From Alphaproteobacteria bacterium (lineage in GTDB: Bacteria > Pseudomonadota > Alphaproteobacteria > UBA6615): 64,000 bases of DNA. The stretch covers positions 1 through 64,000 of the forward strand of contig SHWB01000009.1 of the NCBI GenBank assembly GCA_009691025.1, in the 5' to 3' direction. Positions 1-64,000 of this stretch are shown here, piece after piece (position 1 is the first letter of the stretch; each line of letters opens with the position of its first letter). The notes under the pieces are model-generated. The model saw only the letters and a program-made list of their open reading frames with translations, ran no database searches and was not told the DNA's origin. The position numbers and the translations under genes are program-made.

Positions 1-880
1 CGAACTGCTGCAGGCGGTTGGCGCGCAAGATTGCGTGCCGCGTCTCGATGTAGCCGCCGCCGCGTTCGGAATAGGGGTCGAGGGTGGCGGCCAGCGCGGC
101 GGCGTCGAGCTGTTGCCCCTCGGCGCGCTGCGCTGCCCGCGCGGCGCGGCAAATCCTCGGCGAGGCCGGCAGCGCGCGCCGCGCAATCGTCGCGCCACGG
201 GCAGGCTAGGCAGCGCGGCTTGCGCGGCGTGCAGATCGTCGTGGCGATGTCCATCAGCGCCTGGGCGAGATCGCCGTGGCGCTTGCCATGGGCGAGGCGC
301 GTGGCGAGCGCACAAACTCCAGCTTGGCCTCGGGCAGCGGCGTCTCCACCGCGAAGATGCGCGCCGCCACCCGCTCGACATCGCCGTCGACCGGCACCGC
401 CGGCAGGTCGAAGGCAATCGCCGCGACGGCGGCGGCGGTGTACTCGCCGATTCCGGGCAGCGCGCGCAGCGCCGCGATGTCGGCGGGAAAGCGCCCGCCA
501 TGCCGCGCCACCACGGCCCGCGCGCAGGCATTCAGGTTGCGAGGGCGGGCGTAGTAGCCGAGGCCGGCCCAGGCGGCGAGCACGTCCTCCGACGGCGCGG
601 CAGCGAGGGCAGCGACGCCCGGCCAGCGCTCGACGAATTTGCGGAAATAGGGGCCGACCGCCACCACCGTCGTCTGCTGCAGCATCACTTCCGACAGCCA
701 GACGAAATAGGGCTCGGCGCGCACGCCCGCCCGGCCGTCGGCCGGCGGCACGCGCCAGGGGAGGACACGCGCATGACGGTCGTACCAGGCGAGCAGCGCC
801 GCCGGGTCGGGCGCCCCGCCGCCAACTTTCGCCGCGCGCTTCACCACTGTCTTGTCTGGCCGCCATCGCCCCGCCGACAT
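1..880 (-). pseudogene. mutY: A/G-specific adenine DNA glycosylase, frameshifted (mutY)
   Basis: MutY removes adenine paired with 8-oxoguanine and so prevents G:C to T:A transversions. Read leftward from ATG at 880 (GTG codons near 850 are alternative starts) the protein has the glycosylase core: the LPWR region, the segment EVMLQQTT, AWAGLGYYARPRNL, and the helix-hairpin-helix LPGIGEYTAAA followed by catalytic-Asp region VPVDGDVERV. After LPEAKLEFV (about position 305-312) the frame is lost; the missing continuation resumes one base out of phase as ALATRLAHGKRHGDLAQALMD and includes the 4Fe-4S ligands in spacing C-x6-C-x2-C-x5-C (about 230-180). One deleted base explains this. Beyond about 170 I do not see a normal NUDIX-like C-terminal domain. 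The start lies only 11 bp from the divergent dciA start. Identity is sure; whether the frameshift is real or an assembly error cannot be told from sequence alone. Confidence 0.85.
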
Positions 881-891
881 AGCATGGCGCC

Positions 892-1410
892 ATGGCTGGA
901 ACGGAGAGCGGCAACGGCGAGGCGGCGCCCCGGACGGCGCGCGGCTTGCTCGCCGTCGCCACCGCGCTCGACACGGCAACAAGGCCGCTGCGCCGGCGGC
1001 GCGGCCTGTCCGGCGCCGACATCTTCCGCCACTGGCCCGAGATCGTCGGCGCCCGGCTGGCGACCGAGAGCGCCCCTCAGCGCCTCACCCGCGGCCAGGA
1101 AGGCGCCGGCGGCACCCTGCATCTGCGCGTCACCGGCCCGCTGGCGCTGGAACTGCAGCATCTGTCACCGCAGGTCATCGAGCGCATCAACTCCTTCTTC
1201 GGCTACCGGACCGTGGCGCGGCTGGCCTTCCATCACGGCCCGCCGACCGCGGCAAAGCCGCGCCCGAAGCCGGAAGCGGCACCCGACCCACTGGCGGCGG
1301 CGGCGCTCGCCGTGCGGCTCGACGGGGTGAGCGATCCCGAGCTGCGGGCGGCGCTCGGCCGTCTCGGCGAGGGAGTGCTGGCCCGCGCCCGGAAACGCGA
1401 CGACGCCTGA
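892..1410 (+). CDS. dciA: DUF721/DciA-family protein
   Basis: 172-residue DUF721 protein. DciA proteins load or assist the replicative helicase DnaB at the origin in bacteria lacking DnaC or DnaI. The N-terminal part (about residues 20-110) contains the family core: a segment beginning SGADIFRHWPEIVG, then an alternating strand segment GTLHLRVTGPLALELQ and INSFFGYRTVARLAF. The C-terminal third is Ala/Arg/Pro-rich and probably flexible. ATG at 892 is used because the homologous region begins soon after it; no strong ribosome site precedes it. It is divergent from mutY and followed by the DsbA-like gene and smc, the usual alphaproteobacterial arrangement. Function is inferred from the family. 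Confidence 0.8.
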   Translation: MAGTESGNGEAAPRTARGLLAVATALDTATRPLRRRRGLSGADIFRHWPEIVGARLATESAPQRLTRGQEGAGGTLHLRVTGPLALELQHLSPQVIERINSFFGYRTVARLAFHHGPPTAAKPRPKPEAAPDPLAAAALAVRLDGVSDPELRAALGRLGEGVLARARKRDDA

Positions 1411-1507
1411 GCTTGCGCATGTCATCCACAGTCTGGCCGACGCGCTTGCTTGTGGACTCGTACCAGCGGAGCGATACTCCGCAACATCTTGTGGCCGGGA
1501 GGGATTT

Positions 1508-2284
1508 TTGGCCCGTTTTCTACAAGCATTGGGGTTGATATTTGTCCTCGCGGCGGCGCTGCCGGCGGCGGCGCAGACCGTCGACGTCGAGGCGGCGCTG
1601 GCCGACCGCTCGCTCGGCAGTCCCGACGCGAAGCTGACGGTCGTCGAGTACGCCTCTCTGACCTGCCTGCACTGCGCCGAGTTCCATGCCAATACCCTGA
1701 CGGCCTTCAAGGAACGCTGGATAGACACCGGCCTGGTGCGGCTGATCTTCCTCGACTTCCCGCTCGACGGCGTGGCGCTGCGCGGCTCGCTGCTGGCGCG
1801 CTGCGCGCCGCCCGACCGCTATTTTGGCATGCTCAACATCCTGTTTCGCTCGCAGGACACTTGGGCGCGCGATCCCGACCCGATGCGCGGCCTCGGTCAG
1901 GTAGCGCGCCTCGCCGGCCTCGACGAAGGGGCTTTCGAAGCCTGCATGACCAGCCAGCCGCTGCTCGACGGGTTGTTGGCCATGCGCCAGTCGGCGGCGG
2001 CGCAGGGGATCAAGTCGACGCCCAGCTTCGTCATCGGCGGCCGCATCGTCTCGGGCGCGCTGACGATCGACGAATTCGCCGCCATCATCGAGCCGATGCT
2101 GGCCGGCGCGGCGGCACCGGCGGCCACCCCCGCGGGCCCGGCCTCGACGGCGCCGGCGACCGTGCCGGCGGCCATGAGCGACGGCGGCATGCCGATTTGG
2201 GCCTGGGCGGCGGCCATCGCCGTGCTCGTGGCCCTGTCGGCCGGCGTGGTATTCTTCGTGTTCCGCGGCCGCAAGGCCAGCTAG
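1508..2284 (+). CDS. DsbA-like thioredoxin-fold protein with C-terminal membrane anchor
   Basis: 258-residue secreted thiol oxidoreductase of the DsbA/DSBA-like thioredoxin group, expected to act on disulfides in the periplasm. Residues 1-22 form a signal peptide ending in AAAQ. The active site is C-L-H-C (in SLTCLHCAEFH, about residues 54-57) and the cis-proline loop is KSTPSFVIGG (about 170). After the domain comes an Ala/Pro/Thr linker (about 200-228) and then a hydrophobic helix starting MPIWAWAAAIAVLVALSAG, closed by FRGRKAS, so the protein looks anchored in the inner membrane at its C-terminus, which is unusual. TTG at 1508 is chosen because GGGAGG lies just upstream and the signal peptide begins there. 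It sits between dciA and smc, 42 bp before smc. Confidence 0.8.
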   Translation: MARFLQALGLIFVLAAALPAAAQTVDVEAALADRSLGSPDAKLTVVEYASLTCLHCAEFHANTLTAFKERWIDTGLVRLIFLDFPLDGVALRGSLLARCAPPDRYFGMLNILFRSQDTWARDPDPMRGLGQVARLAGLDEGAFEACMTSQPLLDGLLAMRQSAAAQGIKSTPSFVIGGRIVSGALTIDEFAAIIEPMLAGAAAPAATPAGPASTAPATVPAAMSDGGMPIWAWAAAIAVLVALSAGVVFFVFRGRKAS

Positions 2285-2326
2285 CGCATCGCGCGTGGCG
2301 TGTAGCGCATAGCGGAGGTTGAGGAC

Positions 2327-5300
2327 GTGCATTTCACCAAACTCAAGCTCACCGGCTTCAAGTCGTTCGTGGAGAACACGGAACTCGACATCCGGCCGGG
2401 TCTTACCGGCATCGTCGGGCCGAACGGCTGCGGCAAATCGAACCTAGTCGAGGCGCTGCGCTGGGTGATGGGCGAGACCTCGGCCCGCCAGATGCGCGGC
2501 GGCGAGATGGACGACGTGATCTTCGGCGGCACTTCCGACCGGCCGGCGCGCAACATCGCCGAAGTCATCCTCGGCCTAGACAATGCCGACCGCACGGCCC
2601 CGGCCGAGTGGAACGGCGAGACCGAGATCGAGATCGCCCGCCGCATCGAGCGCGCGCACGGCTCGGCCTATCGCGTGAACGGCCGCGAGGTGCGCGCCCG
2701 CGACGTGCAGCTGCTGTTCGCCGACCAGGCTACCGGAGCTCGCTCGACGGCGCTGGTCAGCCAGGGCCGGGTCGCGGCTCTGATCGCCGCCAAGCCGGCC
2801 GACCGCCGCTTGCTGCTGGAGGAGGCAGCTGGCATCACCGGCCTGCATTCGCGCCGCCACGAGGCCGAACTGCGCCTGCGCGCGGCCGAGACCAACCTCG
2901 CCCGCGTCGACGACGTGCTGGCGACGCTCGACGTCCAGCTGCAGGGCCTGCAGCGCCAGGCCCGCCAGGCCCGCCGCTACCGCAAGCTGTCCGACCTGCT
3001 GCGCGCCGCCGAGGCGATCGTCCTTCACCATCGCTGGACCGGCGCCGTCGAGGCCGAGCAGGACGCCAAGCGCAACCAGGCGCTGGCCGAACAGGCGGTG
3101 GCGCTGGCCACCCGCAATCTCGGCCAGGCGACGACGGCGCGCGAGGAGACGGCCACCGGCCTCGCCCCGCGCCGCGAGACGGAGGCGCGCGCCGCCGCCG
3201 AGTTGCAGCGCCTGACCATCGCGCGCGGCAACCTCGACGCCGAGGAGCGCCGGCTGGCCGAGGCGACGTCGCAGGCGACCGCCCGCGCCGCGCAGCTGGC
3301 ACAGGATCTCGGCCGCGAGCGGGCACTCGCCGCCGATGCCGAGGCTGCACTTCAGCGCCTCGCCGGCGAGCGCGAAGGGCTCGTCTCCGCACAGGCCGGC
3401 GAAGCCGAGCGGCTGGCCGCCGCCGATACGGGGCTCGCCGAGCGCGTGCAGGCGAACGAGGCCGCCGAGGCGGCGACGAGCGCCATAGCTGGCCGCATCG
3501 CCGCGGCCGAGGCCGAGCGCGCCGCCCTCAACCGTGCCTTCGGCGAACTCAACACCAGCCGCGAGCGGCTGGCCGCGCGGCTGGCCGAGATCGCGCGCGA
3601 ACGCGCCTCTCTCGCCGCACAGGGCGTCGACCCGGCGGCGCTGGCCGAGGCCGAGGCTGCGCTGGAAGCCGCCGACGCCGCGCTGACCGGCGCGCGCGTC
3701 GAGCTGGATGCCACCGAACACGCCCGCGCCGACGCCGAAGCCGCGCGCGAGGCGGCCCGCGCCGACCGCGCCGCCACGGCCCAGCGCCTCGGCAAGGTCG
3801 CGGCCGAACGGGCGGCGCTGGAAGCCCTGCTCGGCAGCGCGCGCGACGGCGCGGCGACCGCCGCCTGGCCGCCGCTGGTCGACACCGTTGCCGTCGAGCC
3901 GGGCTGGGAAGCTGCCCTCGGCGCCGCGCTGGGCGACGACCTCGACGCACCGGCCGATGCCGCCGCGCCACGCCACTGGCGCACCCTGCCCGCGCTCGAC
4001 GCCGTACCGTCGCTGCCGGGTGAGGCGACGCCGCTTTCCGCGCATGTCGCAAATGCCGGGCCGCTCGGCCGCGTGCTGGCCTTCACCGGCATCGTCGCCG
4101 ACCGCGCGGCCGGCGACCGGCTCGTGCCATCGCTGCATCCAGGCCAGCGTCTGGTGACGCGCGACGGCGATCTGTGGCGCTGGGACGGTTACACCGCCGC
4201 CGCCGGCGGAGACGGCCAGGCCGCCGTGCGGCTGGCCCAGCGCAACCGCCTCGCGGCCCTCGCCGACAAGGTCGCTGCCGCCGCCCGCCTCAACGAAACC
4301 GCCGGTGCCGCGCTGGCCGAGGCCGAGGCGAATGCCGTTGCCGCACTGGACGCCGAGCGGACCGCACGCACGGCGCGGCGCGATGCCGACACCGCACTCG
4401 GCCTCGCGCGCAGCCGCCACGATTACCTGCAGCGCGAGGCCTCGGGCCAGGCCGCCCGTGCCGGCGCCCTTGCCGAGGCCGAGGCCCGCGCCGCCGAGGA
4501 AGGCACCGATGTCGACGCCCGCCTCGCCGAGGCCGAGGCCCGCCGCGACGGTCTCGCCGATCTCGACGCGCTGCGAGCCGAGATCGAGGCCGCGCGCGCT
4601 CGCCTCGCCGTCGCGCGCGACGCCCGCCGCGAGGCCGAGGCGGCCAGCGACGCGCTGGTGCGCGAGGCGCAGGACTGCGCCCGCCGTCTCGGCCAGCTCG
4701 GCGGCGAGGAGAATTCCTGGCGCGAGCGTCGCGACGGCGCCGCGCAGCGCATCGAGGCGCTGGTCGGGCGCGAGACGGCGCTGGCCGCCGAGCGCGCCGA
4801 ACTGGCCGGCCGCCCGGCCGACCTGGCCGAACGCCACGCCCGTCTCATGTACGCACTGTCGAATGCCGAGCGCGCCCGCGGCGAGGCCGCCGATGCCGTG
4901 CTCGCCACCGAGACCGCCTTCGCCGAGGCCGACAAGGCGATGCGCGCCGCCGAGGCGATCCTGGCAGATGCTCGCGAGGCGCGGGCCCATGCCGTCGCCG
5001 CCACCAACCAGGCGACCCGCGCGCTGGCCGAGGCGCGCGAGCGCATCGCCGAGCGGCTCGACTGCCCGCCGGCAGGCGCACTGGCGGCCGGCGGCATCGA
5101 GGAGGGCACCGAACTGCCGGCCCTGCCCGACGCCGTCTCCCGCTTCGAGCGCCTGCAGCGCGAGCGCGAATCGATGGGGCCGGTGAACCTGCGCGCCGAG
5201 GACGAGGCGACGACGCTCGACGAGCAGATCGCCACCATGCGCGCCGAGCGCGAGGATCTGACGGCGGCCATCGCGCGCCTGCGCCAGGGGATCTCGACAC

Positions 5301-5800
5301 TCAACCGCGAGGCCCGGCAGCGCCTCGTTGCCTCCTTCACCGAGGTCGACAAGCATTTCCGCGACCTGTTCGAGCGGCTGTTCGGCGGCGGCCACGCCCA
5401 TCTCGCGCTGACCGAGTCGGAAGACCCGCTGGAGGCCGGCCTCGAAATCTACGCCAGCCCGCCGGGCAAGAAGCTGCAGAGCCTGTCGCTGCTGTCGGGC
5501 GGCGAGCAGGCGCTGACGGCGGTTGCCCTGCTGTTCGGCGTCTTCCTCACCAATCCGGCGCCGATCTGCGTGCTGGACGAGGTCGACGCCCCGCTCGACG
5601 ACGCCAATGTCGACCGTTTCTGCAGCCTGCTGTCCAATATCGCGCGCGACGGCAGGACACGCTTCCTGCTGGTCACCCATCACCGCCTGACCATGGCCCG
5701 CATGGACCGGCTCTACGGCGTAACCATGCCCGAGCGCGGCGTCAGCCAGCTCGTTTCCGTCGACCTCGCACGGGCCGAGGAGTTGCGCGCGACTGCCTAG
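2327..5800 (+). CDS. smc: Chromosome segregation protein SMC
   Basis: 1157-residue structural maintenance of chromosomes ATPase, which with ScpA and ScpB forms the bacterial condensin that compacts and separates sister chromosomes. The N-terminal head has Walker A GPNGCGKSN (about residues 31-39) and the Q-loop region. Two long Ala/Glu/Arg-rich coiled coils (about 165-500 and 640-970) flank a hinge (about 500-630). The C-terminal head has the ABC signature LLSGGEQAL and Walker B ICVLDEVDAPLDD. Length is normal for the family. GTG at 2327 gives the canonical start beginning MHFTKLKLTGFKSF. It is fully intact even though several neighbours in the window are broken, which argues against generally poor sequence quality. 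A stem-loop follows the stop. Confidence 0.98.
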   Translation: MHFTKLKLTGFKSFVENTELDIRPGLTGIVGPNGCGKSNLVEALRWVMGETSARQMRGGEMDDVIFGGTSDRPARNIAEVILGLDNADRTAPAEWNGETEIEIARRIERAHGSAYRVNGREVRARDVQLLFADQATGARSTALVSQGRVAALIAAKPADRRLLLEEAAGITGLHSRRHEAELRLRAAETNLARVDDVLATLDVQLQGLQRQARQARRYRKLSDLLRAAEAIVLHHRWTGAVEAEQDAKRNQALAEQAVALATRNLGQATTAREETATGLAPRRETEARAAAELQRLTIARGNLDAEERRLAEATSQATARAAQLAQDLGRERALAADAEAALQRLAGEREGLVSAQAGEAERLAAADTGLAERVQANEAAEAATSAIAGRIAAAEAERAALNRAFGELNTSRERLAARLAEIARERASLAAQGVDPAALAEAEAALEAADAALTGARVELDATEHARADAEAAREAARADRAATAQRLGKVAAERAALEALLGSARDGAATAAWPPLVDTVAVEPGWEAALGAALGDDLDAPADAAAPRHWRTLPALDAVPSLPGEATPLSAHVANAGPLGRVLAFTGIVADRAAGDRLVPSLHPGQRLVTRDGDLWRWDGYTAAAGGDGQAAVRLAQRNRLAALADKVAAAARLNETAGAALAEAEANAVAALDAERTARTARRDADTALGLARSRHDYLQREASGQAARAGALAEAEARAAEEGTDVDARLAEAEARRDGLADLDALRAEIEAARARLAVARDARREAEAASDALVREAQDCARRLGQLGGEENSWRERRDGAAQRIEALVGRETALAAERAELAGRPADLAERHARLMYALSNAERARGEAADAVLATETAFAEADKAMRAAEAILADAREARAHAVAATNQATRALAEARERIAERLDCPPAGALAAGGIEEGTELPALPDAVSRFERLQRERESMGPVNLRAEDEATTLDEQIATMRAEREDLTAAIARLRQGISTLNREARQRLVASFTEVDKHFRDLFERLFGGGHAHLALTESEDPLEAGLEIYASPPGKKLQSLSLLSGGEQALTAVALLFGVFLTNPAPICVLDEVDAPLDDANVDRFCSLLSNIARDGRTRFLLVTHHRLTMARMDRLYGVTMPERGVSQLVSVDLARAEELRATA

Positions 5801-5822
5801 GCAAACCCTTGAATCGAAAACA

Positions 5823-5852
5823 CCATTCCCCGCCTTCGCATGTGCGGAATGG
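5823..5852 (+). terminator. Stem-loop after smc
   Basis: Just after the smc stop, CCATTCCCCGC (5823-5833) can pair with GCGGAATGG (5844-5852), leaving small bulges and a ten-base loop. No T-run follows, so an intrinsic terminator is only possible. It separates smc from the atp promoter. Confidence 0.4.
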
Positions 5853-5856
5853 CGCC

Positions 5857-5883
5857 TTGACTTGCATTTTGGTGGACTATACG
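5857..5883 (+). promoter_or_regulatory. Likely promoter of the atpIBEF'F operon
   Basis: TTGACT at 5857-5862 and TATACG at 5878-5883 resemble sigma-70 -35 and -10 boxes with a short 15-base spacer. They lie about 50 bases before the atpI ATG, downstream of the smc stem-loop, and no gene overlaps them. Confidence 0.55.
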
Positions 5884-5935
5884 GTGCCGCCGCTTTCGCT
5901 GGGACAGCGTGCCGGAAAGGGAGGATTCGCGGGCG

Positions 5936-6250
5936 ATGGATGACCGCGAGACAACCGACCGGCACGATCGTCTCGCCGCCCGGCTGAAAGCGGCGCAGGG
6001 TCGACGTCCCGCCGAGAAACCAGAACGCCCCCGTGGCGGTATTGCCGCAGGAATGGGCGTCGGAGCCAAGGTGGTGGTCGATCTGGTCGCGGGCGTCGGC
6101 CTCGGTGTCGGGATCGGCTGGGCGCTCGATTGGTGGTTGGGCATGCGGCCCTGGGGGACCGTCGCGTTCGCTGTGCTGGGTTTCGTCGCGGGACTGATGA
6201 ACGTCATCCGCACGGCCAACCAGGCAGACCGGTCCGAAACGAGAGAATAG
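5936..6250 (+). CDS. atpI: ATP synthase protein I (AtpI)
   Basis: 104-residue small membrane protein, the first gene of the Fo operon; AtpI helps assemble the c-ring. The N-terminal 35 residues are charged (DDRETTDRHDRLAARLKAAQ). Two hydrophobic helices follow: GVGAKVVVDLVAGVGLGVGI, ending in the typical GWALDWWLG, and TVAFAVLGFVAGLMNVIRTA. This matches the alphaproteobacterial AtpI/Fo-associated family. ATG at 5936 has GGGAGG about 11 bases upstream; an in-frame ATG at 5909 would add nine residues. The gene lies 46 bp before atpB and is transcribed from the promoter at about 5857. Confidence 0.88.
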   Translation: MDDRETTDRHDRLAARLKAAQGRRPAEKPERPRGGIAAGMGVGAKVVVDLVAGVGLGVGIGWALDWWLGMRPWGTVAFAVLGFVAGLMNVIRTANQADRSETRE

Positions 6251-6296
6251 CGCGGTCGCCGGTGGGCGGCGGTGCGCTGTCACGGAGTCGGTCCAG

Positions 6297-7031
6297 GTGG
6301 CGAGTCAGCTCGAGCAGTTCACGATCAAGCCGATCGCGCCGATGGAAATCGGCGGCGTGGACGTGTCGTTCACCAACTCCTCACTGTGGATGATGATCTC
6401 TGCCGGCGTCGTCAGCGCCTTCCTCATCGCCGGATCGCAGCGCCGCGCGCTGGTGCCAGGCCGCCTGCAGAGCGCCCTCGAATACCTCTACAACGTCGTT
6501 GGCGCGATGGTGCGCGACAATGTCGGCTCGTCCGGACGACCGTATTTCCCGTTCATCTTCGCGCTGTTCATGTTCATCCTGTTCGGCAATCTGATCGGGC
6601 TGATCCCCGGCGCCTTCACCTTCACCAGCCACCTCGCCGTCACCTTCGCGATCTCCGCCTTCATCTTCGTCGGCGTGACGATCATCGGCATCGTCAAGCA
6701 CGGCCTGCACTTCTTCTCGCTGTTCTTCCCGCATGGCGCGCCGCTGGTCTCGGCGCCGCTGCTGATCCCGATCGAGATCATCTCCTACTTCTCGCGGCCG
6801 ATCAGCCTGTCTGTGCGACTGTTCGCCAACATGACGGTCGGCCATGTGCTGCTGAAGGTCATCGGCGGAGGCGTCATCGCGCTCGGCAGCTTCTTCATCG
6901 TGCCTGGTGTCATCCCCTTCGCCTTCCTCATCGCCATCACCGGTCTCGAGTTGATGATCGCGGTGATCCAGGCCTACGTCTTCGCCATCCTCACCTGCGT
7001 CTATCTCAACGACGCGCTGCATCTGCACTGA
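6297..7031 (+). CDS. atpB: ATP synthase Fo subunit a
   Basis: 244-residue subunit a of F-type ATP synthase, the stator channel through which protons reach the c-ring. The protein has five to six membrane helices. The essential arginine lies in the segment PISLSVRLFANMTVGHVLLK (about residue 180), and the C-terminal helix carries the conserved polar pattern up to VYLNDALHLH. GTG at 6297 starts the canonical sequence beginning MASQLEQFTIKPIAP. It is followed by atpE after 36 bp. The F1 genes (atpHAGDC) are not in this window, as expected for Alphaproteobacteria, where the Fo and F1 operons are separate. Confidence 0.98.
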   Translation: MASQLEQFTIKPIAPMEIGGVDVSFTNSSLWMMISAGVVSAFLIAGSQRRALVPGRLQSALEYLYNVVGAMVRDNVGSSGRPYFPFIFALFMFILFGNLIGLIPGAFTFTSHLAVTFAISAFIFVGVTIIGIVKHGLHFFSLFFPHGAPLVSAPLLIPIEIISYFSRPISLSVRLFANMTVGHVLLKVIGGGVIALGSFFIVPGVIPFAFLIAITGLELMIAVIQAYVFAILTCVYLNDALHLH

Positions 7032-7067
7032 CCAACAACTCGAATCGTTCAACCGGAGGCTTCTGAT

Positions 7068-7316
7068 ATGGACGTTGCTGCCGCAGTCGAGCTGGGCAAG
7101 CTCATCGGCGCAGGCCTCGCCGCGATCGGCATGATCGGCGCCGGCATCGGCGTCGGCCAGATCTGGGCGAGCTACATCACCGCGATCGCGCGCAACCCCG
7201 CCTCGAAGGGCGAGATCGGCGCCTTCATCTGGATCGGCTTCGCCGTGACGGAAGCCATCGCGCTGTTCGCACTGATCATGGGCTTCATCATCCTGGCCAC
7301 GACACCGCCCGTCTGA
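7068..7316 (+). CDS. atpE: ATP synthase Fo subunit c
   Basis: 82-residue proteolipid of the rotating c-ring. Two helices form a hairpin: the first is GAGLAAIGMIGAGIGVGQIW with the glycine-rich GxGxG packing motif, the loop is ARNPASKGE, and the second helix carries the proton-binding glutamate in FAVTEAIALFALIMGF (about residue 64). A glutamate rather than aspartate is normal in Alphaproteobacteria and the residues around it look proton-type, not sodium-type. ATG at 7068 is preceded by GGAGG. High expression is likely; the gene sits between atpB and the b-type subunits. Confidence 0.98.
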   Translation: MDVAAAVELGKLIGAGLAAIGMIGAGIGVGQIWASYITAIARNPASKGEIGAFIWIGFAVTEAIALFALIMGFIILATTPPV

Positions 7317-7401
7317 GCGGGAGTGCGACAGGATCGTGATCTGGCCGGAAGGGCCGCGCGCCGCGCGGAACATCCGGCCCGGCACATGAAGAGCGGGTGC
7401 C

Positions 7402-7896
7402 ATGCCACAGTTCGACGTAACGACCTTCTCCAGCCAGATCTTCTGGCTCGTCATATCCTTCGCGATCGTCTTCGTGGTGGCGTGGCGCTATGCGTTGCCG
7501 CGCCTCAACGAGCTTAAGGAGATCCGTCAAAAGCAGGTCGAAAGCGACCTCGAACGGGCCGCGGCGCTGAAGGCCGACGCCGATGCGGCGCTGGCCAGCT
7601 ATGAGCTCGAACTGGGCGAAGCCGGCTCGCGCGCCCAGGAGGAGCTGCGCCGCGCGGCCGCGCGGGCAGCGGCCAAAGCCCAGCGCCGCATGACGGAGCT
7701 GGGCGGCCGCCTCGCCGCCGACGCAGCCGCCGCTGCCAGCCGCATCGCCGGCGCCCGCGCGCAGGCGCTCGGCGCCCTCGACAGCGTAGCGCAGGAACTG
7801 GCCAGCGCCGCGACGCAGCGTCTCGGCGGCGACGCCCCCGATGGCGCGCGCGTCGCCGCCGCCGTCCATGGTGCCCGCCAGGCAGGTGGCGGATGA
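7402..7896 (+). CDS. atpF': ATP synthase Fo subunit b'
   Basis: 164-residue b-type stator subunit. An N-terminal membrane helix (IFWLVISFAIVFVVAWRYAL, about residues 13-32) is followed by a long Ala/Glu/Arg-rich amphipathic coil that forms the peripheral stalk. Photosynthetic bacteria and Alphaproteobacteria have two different b subunits (b and b'), which pair as a heterodimer; this is the first of the two, recognised by the start beginning MPQFDVTTFSSQIFWL. Its stop overlaps the atpF start by four bases (ATGA), indicating translational coupling. Confidence 0.95.
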   Translation: MPQFDVTTFSSQIFWLVISFAIVFVVAWRYALPRLNELKEIRQKQVESDLERAAALKADADAALASYELELGEAGSRAQEELRRAAARAAAKAQRRMTELGGRLAADAAAAASRIAGARAQALGALDSVAQELASAATQRLGGDAPDGARVAAAVHGARQAGGG

Positions 7897-8462
7897 TCTG
7901 GAACGCCCTCGCAGCCGCGGCGCTGATGGCCGCCGCTGCCCTGCCCGCCGTCGCTGCCCGCGAGGCGACGCACGACGAGACCTTCTTCGGGCCAGAATTC
8001 TTCGTCGCCCTGGCGCTGCTGGTGCTCGTGGTAGCGATAGCCAAGCCGGTGTGGCGCGCCCTGTCGGGCACGCTCGACAGCCACGCCAACGCGATCCGCA
8101 ACGAGCTCAACGAGGCCCAGCGGCTGCGCGAGGACGCGCTGGCGCTGCTCGCCGACACCCAGCGCCGTCAGCGCGAGGCCGCGCGCGAGGCCGAGGCCAT
8201 CGTGGAAGCGGCACGCGAGGAAGCCCGACGCATCGAGACCCAGGCCGCCGAGCGCACCGCCCAGGCCATGGCGCGGCGCGAACAGCAGGCACTCGACACC
8301 ATCGCGCGCGCCGAGGCCGAGGCGACCAGGACGGTGCGCGACGCCGCCGTCGACCTCGCCATCGCCGCGACGGCGAAGCTGCTGGCCGAGGATTCGGCCG
8401 GCGCCAAGGGCACGGCCCTGATCGACAAGGCCATCGGCGAATTGCCGCGCCGGCTGAATTAA
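7893..8462 (+). CDS. atpF: ATP synthase Fo subunit b
   Basis: 189-residue b subunit, partner of b' in the peripheral stalk that holds F1 against Fo. The N-terminus carries a hydrophobic, signal-like stretch (MIWNALAAAALMAAAALPAV), then EFFVALALLVLVVAIA as the membrane helix (about residues 32-48), and then a long charged coil to the C-terminus. The two hydrophobic stretches suggest that the first is a cleaved signal or extra anchor, as in some alphaproteobacterial b subunits. ATG overlaps the b' stop. It is the last gene of the operon and converges on gcvPB across a GC-rich hairpin. Confidence 0.93.
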   Translation: MIWNALAAAALMAAAALPAVAAREATHDETFFGPEFFVALALLVLVVAIAKPVWRALSGTLDSHANAIRNELNEAQRLREDALALLADTQRRQREAAREAEAIVEAAREEARRIETQAAERTAQAMARREQQALDTIARAEAEATRTVRDAAVDLAIAATAKLLAEDSAGAKGTALIDKAIGELPRRLN

Positions 8463-8465
8463 GGC

Positions 8466-8617
8466 CCCCTCTCCTCCACCGGATCACTCCTCCCTCGCGT
8501 AGCGGGGGAGGCCGGGATGGGGTGTCACCCCCATGCCGGTAGCCGGCACCGTGCGCCTCGCCGCACCCCCACCTCCCCCCTCCCCCGCTGCGCGGGGGAG
8601 GGGGGATCAACTACTTC
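8466..8617. terminator. GC-rich hairpins between convergent atpF and gcvPB
   Basis: The 155 bases between the two convergent stops hold two hairpin elements with related arms (CTCCC...GGGAG). The stronger is perfect: 14-base arms at 8575-8588 and 8592-8605 around a three-base TGC loop. Such C/G-tract hairpins recur between genes in many alphaproteobacterial genomes. Placed here they can act as a two-way terminator; there is no T-run, so this role is inferred. Confidence 0.6.
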
Positions 8618-10189
8618 TCACTCCGCCGCCTGCGCCGTGTCGGCGGGTGGCGTCCAGCGCAGCACCGGGCGGCGGGCGGCCGTCGTCTCGTCGAGGCGGC
8701 GGCGCGGCGCATGGCGGGGCGCTTCGGTGAAGCGTGCGGTGTCCCCCGCCTTCGCGGCGTCGGCGAGGTCCGCCATCACCGCGATCAACTCGTCCAGCGC
8801 GGCCTTCGACTCCGTCTCTGTCGGCTCGACAAGGAATGCGCCGTGGACGATGAGCGGGAAGTACATGGTCATCGGATGGATACCCTCGTCGATCATCGCC
8901 TTGGCGAAGTCGAGCGTGGTGACGCCCGTGCCGGCGAGGAAGCGGTCGTCGAACAGGCATTCGTGCATGCAGGTACCGGGGAAGGCGACCGTCATGCGAT
9001 CCATCAGCGCGGCCCGCACGTAGTTCGCCGACAGCACGGCATCGCCCGAGACCTGCCGCAGCCCGTCCCCGCCATGCGACAGCATGTAGGCTAGTGCGCG
9101 CACGAACATGCCCATCTGGCCGTGGAAGCCCTTGAGGCGGCCGATCGGATGATGGCCCCGTGCGGCCGCGTCGCCGGCGTGCTCAACCAGCCGCAACCCC
9201 TCGCCGTCGGCGACGATCCAAGGCAGCGGCGCGAACTCGGCGAGCGCCGCCGACAGCACCACCGGCCCGGCGCCCGGCCCGCCGCCGCCATGCGGCGTCG
9301 AGAAGGTCTTGTGCAGGTTGAGATGCATGCAGTCGATGCCGAGGTCGCCGGGCCGCACGCGGCCGACGATGGCGTTGAAATTGGCGCCGTCGCAGTAGAG
9401 GTAGCCGCCGGCCGCGTGCACCTTGCGGCCGAGTTCGGCGATGTCGGTCTCGTAGAGGCCGCAGGTGTTGGGGTTGGTGATCATCACCGCCGCCACGTCC
9501 GGCCCCAGCTTGGCAACGAAGGCGGCAAGGTCGACGCGGCCGGTGCCGTCGTCCGGCACCGGATCTATCGTGAAGCCGCACATCGCCGCGGTCGCCGGAT
9601 TGGTGCCATGCGCTGACTCCGGCACCAGCACGCGCCGCCGCGCCGCATCGCCGCACGCATCGAGGGCGGCGCGGATTGTCATCATGCCGCACAGCTCGCC
9701 ATGCGCGCCAGCGCCGGGCGACATCGCCACCACCGGAATGCCGGTGAGTTCGCGCAGCCAGCGCGCAACTTCCTCGATCAGTTCGAGCGCGCCCTGCACC
9801 GTGGAGACCGGCTGCAGCGGATGCAGCCCGGCGAGTCCGGGAAGCCGCGCCAGCCGCTCATTGAGGCGCGGGTTGTGCTTCATGGTGCAGGAGCCGAGCG
9901 GATAGGTGTTTGTGTCGATCGCCGCGTTCTGCCGCGACAGGCGCGTGTAGTGGCGCACCACATCCGGCTCCGACAGCGACGGCAGGCCGATGGGACCGCG
10001 CCGCGCCACCGTGCCGAGGCGCGGCGTCACCTTCGGTGCCGGCGGCAGGTCGACGCCGACGGCGCCGGGATTGTCGCGCTCGAACAGCAGCGGCTCTTCG
10101 TGCGCGAGGCCGCGATGGCCGTTGACGCTTGCTAACGGTACCGCCTCCGGAACGGCTCGGACGCGGGCAAGATCGGTGGAATGGGTCAT
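8618..10189 (-). CDS. gcvPB: Glycine dehydrogenase (decarboxylating) subunit 2
   Basis: 523-residue subunit 2 of the split P-protein, which decarboxylates glycine on pyridoxal phosphate and passes the aminomethyl group to the lipoyl arm of GcvH. The PLP lysine is in [18 protein letters not shown] (about residue 295), with the usual [20 protein letters not shown] and PNTCGLYE segments. The C-terminal end is a variable Pro/Arg-rich tail. Start ATG at 10189 overlaps the gcvPA stop (ATGA), so the two subunits are translationally coupled. It is the last gene of the gcv operon under riboswitch control. Confidence 0.97.
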
Positions 10190-11532
10190 GCGAGCGCCTC
10201 CGCGAGGCCGCCGGCGAGCGCCTCGATATCCTCGTCCGTCGTCACCTCGGTAGCTGCCACCAGCAGGATGTCGGCAAGCTCCGGCCGCTCCGGCCACAGG
10301 CGCGCTCCCGGCACGCCGGCCAGCACGCCCTGCCCGGCCAAACGCTCGACCACCGGTGCCGACGGGCGCGGCAGGCGCAGCGCGAACTCGTTGAAGAAGG
10401 CCCGGGGCAGCACGCGCACGCCCGGCAGGGCGGCCAGCCGGTCGGCCGTACGGATGGCCGTCACATGGTTGAGCGCGGCGAGACCGGTCAGCCCCTGTTC
10501 GCCGAGCAGGGCGAGGTGGATGGAGAAGGCCATCGCGCAGAGGCCGGAATTGGTGCAGATGTTCGATGTCGCCTTCTCGCGGCGGATATGCTGCTCGCGC
10601 GTCGACAAGGTCAGCACGAAGCCGCGCCGCCCATCGGTGTCGACCGTCTGGCCAGCGACGCGGCCGGGCATCTGGCGAACGAATTTCTGCCGCGTGGCGA
10701 ACAGGCCGAGATAGGGGCCGCCGAACATCAGCGCATTGCCGAGCCCCTGCCCTTCGGCAACGACAATGTCGGCGCCCATCTCGCCGGGCGATTCGACGGC
10801 GCCAAGAGAGACCACCTCAGTCACGGCGCCAACCAGAAGAGCGCCAGCCGCATGACAGGCTTCAGCCAGCGGAGAGAGGTCGGCGAGATGGCCGAAGGCG
10901 TCAGGATTTTGCACCACGATGCAGGCCGTTCCGGAATCGACGGCGGCAACGAGGTCTTCGCCGCCCGCCGGCTCCGGCGGCAGGACGACGATCTCGAAAT
11001 CGAGCCAGCGCGCCAGTGTCACCACCGCGTCGCGCCAGTGCGGATGCAGGTTGCCGGACAGGACAGCGCGGTTACGGCCGGTCACGCGGCGAGCCATCAG
11101 CACGGCCTCGGCGCAGGCGTTGGCGCCGTCGTACATCGAGGCGTTGGCCACCTCCATGCCGGTGAGCAGCGCCACCTGGGTCTGGAACTCGAACAGAGCC
11201 TGCAGCGTGCCCTGGCTGATCTCCGGCTGGTAGGGCGTGTAGGCGGTCAGAAACTCGCCGCGCTGGATCAGGTGGTCGACCGCCGCCGGCACGTGATGGC
11301 GGTAAGCGCCGGCACCGAGAAAGGACGGCACGTCGCCGGCCGCGATGTTGCCGCGCGCATAGGCGGCGATGCGGCGCTCGACCGCCAGCTCGCCCTGGTG
11401 GTCGGGCAGGTCGAAGGTGCCGGCGAAGCGCTGCCCGGCCGGAATGGCATCGAACAGGGCGTCGACCGAGGGCGCGCCGATCCTCGCCAGCATGGCCGCG
11501 CGGTCGGCATCGGTGAGCGGCAAATAGCGCAT
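10186..11532 (-). CDS. gcvPA: Glycine dehydrogenase (decarboxylating) subunit 1
   Basis: 448-residue subunit 1 of the split glycine decarboxylase; it forms the dimer with GcvPB and completes the active site. Recognised from the start [19 protein letters not shown], the [18 protein letters not shown] segment, [11 protein letters not shown] and [15 protein letters not shown], all typical. The ATG at 11532 is chosen; a GTG two codons upstream (11538) overlaps the gcvH stop and would add Met-Ser. Gene order gcvT-gcvH-gcvPA-gcvPB is standard for organisms with a two-part P-protein. Translation is likely coupled to gcvH and gcvPB. Confidence 0.97.
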
Positions 11533-11534
11533 GC

Positions 11535-11909
11535 TCACAGTCCCTCGACGAATTTCGCGTAGCCGGCCTCGTCCATCAGCGCGTCGAGCTGGGCGGGGCT
11601 GGCGAGCTTCACCCTGAAGAACCAGCCCTCGGCCTGCGCGGCGCGGTTGACGAGGCCAGGATCGCCCTCGAGCGCGCCATTGGCCTCCACCACCTCGCCG
11701 TCGACCGGGGCGTAGACCTCCGCCGCCGCCTTCACCGATTCGACCACGGCCGCCTCGTCGCCCCTCGCCAGCGCGCGGCCCGGCTGCGGCAGTTCAACAT
11801 AGACGACGTCGCCCAGCTGCTGCTGGGCGTAGTCGGTGATGCCGACCGTGGCGACATCGCCCTCGGTCCGAATCCATTCGTGGTCTTCAGTGAATCTGAC
11901 GGCACTCAT
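11535..11909 (-). CDS. gcvH: Glycine cleavage system H protein
   Basis: 124-residue lipoyl carrier that shuttles the aminomethyl group from the P-protein to the T-protein. The lipoylated lysine is in [19 protein letters not shown] (about residue 63), and [18 protein letters not shown] is the typical N-terminal half. Length is normal. ATG at 11909 has GGAG six bases upstream. It lies 15 bp after gcvT and touches gcvPA, within the same operon. No lipoate ligase or lipoyl synthase is present in the window. Confidence 0.98.
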
Positions 11910-11924
11910 CGCGATCTCCGGAGG

Positions 11925-13064
11925 TCAGCGGCGATAGTTGGGCACAACGAAGGGCAGCGCGGCGATGGCGCAGGCGACCGCCTTGCCGCGCATGGTGACG
12001 GCGAGGGACGTGCCGGGCGCGGCATGCCCGGCGGCGACATAGCCCATGGCGATCGGCGCATCGAGCGTCGGCGACCAGCCGCCGCTGGTCACGCGGCCGA
12101 CGACATCGCCGGCGGCGTCGAGGATGTCGGCGCCCTCGCGCACAGGCTGGCGCCCTTCGGGACGCAGGCCGACGCGGCGGCGCGCCGAACCGCTGACGAG
12201 GGCTGCCAGGATCGGCGCGGCGCCTGGAAAGTCGGCCGCCGCGCGGCGCCGCTTCGCGATGGTCCAGGCGAGGCCCGCTTCCACCGGGCCGGTCGTGCGG
12301 TCGATGTCGTGGCCGTAGAGGCAGAGCCCGGCCTCGAGGCGCAGCGAGTCGCGCGCGCCGAGCCCGGCGGGCGCCACCTCGGGCTCGGCCAACAGGCGCC
12401 GTGCCAGCGCCTCTGCCGCGTCGTCGGCGACAGAAATCTCGAAACCGTCTTCGCCGGTATAGCCCGACCGCATCACCAGGCACGGGAAGCCGGCGACCGC
12501 CACCGGTGCCCCGTGCATAAAGCGCAGTGCCGCCGCATCGGGCGCCAGCCGCGCCATCACCGCCGCCGCCTGCGGCCCCTGCAGAGCGAGCAGCGCGCGA
12601 TCGTCGTGGCGTTCGACCGTCGCACGGCCGCCGAGCGCGGCGGACATGTGGGCGACGTCGGTATCCTTGGTGCCGGCGTTGACGACGAGGTGCAGGAGGT
12701 CCGTCGCGCTGTCGGCGGCACGCATCGCCATCAGATCGTCGCGGATGCCGCCATCCGGCGCGAGCAGCAGCGTGTAGCGCATCTGGCCCGGTGCCAGGCC
12801 GACGATATCGCCGGGCACCAGCCGCTCGAATACAGTCGCCGCATCGTGGCCAGCCGCCGCGCGCAGCGTCGCCTGGCCCATATACGAGACGTCGAACAGC
12901 GACGCCGCGCCGCGCGTGTGGCGATGTTCGGCGATGATGCCGGCGGGATACTGCACCGGCATCTCGTAGCCGGCGAACGGCACCAGCCGCGCCCCGCGTT
13001 CGCGGTGCAGGGCATGCAGCGGTGTCTGCAGGGGGCCAGAAGCGGACGACGCGGCGGTGCCCAT
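11925..13064 (-). CDS. gcvT: Glycine cleavage system T protein (aminomethyltransferase)
   Basis: 379-residue tetrahydrofolate-dependent T-protein, which releases ammonia from the aminomethyl arm of GcvH and forms methylene-tetrahydrofolate. Typical segments are LHALHRERGARLVPFAGYEM, SLFDVSYMGQ, VNAGTKDTD, MRSGYTGEDGFEI and LEAGLCLYGHD. The C-terminal beta domain ends in the VAVTMRGKAVACAIAALPFV segment. ATG at 13064 has GGAGGG just upstream; the frame is open further upstream, but that is riboswitch leader. First gene of the operon, 67 bases after the riboswitch. Confidence 0.97.
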   Translation of the reverse strand: MGTAASSASGPLQTPLHALHRERGARLVPFAGYEMPVQYPAGIIAEHRHTRGAASLFDVSYMGQATLRAAAGHDAATVFERLVPGDIVGLAPGQMRYTLLLAPDGGIRDDLMAMRAADSATDLLHLVVNAGTKDTDVAHMSAALGGRATVERHDDRALLALQGPQAAAVMARLAPDAAALRFMHGAPVAVAGFPCLVMRSGYTGEDGFEISVADDAAEALARRLLAEPEVAPAGLGARDSLRLEAGLCLYGHDIDRTTGPVEAGLAWTIAKRRRAAADFPGAAPILAALVSGSARRRVGLRPEGRQPVREGADILDAAGDVVGRVTSGGWSPTLDAPIAMGYVAAGHAAPGTSLAVTMRGKAVACAIAALPFVVPNYRR

Positions 13065-13130
13065 CTGGCCCTCCGGTTCGGGGTTCGGATTCGGCCCTGC
13101 ACGCGCAACGACTTCGCGCCCGCAAGACCG

Positions 13131-13330
13131 CCCCGCTCTGTCATCCGACCTGAGAGAATTGACCGTCGCCGCGCGCGAGCGCGACGGCCGGCTTACCCCT
13201 TCGGTGAGACGCGGCGGTGTGCTGCCGCGTCTGCTTTCCAGAGTGTCATCCCCCAGCGGTCCGTTTGCCTGAGAGTTTCCGGGGCCGGTTGCTCCTTCGG
13301 CGCCGCGCGGGACCGCGCGATCTCTCCCGC
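13131..13330 (-). promoter_or_regulatory. Tandem glycine riboswitch
   Basis: The gcvT leader holds two glycine aptamers in tandem. Reading the minus strand, the first begins GGGAGAG at 13328, then has CGCCGAAGGAGCAA and AAACTCTCAGGCAAACGGACCG, with ACACTCTGGAAAGC closing it near 13215. The second has CACCGAAGGGGTAAGCC, AATTCTCTCAGGT and GATGACAGAGCGGGG ending near 13131. These are the conserved core blocks of the glycine riboswitch, which normally activates gcv genes when glycine is abundant. Position between the promoter and gcvT fits. Confidence 0.93.
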
Positions 13331-13392
13331 TGGGATCGACTGACTGTGCCGCAGCACCGCCTCGTCGCGAGACTCGGCGACACCGCACAGCT

Positions 13393-13420
13393 AGACTAGC
13401 GGGCGGTCCCGGCTTGTCAA
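13393..13420 (-). promoter_or_regulatory. Promoter of the gcv operon
   Basis: On the minus strand TTGACA (13420-13415) and TAGTCT (13398-13393) are separated by 16 bases. The predicted start near 13386 would give a transcript that begins just before the riboswitch. The -35 box is a perfect consensus. Confidence 0.7.
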
Positions 13421-13442
13421 TCGCACGACCGCCGCACGGCCG

Positions 13443-14000
13443 TCAGCGCGTCTTGGCGCGGTTGTAGGAGAGCTGGTCCGGGGTGAGCTGGAAGCCGATA
13501 TAGACGGTGAAGGCACCGCCGTCCTGACTGACAGCCAGGGGGATTTTCTGCTCGAGCGTCTCGAACGCCTTCAGGCGGTTGCGGTTGCCCTCGAAGGCGA
13601 CATCGGCGCTGAAAGTCTGCTTGGCTAGGATGCGCTCGGATTTGTCGGCGATGGCGACGAAATACTCGTAGCTGGCGGTCCGCGTGGTGTTGGCCGGCCC
13701 GCGCGCGATGACGACGAAGACCTGCAGCTCGACTCTGACCTCGCCGGTGCCGTCGCGGTTGCGGTCGGTCTCGCAGAAGCCGTCGAAGCGATCGATGCGT
13801 CCCTCGGCGACGACGTCGGTCAGGTCACGGCCCGCGCCGGGGCGGAACTGCGTTAGCTTGGCGGTCTCGCCGACCACGACGATGGCCGGACAGGCCGGCG
13901 GCTGGCGCCTTGTCTGGTTGCAGCCGGCGGCAAGGATGGTGGCGGCCAGCACGGCCAGCAGGATGGCGATGCGTGAAGGCACGGAGGGGCGTTCGCTCAC
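13443..14000 (-). CDS. Predicted lipoprotein of unknown function
   Basis: 185-residue protein with a lipoprotein signal: after ten residues comes IAILLAVLAATILAAGC, in which L-A-A-G-C is a lipobox with the lipidated cysteine at about residue 28. The mature part has a PACPAIVVVGETAKLTQF segment and reads DVVAEGRIDRFDGFCETDR, then beta-rich stretches. Short conserved lipoproteins of this kind occur in Alphaproteobacteria with no settled role. GTG at 14000 overlaps the stop of the CDGSH gene upstream, so the two are probably co-transcribed. I do not recognise a function. Confidence 0.72.
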   Translation of the reverse strand: MSERPSVPSRIAILLAVLAATILAAGCNQTRRQPPACPAIVVVGETAKLTQFRPGAGRDLTDVVAEGRIDRFDGFCETDRNRDGTGEVRVELQVFVVIARGPANTTRTASYEYFVAIADKSERILAKQTFSADVAFEGNRNRLKAFETLEQKIPLAVSQDGGAFTVYIGFQLTPDQLSYNRAKTR

Positions 14001-14239
14001 AGGGTGTTGTGGGTGCCGTCGCAGAACGGCTTGTCGCTGCTGTGCTTGCAGCGGCAGAACCAGAGTTTTTCGGTCGTTTTCGCCACATACATCATCGGCG
14101 AGATGCCCGTTCCCTTGTGCGTATCGTCGCAGAATGGCTGGGTCGCGCTTCGCCCGCAGGCGCACCACCGGTAGCGCCGGCCGGCTTCGACCTCGACCTC
14201 GATCGGCTCGCGCGCGGCTATGACCACTGGCTCCGCCAA
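13997..14239 (-). CDS. CDGSH iron-sulfur domain protein
   Basis: 80-residue protein with two CDGSH-type 2Fe-2S sites. Each has the pattern C-x-C-x(9)-C-D-x(2)-H: CACGRSATQPFCDDTH near residue 25 and CRCKHSSDKPFCDGTH near residue 60. The first motif has Asp-Asp-Thr in place of Asp-Gly-Ser. Proteins of this small bacterial type bind redox-active, acid-labile clusters; roles in iron or redox balance are proposed for the family but none is shown here. The likely start is TTG at 14239, preceded by AAGGAGCGGAGAGG; homologous sequence begins at AEPVVIAAREPIEVEV. It overlaps the lipoprotein gene and is divergent from ispH. Confidence 0.85.
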   Translation of the reverse strand: MAEPVVIAAREPIEVEVEAGRRYRWCACGRSATQPFCDDTHKGTGISPMMYVAKTTEKLWFCRCKHSSDKPFCDGTHNTL

Positions 14240-14395
14240 AACCCTCTCCGCTCCTTGCCGCGCGATGGACGACTGCGTTATGACGGGCCGTAGCCGGCCC
14301 GCCCTCGCCATCCGCGGGTAACGTCGGCGCCGACCTTAGAGGAGCGCCCGGGCGCGAACAAGGCCGCGGCCCCGGAACAGCACCTGCGGAACCGC

Positions 14396-15340
14396 ATGAA
14401 CAGGCCCCCTCTGACCGTCTATCTCGCCGCGCCGCGCGGCTTCTGCGCCGGGGTCGATCGCGCGATCCAGATCGTCGAACTGGCCCTGAAGCGCTGGGGC
14501 GCACCGGTCTTTGTGCGGCACGATATCGTCCACAACCGCACCGTGGTCGAGGCGATGGAGCGGCAAGGCGCGGTGTTCGTCGAAGAACTCGACGAAGTGC
14601 CCGACGGCGCGCACGTCATCTTCTCTGCCCATGGCGTGCCGAAATCGGTGCCGCAGGAAGCGACGGCGCGTGGCCTTGCCTGGCTGGACGCCACCTGCCC
14701 GCTGGTCAGCAAGGTGCATCGCGAGGCCGCCCGGCACCACGAGGCCGGCCATCAGTTGATCATGATCGGCCATGCCGGCCATCCCGAGGTCGTCGGCACC
14801 ATGGGACAATTGCCCGACGGCGCGGTGCTGCTGGTCGAGACCGTCGCCGATGTCGACCGGCTCGAAGTCGCCGATCCGGGCCGGCTCGGCTTCGTCACCC
14901 AGACGACGCTGTCGGTCGACGACACGGCCGAGGTGGTCGCGGCGCTGCGACGGCGCTTCCCGTCCATCGCTGGGCCGAGGCGCGAGGACATCTGCTACGC
15001 CACCACCAACCGGCAGGCGGCAGTGAAGGCCATCGCCGCGCGCGCCGAGATCGTCGTCGTCATCGGCGCGTCGAACTCGTCCAATTCCAACCGCCTGGTA
15101 GAGGTGGCCCGGCGCACCGGCGCGCGCGACGCCCTGCTGGTCGAGCGCGCCGACCAGATGGATTGGGCTCGCCTCGCCGGCTGTCGGGCACTCGGCATCA
15201 GCGCCGGCGCCTCGGCGCCCGAAATCCTGGTCGAGGAATTCCTTGCCGCTTGCAGCGAGCGTTTCACGCTGACGGTCGATACCGTAGAGGTGGCGCGCGA
15301 GGATGTGCGCTTCGACCTGCCACGCACCATCGTGGCCTGA
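14396..15340 (+). CDS. ispH: 4-hydroxy-3-methylbut-2-enyl diphosphate reductase
   Basis: 314-residue IspH (LytB), the last step of the non-mevalonate isoprenoid pathway, forming IPP and DMAPP. Three cysteines hold the 4Fe-4S cluster: in [12 protein letters not shown] (about residue 17), [11 protein letters not shown] (about 99) and [11 protein letters not shown] (about 200). The substrate-handling motif SNSSNSNRL and the final segment [10 protein letters not shown] are present. Length is normal. It is first in a plus-strand group ispH-thrB-rnhA seen widely in Alphaproteobacteria. Confidence 0.97.
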
Positions 15341-15355
15341 CCGGATCACCGCGCC

Positions 15356-16345
15356 ATGGCCGTCTATACCGAGGTCGCCGACGACGAACTGCGCGACTTC
15401 GTCGCCGCCTACGACATCGGCGAGATCGCCGCGATCAAGGGCATCGCCGAGGGCGTGGAGAACTCCAATTTCCTGCTGCAGGCGCTGCCATCGGGCGCCG
15501 CAGCGCCGATGAGCTACATCCTCACCCTCTACGAGAAGCGCGTGCGGCCGGGCGACCTGCCCTTCTTCATCGGCCTGATGGAGCACCTCGCCGCCGCCGG
15601 CATCTCCTGCCCGACGCCGGTGCGGGCGCGCGACGGCGTGGCGCTGCGGCAACTCGCCGGCAAGCCGGCGGCGATCGTTACCTTCTTGTCCGGCATGTGG
15701 CCGCGGCGCGTGCAACCGCGCCAGTGCGCCGCGCTGGGTGCCGCCCTCGCCGGCCTCCACCTCGCCGGCCGCGACTTCGCGATGCACCGCGCCAACGATT
15801 TGTCGGTCGACGGCTGGCGGCACCTCGCCGAGGCCACGGCGGGGCGCGCCGACGAGGTCGAGCCTGGCCTCGGCCGCTTCGTCGTGAGCGAGCTTGCCGC
15901 GCTCGCCGAACGCTGGCCAGCCGACTTGCCGGCCGGCGTGATCCATGCCGATTTGTTTCCCGACAATGTGTTCTTCCTCGGCGACCGGCTGTCGGGGCTG
16001 ATCGACTTCTACTTCGCCTGCAACGACCTTTTCGCCTACGACGTGGCGATCTGCCTCAACGCCTGGTGCTTCGAGCCGGACGACAGTTTCAACGTCACCA
16101 AGGCGCGCCAGTTGCTGTCGGGCTACCGCCAGGTGCGCGACTTCACCCCGGCGGAGGTGGCGGCCCTGCCAGTACTGGCGCGCGGGGCGGCGCTGCGTTT
16201 CCTGCTGACGCGCCTCTATGACTGGCTCAATCACCCGGAGGGCGCATTCGTGCGGCCGAAGAACCCGTTGGAATACGTCCGCAAGCTGCGCTTCCACCGC
16301 AGCGCGGGCAACCCGGCCGCCTACGGTCTGGACTGGGCGGCATGA
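15356..16345 (+). CDS. thrB: Homoserine kinase (aminoglycoside-phosphotransferase fold)
   Basis: 329-residue homoserine kinase of the APH-like ThrB type used by Alphaproteobacteria, which phosphorylates homoserine for threonine synthesis. Typical features are the start beginning [30 protein letters not shown], the catalytic loop [13 protein letters not shown] (about residue 198) and [20 protein letters not shown], the metal-binding segment. The partner enzyme thrC is at 27.7-29.1 kb. The ATGA overlap with rnhA shows coupling. Confidence 0.95.
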
Positions 16346-16815
16346 TCATCGCGACGCTGCCGCCGGCGAAGGTCGAGATCTTCACCGACGGGGCCTGCCT
16401 CGGCAATCCGGGTCCGGGCGGCTGGGGCGTTCTGCTGCGCACCGGTGGCCATGAGCGCGAACTCAGCGGCGGCGAGCCCCTGACGACCAACAACCGCATG
16501 GAGCTGACGGCCGCCATCGCCGGGTTAGAGGCGCTGAAACGCGCGGCCAGGGTGACGCTGTGGACCGACAGTACCTATGTGCGCGACGGCATCACGCGCT
16601 GGATCCGCGGCTGGAAGGCCAATGGCTGGCGCACCGCCGACCGCAAGCCGGTGAAGAACGTCGATCTGTGGCAGCGCCTCGAGGCCGCCGCCGAGCCGCA
16701 TACCATCGACTGGCGCTGGGTGCGCGGCCATGACGGCCATCCCGAGAACGAGCGCGTCGACCAGCTGGCCAGCGCCGCCGCCCGCGCGGCGCGGAGTGGG
16801 GCTGCCCACGCCTAG
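16342..16815 (+). CDS. rnhA: Ribonuclease HI
   Basis: 157-residue RNase HI, which degrades the RNA strand of RNA-DNA hybrids such as R-loops and primers. The four acidic catalytic residues are visible: Asp in [15 protein letters not shown], Glu in [10 protein letters not shown], Asp in LWTDSTYV and Asp in ENERVDQLA; the catalytic histidine loop is [11 protein letters not shown]. Length is typical. The start overlaps thrB by four bases. Confidence 0.97.
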
Positions 16816-16908
16816 GCCGGCAGAACCCTCGCTGCTAGAGTTCCCCGCCACGATGTCCTCGCCCGACGAACCGGGCCGCGGCGTCCGACCGGGGAGGATT
16901 TCCGCCAT

Positions 16909-17473
16909 GCCCGCCAAGACTAATATCCCTGCCAAGCGCAAGCCATAGCCCAGGCCCTCCAGTACGACGGCCAAACGCAAGACGACGACGCGCCGCGCCG
17001 CACCGGCCGCACGCCGCAAGGCCGTCGCCGCGCCGGCCCCGCGCATCGTCACGCCGGAGCAGGGCGAGGGCATCAAGCCCTTCGGCCTCGACATGCGCAT
17101 CGTGCTGACGAGCGAGGAGGCCAACGGCGCCTTCGCCGCCATCGTGGCAACACTGAAGCCGGGCGAGGGCCCGCCGCCGCATTTCCATCGCGACCGCGAC
17201 GGGTACGTGTATGTCGTCGAGGGCACCTGGGACGTGCAGGTCGGCGAGATTAAGTCGCGGGTCCGCTCCGGCACGCTGATGTTCATCCCGGCCAACACGG
17301 TCCACACCTTCAAGAACGTCGGCAAGAAGCCAGGCAAGATGCTCGACTGGTCACTGCCGGGCGGGCAGTAGAACTATTTCCGCACCATCCGCCAACTCGC
17401 GGCCGGCGGTGGCTTCAGCGCCGAGAGGGGGCACGCGATCAGCAAGGAATTCGACACCGAGTTCCCGGGCTGA
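16909..17473 (+). pseudogene. Cupin-domain protein with two in-frame TAG codons
   Basis: Reading one frame from ATG at 16909 (ribosome site GGGGAGGA) gives a Lys/Arg/Ala/Pro-rich N-terminal tail, then a cupin: GPPPHFHRDRDGYVYVVEG carries the metal-ligand motif 1 (His, His, then E), and GTLMFIPANTVHTFKNVG is motif 2. TAG interrupts at 16946 (after AKRKP) and at 17369 (after LPGGQ, before NYFRTI), then the frame runs on to TGA at 17471. Where homologues have a continuation like GGxExYF, the second TAG could be a former GAG. The segment 17093-17371 could still make a 92-residue cupin core. Substrate unknown. It lies between rnhA and a similarly damaged MetE-like gene, and the pair interrupts the usual rnhA-peroxiredoxin adjacency. 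Confidence 0.7.
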
Positions 17474-17537
17474 AACGACGACGGCCTCCCGCCGGCCGGT
17501 AGCCGGCGGATCGGCCGCGCATGGGGGAGGAACGCGC

Positions 17538-18713
17538 ATGTACACGGTTACCGCCGATATCGTACTGCCGACATCGATCGTCGGATCGCTGCCGCGGCCG
17601 AGCTGGTACACCGAGCATCTAGTCAGTCGCGGCTTCGTCGACTCTCTGGTCGACGCGCGCTGTCGCGAGCAGTACCCGGACGCGCTCGGCTGCTATTTGC
17701 GCGACCAGGAACTGGCCGGCCTAGACATCGTCACCGACGGCGATTGCCGCTTCGACGAGGAGGTCACCGGGCAAATCTGGTTTACCTATCCGATGCGGCA
17801 CATGACGGGATTCGACCTGTCCGATCTCGCCTTGATGAAGGGTTCCGGCGGAGTGCCCTACCCGCGCGGCCACATCTTGCGCGACATGGCCGAGACGCGC
17901 GTCTATCCCTCCATCTCCGGGCCGGTCGGGCGCGGAAGGCTGCAATACACCGAGATCTGTAAATACGCCCAGCGCCTGACGGCGAAGCCGGTCAAGTTCG
18001 GCACCATCACGCTGGAGTTGCTGGGGCTGACCGTGCGCGACAGCTACTACAACGATCCGCGCGCCCGCATCATGGCTCTGTCGGACGCCATCAACGAGGA
18101 GCTGCACGCGCTGGCCGACGCCGGCTGCAAGATCATCCAGATGGAGTAACCTCAGGTTCACCTGATGGCCATCCGCGGCCTTTCCGGCGGCCCGCTCAAC
18201 GCCGGCTTCATGCGCGACGTGTGCAACAACACCGTGCGCGGCCTGCTCGCCAAATGCGAGGTGTGGTGTCACTCCTGCTGGGGCAACCACGCCCAGCAGC
18301 GCATGTTATCGCAAGTGCAGAGCTACGGCCCGGCGCTGGAGGAAATGGCGAATCTCGACGCCGACGTCATCACCTTCGAGAACTGCGCCTCCGGCGGCAT
18401 CGACCTCGAGGGCTTCGGCAAGCACATCAAGCAGCAGAAGGTGGCGATCGGCGTCGTCGACCACCACACGCTGCTGGTCGAGCGGCCCGAGGAACTGGCC
18501 GACATGATCCGCCGCGCGCTCAAGCACATCCCGGCCGAGCGGCTGGTGCTGACCAGCGACTGCGGCATGGGGCGCGAGGGCATGACCCGCCGCCACGCCT
18601 ACTACAAGATGGGCTCGATTGTGCTGGGCATCAACATGGTGCGCAAGGAACGCGGCCTGCCCGAGGCCGAGTGCCGCGCCGCCGACATGCGCTACTCTCT
18701 GCTGTCGCAGTAG
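17538..18713 (+). pseudogene. MetE-like (cobalamin-independent methionine synthase family) gene with internal TAA
   Basis: One frame from ATG at 17538 (GGGGGAGGAA upstream) encodes a 391-codon protein of the short MetE-like family, which transfers methyl groups to thiols using a zinc site. Recognised from the start segment PTSIVGSLPRPSWY, LVTDGD-type segment DIVTDGDCRFDEEVTGQIW, zinc-binding CHSCWGNHAQQRM and LTSDCGMGR at the end. A single TAA at 18147-18149 interrupts after KIIQME and before PQVHLMAI, where the family reads IQ-E-E-P; a GAA-to-TAA change explains it. The rest of the frame is clean. Two fragments (about 203 and 182 residues) might be made but neither would hold the full site. 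No other methionine synthase is in the window. Confidence 0.85.
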
Positions 18714-18720
18714 CGCGAAA

Positions 18721-18851
18721 GGCCGCCTCGCCCTTCGACAAGCTCAGGGTGAGGCGGCCCCGCAACGTGGTTACCGGCAAAGCCTCATCCTGAGCCTCCT
18801 CACCCTGAGGAGCCGCCGTGAGGCGGCGTCTCGAAGGGCTAAGGATGAGGC
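18721..18851. repeat. REP-like hairpin pair
   Basis: Two palindromic elements in the gap between the convergent MetE-like and peroxiredoxin genes. The first (18721-18759) pairs GGCCGCCTC with GAGGCGGCC around a TTCGACAAGCTC loop. The second (18782-18851) has outer arms GCCTCATCCT and AGGATGAGGC enclosing two smaller hairpins, CTCCTCA/TGAGGAG and GCCGCC/GGCGGC. Close relatives occur at 22359-22486 and 59734-59892. They look like dispersed intergenic repeats common in Alphaproteobacteria. Confidence 0.75.
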
Positions 18852-18861
18852 GTCGGCGCGA

Positions 18862-19347
18862 CTACAGCTTGCTCAGCACGTTCTCGGCCGAGGACTCGAC
18901 CAGCTCGCCGGGGTTCGGCTCGACGAGGAGCTGCTTGACCGTGCCGTCCTCGACGATCATGGCGAAGCGCTTGGCGCGCACGCCCATGCCGCGCGCGGTG
19001 AGGTCGAGGTCGAGGCCCAGAGCCTTGGCGAAGGCGGCCGAACCGTCCGCCAGCATCTCGACCTTGCCGTCGGCCTTCTGGTCCTTGCCCCAGGCTTCCA
19101 TCACGAAGGCGTCGTTGACGGAGATGCAGGCGATGGTGTCGACGCCTTTGCCCTTGAGCGCGGCGGCGTTCTGCACGAAGCCCGGCAGGTGCTTGGCCGA
19201 GCAGGTCGGGGTGAAGGCGCCCGGCACCGCGAACACCACCACCTTCTTGCCCTTGAACAGGTCGTCTGTGGTGACCTGCTGGACGCCTTCGGCGGTTTTC
19301 TTCTGCAGCGTCGCCGACGGCACCTTGCTGCCCACGCTGATCGCCAT
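18862..19347 (-). CDS. Peroxiredoxin of the Prx5 type
   Basis: 161-residue thiol peroxidase of the Prx5/AhpE-like group that reduces hydrogen peroxide and organic peroxides. The peroxidatic cysteine is in VPGAFTPTCSAKHLPG (about residue 49), with the Thr of PTC and the conserved Arg of RAKRFAM. Only one further cysteine (ACISVND) is seen near the middle, so the reductant may be glutathione-glutaredoxin, which fits an intact gshA nearby at 46.7 kb. ATG at 19347 has GGGGAAGAGAG upstream. It is downstream of dsbD, 112 bp apart, on the same strand. Confidence 0.93.
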   Translation of the reverse strand: MAISVGSKVPSATLQKKTAEGVQQVTTDDLFKGKKVVVFAVPGAFTPTCSAKHLPGFVQNAAALKGKGVDTIACISVNDAFVMEAWGKDQKADGKVEMLADGSAAFAKALGLDLDLTARGMGVRAKRFAMIVEDGTVKQLLVEPNPGELVESSAENVLSKL

Positions 19348-19459
19348 GCTCTCTTCCCCTGTGTTGCTGTTTCGTCCGGTGTGCGGCCGGCGGCTGGTAC
19401 CGCGGTCGCCCGGTGGCCGGAAAGATGGGACAAGCGGGGCGGGAAGTCGAGCCCGCCCC

Positions 19460-21616
19460 TCAACGTCCCGCGATCGTGGCGCTGCGGTCGGCCGCCGCGA
19501 GAGCGTCCAAGACGGCAGCCCGCCCGAGCAGTTCGGGCAAGGCGACGCCGGAAGGATCGTCGGGCCCGAACACCACGTTGAAGGGGATGCCGTAGCGCCC
19601 GAAACGGGCGAGGAAGCGCGAGATCGCCGGATCCGGGCGCGTCCAGTCGGCGCGCATCGCCACGGTGCCAGGCCGCACCAGCAGCGCCGCCACCGCCGGG
19701 TCGTCCAGCACGCGCCGCTTGTTGACGAGGCAGGTAATGCACCAGTCGGCCGTGACATCGACGAACACCGTCTCGCCGCGCGCCACCAGCGCCGGGATCG
19801 CGGCCTCGTCGAAGGACTGCCAGCGGACTGTATCGCTTTCGGTCGCCAGCGGGCGGATATCCGCCCTTCCCGGCACCAGCGCCGGGGAGGCCAGCGCCAG
19901 CGCAACGGCCACGGCCGCCGCGCCCGCCAGCGCCGGGCGCAGCCATCCGCCCGCGCGCGCGCACACCGCCAACAGCGCCACCGCGACGGCCAGCAACGCG
20001 CCCGCGACAAGCGCGGCGGCTGGCGAGACCTGCGCGGCAAGCACCCACAGCAACCAGACGGCCGTGCCGGCCAGCGCCACGCCCAGCAGCGCGCGCAGCC
20101 CAACCATCCAGCGGCCCGGGCGTGGCAGGCGCGTGGCCAGCGCCGGCAGTGCCGCGACGGCGAGGTAGGGCACCGCCATGCCGACGGCCAGCGCCGCAAA
20201 CACCGCGTAGATCTCGCCGGCGCCACGTGCCAGGGCGAAGCCAACGGCCGTACCGAGGAACGGCGCCGAACACGGTGTGGCGAGCAAGGTGGCGAAGGCG
20301 CCGGACAGGAAATGGGCGGCGAGCCCCGTCTCACCCCCACCGCGCGCGACGAAACTGCCGAGCGCGGCCGGCAGCGGAATGGCGAACAGGCCCCAGAGAT
20401 TAGCCGCGAACAGCGTGACGACCGCCGCCATCGCGAGGATGAAGGCCGGGTACTGGAACTGCAGGCCCCAGCCGACCGCCGCGCCGCCCGCCTTGAGGGT
20501 GGCGAGCGCGCTCGCCAAAGCAAGGAAGGAAACCAGGATGCCGGCGCTCGTCGCGAGGAAGCCGCGCCGCACCGCGCCGGCCGGGCCGCCGCCATGGCCG
20601 ACCACCGCCAGCAGCTTCAGCGACAGGACCGGCAGCACGCAGGGCATAAGGTTGAGGATCAGCCCGCCTAGTACGGCCAGCAGCAGGATGGCGACAAGAC
20701 CAGGCGTGGCGATGCCGGGCGCCGCAGCGACCGGTTCCGCCGGCAAATCGAGCGGCCCCGTGTCGGGGGTGAGCCGCGCCTCCATCGCTCGCTCGCCGTC
20801 GATGATCGTCAGCGTCAGCGCGGCATCGCCGAGCGCGGGCAGCCGCTTCGGGTCGAGCGCGTCGCTGGCCGGCGCGCGCAGCAACGCCAGCCGACCGCCC
20901 TCCGCCAGAATCACCGCGGGCTTGCCAAACACCACCTGGTCCGGCCCCTCGACCAGCAGGTCGGGAGCCTCGAAGGGTTCGTCCGCCCGCACCGCCACTT
21001 CCAGCACCGAACCGGCCATCGCCGCGCCGACCAGCGCGAGCCCGGCTCGCGCCCCGTCGCCCGGCACGCGCGCGCGCGCCTGAGCGACGAGCCTCGCCTC
21101 CGCCGAGGGGTCGGCTGTCCCCGCCGGCAGGGCGAGGGCTAGGGTAAAGATGTGCGGGATGCAGACATCGTCGCAGACCAGTACCTCGGCTCGCAAGGCG
21201 AGGTCGACGCCGGCCCCAATCGCCTGCGGCACGACATCGACGGGCAGCACGGCATGGTCGGCATAGCCGACCGTGCCGATGCCGAAATAGTCGAAGCGAT
21301 GCGGCGCCGGCCAGAGCAGCGTCGCACCGGCGAGATTGGCGCTCTGCGACCAGTCGAGATGCGGCGGCAGGCCGGCCTCGCCGGGCGCCCGCCAGTAGGT
21401 CTTCCAGCCGAGCGCCATCTCGATCTCGATCGCCACCGGCAGGACCGCCAGATCGCCGGTCGCCACGGTCGCGGCGACGAGACGCGCCCGCGCCTTCGGC
21501 CCGTCCGCCCATGCGCCCGATCCGGCATCGGCCATGGCCGGCAGGGCCGGTGCCAGGCCGCCCAAAAGGACCGCCAGCAACGGCAAAAGGCGCAGAATGG
21601 CGGTCTGGCTTCCCAC
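19460..21616 (-). CDS. dsbD: Thiol:disulfide interchange protein DsbD
   Basis: 718-residue membrane protein that carries electrons from cytoplasmic thioredoxin to periplasmic thiol proteins. It has an N-terminal signal peptide, a periplasmic N domain (to about 290), a multi-helix transmembrane domain with the redox cysteines in NLMPCVLPVLSLK and LLATPCSAPFLG, and a C-terminal thioredoxin domain with DWCITCLVNK (C-x-x-C, about residue 620). The GTG at 21616 gives the signal peptide. It is divergent from algH, and the pair is common in Alphaproteobacteria. The unusual anchored DsbA-like protein at 1508 could be one of its partners, but nothing shows that. Confidence 0.93.
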   Translation of the reverse strand: MGSQTAILRLLPLLAVLLGGLAPALPAMADAGSGAWADGPKARARLVAATVATGDLAVLPVAIEIEMALGWKTYWRAPGEAGLPPHLDWSQSANLAGATLLWPAPHRFDYFGIGTVGYADHAVLPVDVVPQAIGAGVDLALRAEVLVCDDVCIPHIFTLALALPAGTADPSAEARLVAQARARVPGDGARAGLALVGAAMAGSVLEVAVRADEPFEAPDLLVEGPDQVVFGKPAVILAEGGRLALLRAPASDALDPKRLPALGDAALTLTIIDGERAMEARLTPDTGPLDLPAEPVAAAPGIATPGLVAILLLAVLGGLILNLMPCVLPVLSLKLLAVVGHGGGPAGAVRRGFLATSAGILVSFLALASALATLKAGGAAVGWGLQFQYPAFILAMAAVVTLFAANLWGLFAIPLPAALGSFVARGGGETGLAAHFLSGAFATLLATPCSAPFLGTAVGFALARGAGEIYAVFAALAVGMAVPYLAVAALPALATRLPRPGRWMVGLRALLGVALAGTAVWLLWVLAAQVSPAAALVAGALLAVAVALLAVCARAGGWLRPALAGAAAVAVALALASPALVPGRADIRPLATESDTVRWQSFDEAAIPALVARGETVFVDVTADWCITCLVNKRRVLDDPAVAALLVRPGTVAMRADWTRPDPAISRFLARFGRYGIPFNVVFGPDDPSGVALPELLGRAAVLDALAAADRSATIAGR

Positions 21617-21758
21617 AGGACTTCCCGAAGCGGCCGAAGCCGCCCAGATATAGGCTACGGGGCGGCCCGCCGCGACTGACGGATCGTCACATTCGTGTGT
21701 CGGGCCCCGCGACGGCCACGCGGTGTGGCAGGCTGTAAGGCGCGACTCAGAGGTGACG

Positions 21759-22334
21759 ATGCCGGCGGAGACGACGATAGACGGCTATCTGGAAGGCCAG
21801 TTGCTCATCGCCATGCCGACGATGGGCGACGAACGGTTCGAGCGCTCTGTCATCTATCTCTGCGCCCACAGCGAGGAGGGGGCGATGGGCATCATCGTCA
21901 ACAAGGTGCTGGCCTCTATGACCTTCGGGGAGTTGCTGGCCCAGCTCGACATCAAGGCGGCCGACGCCGTGCGTCGGCGCGCCGTGCATTTCGGCGGCCC
22001 GGTCGATGTCGGCCGCGGCTTCGTCCTGCATTCGGCGGAGGTGGTGCGGGAGGGCACGCTGGTCGTCCAGGACAGCGTGGCGATGACCAACACCATAGAC
22101 ATTATGCGCGAGATCGCCGCCGGCCAGGGCCCGCGCGATTGCCTGCTGGCGCTCGGCTATGCCGGCTGGGGGCCGGGCCAACTCGAGGGCGAGATCCAGC
22201 AGAATGCCTGGCTCAACGTCGGCGCCGACCCGACGCTGCTATTCGACCCCGACCACGAGAGCAAATGGCAGCGCGCCATCGCCAAGATCGGCATCGACGT
22301 CTCGATGCTCTCGGGGGTGGCGGGACGGGCATAG
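21759..22334 (+). CDS. algH: YqgE/AlgH family protein
   Basis: 191-residue UPF0301 protein. Typical segments: GYLEGQLLIAMPTMGDERFE at the start, AMGIIVNK, HFGGPVDVGRGFVLH, and LALGYAGWGPGQLEGEI with the conserved WL (NAWL) near the C-terminus. The family binds or senses something in the cytoplasm and influences alginate and other regulation in Pseudomonas, but the biochemical role is not settled. ATG at 21759 is preceded by AGAGGTG. Divergent from dsbD by about 140 bases, which should hold both promoters. Confidence 0.92.
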   Translation: MPAETTIDGYLEGQLLIAMPTMGDERFERSVIYLCAHSEEGAMGIIVNKVLASMTFGELLAQLDIKAADAVRRRAVHFGGPVDVGRGFVLHSAEVVREGTLVVQDSVAMTNTIDIMREIAAGQGPRDCLLALGYAGWGPGQLEGEIQQNAWLNVGADPTLLFDPDHESKWQRAIAKIGIDVSMLSGVAGRA

Positions 22335-22358
22335 ACCTTCTGCCCTATCCCCTGCCGA

Positions 22359-22486
22359 GCCGCCTCGTCCTTCGACAGGCTCAGGATGAGGCGGCCGGGT
22401 AACAACGCGCGCATGCCAACAGGTCATCGGGGCCACGGCAATCGCATCGAACATGCCTCATCCTGAGCCTGTAGCAGGACGAGGCC
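22359..22486. repeat. REP-like hairpins
   Basis: Two relatives of the repeat at 18721: GCCGCCTCGTCC (22359-22370) pairs with GGATGAGGCGGC (22384-22395), and CCTCATCCTGAGCCTGTAGCAG with GGACGAGG follows at about 22455-22486. They fill the gap between the convergent algH and the dehydratase gene. Confidence 0.65.
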
Positions 22487-22506
22487 GTCCCTCGATCATC
22501 TTCGCA

Positions 22507-24300
22507 TCAGTGATTGTCGCGCGGCACGCCGAAGCGTTCGGCGACGCGCTGGTACTTGACCGCGAATTCCAGCACGCCGCCGGTCGACAATTGTCCGACA
22601 TGGCCGCGATACAGTTCCTGCCACGGCGTCTGGTTGACCAGTTCCGGCAACACCAGCGTGCGCCGTCGCTCGGCCAGTTCGGCCTCGGGCACCAGCATGT
22701 CGGCGCTGCGCCGGCCGATGTCTATGCGCACCCGGTCGCCGGTGCGCAGCAGCGCGAGGCCGCCACCCGCCGCCGCCTCGGGCGAGGCGTTGAGGATCGA
22801 CGGCGTGCCCGAGGTGCCGCTCTGGCGGCCATCGCCGATGCAGGGCAATTCCACCACGCCGCGCCGCACCAGCGCGTCGGGCGGCAGCATGTTTACCACT
22901 TCGGCGGCGCCGGGGTAGCCGAGCGGGCCGACATGGCGGACGACCAACAAGCAACCCTCGTCGATCGCAAGCGCCGGATCGTTGATGCGGTGGTGATAGT
23001 CCTCCGGCCCGTCGAAGACGATGGCGCGGCCCTCGAAGGCGTCGGGGTCGCCCGGCCGTTCCAGGTAGCGCGCGCGGAAATCCGGCGAGATCACCGAGGC
23101 CTTCATGATCGCGCTGTCGAACAGATTGCCCGACAGAGCGATGAAGCCGGCCTTCTCCTTCAGCGGCCTGTCATACGGGCGTATCACTTCGGGGTCGAGG
23201 ATCGCGGCGCCAACGTTGTTCTCGGCGACGCTGCGGCCGGTGACGGTCATCGCCTCTCCGCGGATCTTTCCCGCCTTCGCCAGTTCGGCCACTACCGCCG
23301 GCAGGCCTCCGGCGCGATGATAGGACTCACCGAGGAAGCGGCCGGCCGGCATGACGTCCACCAGCAGCGGAATTTCGTAACCGATGCGGTCCCAGTCGGT
23401 ATCGGTCAGAGCGACGCCGATATGACGGGCGATGGCGTTGACGTGCGGCGGGCAGTTGGTCGAGGCGCCGATGGCCGAGGCGCAGGCGATGGCGTTCTCG
23501 AACGCCGCCCGCGTCATGATCTTCGAGGGCCGGAGGTCTTCCCACACCATGCCGACGATGCGCCGGCCGGTGGCGTAGGCCATCTGGCCGCGCTCGCGAT
23601 AGGGCGCCGGGATGGCGGCGCAGCCGGGCAGCGTCATGCCCAGCGCCTCGGCCATCGCATTCATCGAACTGGCCGTGCCCATGGTGTTGCAATGGCCGGC
23701 GCTTGGCGCCGAGGAGGCGACGATGGCTAGGAACTTCGCGTAGTCGATCTCGCCGGCGGCCAGCCGCCTCCGCGCTTCCCACACGACGGTGCCCGAGCCG
23801 GTCAGCTTGCCCTCGAAGTGACCGTCGAGCATCGGGCCGCCGGACAGGACGATGGCCGGAATGTCGACGGTGGCGGCCGCCATCAGGCAGGCCGGAGTGG
23901 TCTTGTCGCAGCCCGTCGTCAGCACTACGCCGTCGAGCGGGTAGCCGTACAGCACCTCGACGAGACCGATATAGGCAAGGTTGCGATCGAGCGCGGCGGT
24001 CGGCCGCTTGCCCGTCTCCTGCAGCGGATGCACGGGGAACTCGAAGGGCACGCCGCCGGCATCGCGGATGCCGGCGCGCACCCGCTCGGCGAGCTGGATG
24101 TGGTGGCGATTGCATGGCACAAGGTCGTTGCCGGTCTGGGCGATGCCGATGATCGGCTTGCCCGACTGCAGCTCATCCAGTGTGATGCCGTAGTTGAGGT
24201 AGCGTTCGAGATAGAGCGCGGTCATGCCCGGGTTGTCCGGGTTGTCCCACCACTGGCGGCTGCGCAGGGCGGGGCGTCTGGCGGGCTGGCTATCGTTCAT
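22507..24300 (-). CDS. Sugar-acid dehydratase, IlvD/Edd family
   Basis: 597-residue 2Fe-2S dehydratase. The start segment [20 protein letters not shown] and [16 protein letters not shown] identify the pentonate/hexonate branch (L-arabinonate or D-xylonate dehydratase type) rather than the branched-chain IlvD. Cluster cysteines are in DLVPCNRHH (about residue 64), TTGCDKTTP (about 132) and [14 protein letters not shown] (about 207). It would dehydrate a sugar acid to a 2-keto-3-deoxy acid. The exact substrate is not decidable. The ATG at 24300 gives the family start; the upstream open frame is antisense to nothing recognisable. Downstream of it on the same strand lies only repeat; just upstream lies the broken MFS gene, perhaps once its transporter. 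Confidence 0.9.
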
Positions 24301-24320
24301 CGGTGACCTCCGCCGCCACT

Positions 24321-25514
24321 CTAGCGCCGGCGGCGCAGGACCGCGATGAGGGCGAATCCGGCGACGAACAGCAGCAGTACGATGCCGACGATCGCGAGGT
24401 GTTGCCGACCCCGCCCACCGCCGCCGAAACCGGCCCGACGACGAGCGGCGAGACGACCTGGCCAAGATATAGCGAGGCCGTCATGGCGCCGTTGGAACGG
24501 CCGCGCGTGCCGGCCGGCGCCGCCGAGATCAGCGTGAAGTTGAGATTCGGCAGCAGCCAGCCGAGCACCGTGCCGGCGACCGCCATGGCGACGAACACCT
24601 CGCCGTAGTCGCTCGCCTGGCCGACCAGCGAATAGCCGGCGCCGATGACGAGGTAGGCGGCGGCGAACACGCCCTGCCAGCCGAGCCTCGCCAGCAGCCG
24701 CTTGTAGATCAACGAAGCTAGGCCAGCCGACAGGTTGAATACGCCGATGGCCCAGCCGGCTCTGGCGGCGTCGCCGGCCCCGAGTTCGATGATCAGGAAC
24801 GCCGTTTTCGACGGCGTCATGAAGAAGATGAGCATCGAGCCGAAAGCAAGCGCGCACAGCACGCAAACCAGCAGCCACGGCATGAGCACTGGCGCGCCGG
24901 CGGCCACGGCATCGCCGGCACGGTGACGTGGCGGCTCCGACAGGCTCGCCAGCATCGCCGGCAGCAGCAGCAGGGCGTATGCGTATAGGGCGAAGCCGCC
25001 GCGCCAGTGCAGCAGGGTCAGCTCGCCCGCCAGTCCGACGAAGATGAGCATGCCGAAGCTCATGCAGGCGGCCTGCAGCGATACGACACGGGCACGCGCC
25101 TCGCCCTTTCAGTAATCGCCGATCAGCGCCGATGACGCCGTCAGGACGCCCGACAGGCAGATGCCGAGGATCGCGCGCGAGACGAGGAAGCCGGCGATCG
25201 TGTCGACGGCCATCCCTGCCAGGCCGGAGACCCCGAACCCCAGGGTCGCCGCCAGCAACACCGACCGGCGGCCGAGCCGGTCGACCATCCATCCAGTCAG
25301 CGGCGCCATCAACGCCATGATCAGCATTGGCATGGTCAGGATGAACGGCGTCCACAACGCCGCGTCCGGCACATGTACGAATTGCGCGGCGATGGCCGGC
25401 AACGCCGGGGCGACGGTCGACGGCGCGAGGAACGCCATGCCGGCGGCGCCGAACAGCGCCACCAGAGCGAGGCGTTAGCGCGCGAGTACGAAGTGACGTG
25501 GCGCGCTGTCGGTC
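24321..25514 (-). pseudogene. MFS transporter, multiply broken
   Basis: Remains of a twelve-helix major facilitator of about 395 codons. From ATG at 25514 the frame is lost almost at once; the true frame reads RHFVLAR then TAA (25477) then RLALVALFGAAGMAF. It continues through GWMVDRLGRRSVLLAA (the loop motif RxGRR) to a TGA in GDY*KGEARARVVSLQ (25109, perhaps a former TGG), then is open for a long stretch (25108-24400). Near 24400 a further frameshift is needed to reach the last helix [20 protein letters not shown], ending at 24321. At least four lesions: two shifts and two stops. Substrate unknown. Short open pieces of 117 and about 250 residues remain. Confidence 0.85.
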
Positions 25515-25539
25515 ATGTCGCCACGCCTGTCATTCCAAC

Positions 25540-25700
25540 CCGTCGTCCCCGGGGAAGCGCACGGCGCGGAGACCCGGGACCCATGGACACGGACTGCGCC
25601 AAGGTGACTACCGCTCGGTGTTCATGGCCCCCGGCTCGCGCGGCTGCGCCGCTTGGCCGGGGCGACAATCGGGATAAATGATCGCCGACAGGTAGGAACG
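25540..25700. repeat. Degenerate intergenic repeat
   Basis: Between the dead MFS and the acetyltransferase gene, GTCGTCCCCGGGGAAGC and GACCCGGGACCCATGG (25543-25585), then TGCGCCAAGG and GGCTGCGCCGCTTGGCCGGGG, resemble the 'gtcatccccgcg...gggacccatgg' family of dispersed alphaproteobacterial repeats. It is a partial, diverged copy; no gene is seen here. Confidence 0.4.
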
Positions 25701-25725
25701 CAGCCAGCCGGCAACGCCCCATCTA

Positions 25726-26352
25726 CTACACCGTCGTGCGCGTGAGAGAAGCGGCGGTTGGCCGCACCTGGCGCGGATCGTCCTCCAGCAGGGCGAACAA
25801 CAGGTGGTCGCGCCACTCGCCCCGAATCTTGAGGTAGCGGCGGGCGAAGCCCTCGCGCGCGAAGCCGCAGCGCACCAGCAGGCGCTGACTCGCCTCGTTG
25901 GACGGCAGGCAGGCCGCCTCGAGGCGATGGAGCGCAAGATGGTCGAAGGAAAAATCTACGACGAGCAACAACGCATCGGTCATGTATCCGCGTTGCGCAT
26001 GCGCCTCGCCGACCCAGTAGCCGAGGGTGCCGTCCTGGGCCACGCCGCGCCGTACATTGGACATGGTAATGCCGCCGACCATCGTGGCGTCCTCGCGGCG
26101 GAAGACTAGGAAGCTGTAGCCGGCATCGTCGCGCCAGTCGGCCTCGTAGCGGGCCAGCCGCCGCTGGAACGCGTCGCGCGTCAGCGCGTCGGCCGGCCAG
26201 GTCGGCTCCCAGGGTTCGAGGAAGGCGCGGCTCGCCGTGCGCAGATCGGCATAGGCGCGCCAGTCGCGCTCGACGGGCGAGCGCAGGAAGACCTGCCGCC
26301 CTTCGAGACGCGGACCGGCCACGGCACCCCCAACCGACCGGAACAGACGCAT
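25726..26352 (-). CDS. GNAT-family N-acetyltransferase (RimJ/RimL type)
   Basis: 208-residue GCN5-related acetyltransferase of the RimJ/RimL type that acetylates protein N-termini or small amines. Family features are RLEGRQVFLRSPVERDWRAY at the start, SFLVFRREDATMVGGITMSN, GYWVGEAHAQRGYMTDAL (the acetyl-CoA pyrophosphate loop, R/Q-x-x-G-x-M), and NEASQRLLVRCGFAREG. ATG at 26352 has a GGGGGAGGGG site ahead; a GTG at 26376 overlapping the peptidase stop is possible. It ends the cox supercluster in many relatives, with the M16 peptidase and thrC upstream as here. Confidence 0.88.
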   Translation of the reverse strand: MRLFRSVGGAVAGPRLEGRQVFLRSPVERDWRAYADLRTASRAFLEPWEPTWPADALTRDAFQRRLARYEADWRDDAGYSFLVFRREDATMVGGITMSNVRRGVAQDGTLGYWVGEAHAQRGYMTDALLLVVDFSFDHLALHRLEAACLPSNEASQRLLVRCGFAREGFARRYLKIRGEWRDHLLFALLEDDPRQVRPTAASLTRTTV

Positions 26353-26372
26353 CACCACCGCCCCTCCCCCGC

Positions 26373-27656
26373 TCACATCGCCATCCGGCGCGAGATCGCC
26401 GACAACGGTTCGAGCCTGCCAAGAGGACCCAGCGCCGCCAGTGCCGGCGCCGTCGCGAACAGCCTACGGGCAAGTCGAGCGATGGCGTTCCTGTCGACGG
26501 CGGCGACCGCTCCGAGCAACTCATCGACCGATTTTACCCGACCATATGACAAGGTGTGCTGCGCAATCTGCTCGCATCGCGCGCCGGGCGATTCGAGTCC
26601 CATCAGCAGGCTGGCACGCAACTGGGCCCGCGCGCGCGCCACCTCGTCCTCGCGGATGCTGCCGGCGAGCCCGACGATCTCGTCGCACAGCACCGGAACC
26701 AGCTCGCCGACCTTGTCCTCTCCGGTGCCTGCATAGACGGCTATGACGCCGTCATCGGCATAGGCCGAGACCATGCTGTCGATGGCATAGACGAGGCCGC
26801 GCTTCTCGCGGATCTCCTGGAACAGGCGCGAGGACATGCCGCCGCCGAACAGGCCCGAAAGGATCGACAGCGCGTAGTAGTCGGGGTCGGCAAGGCCGAC
26901 GCCTCGGAATCCGAGGACGAAATGGACCTGTTCGAGGTCGCGCTCGTCGCGCTGTTCGCCGCCGCCATAGACGGCCGGGCTGAACGGCGCCCGCATACCC
27001 GTCGGCAGCCGGTCGAAGGCGCGCGCGGCGAGGTCGACCAGCCGGTCGTGCTCGATCGCCCCGGACGCCGCGACCACCATGTTGCCAGCGCGGTACTGGG
27101 CGTCGCGATAGGCCAACAGCGCCGCGCGCGTGGCACCCTCGACCACCTCGGGCCGCCCCAGCACCGGCCGGCCGAGCGGCTGGTCTGGGTAGGCGGCCGC
27201 CTGGAACAGATCGAAGATCAGGTCGTCGGGCGTGTCGCGCGCCTGGCCGATCTCCTGCAGGATGACGTCGCGCTCCATCTTAAGCTCGTGCTCGTCGAAT
27301 GCAGAGTCCTGCAGCAGGTCGGCCAGCACGTCGACGCCCAGTGCCGTGTCGTCCTGCAGCACGCGCACGTAGTAGGCCGTCACCTCGCGCGAGGTGTAGG
27401 CGTTGATCTGGCCGCCGACATCCTCGATCACCTCGGCGATCTCGCGCGCTGTACGCCGCCTGGTGCCCTTGAACAACATATGTTCGATGAGGTGCGAGAC
27501 GCCGTTCTCCTCGACGCTCTCGCAGCGCGCGCCGGCGCCGATCCACACGCCGAGCGCCACCGACGCGACGCCCGCCATCGGGTCGGTGACGACGCGCAGG
27601 CCGCTCGGCAGAGTCGTGGTCCTGATGTCGCGTTCGGTCATGGTCACTCTTGTCAT
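26373..27656 (-). CDS. M16-family zinc peptidase (processing-peptidase-like)
   Basis: 427-residue peptidase of the pitrilysin/mitochondrial processing peptidase type. The inverted zinc motif H-L-I-E-H is in NGVSHLIEHMLFKGT (about residue 57), with the third ligand Glu near ERDVILQEIGQ. Other typical blocks: NAYTSREVTAYYVRVL, LGRPVLG, and FGGGMSSRLFQEIREKRGL, the substrate-binding glycine-rich segment. It is an alphaproteobacterial relative of beta-MPP. ATG at 27656 overlaps the thrC stop (ATGA). The gene is intact and part of the thrC-M16-GNAT string that follows the cytochrome oxidase genes. Confidence 0.95.
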   Translation of the reverse strand: MTRVTMTERDIRTTTLPSGLRVVTDPMAGVASVALGVWIGAGARCESVEENGVSHLIEHMLFKGTRRRTAREIAEVIEDVGGQINAYTSREVTAYYVRVLQDDTALGVDVLADLLQDSAFDEHELKMERDVILQEIGQARDTPDDLIFDLFQAAAYPDQPLGRPVLGRPEVVEGATRAALLAYRDAQYRAGNMVVAASGAIEHDRLVDLAARAFDRLPTGMRAPFSPAVYGGGEQRDERDLEQVHFVLGFRGVGLADPDYYALSILSGLFGGGMSSRLFQEIREKRGLVYAIDSMVSAYADDGVIAVYAGTGEDKVGELVPVLCDEIVGLAGSIREDEVARARAQLRASLLMGLESPGARCEQIAQHTLSYGRVKSVDELLGAVAAVDRNAIARLARRLFATAPALAALGPLGRLEPLSAISRRMAM

Positions 27657-29056
27657 GCGGCAACCGCGCGTCCGGCGCGGGAACGGATATGGGCGGCGAT
27701 GGCGCCCACGTCACCGGGCAGGGTCGCGCAACGCTCGGGCCGATCGAACAGGTCGGCTAGATGCGGCGGCAGCGCCGGCCGCACGCCGGTCGCCCGCTCG
27801 ACGGCATCGGGGAACTTCGCCGGATGGGCGGTCGCCAGCACGATGCGCGGACTGCCGGACGGTGCCAGCGCGGCGGCAGCCGAGATCGCCGTCGCCGTGT
27901 GCGGGTCGACCAGCATGCCTGTCGCCGCATGGACCCGCGCCATGGTGGCTAGCGTGTCCTCGTCGTCGCTGCGATGGCCGGCGAACAACGTCCGCGCCTC
28001 GGCCAGTTGCGCCGGGGTGACCGGCAACGTGCCGTCGCTGCGGAAGGCCGCCATGGCGGCGGCGACGGCGGCACCGTCGCGCCCGGCCAGTTCGAACAGC
28101 AGCCGCTCGAAATTGCTCGAGACCTGGATGTCCATGCTCGGCGACAGTGACGGCACCACCGGCGCCAGCGACATGTCGCCGTTGGCGAAGAAGCGGAACA
28201 GGATGTCGTTGCGGTTCGAGGCAGCAACGAAGCGATCGATTTGCACGCCCATGCGCCGCGCGGCCCAGCCGGCATAGACATTGCCGAAATTGCCGGTCGG
28301 CACGAAGAAGCTGACGGCGCGGGCCGGCGCGCCCAGCGACGCCGCGGCGATGGCGTAGTAGGCCGCCTGCGCGGCGATGCGCGCCCAGTTGATCGAGTTG
28401 ATAGCCGCGAGCCGCACCTCGTCGCGCAAAACCCGGTCGGCGAACAGCGCCTTCACGATGTCCTGGCAGTCGTCGAAGGTGCACTCGACGGCGATGTTGT
28501 GGACGTTGGCGGCGTCGACCGTGGTCATCTGGCGGCGCTGCACCTCGGACACGCGGCCCTGCGGATGCAGGATGAAGATGTCGATGCCGGCACGTCCGGC
28601 CATCGCCTCGATGGCCGCCGAGCCGGTGTCGCCGGAGGTGGCGCCGACGATGGTGGCGCGCTGCCGGCGGCGGGATAGCACATGCTCGAACAGATGGCCG
28701 AGCAGTTGGAGGGCAAAATCCTTGAAGGCCAGGGTCGGGCCGTGGAACAGCTCCAGCAGCCAGGTGTGGCGGTCGAGCTGGACCAGCGGAGCGGTCGCCG
28801 GATGGGCGAAGCGGGCATAGGCCGCGCGCGCCATGTCGCGCAGCGCCGCCTCCCCGATCGACGGCGCGGCGAGCGGCGCCATCACCCGCGCGACGGCGTC
28901 GGCGAAGGGCAAGCCATCGAGCGCGGCGATGTCGGCGGGCGCCAGCGTCGGCCAGATTTCGGGCACATAGAGGCCGCCGTCGTCCGCGAGACCCGCGAGC
29001 AGCGCATCGGCAAAGTCGAGAGCGGGCGCGGTGCCCCTTGTACTGATGTAACGCAC
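27653..29056 (-). CDS. thrC: Threonine synthase
   Basis: 467-residue PLP enzyme that converts phosphohomoserine to threonine, the step after ThrB (15.4-16.3 kb). The start MRYISTRGTAPALDFADALL is characteristic. PLP lysine is in GPTLAFKDFALQLLG (about residue 110); VGATSGDTGSAAIEAM and FVPTGNFGNVYAGW bind the phosphate; the final domain is of normal length. Good GC-rich codon use, intact. It follows the M32 carboxypeptidase after about 70 bases, with no gene in between. Confidence 0.97.
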   Translation of the reverse strand: MRYISTRGTAPALDFADALLAGLADDGGLYVPEIWPTLAPADIAALDGLPFADAVARVMAPLAAPSIGEAALRDMARAAYARFAHPATAPLVQLDRHTWLLELFHGPTLAFKDFALQLLGHLFEHVLSRRRQRATIVGATSGDTGSAAIEAMAGRAGIDIFILHPQGRVSEVQRRQMTTVDAANVHNIAVECTFDDCQDIVKALFADRVLRDEVRLAAINSINWARIAAQAAYYAIAAASLGAPARAVSFFVPTGNFGNVYAGWAARRMGVQIDRFVAASNRNDILFRFFANGDMSLAPVVPSLSPSMDIQVSSNFERLLFELAGRDGAAVAAAMAAFRSDGTLPVTPAQLAEARTLFAGHRSDDEDTLATMARVHAATGMLVDPHTATAISAAAALAPSGSPRIVLATAHPAKFPDAVERATGVRPALPPHLADLFDRPERCATLPGDVGAIAAHIRSRAGRAVAA

Positions 29057-29127
29057 GATATCGGCCTCGTTGCGGCTGACTACCCTAATGCCGTCGTCGG
29101 GTTCGGAACAAGCGACGGGGCTGGCCG

Positions 29128-30645
29128 TCAGCCGAGGTAGCGGGCCGTCAGATGGGCCTCGAAGGCAGCCGTGTCGAGCGGTCGCCCGGTCGCCCGCGCG
29201 ATCAGCTCCTCCGCCGACAGCAGCGAGCCGTAGCCGTGGATATTGCTGCGCAGCCAGGAGAACAGCGGCGCGAAATCGCCGCGGGCGATCCCCGGCTCGA
29301 TGTCCGGATCGGCCGCGCGCGCGGCGGCAAGGAGCTGTGCGGCCGCCAGCGCGCCCAGCGTGTAGGTGGGGAAATAGCCGAAGGAGCCGACATACCAGTG
29401 GATGTCCTGCAGGCAGCCCAGCCGGTCATCGGGCGGCACGATGCCGAGCAGGCTGCGCATGCCGTCGGTCCAGGCGTCGGGCAGGTCGGACGGCGACAGC
29501 GAACGGTCGAGCAGCGCGCGCTCCAGCCGCGTGCGCAGCAGGATATGGGCGGGATAGGTCACCTCGTCGGCATCGACGCGGATGAAATCCGGCTTCACCA
29601 GCGCCGCCCGTCGCCACTGGTTGTCCGCCGACCATTCCGGCCCGACCCCGTCGAAGGCCGCGGCGATGCGCGGCGCCGCCCAGCCGAGGAAGGCGCGCGA
29701 ACGGCACACGCCCATCTCGACCAGCAGCGATTGCGATTCGTGGATCACCATGCCACGCGCGGTGCCGACCGGCTGGTGGCGCCACGCCAGCGGCAGGCCA
29801 AAATCGTAGATGGCGTGGCCGGTCTCGTGCAGTACACCCATCAAGGCGGGCGCGAAGTCGTCCTCGTCGTAGCGCGTGGTGATGCGGTGGTCGTCCGCCG
29901 CCCCGCCGGAGAATGGATGCAGCGTCTCGTCGAGGCGGCCGAACCGGAAATCGAAGCCAAGAGCGGCCATCATCTCGTGCGCGATCGCGCGCTGGCGCGC
30001 CACCGGGAACGGGCCGGCGATCGGCAGTGGTGCCGGGCGCCGCGCCTGACGATCGAGCGCACGCGCGAGGAAGTCCGGCAGGAAGTCTTCGAGGCTGGCG
30101 AACAGCGCATCGACACGGGGCGCGCGCAGGCCGGCCTCGTGCTGGTCGAGCAGCGCGTCGTAGGGCGCGAGGCCGAAGGCGGCTCCTTTCGTCGCCGCCG
30201 CCTCGCGGGCAAGGCCTAGCACCTCGGCGAGGGCAGGCAGCACGGCGGCGTAGTCGCCGGCCGGGCGCGCGGCGCGCCAGCGGATCTCGCAGGCGCCCTC
30301 GGCGCGCGCGCGCGCGGCGACAAGATCGGACGGCAAGGCACGGGCATGGGCGAGGCTGCGCGCCATTTCGCGCACATTGGCGCGGCGCCATTCGCCATCG
30401 GCGTCGTCGTCGCGCGCCACCTCCCCGGCCGCCGCGGCAACGTAGTCGGCCAGCGCCGCGCCGGCGAGCAGCTCGTGGCGCATGACCTCGAGCGTGGCGA
30501 CCATCTCGGCGCGCGATTCGGCACTGCCCTCCGGCATCATCGTGCGCTGGTCCCAACCGATCAGGCCGAGCGCGTCGTCTAGCGCGGCGATGCGGACAAA
30601 GCGTGAAGTCGCCGCGTCCCAGTTGGGCCTGCCCGGTGCGTTCAT
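29128..30645 (-). CDS. Carboxypeptidase M32 (Taq type)
   Basis: 505-residue zinc metallocarboxypeptidase of family M32. The zinc motif is HETGHAIYDFGLP (about residue 265: H-E-x-x-H) with the distal Glu in MVIHESQSLLVEMGV. Other family blocks are IGWDQRTMMPEGSAESRAEM, LHPFSGGAADDHRITTRYDE, VTYPAHILLR and IHWYVGSFGYFPTYTLG. It removes C-terminal residues from peptides, with a broad specificity in characterised relatives. ATG at 30645 overlaps the surf1 stop by four bases (ATGA), so it is translated with the oxidase assembly genes. Confidence 0.93.
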   Translation of the reverse strand: MNAPGRPNWDAATSRFVRIAALDDALGLIGWDQRTMMPEGSAESRAEMVATLEVMRHELLAGAALADYVAAAAGEVARDDDADGEWRRANVREMARSLAHARALPSDLVAARARAEGACEIRWRAARPAGDYAAVLPALAEVLGLAREAAATKGAAFGLAPYDALLDQHEAGLRAPRVDALFASLEDFLPDFLARALDRQARRPAPLPIAGPFPVARQRAIAHEMMAALGFDFRFGRLDETLHPFSGGAADDHRITTRYDEDDFAPALMGVLHETGHAIYDFGLPLAWRHQPVGTARGMVIHESQSLLVEMGVCRSRAFLGWAAPRIAAAFDGVGPEWSADNQWRRAALVKPDFIRVDADEVTYPAHILLRTRLERALLDRSLSPSDLPDAWTDGMRSLLGIVPPDDRLGCLQDIHWYVGSFGYFPTYTLGALAAAQLLAAARAADPDIEPGIARGDFAPLFSWLRSNIHGYGSLLSAEELIARATGRPLDTAAFEAHLTARYLG

Positions 30646-31364
30646 CTGACGTTTCCCCGTTGCCGGCCGCGCGCGATGCCGGTCGCGGCCCAGACCACGA
30701 CCAGCGCCGCCGCGAGGCCGAACCATGTGATGGCATAGCCGAGATGCGGGCTTGGCAGAACCCCTTCCGGCGCCCGCGCCACCGGCAGCGACTCCGCCGT
30801 CGCCCCGGGGCCGGCAAGAACGAGAAGTGCCGCCGTTGCGGGCAGGCCCGCCGCTGCACGCATCGCCGGCACATCGATAGTCAGCCACTGCCCCCTCGCC
30901 GGGTCGTTGTCGACGGCGAAGGGGCCCGGCACGAAGGGCAGGCTGAGCCAGCCCGCTATGCGCTGCTCGCCCTCCGGCCGCGACCAGGTCGTGGCCTCGC
31001 CAGCCGGCGGCAGCCAGCCGCGATCGACCAGCACGGCGGCGCGTCCCCCGGCATCGATCAGCGGCGTGACGAGACCGCGCCCGGCGCGGCCGTCGCGCGC
31101 ACGCGCCTGCAGGACGAATTCGTGCGCATAGTCGAACCGTCCGGTGACGATGACGGGATGCAGGTCGAGCGCCGGATCGGCGCCGCGGGCGGCGATTTCG
31201 CCCGGTGTCATGTGCAAGTACGAGGACGTCAGCCGTGCCGCCCGCATCGCGTTGAGATCGTCCTTCCACGCCAGCCGCTGCATCTGCCACAGGCCGAGCG
31301 CAACCAGCGCGGCGAGCACCGGCAGTGCGGCGAGGGTCAGCCAAAGCGAGGGGCGAAAGCGCAT
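30642..31364 (-). CDS. SURF1-family cytochrome oxidase assembly protein
   Basis: 240-residue SURF1/Shy1 protein that helps insert heme a into cytochrome c oxidase. Two membrane helices: near the start (LTLAALPVLAALVALGLWQM) and at the end (HLGYAITWFGLAAALVVVWA). Between lies the periplasmic domain with the WQMQRLAWK motif, GRFDY, GLVTPLIDAGGRAAVLVDRG and WLPP. ATG at 31364 begins MRFRPSLWLT. In the oxidase cluster, downstream of the DUF983 remnant. Confidence 0.92.
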   Translation of the reverse strand: MRFRPSLWLTLAALPVLAALVALGLWQMQRLAWKDDLNAMRAARLTSSYLHMTPGEIAARGADPALDLHPVIVTGRFDYAHEFVLQARARDGRAGRGLVTPLIDAGGRAAVLVDRGWLPPAGEATTWSRPEGEQRIAGWLSLPFVPGPFAVDNDPARGQWLTIDVPAMRAAAGLPATAALLVLAGPGATAESLPVARAPEGVLPSPHLGYAITWFGLAAALVVVWAATGIARGRQRGNVR

Positions 31365-31416
31365 CGGTGCATAGATAGGCGAACCGGCACGGCCGGCCCA
31401 GCCCCGCGACACGAAG

Positions 31417-31795
31417 TCAGCGTGGCTTGCCGATTTCCTCGTCCCAGACGGCGTGCTTGTACTTCTGGGCTGCGAGCCAGGCCTTCAGCGGCCGCATCCG
31501 GCCGATGGCGCCGCCGAGCACGACCGTGGTCCAGATCAGGATGTGCATCCAGAATGGCGGATGGGCCGAGAATTACAACGCCACGGCGAGCGGAATGACC
31601 AGCGCGCTGTAGCCGACGATGATGAAGATATGGCGGCCCGCCATCGACGGCGAGCCGGCCATAGTCAAGCCCGCAGACGGCGCAGCTCTCGGCGATCTTC
31701 AGCAGCCCGTCGTAGAAGCGTCCCTTGCCACAGCTCGGGCAGGCGCAGCGGAGGCCGTTGGCGATGCTCGACTGCGGTGGCCAGTCGTCGTTCAT
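31417..31795 (-). pseudogene. DUF983 membrane protein, frameshifted and interrupted by TAA
   Basis: DUF983 proteins are small zinc-ribbon membrane proteins that follow ctaE in alphaproteobacterial oxidase clusters. From ATG at 31795 the zinc ribbon is intact (LRCACPSCGKGRFYDGLL, then ESCAVCGLDYGR). After DGG the frame is lost near 31640; one base out, it reads HIFIIVGYSALVIPLAVAL, then TAA (31582-31580), then FSAHPPFWMHILIWTTVVL, and MRPLKAWLAAQKYKHA to TGA at 31417. The family reads Glu at the stop position, so GAA-to-TAA is likely. Two lesions; the zinc-ribbon half may still be translated but both helices are lost. Confidence 0.88.
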
Positions 31796-31811
31796 TGCAA
31801 CCTGACCGGCC

Positions 31812-32660
31812 TCAACCGCCCCAGATATAGACGCAGCTGAAGAGGAACAGCCAGACCACGTCGACGAAGTGCCAGTACCAGGCCGCGGCCTCAAAGCCGA
31901 CATGGTGGTTAGCCGTGAAGTGGCCCTTGGCGCTGCGGATCCAGCAGACGATCAGGAAGGCCGTGCCGACGATGACGTGGAAACCGTGGAAGCCTGTCGC
32001 CATGAAGAAGGTCGATGGGTAGATGCCGTCGCGGAAGCCGAAGGCCGCCTCGCTATACTCCCAGACCTGCAGGCAGGTGAAGATGAGGCCGAGGGCGGCG
32101 GTGATGCCGAGCATCTGCGTCGCATGCTGCATCTTGCCTTCGCGGATGTCGTGGTGCGCCCATGTCACCGTGAAGCCCGAGGTCAGCAGGACCAGCGTGT
32201 TGAGCAGCGGCACGTCGAAGGGATCGAAGGTGAGGATGCCCTCCGGCGGCCACATGAAGCCGGTCGCCTCCTTGGGGAACAGGCTGGCGTCGAAGAAGGC
32301 CCAGAAGAAGGCCGAGAAGAACATCACCTCCGAGGAGATGAACAGCGCCATGCCGTAGCGCAGGCTGACCTGGTGAACCGGGCTGTGCACCTTCTGGTGC
32401 GTCGCCTCGTCCACCACCACGGACCACCAGCCGAACATGGTGACTAAGACCAGCAGCATGCCGGGCGCCGCGATCCACAGTCCGACCGACTCGAAAAAGG
32501 ACTGGAGGCCGGGCCCGAAGGTGTCGGGATGCATGAAGCAGACGAGGCCGAGGGTGGTCAGCAGCCCGGCGAGGGCGCCGACGGCCGGCCAGTGGCTCGG
32601 CTCGACCATGTGATAGGGATGGGGCCTGCCGTGGGTGGTGTCTGTCGCTGCCATCGCCAT
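31812..32660 (-). CDS. ctaE: Cytochrome c oxidase subunit III
   Basis: 282-residue subunit III of the aa3-type oxidase. Seven helices; typical blocks are HPYHMVEPSHWPAVGALAG, GWWSVVVDEATHQKVHSP, LFISSEVMFFSAFFWAFFDA, GFTVTWAHH, GFHVIVGTAFLIVCWIR and EAAAWYWHFVDVVWLFLF. Subunit III lies beside the D-channel mouth of subunit I and stabilises turnover. ATG at 32660 gives the start MAMAATDTTHG. The spacing to ctaG is 40 bases, and it is followed by the DUF983 remnant after 16. Confidence 0.97.
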   Translation of the reverse strand: MAMAATDTTHGRPHPYHMVEPSHWPAVGALAGLLTTLGLVCFMHPDTFGPGLQSFFESVGLWIAAPGMLLVLVTMFGWWSVVVDEATHQKVHSPVHQVSLRYGMALFISSEVMFFSAFFWAFFDASLFPKEATGFMWPPEGILTFDPFDVPLLNTLVLLTSGFTVTWAHHDIREGKMQHATQMLGITAALGLIFTCLQVWEYSEAAFGFRDGIYPSTFFMATGFHGFHVIVGTAFLIVCWIRSAKGHFTANHHVGFEAAAWYWHFVDVVWLFLFSCVYIWGG

Positions 32661-32700
32661 TCCTGCAGGGCCGACGCCCGTGCCTCCACTCAAGGATGGA

Positions 32701-33297
32701 TCAGTTCCGCCCGTCGGCTGGCCGTGCCGCGGTCTGGTCGCCGCGCCCGCCCGGGGGCGCGACGTAGAAGGTATAGCTGAGTGTGATCGTGCGGACATCC
32801 GCCAGATTGCGATCGTCAGAGATCGCCGGGTCGACGAAGAAGGAGACCGGCATGTCCACCGACTCGCCCGGCGCCAGGGTCTGCTCGGTGAAGCAGAAGC
32901 AGGCGATCTTGACGAAGACCGGCCCGGCCTTAAGCGGCGTGACGTTGAACACCGCCGTCCCCGTTACCGGCACCTTTGACAGGTTGGTGGCGCGGTAGAA
33001 GGCAACCGCCTCCTGGCCGACGGCCAGCGTCATCTCGCGCTGTTCTGGCACGAAGCGCCAGGGCAGCGCCGGGTCGGTATCGGCGTTGAAGCGCACGGTG
33101 ACTCGCCGCGTGGCCGCATCGACCGCCACCATCGGCGCCGCCTCGGCGACCAGCGGCGTGCCGGCGAAGCCGAAGGTCTGGCAATAGAGGCGATACAGCG
33201 GCACGGCGGCGAAAGAGAGCCCGACCATGCCGAATGCGACGACCGCGAGGATCGCCCCGAGGCGCCCGTTCCTGCCGCTGGTCCGCCGTTCCTTCAC
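32701..33297 (-). CDS. ctaG: Cytochrome c oxidase assembly protein CtaG/Cox11
   Basis: 198-residue Cox11-type copper chaperone that delivers copper to CuB of subunit I. An N-terminal anchor (LGAILAVVAFGMVGLSFAAV) ends in PLYRLYCQTFGFAGTP, and the soluble domain bears the copper motif C-F-C-F in VKIACFCFTEQTL (about residue 138) and the final DPAISDDRNLADVRTITLSY. Start assigned to GTG at 33297 (VKERRTSGRNG); the frame is also open to a TTG at 33330. It lies between the CoxF-like gene and ctaE. Confidence 0.95.
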   Translation of the reverse strand: MKERRTSGRNGRLGAILAVVAFGMVGLSFAAVPLYRLYCQTFGFAGTPLVAEAAPMVAVDAATRRVTVRFNADTDPALPWRFVPEQREMTLAVGQEAVAFYRATNLSKVPVTGTAVFNVTPLKAGPVFVKIACFCFTEQTLAPGESVDMPVSFFVDPAISDDRNLADVRTITLSYTFYVAPPGGRGDQTAARPADGRN

Positions 33298-33307
33298 GCG
33301 CACCCCG

Positions 33308-33445
33308 CTACAGCCCGCCCGCGCGGACAAGGAAGATGACGTAGATGATCACCGCGAGGCCCACCAGCACGGCAAGCGTAACGCGGTTCTTGCGCCGAAT
33401 GGCACGCCGGCGCGACTGGCTGTAGGAATCTCTCACGCTCACCAT
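33308..33445 (-). CDS. Small CoxF-like membrane protein
   Basis: 45-residue protein: a basic N-terminus with [10 protein letters not shown], then one membrane helix ([19 protein letters not shown]). Small single-helix proteins of this form, sometimes called CoxF, lie between ctaB and ctaG in alphaproteobacterial oxidase operons. ATG at 33445 overlaps the ctaB stop by seven bases, and the stop is ten bases before the ctaG GTG, which supports it as a real gene. The role is presumed to be in oxidase assembly. Confidence 0.75.
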
Positions 33446-34380
33446 GCCACATTGTGCCAGGCCTGCACCCCGCCGCCGTCGATGACGAGTAGCCCGAAGA
33501 TCATGAACAGGTACAGGATCGAGAAGCCGAACATCTGGCGCGCCGCGCGGTCGCCGTCGCTGTCGGGTTCCCCCAGCACGCGCACGGCAGCGGCGACGAA
33601 GACGAGGCCGAGAGCCAGCGCGCCGACGGCGTAGACTATGCCGGCCGCGCCCAGCGCCCAGGGCGCAAGAGCCAGCGGCAGCAGCAGCAGCGTGTAGGCC
33701 AGCATCTGGCGCTTGGTCGCGCGCCGACCGGCCACCACCGGCATCATCGGCACGCCGGCACGCGCATAATCGGCGCTGCTGTAGAGCGCGAGCGCCCAGA
33801 AATGCGGCGGCGTCCAGAAGAACACCAGGGCGAACAGCGCCAGCGGCACGAGGTCCACCGTGCCGGTCACGGCGGCCCAGCCGATCACCGGCGGAAAGGC
33901 GCCGGCGGCGCCGCCGATGACGATGTTCTGCGGCGTGCGCCGCTTGAGCCACATCGTGTAGACGATGACGTAGAAGGCGATGGTCGCGGCGAGCAGAAAG
34001 GCGGCGAGCCAGTTGGTCGCCAGCCCCATCAGTCCGACCGCGCCGATGGCGCAGAGCACGCCGAAGCCGAGCGCGTCATCCGGCGCGATGCGACCGGCCG
34101 GGATCGGCCGGGCCGCGGTGCGCGTCATGACCGCGTCGATATCTCGGTCGTACCACATGTTGATCGCTCCGGCCGCGCCCGAGCCGATGGCGATGCACAG
34201 CACGGCGACCGCCGCCAGCAACGGATGCAGATTGCCCGGCGCAAGCCAGATGCCGACGGCGCCGGTGAACACCACGAGCGACATCACTCGCGGCTTCATC
34301 AGCGCGATGAAATCTCCGGCGCTAGACGGCAGCGAGGCAACCGCGCCGCCGGCGTCGCTGTGTAGCGTGGTTCCGTTCAC
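33439..34380 (-). CDS. ctaB: Protoheme IX farnesyltransferase (heme O synthase)
   Basis: 313-residue UbiA-superfamily prenyltransferase (Cox10) that attaches a farnesyl chain to heme b, making heme O for the oxidase. The first Asp-rich motif is [20 protein letters not shown] (about residue 92) and a second conserved region is [26 protein letters not shown] in part. Nine hydrophobic helices. Follows ctaD by 22 bp. The heme A synthase ctaA is not in the window. Confidence 0.96.
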
Positions 34381-34402
34381 GGGCGTTCCGCGCCAGCCAC
34401 TG

Positions 34403-37197
<2,795 letters not shown>

Positions 37198-38631
37198 ATG
37201 ACCGACCTCGCCCGCACGACCGATCTGTTCTGGAATCGCACCGGCATGGACCCGGCGCGGGTGCGGCGGACGATCGGCAATGCGCTGGACGGCGCCGACG
37301 ACGGCGAGTTGTTCCTTGAGTACCGCGCCGCCGAGAGCCTGAGCTTCGACGACGGGCGCATCAAGGCGGCCAGCTACGACATTGCCCAGGGCTTCGGCCT
37401 GCGCGCCGTGGCCGGCGAAGCGACCGGCTATGCCCACGCCGCCGAGCTGTCGGAAGCGGCGATCGCGCGGGCCGCCGATGCGGTGAAGGCGGTGACGACC
37501 GGGCATTCCGGCCGCCTCGCCTTGCCGCCCGCCGGTACCAATCGCGCGCTCTACCCCGATCTCGACCCCACCGCGGGCATGCCTTTCGCCAACAAGGTGG
37601 CCCTGCTGACCGCCATCGACGCCTATGCGCGCAAGTGCGATCCGCGCGTCCGCCAGGTGTCGGCGACCTTGGCGGCGAGCTGGCAGGCGGTCGAAATCCT
37701 GCGGCCCGACGGCTCGCGCGCCGCCGATATCCGCCCGCTTGTGCGCCTCAACGTCTCCATCGTCGCCGGCGACGGCGACCGTCAGGAGACCGGCTCGCAT
37801 GGCGGCGGCGGCCGCGCCGCCTACGCCGAATGGATCGTGCCGGAGCGATGGCAGGCCCAGGTCGACGAAGCCCTGCGCCAGGCGCTGGTCAATCTCGGCT
37901 CCGTTCCGGCCCCGGCCGGCGAAATTACCGTCGTGCTCGGTCCGGGCTGGCCCGGCGTGCTGTTGCACGAGGCCATCGGCCACGGCCTGGAGGGCGATTT
38001 CAACCGCAAGAAGACCTCGGCCTTCGCCGGCCTGCTCGGCCAGCGCGTCGCCGCGCCGGGCGTCACCGTCGTCGACGACGGCACGCTGCCGGGCCGGCGC
38101 GGCTCGCTCAGCGTCGACGACGAGGGCACGCCGTCGTCCAGCACCGTGCTGATCGAGGACGGCATCCTCAAGGGCTACATGCAGGACCGCATGAACGCCC
38201 GCCTGATGGGCGTCGCGGCGACCGGCAACGGACGGCGCGAATCCTACGCCCACGCGCCCATGCCGCGCATGACCAACACCTACATGCTGGCCGGCGACCG
38301 CGACCCGGCCGAGATCGTCGCCTCGGTCGACCGCGGCCTCTATGCCGTCAATTTCGGCGGCGGCCAGGTCGACATCACCAACGGCAAGTTTGTGTTCTCC
38401 TGCACGGAGGCCTATCTCATCGAGAATGGCAAGGTCGGTCGCCCCGTCAAAGGCGCAACCCTCATCGGCAACGGCCCCGACGTGCTGACCCGCGTGCGCA
38501 TGGTGGGCAACGACATGCAGCTCGACCCGGGCGTCGGCACTTGCGGCAAGGCCGGACAATCGGTGCCCGTGGGCGTCGGCCAGCCCACATTGCTGATCGA
38601 CGCAATCACGGTGGGCGGCACGGCCGTGTGA
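37198..38631 (+). CDS. tldD: TldD metalloprotease subunit
   Basis: 477-residue TldD, partner of PmbA/TldE (54.3-55.7 kb); together they form a heterodimeric zinc protease that trims modified peptides such as microcin B17 precursors and unfolded peptides in enterobacteria. The zinc motif H-E-x-x-x-H is in LLHEAIGHGLEGDFNRKKTS (about residue 260) and the GKFVFSCTEAYLIENG block is near the third ligand. The ATG at 37198 yields the family start (TDLFWNRTGMD...). Length is normal. Divergent from ctaC. No precursor peptide gene is visible nearby. Confidence 0.93.
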   Translation: MTDLARTTDLFWNRTGMDPARVRRTIGNALDGADDGELFLEYRAAESLSFDDGRIKAASYDIAQGFGLRAVAGEATGYAHAAELSEAAIARAADAVKAVTTGHSGRLALPPAGTNRALYPDLDPTAGMPFANKVALLTAIDAYARKCDPRVRQVSATLAASWQAVEILRPDGSRAADIRPLVRLNVSIVAGDGDRQETGSHGGGGRAAYAEWIVPERWQAQVDEALRQALVNLGSVPAPAGEITVVLGPGWPGVLLHEAIGHGLEGDFNRKKTSAFAGLLGQRVAAPGVTVVDDGTLPGRRGSLSVDDEGTPSSSTVLIEDGILKGYMQDRMNARLMGVAATGNGRRESYAHAPMPRMTNTYMLAGDRDPAEIVASVDRGLYAVNFGGGQVDITNGKFVFSCTEAYLIENGKVGRPVKGATLIGNGPDVLTRVRMVGNDMQLDPGVGTCGKAGQSVPVGVGQPTLLIDAITVGGTAV

Positions 38632-38745
38632 GAAAGGCGTAACTGCATCGAACCCATGCGTCCTGAGCATGGCCTCGCGCTCCAATCCTGCTAATCTGCG
38701 CTCCGGCGCGTGAAGGTAGCGCGCGCAGCGCAGAGGACACTACCT

Positions 38746-39915
38746 ATGCCCGACGACAGTCGCCGCGAGCCAACTCTTGCCAGACCGGCCGACGCGCCAG
38801 CGTCGCAGGTGGTAGCGAAGCTGCGCACGCGGCGCACGATGCGGCTCGTGCGCTTCGTCGTCCTCGGCGCCGTGGTGCTCGTGGCCCTAGCGGCCTTGGC
38901 GGACTGGGGCTGGTTCCAGTACAGCCACATCACCGAGACCGATGCCCGCGTCGCCGCCGAGGAGATCGCGGTGGCGAGCCGTGTCGCCGGCTGGGTTCGC
39001 GAACGGCCCGGCGACGAGGGCAGCACCATCGCCAAGGGCGACATCCTGGTGGATATCGACGCGCGCGAGGCGCGGTTGCGCCTCGCCGAGTTCGGCGCTG
39101 GCCTGGAACGTCTGGCGGCCGAGCGTAGCCAGATCAAGGCGCAGCTCGCGATGGTCGACGCCCAGACAGCGAGCCGGCTGACCGCGGCGCGCTCGCGCAT
39201 CGGCGCCTCGCTGGCCTCCGTCGACCTCGCGCGCGAACTGCATACGCTGGCGCAGACGGAGTTCGGCCGCATCGCCCGCCTCGCCGAGGCCGGCCACGCC
39301 GCCGCCCAGCGCCGCGACACCGAGCAAGGCGCGCTGGCCCGCGCCGGCGAACGGCTGCGCGCCAGCGAGGCCGGCCTCGCCACCGCCCAGGCCGAGGCCG
39401 CCACCGCTCTGGCCGACCGCCAACAGATCGACGTGCTGGAACGGCGGCTCGACACGCTTCTGCACGAGGAGATGGAAATATCGTCCCGCCGCGACCAGCA
39501 GGCCCTCGAAGTCGCCGACCGGGCGCTGCGCAGCCCGATCGACGGCATCGTCTCGCGCACCTTCGTGGAAGCCGGCGAGTATGTGCGCCCAGGCCAGCGC
39601 CTGATGCTGATCCACGACCCGCGTGCCGTCTGGGTTGAGGCCAACGTCAAGGAAACCGAGCTGCGCCACCTGAAGCCGGGGATGGACGTGATGCTGCACG
39701 TCGACGCCTACCCCGACACCGAATTCAAAGGCCGGGTCGAGCGCCTGGGGCAGGCCGCGACGAGCGAATTCGCGCTGCTGCCAAACCCCAACCCCTCGGG
39801 CAATTTCACCAAGGTCACCCAGCGCCTGCCCGTGCGCATTGCCTTAGAGCAGCAGGGCAACCTACTGCGCCCCGGCATGATGGTGGTCGTCGAGATCGCC
39901 ATCCCCGGCCGCTGA
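38746..39915 (+). CDS. emrA: Multidrug efflux membrane-fusion protein (EmrA/HlyD type)
   Basis: 389-residue periplasmic adaptor for MFS-type multidrug pumps. A short basic cytoplasmic N-terminus, one membrane helix (about residues 35-55, VVLGAVVLVALAALADWG), a first lipoyl/barrel half with ITETDARVAAEEIAVASRVA and VRERPGDEGSTIAKGDILVD, a long coiled-coil hairpin (about 105-245), then the second half ending in LRSPIDGIVSRTFVEAGEYV and GQRLMLIHDP. ATG at 38746 has AGAGGA upstream. Followed after one base by the first emrB. It lacks an outer-membrane TolC in this window. Confidence 0.92.
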   Translation: MPDDSRREPTLARPADAPASQVVAKLRTRRTMRLVRFVVLGAVVLVALAALADWGWFQYSHITETDARVAAEEIAVASRVAGWVRERPGDEGSTIAKGDILVDIDAREARLRLAEFGAGLERLAAERSQIKAQLAMVDAQTASRLTAARSRIGASLASVDLARELHTLAQTEFGRIARLAEAGHAAAQRRDTEQGALARAGERLRASEAGLATAQAEAATALADRQQIDVLERRLDTLLHEEMEISSRRDQQALEVADRALRSPIDGIVSRTFVEAGEYVRPGQRLMLIHDPRAVWVEANVKETELRHLKPGMDVMLHVDAYPDTEFKGRVERLGQAATSEFALLPNPNPSGNFTKVTQRLPVRIALEQQGNLLRPGMMVVVEIAIPGR

Positions 39916-39916
39916 C

Positions 39917-41491
39917 GTGACCGCCGCCGCCGACGCTCTGGTCATCCGCGACCGGTCGGGTTCGCGCATCGTCACCCCCGGCTATCGCGTCGCTGTCTGT
40001 TCGGCGGCCCTGCTCGGCTCGCTGACCGGCGCCCTGTCGGCGACCATCGTCAACGTCGCCGTGCCCGACATCATGGGCACTTTCGGCGTCGGCCAGGACC
40101 AGGCCCAGTGGATGGCCACCTCCTTCTTTGCCACCATGACGGTGGGGATGCTGATCACCGACTGGCTGACGCGCGCCTTCGGTCCGCGCATGGTCTACCT
40201 GATCGCGATCGGCGTGTTCATCTTCGGCAGCATGGTCGCCGGTCTCGCGGTCGACTACTTCATCGTCGTGCTCGGCCGCGCCTTGCAGGGCTTTGCCTCT
40301 GGCCTGCTGCTGCCGGTCACCATGATCGCCCTGTTCATGGTGTTCCGGCCCGAGCGGCGCTCGACGGCGATGGGCATGTACGGCCTGTCCTTCACCCTCG
40401 GGCCCGGCATCGGCCCCTGGGTCGGCGGCATGGCGGTCGACGCCTTCGACTGGCGATTCACCTTCTTTCTCGTCGTCCCCATAGCCTTCATCGCCGCGCT
40501 TGTCGCGGCGAGCGCCCTGCCCGGCCGCGACGAAAAGGCGCCCGAGCGTGGCCTCGACTGGATCGGCACGATCCTCGTCTCGATCTTCCTGGCGGCGACG
40601 CTGACCGGTCTGTCGAACGGCCAGATGCGCGGCTGGGATTCGGATTTCGTCGTCGGCCTGCTCGTGCTCGGCGTGTTCGCTCTCGTCGCCTTCGTCGCCT
40701 GGGAACTGATCACGCCCGACCCGATCTTCGACGTGCGCCTGCTGCTGTCGCCGCGCATGGCCGCGTCGGCGGCGATTTCCGGGCTGTTCGGCATCACGAT
40801 GTTCGGCTCGCTCTATCTCGTGCCGATCTTCCTGCAGCTAGTGCAGAGCTACACGCCGACGCGCGCCGGCCTCGCGCTGGTGCCGGGCGGCATAGCGCTC
40901 GGCATCATCTTCCCGATCATGGGCCGCATCGGCGACAAGGCGCGGGCCGACCTTCTGGTCGCCACCGGATTCATTCTTTTCGCCTGGACGACATGGCAGA
41001 TGGGCCTGCTCGACGCCCATACGGCGTTCTGGACGGTGGCGCTGCTGGTGCTGGTGCAGCGCATCGGCAACGCGATGGTGTTCCCGCCGCTCACCGCCAA
41101 CGCGCTGTCCGCCCTGCCGCCGCACAAGATCGGCGCCGCCAACGGCATCCTCAATTTCACCCGCCAGGGCTTCGGCGCCTTCGGCATCAACCTGCTGGCG
41201 ATCTTCCTCGAACGGCGCAGCGCCTTCCACGCCAACGCGCTGGCCTCGACGCAGACCGAGAGCAATACGGCTACCGACGACCTGCTCGCCCGTATCGGCG
41301 AATTGTTCGACGCCCAGGGCTTCGACGAGATGGGCCAGGGCGCGGCCGCGACCTGGTATCTCGGCAAGGTACTGTCACACCAGGCGACGGCGCTGGCCTT
41401 CCGCGACACCTTCGTCGTCTATGCCGTCATTGCCAGCTTCGGAATCTTGCTGGCACTTGTGCTGCGGCCGCATCGGCGCCGGCCGCGCTGA
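39917..41491 (+). CDS. emrB: Multidrug efflux MFS transporter, EmrB type, copy 1
   Basis: 524-residue 14-helix MFS exporter of the DHA2/EmrB family. Typical segments: AALLGSLTGALSATIVNVAV with the first-helix motif, DIMGTFGVGQDQAQWMATS, the Motif-C-like segment FTLGPGIGPWVGGMAVDAF, and DWRFTFFLVVPIAF. GTG at 39917 lies one base after the emrA stop. It is followed by a second emrB with one base between. Substrate is not predictable. Confidence 0.92.
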   Translation: MTAAADALVIRDRSGSRIVTPGYRVAVCSAALLGSLTGALSATIVNVAVPDIMGTFGVGQDQAQWMATSFFATMTVGMLITDWLTRAFGPRMVYLIAIGVFIFGSMVAGLAVDYFIVVLGRALQGFASGLLLPVTMIALFMVFRPERRSTAMGMYGLSFTLGPGIGPWVGGMAVDAFDWRFTFFLVVPIAFIAALVAASALPGRDEKAPERGLDWIGTILVSIFLAATLTGLSNGQMRGWDSDFVVGLLVLGVFALVAFVAWELITPDPIFDVRLLLSPRMAASAAISGLFGITMFGSLYLVPIFLQLVQSYTPTRAGLALVPGGIALGIIFPIMGRIGDKARADLLVATGFILFAWTTWQMGLLDAHTAFWTVALLVLVQRIGNAMVFPPLTANALSALPPHKIGAANGILNFTRQGFGAFGINLLAIFLERRSAFHANALASTQTESNTATDDLLARIGELFDAQGFDEMGQGAAATWYLGKVLSHQATALAFRDTFVVYAVIASFGILLALVLRPHRRRPR

Positions 41492-41492
41492 C

Positions 41493-43061
41493 ATGACGGC
41501 GGCCGCCGAACCGCTGGTCGTCCGCGACCGTTTCGGCAGCCGGGTCGTCACCCCGGGCTATCGCGCCCTCGTCGTCATCGCCGCCCTGCTCGCCTCGCTC
41601 GACGGCGGCGCGGCGGTGACCATCGTCAACGTCGCCGTGCCCAACATCATGGGCACATTCGGCGTCGGCCAGGACCAGGCGCAGTACCTCGCCACCTCCT
41701 TCCTCGCGACGATGACGGTCGGCATGCTGCTGACCGACTGGCTGGTGCGCGCCTTCGGGCAACGCGACGTCTACCTCGTCTCGGTAGCGATCTTCTCGGC
41801 CGGTTGCGTGGTCGGTGGCATGGCCGACAGCTTCATCGTCGTCGTGCTCGGCCGCTGCCTGCAGGGCGTGGCGAGCGGCGTCCTGATGCCGATGTCGATG
41901 ATCACCATGTTCCTCGTCTTCCGCCCGGAGGACCGGCAGAAGGCCATCGGCCTCGTCGGCCTGACCTTCACCTTCGGCCCCGGCGTCGGACCATGGATCG
42001 GCGGCGTCGCGGTCGATGCCTTCGACTGGCGCTTCACCTTCTTCATCGTGCTGCCGGTGCTCTTCGCCTCGGGCGTCTTCGCGGCCCTCGCCCTGCCCGG
42101 GCGGGACGACAGCCAGACGCGCAAACGCTTCGACTGGCCCGGGCTGGCGCTGGTCTCGGTGTTCATGGGCGCAACATTGACGGGCCTGTCGAACGGCCAG
42201 TTGCGCGGCTGGAACTCCGATTTCGTGCTCGTCCTGCTCAGCATCGGCGGGCTGTCGCTGGCCGCATTCATCGTCTTGGAACTGATCGCCTCCGACCCTC
42301 TGCTCAACATCCGCATCGCCGTCCGGCGACGATTCATCACCGCCGTCGTCCTGACCGGCATGCTCGGTGTCGGCATGTTCGGCACGCTCTACTTGCTGCC
42401 GATCTTCCTGCAACTCGTGCAGGGCTTCACGCCGACGCATTCCGGCCTCGTCATGCTGCCGGGCGGGCTGCTGCTCGGCGTTCTGGTGCCGCTGACCGGA
42501 TTCTACGGCCACCATGTGCGCTCCGACTGGCTGGTCTTCACCGGCTTCGCCATCAGCGCCGTGATGATCTGGTTCACCGGGCTGTTCGACGCCAATGTCG
42601 GCTTCTGGACCGTGCTGCTGGTCATCGTGGCGATGCGGATCGGCAATTCGGTGATCTTCCCGCCGCTGACCGTCCAGGTGTTCGACGACCTCAAGCCGCA
42701 CGAGATCGGAGCCGCCAACGGAGCGCTGAACTTCATCCGCCAGGCCATCGGTGTGTTCGGCCTCAACCTGCTGGCGCTGTTCCTCGAACAGCGCACGGCG
42801 TTCTACGGCAACGCCGTGGCAGCGACGCAGACCGAGCGCAACTTCGCCACCGGAGAATTGCTCGATCGCGTCGGCTCGCTGCTCGACAGCCACGGCCTCG
42901 ACGAGGTGACGCAGGGCTCCGCGGCGACCTGGTATCTCGGCAAGGTGCTGGGCGCCCAGGCGACTGCGCTGGCCTTCCGCGACACGCTGTTCCTGCTCGC
43001 CGGCGCGACCGCCGCGGCGGCGCTGCTCGCCCTTACCCTGCGGCCGCGACGCAAAACGTGA
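41493..43061 (+). CDS. emrB: Multidrug efflux MFS transporter, EmrB type, copy 2
   Basis: 522-residue relative of copy 1 from start to end: both begin with a similar N-terminal sequence (TAAAEPLVVRDRFGSRVVTP against TAAADALVIRDRSGSRIVTP) and share the segments IMGTFGVGQDQAQ and GPxVGPWIGG. The two look like products of a tandem duplication that has since diverged, by eye somewhat over half identical. ATG at 41493 is one base after the copy 1 stop. Both are intact. They share one emrA, so either copy may pair with it. Confidence 0.9.
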   Translation: MTAAAEPLVVRDRFGSRVVTPGYRALVVIAALLASLDGGAAVTIVNVAVPNIMGTFGVGQDQAQYLATSFLATMTVGMLLTDWLVRAFGQRDVYLVSVAIFSAGCVVGGMADSFIVVVLGRCLQGVASGVLMPMSMITMFLVFRPEDRQKAIGLVGLTFTFGPGVGPWIGGVAVDAFDWRFTFFIVLPVLFASGVFAALALPGRDDSQTRKRFDWPGLALVSVFMGATLTGLSNGQLRGWNSDFVLVLLSIGGLSLAAFIVLELIASDPLLNIRIAVRRRFITAVVLTGMLGVGMFGTLYLLPIFLQLVQGFTPTHSGLVMLPGGLLLGVLVPLTGFYGHHVRSDWLVFTGFAISAVMIWFTGLFDANVGFWTVLLVIVAMRIGNSVIFPPLTVQVFDDLKPHEIGAANGALNFIRQAIGVFGLNLLALFLEQRTAFYGNAVAATQTERNFATGELLDRVGSLLDSHGLDEVTQGSAATWYLGKVLGAQATALAFRDTLFLLAGATAAAALLALTLRPRRKT

Positions 43062-43070
43062 TCCGGCAGT

Positions 43071-43590
43071 CTAGGCCGCCGATCGATCGAGCAGCGCCAG
43101 GAGGCCCCGCAGCAACGCGGCCGGCGTCGGCGGGCCGCCCCTGATGTGCAGGTCGACCGGCACGACCGCGTCGACGCCGCCAACCACCGCGTATGAGCCG
43201 GCGAACATCCAGCCATCGACCGCACAGTCGCCGACCGCAACGACCCATTTCGGCGCCGGCGTCGCGGCCCAAATGCGCTCCAGCTCTTAGCGCATGTGGT
43301 GTGTAACCGGCCCGGTGACGAGCAACACATCGGCGTGGCTAGGCGAGGCGACGAAGCGGATGCCGAAGCGCTCGATATCGTGGAAGGCGTTGTTGAGGGC
43401 GTGGATCTCCAGCTAGTAGCCATTGCACGAGCCGTCATCGACCTCGCGGATCGACAGGCTGCGGCCGATCCCGGCGCCGCGCCGCTCCGTCGACGTGCGC
43501 GGCAAGTTCCGCCAGCGCGGCGTCGTCCGCGGCCGGGAGCGCCTCGGTCAGCGGGCAGTGGAGAAAGCCGTCAAGCAGGATCTTGCGCAT
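43071..43590 (-). pseudogene. Hydrogenase-4-like / NuoB-type iron-sulfur subunit (hyfI), broken
   Basis: NuoB-like electron-transfer subunit of a hydrogenase-4/complex-I-related membrane enzyme, now in ruins. From ATG at 43590 (MRKILLDGFLHCPLTEALP) the frame is lost after AARRR; one base out it resumes as IGRSLSIREVDDGSCNGY, TAG, LEIHALNNAFHDIERFG. The family has C-N-G-C-E-L here, so the second cluster Cys is Tyr (TGC to TAC) and the Glu is TAG (GAG to TAG). Then MR, TAA, ELERIW, followed by GDCAVDG, a second shift, and FAGSYAVVGGVDAVV. Near the end HIRGGPPTP has Gly where another Cys is expected. Two shifts, two stops, two lost ligands. Confidence 0.85.
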
Positions 43591-43598
43591 GGGCGCTC

Positions 43599-44492
43599 CT
43601 AGAGGTCGTGGCCAGAGTAAGAGCAGTTGAAGGATTTGTTGCAGAGCGGGAAGTTGGTGACGATGTTGGCCTCGATGACCGCCTCCAGCAACGGCCACTG
43701 GAACCACGAGGCGTCTCGCAGATGGCAACGTGACACGCGCCCGTCGTCGCCGAGCCGCAGCCAGACCAGCACGTCGCCGCGGAACGCCGCGGCCAGCGCC
43801 ATGCCCTCGCCCGCCCGCGCCGGCAGGCCGACGCGCAGCGCGCCGCCGGGCAGCTCGGCGAGTATCTGCTCGATCAGGCCGAGACTCTGCTCGACCTCGC
43901 GGATACGAATCCAGACGCGGGCGTTGACGTCGCCTTCCTCCAGCACCGGCACCTCGAAGCGGAAGACATCGTAGGGGGTATAAGGCAGGTTTCGCCGGGC
44001 ATCGAAGGCGCGGCTGGACGCGCGGCCGACGGGACCGGCGGCGCCGAAGCGCCGCGCCAGATCGGGCTTGAGGATGCCGGTCGCCACGGTGCGGTCGAGC
44101 AGCGAGGCGGTGCTGTCGTAGAGATCCACCAGGTCCGGGAAGCGGTGGTGGATTTTCGCCAGCAGCGCACCGACGCCGGTAAGTCCGTCGGGCGACGGAT
44201 CGGCCGCGACGCCGCCGGGCACCACCGCATCCGTCATCAGCCGGTGCCCCGTCAGCGTCGCCGCGCAGCGCAGGACGCGTTCGCGCAGCACGCCGCAATG
44301 GGCGTGCATGATGGCGAAGGAGGCATCGTTGCAGATGGCGACTATGTCTCCGAAATGGTTGGCGATCCGTTCCAGCTCTCCAAACATCGCGCGCAGCCCG
44401 GCCGCGCGCGGCGGCGCCTAGACGCCCGTCGCCGCCTCGACGGCGCGCACGAAGGCTATCGCGTAGGCCACCGTGCTGTCGCCCAACACGCG
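43599..44492 (-). pseudogene. HyfG-like large subunit, 3' remnant fused to hyfB
   Basis: C-terminal half of the hydrogenase-4 large subunit (NuoD-like). It begins at RVLGDSTVAYAIAFVRAVEA (44492), meets a TAG at 44420-44418 after AATGV, then continues in the same frame as APPRAAGLRAMFGELERIAN, ICNDASFAIMHAHCGVLRER and ends with NFPLCNKSFNCSYSGHDL, the C-terminal motif with the two final cysteines. In relatives the residue at the stop is Glu, so GAG-to-TAG fits. The N-terminal half, with the first part of the active-site region, is missing. It joins hyfB in frame at about 44492. Confidence 0.85.
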
Positions 44493-45662
44493 CCCGGCGA
44501 GCATGGTCACGGCCGTCACCGGCATGCGATGGATGAGGCCGCCGAGACGCTCCATGTCGCGCTCTCCCGTCACCGTCATAACTGCGCCGGCGCAGAGGAA
44601 CAGAAGGCTTTTGAACAGGCTGTGGTTCAGCGCGTGGAACAGCGCCGCCGTCAGCGCCAGAGCCGCCGCCGCGGACATACCATTGGCGGCGAAGGCCAGC
44701 GCCAGGCCGATTACGGCGAAGACGAAGCCGATATTCTCGATCGTCCTGTAGGCCAGCATGCGCTTCAGATCCGTCTGCCACAGCGCGTAGAGCACGCCGA
44801 GCACCGCCGTCGTCGCGCCGATGCCCAGCACCGGCAGCCCCCACCACCAGGCCGGCGGCCCCAGCAGGTAGAAGACGATGCGCACGAAAGCATAGACGGC
44901 GACCTTGGTCATCACGCCGCTCATCAGCGCCGAGACGTGGCTCGGCGCCGCCGGATGGGCGAGCGGCAGCCAGACATGCAGCGGCACGAGCCCGGCCTTG
45001 GAACCGGCGCCGGCCAGCGACAGCGCCAGCACGAGGGCGGCCAGCAGCGGCGACGGTGTCGCGGCGCGCATGGCGTCGAAGGCATAGCCGCCGGCCGGCC
45101 CGGCGAGCAGGCCGAAGGCCAGCAACAGCACCACCGTGCCGGCGCTCGCCATGACGATGTAGACATATCCCGCATGCGCGTTGGCGGGGTCGCGGTAATG
45201 CGCCATCACCCGGGCCCAGGAGGCCAGCGACATGAACTCCCAGGACAGCAGGAAGGTGAAGGCGTCGTCCGCCAGCAGCACGAGATTCATGCCGGCGAGG
45301 AAGGCGGAAAAGAAAGGCAGCACGCGCTGCGGCAACTCCTCGTGACGGCCGTAGCCGATGGCCTAGAAGGCAGCGGCCGCGCCGCCGAAATCGACGATCG
45401 CGAGAAAGAACGCGGCCAGTGCATCGAGACGGAACTGCGCGCCGATCCAGGGCAGGCCGAGCGGCAGCGTCAGCGTCGCCGCCGCCGCGCGGCCGAGCAG
45501 GTGGACAAGTGCCACGACGCACAGCGCCAGCGAGACGATGAAGGCGCTGCCGTAGACCAGCGGCGTCGCGATGGTGCGACGGCCGAGCGCGACGGCGAGG
45601 ACCGCGAGCAGGAGCAGGGCGGCGACACCGGCGAGGACATGCCCGGGGCCATCCCGCGCCCC
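44493..45662 (-). pseudogene. HyfB-like membrane subunit, 5' remnant with internal stop
   Basis: NuoL/M/N-like proton-channel subunit of hydrogenase-4. The frame from about 45650 reads HVLAGVAALLLLAVLAVALG without a clear start codon, has TAG at 45365-45363 (after GGAAAAF), then continues IGYGRHEELPQRVLPFFSAF, LLSWEFMSLASWARVMAHY, and the ion-channel block SKAGLVPLHVWLPLAHPAAP, which is well kept. It ends in GLIHRMPVTAVTMLAG where, without a break, hyfG sequence begins. The distal third of hyfB, and whatever lay between it and the middle of hyfG (in related operons hyfC, hyfE and hyfF), is gone. Confidence 0.82.
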
Positions 45663-45908
45663 TCAGCCTTTCAGCCGCAGGCCGCGGCCACCCGCAGTAC
45701 TCGCGGCACCGTCGCCGATCAGGTCTATGCCGGCGGCATCCAGCGCGCCGACCAGCTTCATCAGCGAGTCGACATTGCCGCGGATGACGCCGTCGCTTGC
45801 CTCCATGCGCTGGATGGTCGGCACGGACAGTCCGGCCGTATCGGCCAGCTTGCGCTGGTCGATGCCGAGCAGAGCCCGCGCGGCCCGCAACTGGCCTGCC
45901 GTTATCAT
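45663..45908 (-). CDS. Small XRE-family helix-turn-helix regulator
   Basis: 81-residue DNA-binding protein: MITAGQLRAARALLGIDQRK, then the turn-helix TAGLSVPTIQRMEASDG (HTH about residues 18-40), and a dimerising C-terminal half NVDSLMKLVGALDAAGIDLI. A fold like lambda Cro/XRE repressors. It sits directly before the hyf remnants on the same strand with its stop in phase with the hyfB frame (next in-frame codons GARDGPGHV), so it was probably the first gene of that operon or its regulator. It is intact. Confidence 0.8.
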   Translation of the reverse strand: MITAGQLRAARALLGIDQRKLADTAGLSVPTIQRMEASDGVIRGNVDSLMKLVGALDAAGIDLIGDGAASTAGGRGLRLKG

Positions 45909-45964
45909 GCTTTAAACATCACATACGATGGCCCAGACGGCAAGTTTGCCATCTGGACACCCAT

Positions 45965-46309
45965 CTATTCGTCTGCTGTGCGGTGCCCGTCGCTTGCCCG
46001 CGTCGCCACCAGAGTGCTGGTCAGGGGTGCCGGGCTGAGCAGCGTGTCGATCCCCGGGCAACCGGCGAGCGCCAGGCTCTCGACCTCGCGCAGCGTCTCC
46101 AGCGGCGCGGCGCTGACGACCCAGATCTCCAGTTCGACTTTCTGGAATCCGCTCGGCGGCGCGCCGGTAATGACGTGGCCTCGCACGTCGATCCAAGTCT
46201 TCGCCGTCACCTCGAATTCGTCGTACGCGACATCGAGCAAGGAGGCATAGAACGCGTAGACGGCAGCAAAGCAGACGAGCGCGCCGCCCAGCGGTATTCG
46301 AGCGGCCAT
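45965..46309 (-). CDS. Hypothetical single-anchor protein
   Basis: 114-residue protein with one N-terminal hydrophobic helix (LGGALVCFAAVYAFYASLLD) and a soluble tail with alternating segments (KTWIDVRGHVITGAPPSGFQ, VELEIWVVSAAPL). I do not recognise the family. Its ATG lies inside the end of the preceding open frame, which could mean overlap or a frameshifted single gene. Confidence 0.45.
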   Translation of the reverse strand: MAARIPLGGALVCFAAVYAFYASLLDVAYDEFEVTAKTWIDVRGHVITGAPPSGFQKVELEIWVVSAAPLETLREVESLALAGCPGIDTLLSPAPLTSTLVATRASDGHRTADE

Positions 46310-46554
46310 GGTGCGATATCGCGACCGCCGACCGATACAGGCTCGCTGATGATGAATTCGTGGCCGCTGCCGGTCTTTACGTGCTCGTCTAGATAGCCGA
46401 TAGAACGAACCACAACGACGAGTTCGAAATCGGGACCGCTCTTGCGGGCCTCGCCTTCGGGCCGCGTCCGGTACTTGCGCTCGCGGCCCTCGGAGACGGT
46501 CCTCAGCGTCGTGCTCAGATACTCCGACATAGTCGATATGCTGGTGGTGTCCAT
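46207..46554 (-). CDS. Hypothetical protein
   Basis: 115-residue frame from ATG at 46554 (MDTTSISTMSEYLSTTLRT). The first 85 residues look protein-like, with RKYRTRPEGEARKSGPDFEL, VRSIGYLDEHVKTG and FIISEPVSVGGRDIAPWP. The last 30 residues overlap the next gene and become Ser/Arg-rich, as if out of frame. Probably either a soluble protein ending near 46310, or the first part of one gene with the next broken by a shift. Not recognised. Confidence 0.4.
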   Translation of the reverse strand: MDTTSISTMSEYLSTTLRTVSEGRERKYRTRPEGEARKSGPDFELVVVVRSIGYLDEHVKTGSGHEFIISEPVSVGGRDIAPWPLEYRWAARSSALLPSTRSMPPCSMSRTTNSR

Positions 46555-46678
46555 GGCGTCCTCCCAGCCGGCCGGCATCGAGTAACGACAGACGGACGCC
46601 GCCCCCCGGCCGCGCATTTATTGCGCCGAGTATAACAGAAGGGTAGGTCCCGGGGCTTCTCGGTCGGACGGCAAGGAC

Positions 46679-48046
46679 TCAGTACGCGTATTCCTCGAAG
46701 GTCTGGTCGATGTCGCCGTTCCAGCGGCCGTCCCAGGCGGCCAGCTTGGCCTCGGCCGGGGTGATGCCGGAATCGGCGATCTGCTCCAGCGTGGCGAGGA
46801 AGTGGCACTCGTCCTCTCCCCAGAAATCCTGGCGGGCGCGGTTCTTCAGGCCAATGCGCGAGATCACCAGAGTCTCGCGCGCGATGTCGAGCAGGGTGCG
46901 GTTGCGGAACGGTGTGGCGAGGCCCTGGCGCGGCACGCCGTCGCGCAGCGCGACGATTTCCTCGAAACCCCAGTCGGCGACGAGATCGGCCGCCGCATTG
47001 AGCGCCTCGTCGTCGTAGAGCAGGCCCACCCAGTAGGCCGGCAGAGCGCAGATGCGCCGCCACGGGCCGCCATCGGCGCCGCGCATCTCGATGTAGCGCT
47101 TCAGTCGCACCTCCGGGAACGCCGTGGTGGCATGATCCGACCAGTCCGACAGGGTTGGGCGCTGGCCGTGATATGCGGGCAGCTTGCCGGCGAGGAAGTC
47201 GCGGAAGGACTGGCCGGAGGCGTCGATGTACTTGCCGTCGCGGTAGACGAAGTACATCGGCACGTCGAGCAGCCAGTCGGCATAGCGCTCGAACCCGAAG
47301 CCATCCTCGAACACGAAGGGCAGCATGCCCGAGCGGTCCGGGTCGGTATCGGTCCATACCTGGCTGCGAAGCGACAGGAAGCCCGAGGGCTTGCGCTCGC
47401 GGAACGGCGAATTGGCGAACAGCGCCGTCGCCACCGTCTGCAGCGCCATGGAGACGCGCATCTTGCGCACCATGTCGGCCTCGTCGGCGAAGTCGAGATT
47501 CACCTGCACGGTGCAGGTGCGCAGCATCATGTCGAGGCCCATCGTGCCTTTCTTCGGCATGTAGTCGCGCATGATCTTGTAGCGGCCCTTGGGCATCCAG
47601 TGGATGTCATCGCGCCGCGCCGTCGGATGGAAACCGAGGCCGATCATGCCAAGTCCGAGGTCGCGCCCAACCTCGCGCACCTGGCGCAGATGCTCGCTGA
47701 CCTCCTCGCAGGTCTGGTGCAGCGTCTCGAACTGCGCACCCGACAGCTCGAACTGGCCGCCGGGTTCCAGCGAGATGGAAGCGCCGTTGTCGCGCTTCAG
47801 CGCGATGACGTTGTCGCCCTCGTTCACGGGCTCCCAGCCGAAGCGCTGCATGCCCTCCAGCAACTGCTTGATGCCGGGGGCGCCGTCATAGGGCAGCGGC
47901 GCGTGGTCGGCGAGGCGGAAGACGAATTTCTCGTGCTCGGTGCCGATTCGCCAGTCGGCCTTCGGCTTGCCGCCGCTGGCGAACCAATCGATCAGCTGGT
48001 CGCGGGATTCGACCGGCGCGCCGCCGGCAACGGAAGGACCTGACAT
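46679..48046 (-). CDS. gshA: Glutamate-cysteine ligase
   Basis: 455-residue glutamate-cysteine ligase of the alphaproteobacterial/plant type; it makes gamma-glutamylcysteine, the first step of glutathione synthesis. Recognised from DWRIGTEHEKFVFR at about residue 34 (Glu of the active site), SLEPGGQFELSGA, TCTVQVNLDFADEADMVRKM, WTDTDPDRSGML, RLKRYIEMRGADGG and LPAYWVGLLYDDEAL. ATG at 48046 begins MSGPSVAGG. A normal length for the family. The gene for the second enzyme, gshB, is not in the window. Confidence 0.95.
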   Translation of the reverse strand: MSGPSVAGGAPVESRDQLIDWFASGGKPKADWRIGTEHEKFVFRLADHAPLPYDGAPGIKQLLEGMQRFGWEPVNEGDNVIALKRDNGASISLEPGGQFELSGAQFETLHQTCEEVSEHLRQVREVGRDLGLGMIGLGFHPTARRDDIHWMPKGRYKIMRDYMPKKGTMGLDMMLRTCTVQVNLDFADEADMVRKMRVSMALQTVATALFANSPFRERKPSGFLSLRSQVWTDTDPDRSGMLPFVFEDGFGFERYADWLLDVPMYFVYRDGKYIDASGQSFRDFLAGKLPAYHGQRPTLSDWSDHATTAFPEVRLKRYIEMRGADGGPWRRICALPAYWVGLLYDDEALNAAADLVADWGFEEIVALRDGVPRQGLATPFRNRTLLDIARETLVISRIGLKNRARQDFWGEDECHFLATLEQIADSGITPAEAKLAAWDGRWNGDIDQTFEEYAY

Positions 48047-48101
48047 GGGTGCTGGCTCGCGTGCTGCCTCGACCGGGGCGACCGGCGTCGCCGCACCCCG
48101 T

Positions 48102-48875
48102 CTACTCGTATCCCCTAGGGGTACCACCGCTCTCCCGCCAGTCGCCGGCGAGTGCCTGCAGGATGGCGAGGCCGGCGATCGCCGCCGTCTCCGCCCGCAG
48201 GATGCGAGGCCCCATGTGAACGCGCGTAACAAAAGGCCTGCCGGCAAGTTCGTCAAGCTCCGCCACGGCAAAACCGCCCTCTGGTCCGGTCAAAAGTGCA
48301 AGCCCTCCCGGCGCGCCCGCCAGCCCCGCCGCGACCTCGGCCAGCGGCCGGCCAGCGCCGGTTTCGTCGCCGACCAGCAGTGGGCGGGCGGCGGGCCACC
48401 CGGCCAGCAGCCGGTCGAGCGGCACGGCGGGCGCGATTTCCGGCACCGTCAGGCGCTCGCATTGCTCGGCGGCGGCGAGCGCGCGGGCGGCCAGCCGCTC
48501 GTCCTTGAAGCTCCGCCCCTGGGTGCGCGCCGTCAGCACCGGCAGCAGGCGGGCCACCCCCAGCTCGGTCGCCTTTTCGACCAGCAGCGCCGTGTGCGGC
48601 CCGTCGAGTGGGGCGAAGGCGAGCCACAAATCGGGCTCCGGCGCCTGCGCCCGCATCTGCCGCGAGATCGTCACGGCCGCCGCCCGGCGGCCGGCCGGCA
48701 TCAGCCCCCCGCGCCACTCGCCGTCGCGACCGTTGAACAACGCCACCGCCTCGCCCTGCGCCATCCGCATCACCGCCAGCGCCCGGTGCGCCTGTTCCGG
48801 CGACAGGGGGGCCGTCAGTCCGGCGGCCAGCGGTGTCTCGACGAACAGGCGCAGGCGTGGCTTCGCACCGGCCAT
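48102..48875 (-). CDS. rsmE: 16S rRNA m3U1498 methyltransferase RsmE
   Basis: 257-residue SPOUT-fold methyltransferase that methylates U1498 of 16S rRNA. Family features: AHRALAVMRMAQGEAVALF at the start (PUA-like domain), ALLVEKATELGVARLLPVLT, and the SAM-binding knot LALLTGPEGGFAVAELDEL with LGPRILRAETAAIAGLAILQ-type block (here HMGPRILRAETAAIAGLA). ATG at 48875 is 22 bp from the divergent methyltransferase gene. Same strand as gshA, 55 bp apart. Confidence 0.94.
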   Translation of the reverse strand: MAGAKPRLRLFVETPLAAGLTAPLSPEQAHRALAVMRMAQGEAVALFNGRDGEWRGGLMPAGRRAAAVTISRQMRAQAPEPDLWLAFAPLDGPHTALLVEKATELGVARLLPVLTARTQGRSFKDERLAARALAAAEQCERLTVPEIAPAVPLDRLLAGWPAARPLLVGDETGAGRPLAEVAAGLAGAPGGLALLTGPEGGFAVAELDELAGRPFVTRVHMGPRILRAETAAIAGLAILQALAGDWRESGGTPRGYE

Positions 48876-48897
48876 TGCGATACTCCTCCACCCCGAC

Positions 48898-50388
48898 ATG
48901 ACCCTCGCCCCCGAGCATAGCGCGGTCTCCGTCACCGCCGGCAACGCGCCGGCGACGATCGAGCTGGAACTGGCGCCTGACGGCACGGCGCTGCTGCCCA
49001 CGGCCTTCCGCGAAAGGGACGGGCGGCCGCGCTTCCGCCTGCCGCTGCCGCGTGAATTCGAGGGCGACCCGGCGGTGCAGGTGATGGCGCGCCACGAACT
49101 GGTATGGGGCGGGTTCGAGCACCCGCTGCGCGCCTTCCTAGACACGCACCTCGCGCCGGGCGATTTGCTGGTCGATGTCGGCGCGCATTGGGGGCTGATC
49201 GCGCTCCACTCCGCCACGCGCCACCGCGGCTCGGTGCGCGTGCTGGCGGTGGAGCCTCATCCGGACAATCTCGCGGTGCTGCGCCGCGCCGTGGCGGAGA
49301 ACGGCCTCGCGGACACGGTCGACATCGTGGCGGCGGCCATCGCCGATGCGGCCGGCGGCGGCGCGCTCGCCACCGACACCTCGATGGGGCACCGCCTGTC
49401 GCCCTCTGGCACCGTCCCGGTAACGCTGACGACGATCGATACCATGCTGGCCGCGCGGCCTCTGCCGGCGCAAGGCCGCGTGTTCCTCAAGATAGACGTC
49501 GAGGGTGCCGAGGGCCGCGTGCTGTCCGGCGCGCGCCGCCTGATCGCCTCGGGGCGCGTCGACGCCGTGGTGTGGGAACAGGGGCAAGCCTTACGCTGCG
49601 GTGCCGGCCTCGCCGCCGCGCGCGACATCGTCGCCTTCCTCGCGCTACACGGTTTCACCAGCCATGTGCTGCCGCGCGACGATATCGGCGGCGCCCTCCT
49701 GCCGTGGCTCGCGGCGGTCGAGATGGCGAATGTCTATACGCTGGTGCCAGGCTTCGCGCCGCTGCCGGCCTATTCCCGGCAGCACGGCCCGCTGCCGCCA
49801 CAGCTGCCGTCCCTGCCGGCTGTCCCCGGCCAACCCAGCCCGGGCGAGCGCACGGCAGCGCTGATCGCCGCGCGCAGCGCCGATGGTGCGCGCTGGTCGG
49901 AGCCCGCCGGCCTCGCCGACGGCGCCGAGGCGAGCGCGACGGCGGCCGCACGTTTCGTCGCGCCGGGCGCGCGCGTGCTCGACCTCGGCGCCGGGCTTGG
50001 CCTGCTGCGCGCGGCGCTGCCGGCCGCGTGCCTCTGGCGGCCGGTTGATCTGGTACCGCTGCTGCCGCGCGCCATCGTCATGGACCCCGAACGCGCCTTC
50101 CCCGCGCTCGCCGCCGACACGGCGGCGGCGTTGGCGCTCGTCGTGTACCTGCACGATCCGACCCGCCTGCTGGCGCTTGCGGCGCGCGCCGCGCCGCGCC
50201 TCCTCGTGACCTATTCGTGCCATGCGGGCGGGCCTGTCGACGCGCGCAGCGCCGCCGGCATGGTCAACGATCACGACGAGGCGGGCTTCCGCGCGCTGCT
50301 CGCCGCCGCCGGCTGGACGGTCGAGACGACCGCCGCAATCGGCGTCGATACGCTGTTCGTCTGCGCGCGGCGGGCACCCGCGCCATGA
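48898..50388 (+). CDS. Two-domain SAM methyltransferase (FkbM domain plus second methyltransferase domain)
   Basis: 496-residue protein made of two Rossmann methyltransferase domains. The N-terminal FkbM domain (about residues 60-290) has GDLLVDVGAHWGLIALHSA (SAM site), VLAVEPHPDNLAVLRRAV, and KIDVEGAEGRVLSGARRL, its hallmark. After the linker (QHGPLPPQLPSLPAVPGQ) a second domain begins at ARWSEPAGLADGAEASA, with RVLDLGAGLGLLRAALPAA (SAM site) near residue 365 and VNDHDEAGFRALLAAAGW at the end. FkbM enzymes methylate hydroxyl or sugar groups. The substrate is unknown. Divergent from rsmE and coupled to ubiA by ATGA. Confidence 0.82.
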   Translation: MTLAPEHSAVSVTAGNAPATIELELAPDGTALLPTAFRERDGRPRFRLPLPREFEGDPAVQVMARHELVWGGFEHPLRAFLDTHLAPGDLLVDVGAHWGLIALHSATRHRGSVRVLAVEPHPDNLAVLRRAVAENGLADTVDIVAAAIADAAGGGALATDTSMGHRLSPSGTVPVTLTTIDTMLAARPLPAQGRVFLKIDVEGAEGRVLSGARRLIASGRVDAVVWEQGQALRCGAGLAAARDIVAFLALHGFTSHVLPRDDIGGALLPWLAAVEMANVYTLVPGFAPLPAYSRQHGPLPPQLPSLPAVPGQPSPGERTAALIAARSADGARWSEPAGLADGAEASATAAARFVAPGARVLDLGAGLGLLRAALPAACLWRPVDLVPLLPRAIVMDPERAFPALAADTAAALALVVYLHDPTRLLALAARAAPRLLVTYSCHAGGPVDARSAAGMVNDHDEAGFRALLAAAGWTVETTAAIGVDTLFVCARRAPAP

Positions 50389-51311
50389 TCCCGGCGAGCG
50401 ACATACCGAAGGGCGGATGGATCGACCGCCGCGTGCCGGCGGCGCTGCGGCCCTGGCTGCGGCTGCTGCGCCTCGACCGGCCGATCGGCACCTGGCTGCT
50501 GCTGCTGCCGGGCTGGTGGGGCCTCGCGCTGGCCGTGCCGCTCGGCGGCGGCGATGCGGCGACAGCGGCACGCCTGATGTGGTGGGGAGCGCTATTCGGC
50601 TCCGGCGCGCTGGTGATGCGGGGGGCCGGATGCATCGTCAACGACATCGCCGACCGCCGGATCGACGCGCGGGTCGCGCGCACCGCCGACCGGCCGATCG
50701 CATCGGGCGCCATCTCCGTGCGGGCGGCGCTGAAGCTGCTGGCCGTCCTGTTGCTGATCGGTCTCGCCATCATCGCGCAGTTCGACGGCTTCGCCGTGGC
50801 GCTCGGCGCCGCCTCGCTGCTGCTGGTGTTTCCCTACCCGCTGATGAAGCGCATCACCTGGTGGCCGCAGGCCTGGCTCGGCCTCACCTTCAACTGGGGC
50901 GCGCTGCTCGGCTGGGCGGCGGCGACCGGCGATCTCGGCTGGCCCGCAATTGCGCTCTATGCCGCCGGCTTCTTCTGGACTCTCGGCTACGACACCATCT
51001 ACGCGCACCAGGACAAGGAGGACGACGCGCTGGTCGGCGTGCGTTCCTCGGCGCGCTGGCTCGGCGCGCGAACGCGACCGGCCATCGCGATCTTCTATGC
51101 CTTCGCCATGGCGCTGCTGGCGCTGGCCGGCGAGCTCGCCGGGCTCGGCTGGGGTTTCTGGCCGGGCCTCGCGCTGGCCGCTCTGCATCTGGCCGGGCAA
51201 GCGCGCCACACCGATTTCGACGACCCGAAGAGCTGCCTCGCCGCCTTTCGCGCCAACCGCTACACCGGCCTCATTGTGCTGGCGGCGATCCTCGCCGGCG
51301 GCCTGTCATGA
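50385..51311 (+). CDS. ubiA: 4-hydroxybenzoate polyprenyltransferase
   Basis: 308-residue UbiA, the integral membrane prenyltransferase that joins the polyprenyl tail to 4-hydroxybenzoate in ubiquinone synthesis. The two Asp motifs are GCIVNDIADRRIDARVARTA (about residue 82) and GYDTIYAHQDKEDDALVGVR (about 205). RLLRLDRPIGTWLLLLPGWW at the start is characteristic. Its four-base overlap with the methyltransferase gene implies translation coupling. The stop meets the dead MFS gene end to end. Confidence 0.95.
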   Translation: MIPASDIPKGGWIDRRVPAALRPWLRLLRLDRPIGTWLLLLPGWWGLALAVPLGGGDAATAARLMWWGALFGSGALVMRGAGCIVNDIADRRIDARVARTADRPIASGAISVRAALKLLAVLLLIGLAIIAQFDGFAVALGAASLLLVFPYPLMKRITWWPQAWLGLTFNWGALLGWAAATGDLGWPAIALYAAGFFWTLGYDTIYAHQDKEDDALVGVRSSARWLGARTRPAIAIFYAFAMALLALAGELAGLGWGFWPGLALAALHLAGQARHTDFDDPKSCLAAFRANRYTGLIVLAAILAGGLS

Positions 51312-52491
51312 GCGCGGGCGCCGCATCAGCGTCATGAAGGTGGCGGCGAAGGCGCCGACCGCGCAGGTGGCGATCCCCGCCACCATCGGCAGCGGCGTGC
51401 CGTCGAAGACCCTGCCGCCGATGACGATCATCAGCGCGCCGACCACCATCTGGATGGTGCCACCGAGCGCCGAGGCCATGCCGGCGATGGGCCCGTGGTC
51501 CTCCAGCGCCAGCACCATCGTCGCCGGGATGACGAGGCCGAGGCCTGCATTGGTGCAGAACAGCAGCACGATGAGCACCGCGAGGCTGTCGAACCCGCTG
51601 GCGATGGCGGCACAGAGCAGCAGCGCGAAGCCGGCATAGACGCTGACGGCGACCGACCGACGCGGGCGACGCCGAAGCGCGCGACGAGCAGGGCGGCGAA
51701 TTGCGAGGTGCCGATGAAGCCCACCGCATTGATCGAGAAGGCGAGGCTGTACTCCATCGGCGTCAGGCCGAAATGGCCGATGTAGACGAAGGAGGAACTC
51801 GCGAGGAAGACGAAGAAGCTCGATATGCCAAGCGCGCCGATGAAGGTGAGGCCGAGGAAGCGCGCATCGCCCAGCAGCCGCGCGAAACCGGCGATCAGGC
51901 TCGCCACGCCGACGGAAATGCGGGCGGCCGGCGGGCGCGTCTCGGGCAGCAGCGTGGCGACCAGGACGAAGGCCAGCGCCGACACCACCGTCACGGCGAC
52001 GAACACGGAGCGCCGGCCGAAACCCTCGGTCAGCAGGCTGCCGAACAGTGGCGCGAGGATGGGCGAGACGCTGAACACCAGCATGACCGGCGACATCAGC
52101 CGCGTCGCCTCGATGCCGGTATGCATGTCGCGGATGACGGCGCGCGGGATGACCATCGGCGCAGAGGCGGCGACGCCCTGCAGGCAGCGTCAGGCGACGA
52201 GCTGGTCGATGTCCGTCGCCGTGGCGCAACCGACCGACGCCGCCGCGAAAAGCGAAAGTCCGAAATAGAGTGGCCGCTTGCGCCCCACCGCGTCCGACAG
52301 CGGGCCGAAGACGATCTGGAAGACGCCGAAGCCGACGAAATAGGCCGTCAGCGTCATCTGCGTCGCCGCCGTGGTGGTGGCGAGATCGGCGGCGATGGTC
52401 GGCAGCTCCGGGATGTACATGTCGTGGCGAACGGCCCGACCGCGACCAGCAGGCCGAGCACTATGGCGTTGCGCGCGTAACTCGCTGTCAT
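51306..52491 (-). pseudogene. Bcr/CflA-type MFS drug exporter, multiply broken
   Basis: A 12-helix Bcr/CflA-family exporter. From ATG at 52491 it reads TASYARNAIVLGLLVAVGPF, then one base is missing (about 52426, in a position where the family reads IDMYIPELP). In the true frame MYIPELPTIAADLATTTAAT and GPLSDAVGRKRPLYFGLSLF follow, then TGA at 52192-52190 (LVA*RCLQGVAA, family Trp, so TGG-to-TGA), then an open stretch to FAALLVARFGVAR near 51670, where another shift is needed to reach VSVYAGFALLLCAAIASGFD and the last two helices. Two shifts and one stop. It overlaps the ubiA end. Confidence 0.88.
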
Positions 52492-52589
52492 GGGTCGCGT
52501 CTTTCAGGGCGGCCCGCCGGGTCGCATGGCCCGGCGCCTGGCGTCCCTCTACCCGCACCGCGGCGATGCGTCCAGCGTGGCGGTGCCGC

Positions 52590-53303
52590 TCATCCCCTAT
52601 CGCGCTCGTCGCCCGTAGGTTCGTGCACGACGATATGCGGCGGGTGCTCGGCGGCGATGGCATGGGCGGCGAGGCGGGCGATGCGGCGGGCGCGCTCGGC
52701 GGCGTCGTCGACCGTGGCGGCGACGAAGGACGCGAGGTCGCTCTCCGGCGCGATCCGCGCTCGCGCGAGGTCGAGCGCATCCCTTTGCAGCAGCGCTGTG
52801 AGGCGGCGGCCCTCGGCCGCGATGGCAGCCAGCGCGACGGCGGAGCCGTCCACGGCAAAATTCCCGCGCTTGCCGAGATAGGCATGGGCGCTGTCGAGCA
52901 CCGTGCCGTCGTCGAGCGCCAGATGCACGCCGGTGAGCGCGGCATAGACGTAATTGTGCGCCTCGCTGGCATGCATCACCACGAGCTGGTCGGCGTCGAG
53001 CCAGGTGACGGCGACGGCCACCGACGTGCCCGACGCGCGACGCAGCGCCGCCGGCAGCGCGCCGTAAACCGACAGATGCGCAGAATAGACGACGTCGTGG
53101 TCCGCCAGCCGCGCCCGCTGCACCGGTATCGGCGTGTGATCCGTGCCGTATTTCTGGCGCAGCCGATCGGGCGACTGGTTGGAGCCGTAGCCGATCACCG
53201 GCACGCGCCCGCGCCGCAATGCGGGCGCGAAGGGCGCCGCCGCGCCGCCGACGAGAGTGAAGGACGCGTCCGGGATCGCATAGGGGTAGTCGAGGGCGCG
53301 CAT
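52590..53303 (-). CDS. Hypothetical protein with a YGSN (gamma-glutamylcyclotransferase-like) motif
   Basis: 237-residue protein. Near residue 37 the segment RVPVIGYGSNQSPDRLRQKY has the Tyr-Gly-Ser-Asn substrate loop seen in gamma-glutamylcyclotransferase-like folds, and a conserved EAHNYVYAALTGVHLAL follows. The family seems common but uncharacterised in Alphaproteobacteria; the reaction is not known. ATG at 53303 is the homology-based start. The same frame stays open back to 53441, into the AT-rich island, giving about 46 more codons of no known kind. GC-rich and intact, unlike the neighbours on both sides. Confidence 0.6.
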   Translation of the reverse strand: MRALDYPYAIPDASFTLVGGAAAPFAPALRRGRVPVIGYGSNQSPDRLRQKYGTDHTPIPVQRARLADHDVVYSAHLSVYGALPAALRRASGTSVAVAVTWLDADQLVVMHASEAHNYVYAALTGVHLALDDGTVLDSAHAYLGKRGNFAVDGSAVALAAIAAEGRRLTALLQRDALDLARARIAPESDLASFVAATVDDAAERARRIARLAAHAIAAEHPPHIVVHEPTGDERDRG

Positions 53304-53309
53304 CAGCTT

Positions 53310-54318
53310 GCTAGGCTTACTGCCCAGAGCATCTGTAAGCATATATCTGTACCTGACTTGGTTCCAACGCCGCCATGACGATATGCTAGTAACTAACGTA
53401 CAAATGCGTATCTTTCCAGTGAATGGGAAAGCATATGGCAAACGTATTTATACCACAGTCACATAGCGAAAAGCTTTTGTATACAACTGTGATAATCTCA
53501 TCTAATTATGAAAATAGTCAAAGTGGAGTCGGAACCGGATCTTTGTTCAGCCGGAAATATGGGAGGGACAAAAATTTACCGCTCGTAATCACTAACAAGC
53601 ATGTGGTGAATGGTTCAGTTACGTCTGAATTTATACTGCACGTCGCGAACGGGATCGGGGCGAGTCGCGCCCCGTCTGGCAAATACGCGGCAGTAGAGAT
53701 TGGGCCCTATTCAGACTGGTTTGGTCATCCAAATGACAATATCGATTTAAGCGGTAATCCAATAAATCCAACGCTGCACCAAGCGGCCCAAAGTGGGGAT
53801 CCAATTTTCTCGACAAACATTGGCGATGATATAATTCCATTTATTGATGATATCCAAGATTTAAACGCGGTTTAATAAGTAGTAATTATTGAATATCCAA
53901 CATAATTATTGGATACCATCAACAAATATCAAATAATTATGAGAGTAATAACCAATGCATATCCTGCCATATATTTTGATGGACGACCAGAATTTGATAC
54001 TGACATGGCTTGATATACAAGTATCTCGGGTTCGCCAATTTTCTTGTAGAATTTCGTATCGTACTCAGGTAGAAACGGGAACACTGTGATGGGCTCTCTG
54101 ATTAAATTGCTTGGTGTCTTCTATGGTGGACCTGTTTACACTGCTAGCGGTGATGTCAAATTAGAACCAATTCCTACATCAAGATCGAAATCAGCAATAG
54201 ACATGATGATAAATCTCAGATATGTTATAAAATATCATGAAGTACTGACACTGAGCGATCATATCATCTCGTCTTATGATAATAATACGTTGTAAAGTGT
54301 AAGTAGTTAGGGCCTTCC
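53310..54318. other. AT-rich island
   Basis: Base composition changes sharply: from about 53320 to 54318 the DNA is mostly A/T while both flanks are about 65-70% GC. The only gene in it is the damaged trypsin-like protease. Its edges lie close to the starts of the YGSN gene and pmbA. I see no flanking repeats, integrase or tRNA, so the mechanism of entry is not visible. Confidence 0.8.
53435..54294 (+). pseudogene. Trypsin-like (S1/S1C-type) peptidase with several in-frame stops
   Basis: Read in one frame from ATG at 53435 (another at 53423), without any frameshift, this is a chymotrypsin-fold serine protease of about 285 codons. The catalytic triad can be seen: His in PLVITNKHVVNG (about residue 53), Asp probably in HPNDNIDLSGNPI (about 100), and Ser in the SISGSPIFL motif (after 54017). 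Stops interrupt at 53873-53878 (TAA TAA, before VVIIEYPT), then TAA (LLDTINKYQ follows), TGA (after FDTDMA) and TAG (before NFVSYSGRNG). The C-terminal part, KLLGVFYGGPVYTASGDVKL, remains well kept. Codon use is AT-rich and foreign to the genome. Acquired and then lost. Confidence 0.85.
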
Positions 54319-54319
54319 A

Positions 54320-55666
54320 ATGACAATCTCCAACAACGACCTCGACCTGCTCGCCGGCCTCGTCCTGAAGGCCCGCGCCGCCGGGGCCGACGCGGCCGAC
54401 GCCATTCTGGTCCGCTCCGCCGCCTCGTCCCATGCCCGGCGCCTCGGCGCGGTCGAGCATGTCGAGCGGCAGGAGAGCCGCGATCTCGGCCTGCGCGTGC
54501 TGGTCGGCAAGCAGCAGGCGGCGAATTCCTCGACCGACCTGTCGGCCGAGGCCCAGGCGGCGCTGATCGAGCGCACCGTGGCGATGGCCAGCGCGGTGCC
54601 GGCCGACCCGTGGTGCGGCCTCGCCGACCAGGCGGAGATCGCTAGGGTCTGGGGCGACCTCGACCTCGACGATCCGATCGAGCCCACGCCCGAGGCGCTG
54701 GCCGAGGCGGCCGCGATCTGCGAGGCCGCCGCGCTGGGCGTGAAGGGTGTCAGCAATTCGGAGGGCGCCGAGGCCGGCTGGGGCCGCTCGCAGATGGCCG
54801 TCGTCGCCAGCAACGGCTTCGTCGGAGCGTGGTCCCGCACCAGCCACTCGGTCAGCGTCTCGGTCATCGCCGGCGAGGGCACGGCGATGGAGCGCGACTA
54901 CGACTGGACCAGCGCCGTCCACCGCGCCGACCTCGTGGATGCCGCCACGATCGGCCGCCGCGCCGGCGAGCGCACCGTGGCGCTGCTCGGCGCCCGCCGC
55001 CTGCCGTCGAGGCAGATGCCCGTGGTGTTCGAGCCGCGCGTCGCCTCGGGCCTGCTGCGCAGCCTCGTTGGCGCCATCTCCGGCACCTCGGTGGCGCGGC
55101 GCGCTAGCTTCCTGATGGACGATCTCGGCAAGCGCCTCTTCGCCCCCGGCATCGTCGTGCGCGACGATCCGCTGCGCCGGCGCGGCGCGCGATCGCAGCC
55201 TTTCGACGGCGACGGAATCGCCGGCGCGCCGCGCAATATCGTCGAGGACGGCGTGCTGACGAGCTGGCTGCTCGACCTGCAGACGGCGCGCCATCTCGGC
55301 CTCGAGACGACCGGCCACGGCACGCACGGCACCGGCGGCTCCTCCGGCCCCTCGCCCTCCAACCTCTGGCTCGCCGCCGGCAGCGCGACGCCGGAGGAGC
55401 TGATGGCCGACATCAAGGACGGCTTCTACGTCACCTCGATGATGGGCATGGGCGTCAGCATGGTGACCGGCGACTACAGCCGCGGCGCCGGCGGCTTCCG
55501 CATCGAGAACGGCCGGCTCACCCACCCGGTGAGCGAGGTGACCGTCGCCGGCAATCTGCGCGACATGTTCGCCGCGCTGGTGCCGGCCAACGACCTGATC
55601 TTCCGCTGGGGCCTCGACACCCCCACGATCCGCATCGACGGCATGACGGTGGCCGGCGGCGGGTAG
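54320..55666 (+). CDS. pmbA: PmbA/TldE metalloprotease partner
   Basis: 448-residue PmbA (TldE), the non-catalytic partner of TldD in the heterodimeric peptidase. It has the VEHVERQESRDLGLRVLVGK block, SNGFVGAWSRTSHSVSVSVI, FEPRVASGLLRSLVGAISGT, FDGDGIAGAPRNIVEDGVL, and ITNG-type ending RMTVAGGG. It lacks the HExxxH motif, as expected for this subunit. It is 16 kb from tldD, an unlinked arrangement. ATG at 54320 follows the AT-rich island by a few bases, so its original promoter may have been displaced. Confidence 0.93.
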   Translation: MTISNNDLDLLAGLVLKARAAGADAADAILVRSAASSHARRLGAVEHVERQESRDLGLRVLVGKQQAANSSTDLSAEAQAALIERTVAMASAVPADPWCGLADQAEIARVWGDLDLDDPIEPTPEALAEAAAICEAAALGVKGVSNSEGAEAGWGRSQMAVVASNGFVGAWSRTSHSVSVSVIAGEGTAMERDYDWTSAVHRADLVDAATIGRRAGERTVALLGARRLPSRQMPVVFEPRVASGLLRSLVGAISGTSVARRASFLMDDLGKRLFAPGIVVRDDPLRRRGARSQPFDGDGIAGAPRNIVEDGVLTSWLLDLQTARHLGLETTGHGTHGTGGSSGPSPSNLWLAAGSATPEELMADIKDGFYVTSMMGMGVSMVTGDYSRGAGGFRIENGRLTHPVSEVTVAGNLRDMFAALVPANDLIFRWGLDTPTIRIDGMTVAGGG

Positions 55667-55673
55667 CGAAGAC

Positions 55674-56587
55674 CTAAGCCGGCCGCACGATCGTCAGCGC
55701 GTCGGGTGCCGCCTCGGTCGTCAGGGGCAGGGTGGCGGCGATGTCGCCGTCGAACTGCACCGCCTCGTCGGGCGCCGCTCCCGAACCAGCCATGATGCGC
55801 GCGCGCGTCACGGTGAGGACGCGAGCATCGTCATGGCGGGCGACGCGGCCGGTGGCGACGGCGAGCAGGGCGTGCTGCAGCGCAAAGATGTCGCGCTACT
55901 CGAACAGCACCAGTTGCAGCGACGGCGCCGCAAGGTCGGCCGCCGGGGCGCAGACGTAGCGGCCGGCCCAAAAGCGACCGTTGGCGACGACGATCCAGCC
56001 CGCCTAGTGACGTCCGGCGTCGCTCTCGACGGTGTAGCGGAGTGGCGGCCAGCGGGTGAACACCACGATCCCGGAAGCACGAAGGCGCCATTGCCGATGA
56101 CGCGCTTCAGACTCGGCCGCACGGCGGCGACTATCTCGGCGTCGAAGCCGATGCCGGCCATCATGGTGAACCCGCGGCCATTGGCGCGGCCGAGAGCGAT
56201 GCGCCGCGTCGTCCCCGTCGCCGGCGAGCGCGAGGCGCCATCTCGGTCGCAGGGCGCGAAGACCATCTCGGCGGCCAGCACATTGGCCGTGCCGAAAAGC
56301 AGCACGGCGACGGCCGGCGCGGCGCCCGCGCGCGACAACAATCCGTTCACGGCCTCGTTGGCCAGCACGTCACCGCCGACGACGACGATCACATCCGTGC
56401 CGGCAGGCGCCGCGGCGGCGAAATCGGTCGCGTCGCCCGGCCCGCGCGTCTCGGCCACCGTGGCGCGGGCGCCGGCGCCGTCGACGATGGCCAGCGCGCG
56501 GGCCAGCCATCGCCGCCGTCCGCGACGGCCGGCCTGGTTGAAGGCAATATGAAGACATCGTGCCGCCTGAGCGTCGTCGTATCTCAC
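55674..56587 (-). pseudogene. Diacylglycerol kinase-family lipid kinase, broken
   Basis: Remnant of a DAGK/YegS/BmrU-like kinase. From GTG at 56587 it reads ARCLHIAFNQAGRRGRRRWL; the nucleotide motif, normally GGDGT with downstream N, is VVVGGDVLANEAVNGLL, so the catalytic Gly has become Val (GGC to GTC). FGTANVLAAEM is present. A frameshift at about 56068 follows RVIGNGAFVL; in the true frame the text goes IVVFTRWPPLRYTVESDAGR, TAG after H, AGWIVVANGRFWAGRYVC, then a second TAG after LVLFE, and RDIFALQHALLAVATGR to the end at 55674. One shift, two stops, plus the altered motif. Confidence 0.82.
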
Positions 56588-56726
56588 AATTCACTGTGTT
56601 TGTCTTGAGTATTATTACAATTTCGTGACACACCGTCAGAGGTGTAGCATTAACTTCATTAGGTAACGTCCCGCAAATCATATATCTGGCGAAAACGACC
56701 CGAAGCCAGGACGCGCACGGGACGCC

Positions 56727-57502
56727 ATGAGCGGTCAGGATCAGGTCACCCGCTATCGCACCATCTGGATATCCGACATCCATCTCGGCACGCGCGGCTG
56801 CAAGGCTAACGCCCTGCTCGACTTCCTGCGCCTCACCGAATCCGACACGCTGTACCTCGACGGCGACATCGTCGACGGCTAGCGCCTGAGGAGCGCCTGG
56901 TACTGCCCGCAGCTGCACAACGACGTGGTGCAAAAGATTCTGCGCAAATCGCGCAAGGGAACCCGTGTCGTCTACATTCCCGGCTATCACGACGAGGTGA
57001 TGCGGCCTTACGCCGACATGGTGTTCGGCGGGGTCACGGTCGCGTCGGAGGCGTTCCACACCACGGCCGACGGCAGGCGGCTGTGGGTGACGCATGGCGA
57101 TCAGTTAGACACCGTCGTGCGCTACGCGCGCTGGCTGGAACTGGCCGGCGACCAAGACTACCGCCTCGCCATGTGGGGCAACCACTGGGTCAACACGATC
57201 GGCAGCCTGCTCGGCCTGCCCTACTGGTCGCTGTCGGCCTTCCTCAATCGCAAGGTCAAGAGCGCGTTGCAGCATATCGGCTGCTACGAGAGCGTGGTGG
57301 CCGTCGACGCCGCGCGCGCGGCGTCGACGGCGTCGTCTGCGATCACATCCACCACGCCAAAATCTGCGCGATCGACGTCGTGCTCTACTGCAACGACGGC
57401 GACTGGGTCGAAAGCTGCACGGCGCTGGTCGAGCATCGCGACGGCACGCTGGCGCTGGTCGACTGGGCCGATGTGCGGCAAATGTCGCTGGTGGGGCGCT
57501 GA
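56727..57502 (+). pseudogene. LpxH-like UDP-2,3-diacylglucosamine diphosphatase-family metallophosphoesterase, broken
   Basis: Calcineurin-like phosphoesterase of the LpxH-related group. From ATG at 56727 it reads YRTIWISDIHLGTRGCKANA and YLDGDIVDG, then TAG (56880-56882) where the family has Trp (TGG to TAG), then RLRSAWYCPQLHNDVVQKIL. The metal motif GNHDE has become PGYHDE (Asn to Tyr), and near 57318 a base is lost before GVDGVVCDHIHHAKICAIDV, where the family has G-H-I-H-H-A-E. At least one stop, one shift and several altered ligands. Alphaproteobacteria usually also have LpxI for this lipid A step. The upstream 139 bases (56588-56726) are AT-richer and hold no gene. Confidence 0.85.
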
Positions 57503-58574
57503 TGCGCCTCCTGCTCGTCACCGACGCCTGGGCGCCGCAGGTCAACGGCGGCCTCCGCACGCTGGCGACCACGATGGCCGATCTGGAGGCGATGGGCCAC
57601 ACGGTGCGCGCGTCCCTCCCGGCCTGTTCCGCACCATGGCCTGGCCGACCTATCCGGGGATTCGCCTCGCACTCCTGCCCGGGAGCGGCGTGGCGCGCGC
57701 CTTCGACGAATTCGCACCCGACGCCGTGCATATCGCGACGGAAGGTCAGCTCGGCATGGCAGCGCGGCGGCTCTGCCTCGCCCGCGCCATGCCGTTCACT
57801 ACGTCGTTCCACACCAAGTTTACCGACTACCTCGCCAGCCGCTTCGCCGTGCCGCAATCCTGGAGCTGGGTCTGGCTACGCCGCTTCCACGCGCCGGCCG
57901 CGAGGGTGATGAGCAACACGCCGTCGATGGACCGCGAACTAGCCGCGCACCTTATCGCTCATACGGCGCGCTGGTCGCGCGGCGTCGACACGGCCCTGTT
58001 CTGGCCGCGCCCCGCGGCGGACAGGCCAGCGGAGATGGCCGCCCTGCCGCGTCCGCTGCATCTCTATGTCGGGCGACTGGCGGTCGAGAAGAACATTGCC
58101 GCCTTCCTTGATCTCGACCTTACCGGCACGAAAATCGTCGTCGGTTACGGCCCGCAGCGCGCCGCCCTCGAACGCCGGCACGGCGAGGCCGTCTTCCTTG
58201 GCATGCGCCACGGCGAGGCGCTGGCGCGCGCTTATGCCTCCGCCGACGTGCTGGTGATGCCCTCGTGCGCCGAGACCTTCGGCATCGTCATGCTGGAGGC
58301 GCTGGCCTGCGGCGTGCCGGTCGCCGCCTATCCGGTCACCGGCCCGCTCGACGTCATCGACGGCAGCGGCGCCGGCGCGCTCCACGACGATCTCGGCCGC
58401 GCCGTCGCCCGAGCGCTGGCCATCCCGCGCGAAGCCTGCCTCGCGCTGGCTGCCCGCTACACCTGGCGCTCCGCCGCCGAGGCCTTCCTCGCCAACCTCG
58501 CGCCGCGCGCTGCGGCGCCGGCGTCCGGGCCTGTCACCGCGCCCGTCCGGTGGGGCCGTCAGCCCTCGGGCTGA
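57502..58574 (+). pseudogene. GT4-type glycosyltransferase, frameshifted
   Basis: Glycosyltransferase of the GT-B fold, ATG at 57502 overlapping the phosphoesterase stop (TGATG). The start is MRLLLVTDAWAPQVNGGLRT. After GHTVRASL (about 57615) the frame is lost; resumed in another frame: PGLFRTMAWPTYPGIRLAL, PFTTSFHTKFTDYLASRF, WSRGVDTALFWPR, LYVGRLAVEKNIAAFLDL and the donor-binding MPSCAETFGIVMLEALACG. In VGYGPQRAALERR, the family has D where Y stands (GAC to TAC). One shift and one notable missense change. The long second part is uninterrupted, so a truncated product could be made. Confidence 0.85.
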
Positions 58575-58575
58575 C
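58558..58575 (+). terminator. Perfect hairpin at the glycosyltransferase end
   Basis: GTCAGCC (58558-58564) pairs perfectly with GGCTGAC (58569-58575) around a CTCG loop. It spans the stop codon of the preceding pseudogene. No T-run, so a role as terminator is likely but not certain. Confidence 0.5.
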
Positions 58576-58645
58576 AGCCGGCGCTCTCGGGCCGGCGCCA
58601 GTTATGCCATGCGACAAATGCAGCTCTGGCCTCGCCTGCCTCTTG

Positions 58646-58729
58646 CCAGAATGTCTGGAAATGCGAGAAAGTGTTCGTATGATTACTTTTGGTGGGACCG
58701 TCCGCCGGGCGGGTTTCCCATCCGGGAAA
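58646..58729 (+). promoter_or_regulatory. Palindromes upstream of the CmcJ/NvfI-family gene
   Basis: Two short inverted repeats lie in the 187-base gap before the gene: CCAGA-ATG-TCTGG (58646-58658) and TTTCCC-ATCC-GGGAAA (58714-58729). Either could be an operator or, for the second, a leader hairpin about 32 bases before the ATG. No promoter boxes stand out. Confidence 0.3.
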
Positions 58730-58761
58730 AATAAACTAACCCGACTCCCTGGAGCGCCACC

Positions 58762-59622
58762 ATGACCCAGCCAGCCGTTCAGGCCGCCGCGCGTCCCACC
58801 ATCGAGACGATCCTCCACTACCTTGTGGACACGGGCGAAGCACCGGTCTTCAAGCAGTCCGACAATACGGTGGACACCGTCTTCACCGTCGGCGTGCGCG
58901 AGGACAAGCGCGTGACCGTCCACAACGGCCGCCTGCACGAGGGCAAGCTCTCGCTCGACGTCGAGGGCTTCGTGCTGGCTAAGCAGACCGTCAAGATCGA
59001 CTTCTTCGACGACGAGCAGGTCAGGAAGATCTACACGCCGGGGGTCGAGCGGCTGGTCTGCCAGTACACCGGTGCCTCGCGCGCCATCGCCTACGACTAC
59101 ACGCGCCGCTCCAACGTGCCGGAGACGAAGGCGAAGTACCGCACGCGCGAGCCCGTGCCGGCACCGCACTCTGACTACACGGACATCTCGGCAGCGCAGC
59201 GCCTGCGCGACGTCCTCGGCGACGCCGCCGAGGCGCAAATGAAGAAGCGCTTCGCCATCGTCAACGTCTGGCGCTCGATCGCCGGGACGATCGAGGAATG
59301 GCCGCTGGCCGTGTGCGATGCCCGCAGCATCGACGACAGCCTGATGCACACCTTCGTGCGCGAGACGACGCACACCAACGAGCCGTCCTTCGAGTACAGC
59401 CGCATGAGCCAGACACGGCACTCCTCCTTCGATCCCAACCACTGCTGGTACTACTTCCCGAGCATGACGCGCGACGAGGCGCTGCTGTTCAAGAACTACG
59501 ACTCGGCCACCGACGGCAGGGCCCGCTACTGCCTACACTCGGCGATCGAGGACCCTGACGGCCAGGCCAGCCCGGCGCCGCGCGAGAGCATGGAAAGCCG
59601 GGTCTTCGCGTTCTTCGACTGA
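58762..59622 (+). CDS. CmcJ/NvfI-family oxidoreductase
   Basis: 286-residue protein of the family named for CmcJ (cephamycin 7-alpha-hydroxylation/methoxylation) and the fungal NvfI enzymes; the group also contains gibberellin-type desaturases and is thought to hold non-heme iron/2-oxoglutarate-type chemistry. Family signs: YDYTRRSN at about residue 113, PHSDYTDISAAQRL with the H-x-D-type pair (about 135), the conserved VNVWRSIAGTIEEWPLAVCD, and NHCWYYFPSMTRDEALLFKN followed by YD. ATG at 58762 has GGAG upstream. It stands alone, intact, surrounded by pseudogenes and repeats. The substrate is not predictable. Confidence 0.8.
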   Translation: MTQPAVQAAARPTIETILHYLVDTGEAPVFKQSDNTVDTVFTVGVREDKRVTVHNGRLHEGKLSLDVEGFVLAKQTVKIDFFDDEQVRKIYTPGVERLVCQYTGASRAIAYDYTRRSNVPETKAKYRTREPVPAPHSDYTDISAAQRLRDVLGDAAEAQMKKRFAIVNVWRSIAGTIEEWPLAVCDARSIDDSLMHTFVRETTHTNEPSFEYSRMSQTRHSSFDPNHCWYYFPSMTRDEALLFKNYDSATDGRARYCLHSAIEDPDGQASPAPRESMESRVFAFFD

Positions 59623-59639
59623 ATTCCTCCCGGCCAAAT

Positions 59640-59895
59640 GTCCCCTCTCCCTTTGGGTGAGGCTTCCCGCCTCGGCGAGCGAAAGCGAGCCTGGAGCGGG
59701 AAGGGTGAGGGAATGCGGTCGCGCAACGGCAGCATCCTCATCCTTAGACAGGCTCAGGATGAGGAGGTTGGAATGGCGTACCCGGTTCGCGGCGGGCCGC
59801 GCGGCCTTCGCCACCGTTCCCCGTCGTCCTCATTCTGAGCCTCCTCACCCTGAGGAGCCGCCGCCAGGCGGAGTCTCAAAGGGCGAAGGATGGGG
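59640..59895. repeat. Cluster of intergenic repeats
   Basis: The 350-base gap between the CmcJ-like gene and msbA holds several repeat units and no gene. CCCTCTCCC...GGGAAGGGTGAGGG (59641-59712) forms one hairpin with an inner CTCGGCGAGCGAAAGCGAG. CATCCTCATCCT with AGGATGAGGA (59732-59766) and CCTCATTCTGAGCCTCCTCA through GCGAAGGATGGGG (59826-59892) are copies of the REP-like family at 18721 and 22359; the last has drifted by a few bases. Confidence 0.65.
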
Positions 59896-59974
59896 ACGAC
59901 AATCCGCGCGCGCCACGGCGCGGCAAAGCCATGATATAGGGGGGCCGCAGCAGCCCCGGACCCCGCGCCAGACT

Positions 59975-61795
59975 GTGACAAGCACGCGCTTCCGCCTAGA
60001 TTCCACGACCCGAGCCCTTGTCGGCCGGCTGTGGCGCGACTGGATGCGGCCGCATGCCGCGAAGCTCGCCGCGGCGATGGCGCTGATGGCGGTGGTCGCC
60101 GCCACCTCCGGCCTCTATCCCAAGCTGATCGGCGAGTTCGTCGACATGGTGACGGCACGCGACGAGACAGCGCTGTGGCTGATACCGTCGGCCCTGCTGC
60201 TCGCCGCCATCCTGCGCGGCCTCGCCAGTTACGGCCAGACGGTGCTGACCATGTCGGTCGCCTTCCGCATCATCACCGAGATGCAGAAGGCGATGTTCGC
60301 CCATCTGATGCGCGCCGACATGGCGCTGTTCACGCGCACGCCGACCGGCCGGCTCGTCTCCCGATTCACCAACGACGTCAACATGCTGCGCGACGCCGTC
60401 TCCAAGACGCTCACCGGCATCGCGCGCGACGGGCTGACCATCGTGGTGATGGCTGGCATCATGGTGTCGCAGGACTGGCAGCTCGGCCTCATCGTCGTCG
60501 CGGTGCTGGCCATCGCCTGGCGACCGATCATCCGCATCGGCAAACGTCTGCGGCGCGTCTCGGCCAACACCCAGGTCGAGCTGGGCACGCTGACGGCGAC
60601 GCTGAACGAGAGCCTCGGCGGCATGCGCATGGTCAAGTCGTACCGCCTCGAAGAGTATGAGCAGACGCGCGCCGACCGCGCCTTCGAGACCATCTACACC
60701 CTCGTCACCAAGGGCGTGCGCGGGCGTGCCCGCACCTACCCGATCACCGAGGGGCTGATCGGCGTGGCGCTGGTCGTCGTGCTGGCGCTCGGCGGCTACC
60801 GCATGATCTATGGCGGCCTCACCATAGGCGAGTTTTCGACCTTCACGCTGGCGATGGGATGGGTGATCCAGCCGGTGCGCGGCATGGGCGCGCTCAATGC
60901 CTCGATGCAGGAAGGCCTCGCCGCCGCGCATCGCCTGTTCGAACTGCTCGATACGCCGCCGACCATCGTCGACCGGCCGGACGCGAAGTCGCTGGAAGTG
61001 GCCGGCGGCCGGGTCGAACTCGACAATGTGCGCTTCGCCTATGGCGGCGATACGGCGGCGCTCGACGGTGTGTCTCTGACGGTGCCGGCGGGGCGCACGG
61101 TGGCGCTGGTTGGCCCGAGCGGCGCCGGCAAGTCGACCGTGCTCAACCTCATCCCGCGCTTCTGGGACGTCGATGGCGGCGCCGTGCGCATCGACGGGCA
61201 GGATGTGCGCGAGGTCACACAGGCGAGTCTCGCCGAGGCCATCGCGCTGGTCAGCCAGGATGTCACCCTGTTCGACGACACCATCGCCGCCAACATCGCC
61301 TTCGGCCTGCCGGGTGCCGCGCAGGCGGAGATCGAGCGCGCAGCGCGCGACGCCGCCGCGCACGACTTCATCACGGCGTTGCCCGAGGGCTACGCCACGA
61401 TTGTCGGCGAGCGCGGCGTGCGCCTGTCGGGCGGCGAGCGCCAGCGCGTCGCCATCGCGCGGGCCATGCTGAAGGACGCGCCTATCCTGCTGCTCGACGA
61501 GGCGACCAGCGCGCTCGACGCCGAGGCCGAGCGGCAGGTGCAGGCAGCTCTGGCGCGGCTCGCCGCGGGCCGCACGACGCTGGTCATCGCCCATCGCCTT
61601 GCCACCGTGGTCGGCGCCGACAACATCGTCGTGCTCGAGGGCGGCCGCATCGTCGAAAGTGGCACGCATGCCGCGCTGGCCGCCGCCGACGGTCTCTATG
61701 CGCACCTGTCGCGCCTGCAGTTTCGCGGCGACCCCGCCGTAGTCGAGCCCTTGCCGGCACGTGACGCCACCGCCGCCGGCCGGGCGCGGGCCTGA
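59975..61795 (+). CDS. msbA: MsbA-type lipid A ABC exporter
   Basis: 606-residue half-transporter: six membrane helices (to about 310) followed by an ATPase domain. Walker A is LVGPSGAGKSTVLNLIPRFW, the signature RLSGGERQRVAIARAML, Walker B ILLLDEATSALDAE and the switch His in VIAHRLATV. The Q loop is VSQDVTLFDDTIAANIAFG. It flips lipid A precursors across the inner membrane; its place before waaA and lpxK supports MsbA rather than another exporter. The GTG at 59975 begins a family-like N-terminus. Intact. Confidence 0.92.
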   Translation: MTSTRFRLDSTTRALVGRLWRDWMRPHAAKLAAAMALMAVVAATSGLYPKLIGEFVDMVTARDETALWLIPSALLLAAILRGLASYGQTVLTMSVAFRIITEMQKAMFAHLMRADMALFTRTPTGRLVSRFTNDVNMLRDAVSKTLTGIARDGLTIVVMAGIMVSQDWQLGLIVVAVLAIAWRPIIRIGKRLRRVSANTQVELGTLTATLNESLGGMRMVKSYRLEEYEQTRADRAFETIYTLVTKGVRGRARTYPITEGLIGVALVVVLALGGYRMIYGGLTIGEFSTFTLAMGWVIQPVRGMGALNASMQEGLAAAHRLFELLDTPPTIVDRPDAKSLEVAGGRVELDNVRFAYGGDTAALDGVSLTVPAGRTVALVGPSGAGKSTVLNLIPRFWDVDGGAVRIDGQDVREVTQASLAEAIALVSQDVTLFDDTIAANIAFGLPGAAQAEIERAARDAAAHDFITALPEGYATIVGERGVRLSGGERQRVAIARAMLKDAPILLLDEATSALDAEAERQVQAALARLAAGRTTLVIAHRLATVVGADNIVVLEGGRIVESGTHAALAAADGLYAHLSRLQFRGDPAVVEPLPARDATAAGRARA

Positions 61796-61816
61796 CGCAC
61801 CGGCGCTCCGCAGCCG

Positions 61817-63124
61817 ATGGTGCTCCTGCCACTCTACCGCGCCGCCACCGATGCCGCCGCGCCGCTCGTTCGCCATGTGCTGCGCTGGCGCCTGGCGCGC
61901 GGCAAGGAGGATGGCGCGCGCCTCGGCGAACGGGCCGGCATCGCCGGCCTGTCACGCCCGGAAGGCAAGCTCGTCTGGCTGCACGCCGCGAGCGTCGGCG
62001 AGGTTCTGTCGGTGCTGCCGATGGCCGGCCGTATCCTCGACGAGCGGCCGGGCCTGCACCTGCTCGTTACTACGGGCACCGTCACCGCGGCTGGGCTGCT
62101 CGCCGAACGCCTGCCACCGCGCGCCCTGCACCAGTACGCGCCGGTCGACCGCGCGGCCTGGGTCGGCCGCTTCCTCGACCACTGGCGGCCCGATGCAGCG
62201 ATCCGCGTCGAGTCCGAGCTGTGGCCCAATGCGCTCTGCCTGCTGCGGCGGCGCGGCATCCCCTCGGTGCTGCTCAACGCGCGCATGACCGGGGCCTCGG
62301 CGCGCAACTGGCGGCGCTGGGCGCCCGGCGCGATGGCGGATCTGCTCGGCGCCTTCCGCTTCGTGCTGGCGCAGGACGAGATCACCGCCGCGCGCTACCG
62401 CGCGCTCGGCGCGCGCGATGTCCGCGTGCCGGGCAATCTCAAGCTCGCCGCCCCGCCCTTGCCCGCCGACCCGCTCGCCTTCGCCCGCCTCGCCATGGCG
62501 CTGGACGGGCGCCCGCGCTGGCTCGCCGCCAGCACGCATCCCCGCGAGGAGGAGTCTGCGCTCGCCGTCCACCGCGCGCTGGCCTCCCGCCATCCCGGAC
62601 TCGTGACCCTCGTGGTTCCTCGCCACCCGCCGCGCGGCGTGACTATCGTCTCTGGCTTAGCCGCCGCCGGCCTGCGCGTCGTGCGCCGCGCGGACGGGGC
62701 TCTGCCCGGCCGGTCCGACGACATCTACATCGCCGACACCATCGGCGAACTCGGCCTGTTCTACCGCGCTGCGCGCATCGCCTTCGTCGGCGGCTCGCTG
62801 GTACCGCATGGCGGCCATAACCCGTTCGAACCGGCCCAGCTCGGCTGCGCCGTGCTGCACGGCCCGCACATGGACAACTTCCCCGTCATCGTGCCTGAGC
62901 TTGAAGACGCTGGTGCGGCGCGCCGGGTGGCCGATGGGGCGGCGCTGACCGACGCGGTCGGCGCCCTGCTGGCCTCTCCCGGCACGGTCGCCGCCATGGG
63001 CGATGCCGGCATGGCGGTGGCGGCGCGTCACGCCGCGACGCTCGACCGCGTCTGCACCGCGCTGGCGCCGTTCCTCGACGCGGCGGCACCGCGCGGCGCG
63101 GGAGGCGGCGATGCGGCGGCCTGA
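61817..63124 (+). CDS. waaA: 3-deoxy-D-manno-octulosonic acid transferase
   Basis: 435-residue KDO transferase, a GT-B enzyme that adds KDO to lipid A. Family features: RLGERAGIAGLSRPEGKLVW, LHAASVGEVLSVLPMAGRI, TTGTVTAAGLLAERLPPRAL, HQYAPVDRAAWVGRFLDHW, RVESELWPNALCLLRRRG, and in the second half AASTHPREEESALAVHR, VPRHPPRG, YIADTIGELGLFYRAARIAF and GGSLVPHGGHNPFEPAQLGC. An intact, normal-length gene. The stop overlaps lpxK by 14 bases. Confidence 0.95.
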   Translation: MVLLPLYRAATDAAAPLVRHVLRWRLARGKEDGARLGERAGIAGLSRPEGKLVWLHAASVGEVLSVLPMAGRILDERPGLHLLVTTGTVTAAGLLAERLPPRALHQYAPVDRAAWVGRFLDHWRPDAAIRVESELWPNALCLLRRRGIPSVLLNARMTGASARNWRRWAPGAMADLLGAFRFVLAQDEITAARYRALGARDVRVPGNLKLAAPPLPADPLAFARLAMALDGRPRWLAASTHPREEESALAVHRALASRHPGLVTLVVPRHPPRGVTIVSGLAAAGLRVVRRADGALPGRSDDIYIADTIGELGLFYRAARIAFVGGSLVPHGGHNPFEPAQLGCAVLHGPHMDNFPVIVPELEDAGAARRVADGAALTDAVGALLASPGTVAAMGDAGMAVAARHAATLDRVCTALAPFLDAAAPRGAGGGDAAA

Positions 63125-64000
63125 TTTCTGGGACCGTTCGCCGGGCATGCTGTCAGCGCTGCTGGCGCCCGGCGCGGTACTGTGGACCGCCGCCGGCCGG
63201 CTGCGCCGCACGATGACGACGCCCGCGCGAGCCCCGATGCCAGTGGTCTGCGTCGGCAATCTAACCGTCGGCGGCAGCGGCAAGACGCTGGTGGCGTTGG
63301 CGCTCGCCCGACGGCTCGCCGACCGCAATCCGATGTTCCTCACGCGCGGCCATGGCGGCCGCCTCGCCGGCCCCGTCGCCGTCGACCTTACCCGCCACAC
63401 GGCCCGCGACGTGGGCGACGAGCCGCTGCTGCTCGCCCGCGCCGCCCCGGCCATCGTGGCGCGCGACCGCCGCGCCGGCGCCGCGCTGGCGGCGCGGCTG
63501 GGTGCCGGGATGATCGTCATGGACGACGGGCTGCAAAATCCCGGCCTCGCCAAGGATCTGTCGCTGGTGGTGATCGACGGCGAGGCCGGTTTCGGCAATG
63601 GCCAGGTCATGCCCGCCGGCCCGCTGCGCGAACCGGCCAGCGACGGCCTCGCCAGAGCCGACGCCGTGGTGCTGGTCGGCGAGGACCGGCACGGCCTCGC
63701 TGCGGCTCTCGGCCTGCATCTGCCGGTGCTCGCCGCGACGATCGTGCCGGCGCCAGTGGCCGATGCCGTCGCGCGGCGGCGCGTCGTTGCCTTCGCCGGC
63801 ATCGGCAGGCCAGAGAAATTCTTCGCCACGCTGCGCGCGATGAGCTGCGAGATCGTCGCCAGACACGCCTATCCCGACCACCACGTCTTCGCGCCGGAGG
63901 AGATCATGCGCGCCGTCGAGGAGGCGGCAGCGAAGGACGCCGTCCCGGTGACGACGGAGAAGGACTGGGTACGACTGCCGGACGATGCGCAGCCGATGGT
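63111..64000 (+). CDS. lpxK: Tetraacyldisaccharide 4'-kinase (partial at right edge)
   Basis: The N-terminal 296 residues of LpxK, which phosphorylates the 4' position of the lipid A disaccharide. The P-loop is VCVGNLTVGGSGKTLVALA (about residues 46-62), followed by FLTRGHGGRLAGP, VGDEPLLLARAAP, DDGLQNPGLAKDLSLVVIDG and PAGPLREP, then RVVAFAGIGRPEKFFATLR and TTEKDWVRLP at the edge. ATG at 63111 lies within the end of waaA. Continues beyond the window without a stop. Confidence 0.94.
   Translation, partial: MRRPDFWDRSPGMLSALLAPGAVLWTAAGRLRRTMTTPARAPMPVVCVGNLTVGGSGKTLVALALARRLADRNPMFLTRGHGGRLAGPVAVDLTRHTARDVGDEPLLLARAAPAIVARDRRAGAALAARLGAGMIVMDDGLQNPGLAKDLSLVVIDGEAGFGNGQVMPAGPLREPASDGLARADAVVLVGEDRHGLAAALGLHLPVLAATIVPAPVADAVARRRVVAFAGIGRPEKFFATLRAMSCEIVARHAYPDHHVFAPEEIMRAVEEAAAKDAVPVTTEKDWVRLPDDAQPM

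Follow-up and report, generated by a model that had tools for sequence, protein, structure and literature searches.

The island and its neighbours

Between the divergent genes YGSN (minus strand) and pmbA (plus strand), the window (the whole stretch of DNA analysed, 64,000 nt) contains a short AT-rich island with a broken protease gene. At 53304-54319 the GC content is 0.40, versus 0.696 for the whole window, and 1-kb windows below 55% GC occur in the island only. The read-through frame of the gene has a GC3 of 0.37, versus 0.80-0.95 in host ORFs. The sharp compositional break, the position of the gene between YGSN and pmbA, and the lack of a partner gene (the neighbours are YGSN and pmbA themselves) all agree with the original prediction. 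The following features can be distinguished:

52580..53342, minus strand: YGSN-motif gene, left neighbour; probable start at 53342
53304..54319, no strand: AT-rich stretch, GC 40%; inserted portion about 53343-54319
53435..54295, plus strand: serine protease pseudogene (S1/chymotrypsin fold, stand-alone) from the PDC-S45 / phrog_7688 family; 286 codons when read through
53435..53875, plus strand: sole stretch still open when read from the likely start codon; 146 codons, with His56 and Asp104, without Ser198
53600..53602, plus strand: catalytic His56 codon (motif TNKHVV)
53744..53746, plus strand: catalytic Asp104 codon (motif NIDLSG)
53873..54052, plus strand: damaged segment, codons 147-206; all five stops; 15/27 conserved positions changed
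54026..54028, plus strand: catalytic Ser198 codon, kept (motif SISGSP)
54320..55666, plus strand: pmbA (TldE-like), right neighbour; starts 24 bases past the last stop of the pseudogene

The left edge of the island had been placed at 53310, a position that falls within the YGSN gene. The YGSN N-terminus in the window, MLTDALGSKPSKLMRALDYPYAI (start at 53342), matches MAENPFETDPVLQRAAGYPYDI, the start of a relative's YGSN protein; in consequence, the gene probably starts at 53342 rather than at 53303, and the left edge is corrected to about 53343, which gives the insert an estimated extent of about 53343-54319.

Two host genes nearby are also broken: (i) a Bcr/CflA-like MFS transporter gene at 51300-52500 (minus strand), by an in-frame TGA and a frameshift (about 51.4-52.5 kb); and (ii) a diacylglycerol-kinase-like gene at 55690-56590 (minus strand), just past pmbA, by a TAG and frameshifts (about 55.7-56.6 kb). 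General decay would account for their state, and so would uneven assembly quality. Rfam matches scoring 0.36-0.44 were set aside as chance.

Reading frame, stops and catalytic triad

A single forward frame (from 53303) can be read over the full length of the island. The likely start is the ATG at 53435, with GGGAAAG upstream of it, and the terminal TAA lies at 54293. Between them there are five in-frame stops: TAA at 53873, 53876 and 53903, TGA at 54011 and TAG at 54047 (codons 147, 148, 157, 193 and 205 of 286). About four stop sites had been predicted, and the five stops do stand at four places when the neighbouring TAA TAA are taken as a single site. Comparison with family relatives found no frameshift in the pseudogene and so confirmed the claim of stops within one clean frame.

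The triad can still be read, as had been claimed, with His56, Asp104 and Ser198 intact in alignment columns that are invariant over 21 sequences; the two residues preceding Ser198 are SI in the window copy, while GS is conserved in the family. Since the remaining open frame has at most 146 residues and lacks the catalytic serine, the window copy is predicted to be without protease function, its largest product being a 146-residue fragment.

Family assignment and fold

The read-through protein matches PDC-S45 (PADLOC PDLC05022, a single-gene phage-defence candidate) with E=4e-66 over residues 8-281, i.e., profile positions 14-287 of 293, and phrog_7688, a group of phage proteins of unknown function, with 2e-42 over residues 10-270; these two values exclude chance resemblance. 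Intact relatives score 1e-88 to 1e-122 in the PDC-S45 model. With PDC-S45 the window gene shares the near full-length profile match, the Ser-His-Asp triad in the motifs TNKHVV, DL and SGSP, and the character of a stand-alone gene in a scattered and mobile family; it differs in being broken and in having 26-36% identity to any intact member found. With five in-frame stops the coding sequence is not intact, and the gene is therefore classed as a pseudogene derived from PDC-S45 and not as a working member. Its membership of the PDC-S45 / phrog_7688 family, as a broken copy, is established at the level of sequence.

An NCBIfam profile search and a PDB sequence search of the protein returned nothing, and a phage-record search by protein and by DNA gave no match. 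The AlphaFold model, built from the read-through sequence (stops read as Gln) with a 16-sequence alignment, has a pTM of 0.79 and a confidence dip at about residues 141-170. The predicted structure has the double beta-barrel of the chymotrypsin-fold (S1) serine proteases, in agreement with the fold originally proposed, and the top folds in a Foldseek comparison with the PDB were DegQ, DegP and DegS (E about 1e-7, TM about 0.5). Unlike the HtrA/DegP/DegS (S1C) proteases, to which it has about 15% identity, the window protein has no PDZ domain and scores 19.2 bits with Pfam Trypsin_2 (PF13365), below the curated cut-off of 27.6.

Distribution of intact relatives

The search for the phyla that carry the closest intact relatives, suggested with the original prediction, found them scattered over several: Alphaproteobacteria, Bacteroidota, Bacillota, Patescibacteria and one Nanoarchaeota bin. 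They reside on prophage or viral contigs, plasmids and scattered chromosomes, mostly as single genes. Plasmid copies occur in Moraxella, Acinetobacter, Exiguobacterium and Nitrobacter, among others, and several adjoin recombinases. A scan of viral contigs found none when queried with the broken window protein and 64 relatives when queried with the alignment; all 54 viral copies examined are intact across the matched stretch. Viral copies adjoin integrase, tail, baseplate, portal and terminase genes, and lone cargo genes usually sit beside such phage genes. The prophage copies of phrog_7688 are lone cargo beside structural genes, whereas no phage genes adjoin the window copy. PDC-S45 has also been reported in Sinorhizobium prophages (PMC12429752).

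No close donor was found among these relatives (best identity, 36%). In the tree the window copy stands on a long branch near a Moraxella/Acinetobacter/Rhodobacterales group, with weak support (0.60).

Some relatives have peculiarities of their own. A frameshift splits both the Legionella longbeachae pLLO copy (L048:5995-6815) and a Cytobacillus plasmid copy (L053:5992-6827), whose annotation lists short hypothetical proteins; loss of the family gene is, in consequence, recurrent. Exiguobacterium plasmid p4 carries a tandem pair of PDC-S45 genes (L049:5119-6822). In an Absconditabacterales relative (L029:6999-7787) TGA is read through at conserved glycines, consistent with TGA = Gly there. Another relative (L047) has a hydrophobic N-terminal extension which, judged from its sequence, is signal-peptide-like; hence, not all family members need be cytoplasmic defence proteins. 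A PDC-S45 match flagged as containing two TAA (G662) is actually intact, the stops preceding its start.

Acquisition by the host lineage

In three genomes of the same bacterial family (G006, G008 and G013) YGSN and pmbA are directly adjacent, with a gap of 200-310 bp and no protease, and no true PDC-S45 member was found in the 23 other genomes of that family that were sampled. Because of this absence and of the undisturbed YGSN-pmbA neighbourhood in three relatives, the gene is considered to have been acquired. Across the class, 2 of 385 genomes match the protein, the source genome being one of them, and in three g4 genomes (L004, L005 and L007) a different gene lies next to YGSN. The claim of a foreign AT-rich gene is thus upheld by composition and by absence from sampled relatives, and the proposed comparison with sister genomes did not find the island in all close relatives.

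In relatives (L006, L008 and L009) the YGSN-pmbA gap, a divergent promoter region, contains a conserved element, CTATCGAAAAAGTTCCTTCGATATG...TCAGGC(C/T)(C/T)TACATA, that includes the inverted repeat TATCGAA/TTCGATA. Neither the element nor the palindrome was found in the YGSN-pmbA gap of the window; a palindrome candidate with 2 mismatches falls at 53894, within the damaged gene, and does not clearly exceed chance.

Clustered damage

All five stops fall within 59 of the 286 codons (random-placement P of about 0.007). Conserved positions are changed in 15 of 27 cases inside codons 147-206, in 5 of 22 before and in 4 of 14 after; broken positions inside (15/27) versus outside (9/36) give a Fisher P of 0.019. 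As the damaged segment was picked after the stops had been seen, both P values err somewhat on the optimistic side. It is the best-conserved segment when intact relatives are compared with one another (53-70%), but the window copy reaches only 30-43% there; before and after it, the window copy diverges as intact members do from one another. Among 20 inferred single changes, 9 are G to T on the coding strand and 3 are G to A.

A long-drifting dead gene would decay throughout. The clustered damage may represent either a recent local burst of mutation or a faulty stretch of assembly. From the claim that the gene died recently and by substitution only, the stops without a frameshift stand; even decay is not supported, the damage lying within about 180 bases and being, maybe, partly assembly error.

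Origin of the broken gene

The best explanation, with a probability of about 0.7, is that the locus holds the relic of a horizontally acquired stand-alone PDC-S45 serine protease gene which was inactivated here. The foreign composition, the absence from sampled relatives, the in-frame stops and the intact triad codons are all observed. PDC-S45 genes travel singly, as accessory cargo of prophages, plasmids and other mobile DNA; this one would have entered a GC-rich lineage, in the narrow space that separates its divergent YGSN and pmbA genes, and would then have been inactivated. A mobile element was presumably the delivery vehicle, the intact relatives may be proteases that detect phage infection or act on it, and the stops are taken to be real and not an assembly fault. 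Three observations speak against a transfer relic: (i) searches of the island edges found no mobile-element remnant, no terminal repeat, no direct or inverted repeat bracketing the insert and no target-site duplication, for which a check had been proposed; (ii) no close donor was found, the best identity being 36%; and (iii) the clustered damage is not predicted by uniform decay. This clustering is the exception in an otherwise ordinary relic.

The clustering of stops and of broken conserved positions would also arise if the living organism had an intact gene and the 180 damaged bases were an error of sequencing or assembly confined to this part of a metagenome-assembled genome that is itself incomplete (61% complete, 27 contigs). 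The normal identity to relatives outside the segment points the same way, as does the one-strand excess of G to T, which is known to occur with oxidised DNA or reads of poor quality. Nevertheless, about 20 errors in one stretch rarely survive assembly unless coverage is very low, the segment contains no indel, and the other broken genes nearby make real decay plausible here; we regard such an error as unlikely, though deserving of serious attention. Another reading makes the protease gene a long-standing resident of the lineage whose AT-richness has other causes. It could draw on the trypsin-like gene that G008 has at the opposite flank of YGSN, but that gene belongs to another family (PDC-S45 E of only 1e-10), none of the 23 other genomes has a PDC-S45 member, and the codon usage of the window gene is unlike that of the host, all of which makes a resident gene very improbable. 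Recoded stops in a gene that is read through and functional would suit the preserved frame and the intact triad, and the Absconditabacterales relative does read through TGA. However, TAA, TAG and TGA are all present, where the family has Glu, Gly, Cys and Tyr-like residues, so that no single code fits; host ORFs end normally on all three stops, and conserved Gly/Pro/Arg residues around the stops are lost too. Recoding was rejected as contradicted by these mixed replacements, and we give it hardly any credence.

The horizontally acquired relic is real but ordinary, a pseudogene from a mobile protease family that is already known, and alone it matters little, recording one gene transfer and one loss. 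It does show, in a clear-cut case, a candidate phage-defence protease lying outside a mobile element, and the survey made around it depicts PDC-S45 as a widely shared family of prophage and plasmid cargo.

Links to defence and restriction-modification

The original suggestion that stand-alone proteases of this kind often belong to small defence or stress modules holds insofar as PDC-S45 is a listed phage-defence candidate, but that label denotes a candidate only and not a tested function; no experimental report on its anti-phage function was found in the literature. The lack of a partner gene is normal for the family. In Hachiman, AVAST, Lamassu and DRT, trypsin-like proteases are described that pair with gated MBL-fold nucleases (PMC12799240), and they share with the window gene a trypsin-like fold tied to antiviral loci. 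While such proteases form fusions with defence enzymes and have an upstream nuclease, the window gene, a 286-codon stand-alone gene, has neither and does not belong to such nuclease-protease pairs.

In some loci the protease accompanies type II restriction-modification (R-M) genes: (i) flanked by a BsaWI-type endonuclease on one side and a methylase on the other, the reading frames touching (L012:331-3794); (ii) next to an MvaI/BcnI system (L013:4772-7446); and (iii) next to a TdeIII system (L016:8384-11601). As these three proteases are 68-82% identical to one another, one subclade accompanies three different R-M types. R-M genes lie near the protease in 3 of 22 loci and in none of a control set of genes from the same loci at least 5.5 kb away, numbers too small for significance. 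The window gene falls outside this subclade. Tentatively, and at rather low odds, PDC-S45 proteases could be working accessories of type II R-M systems in that subclade, and the window gene would then be a more distant member, now broken, of a family that takes part in restriction control or abortive defence. The tie of one subclade to R-M operons offers a testable lead on an uncharacterised family. Among other loci, MvaI/BcnI and a very short patch repair endonuclease are likewise found on the Acinetobacter plasmid with a family copy, and the L019 locus has an AbiJ-domain gene.
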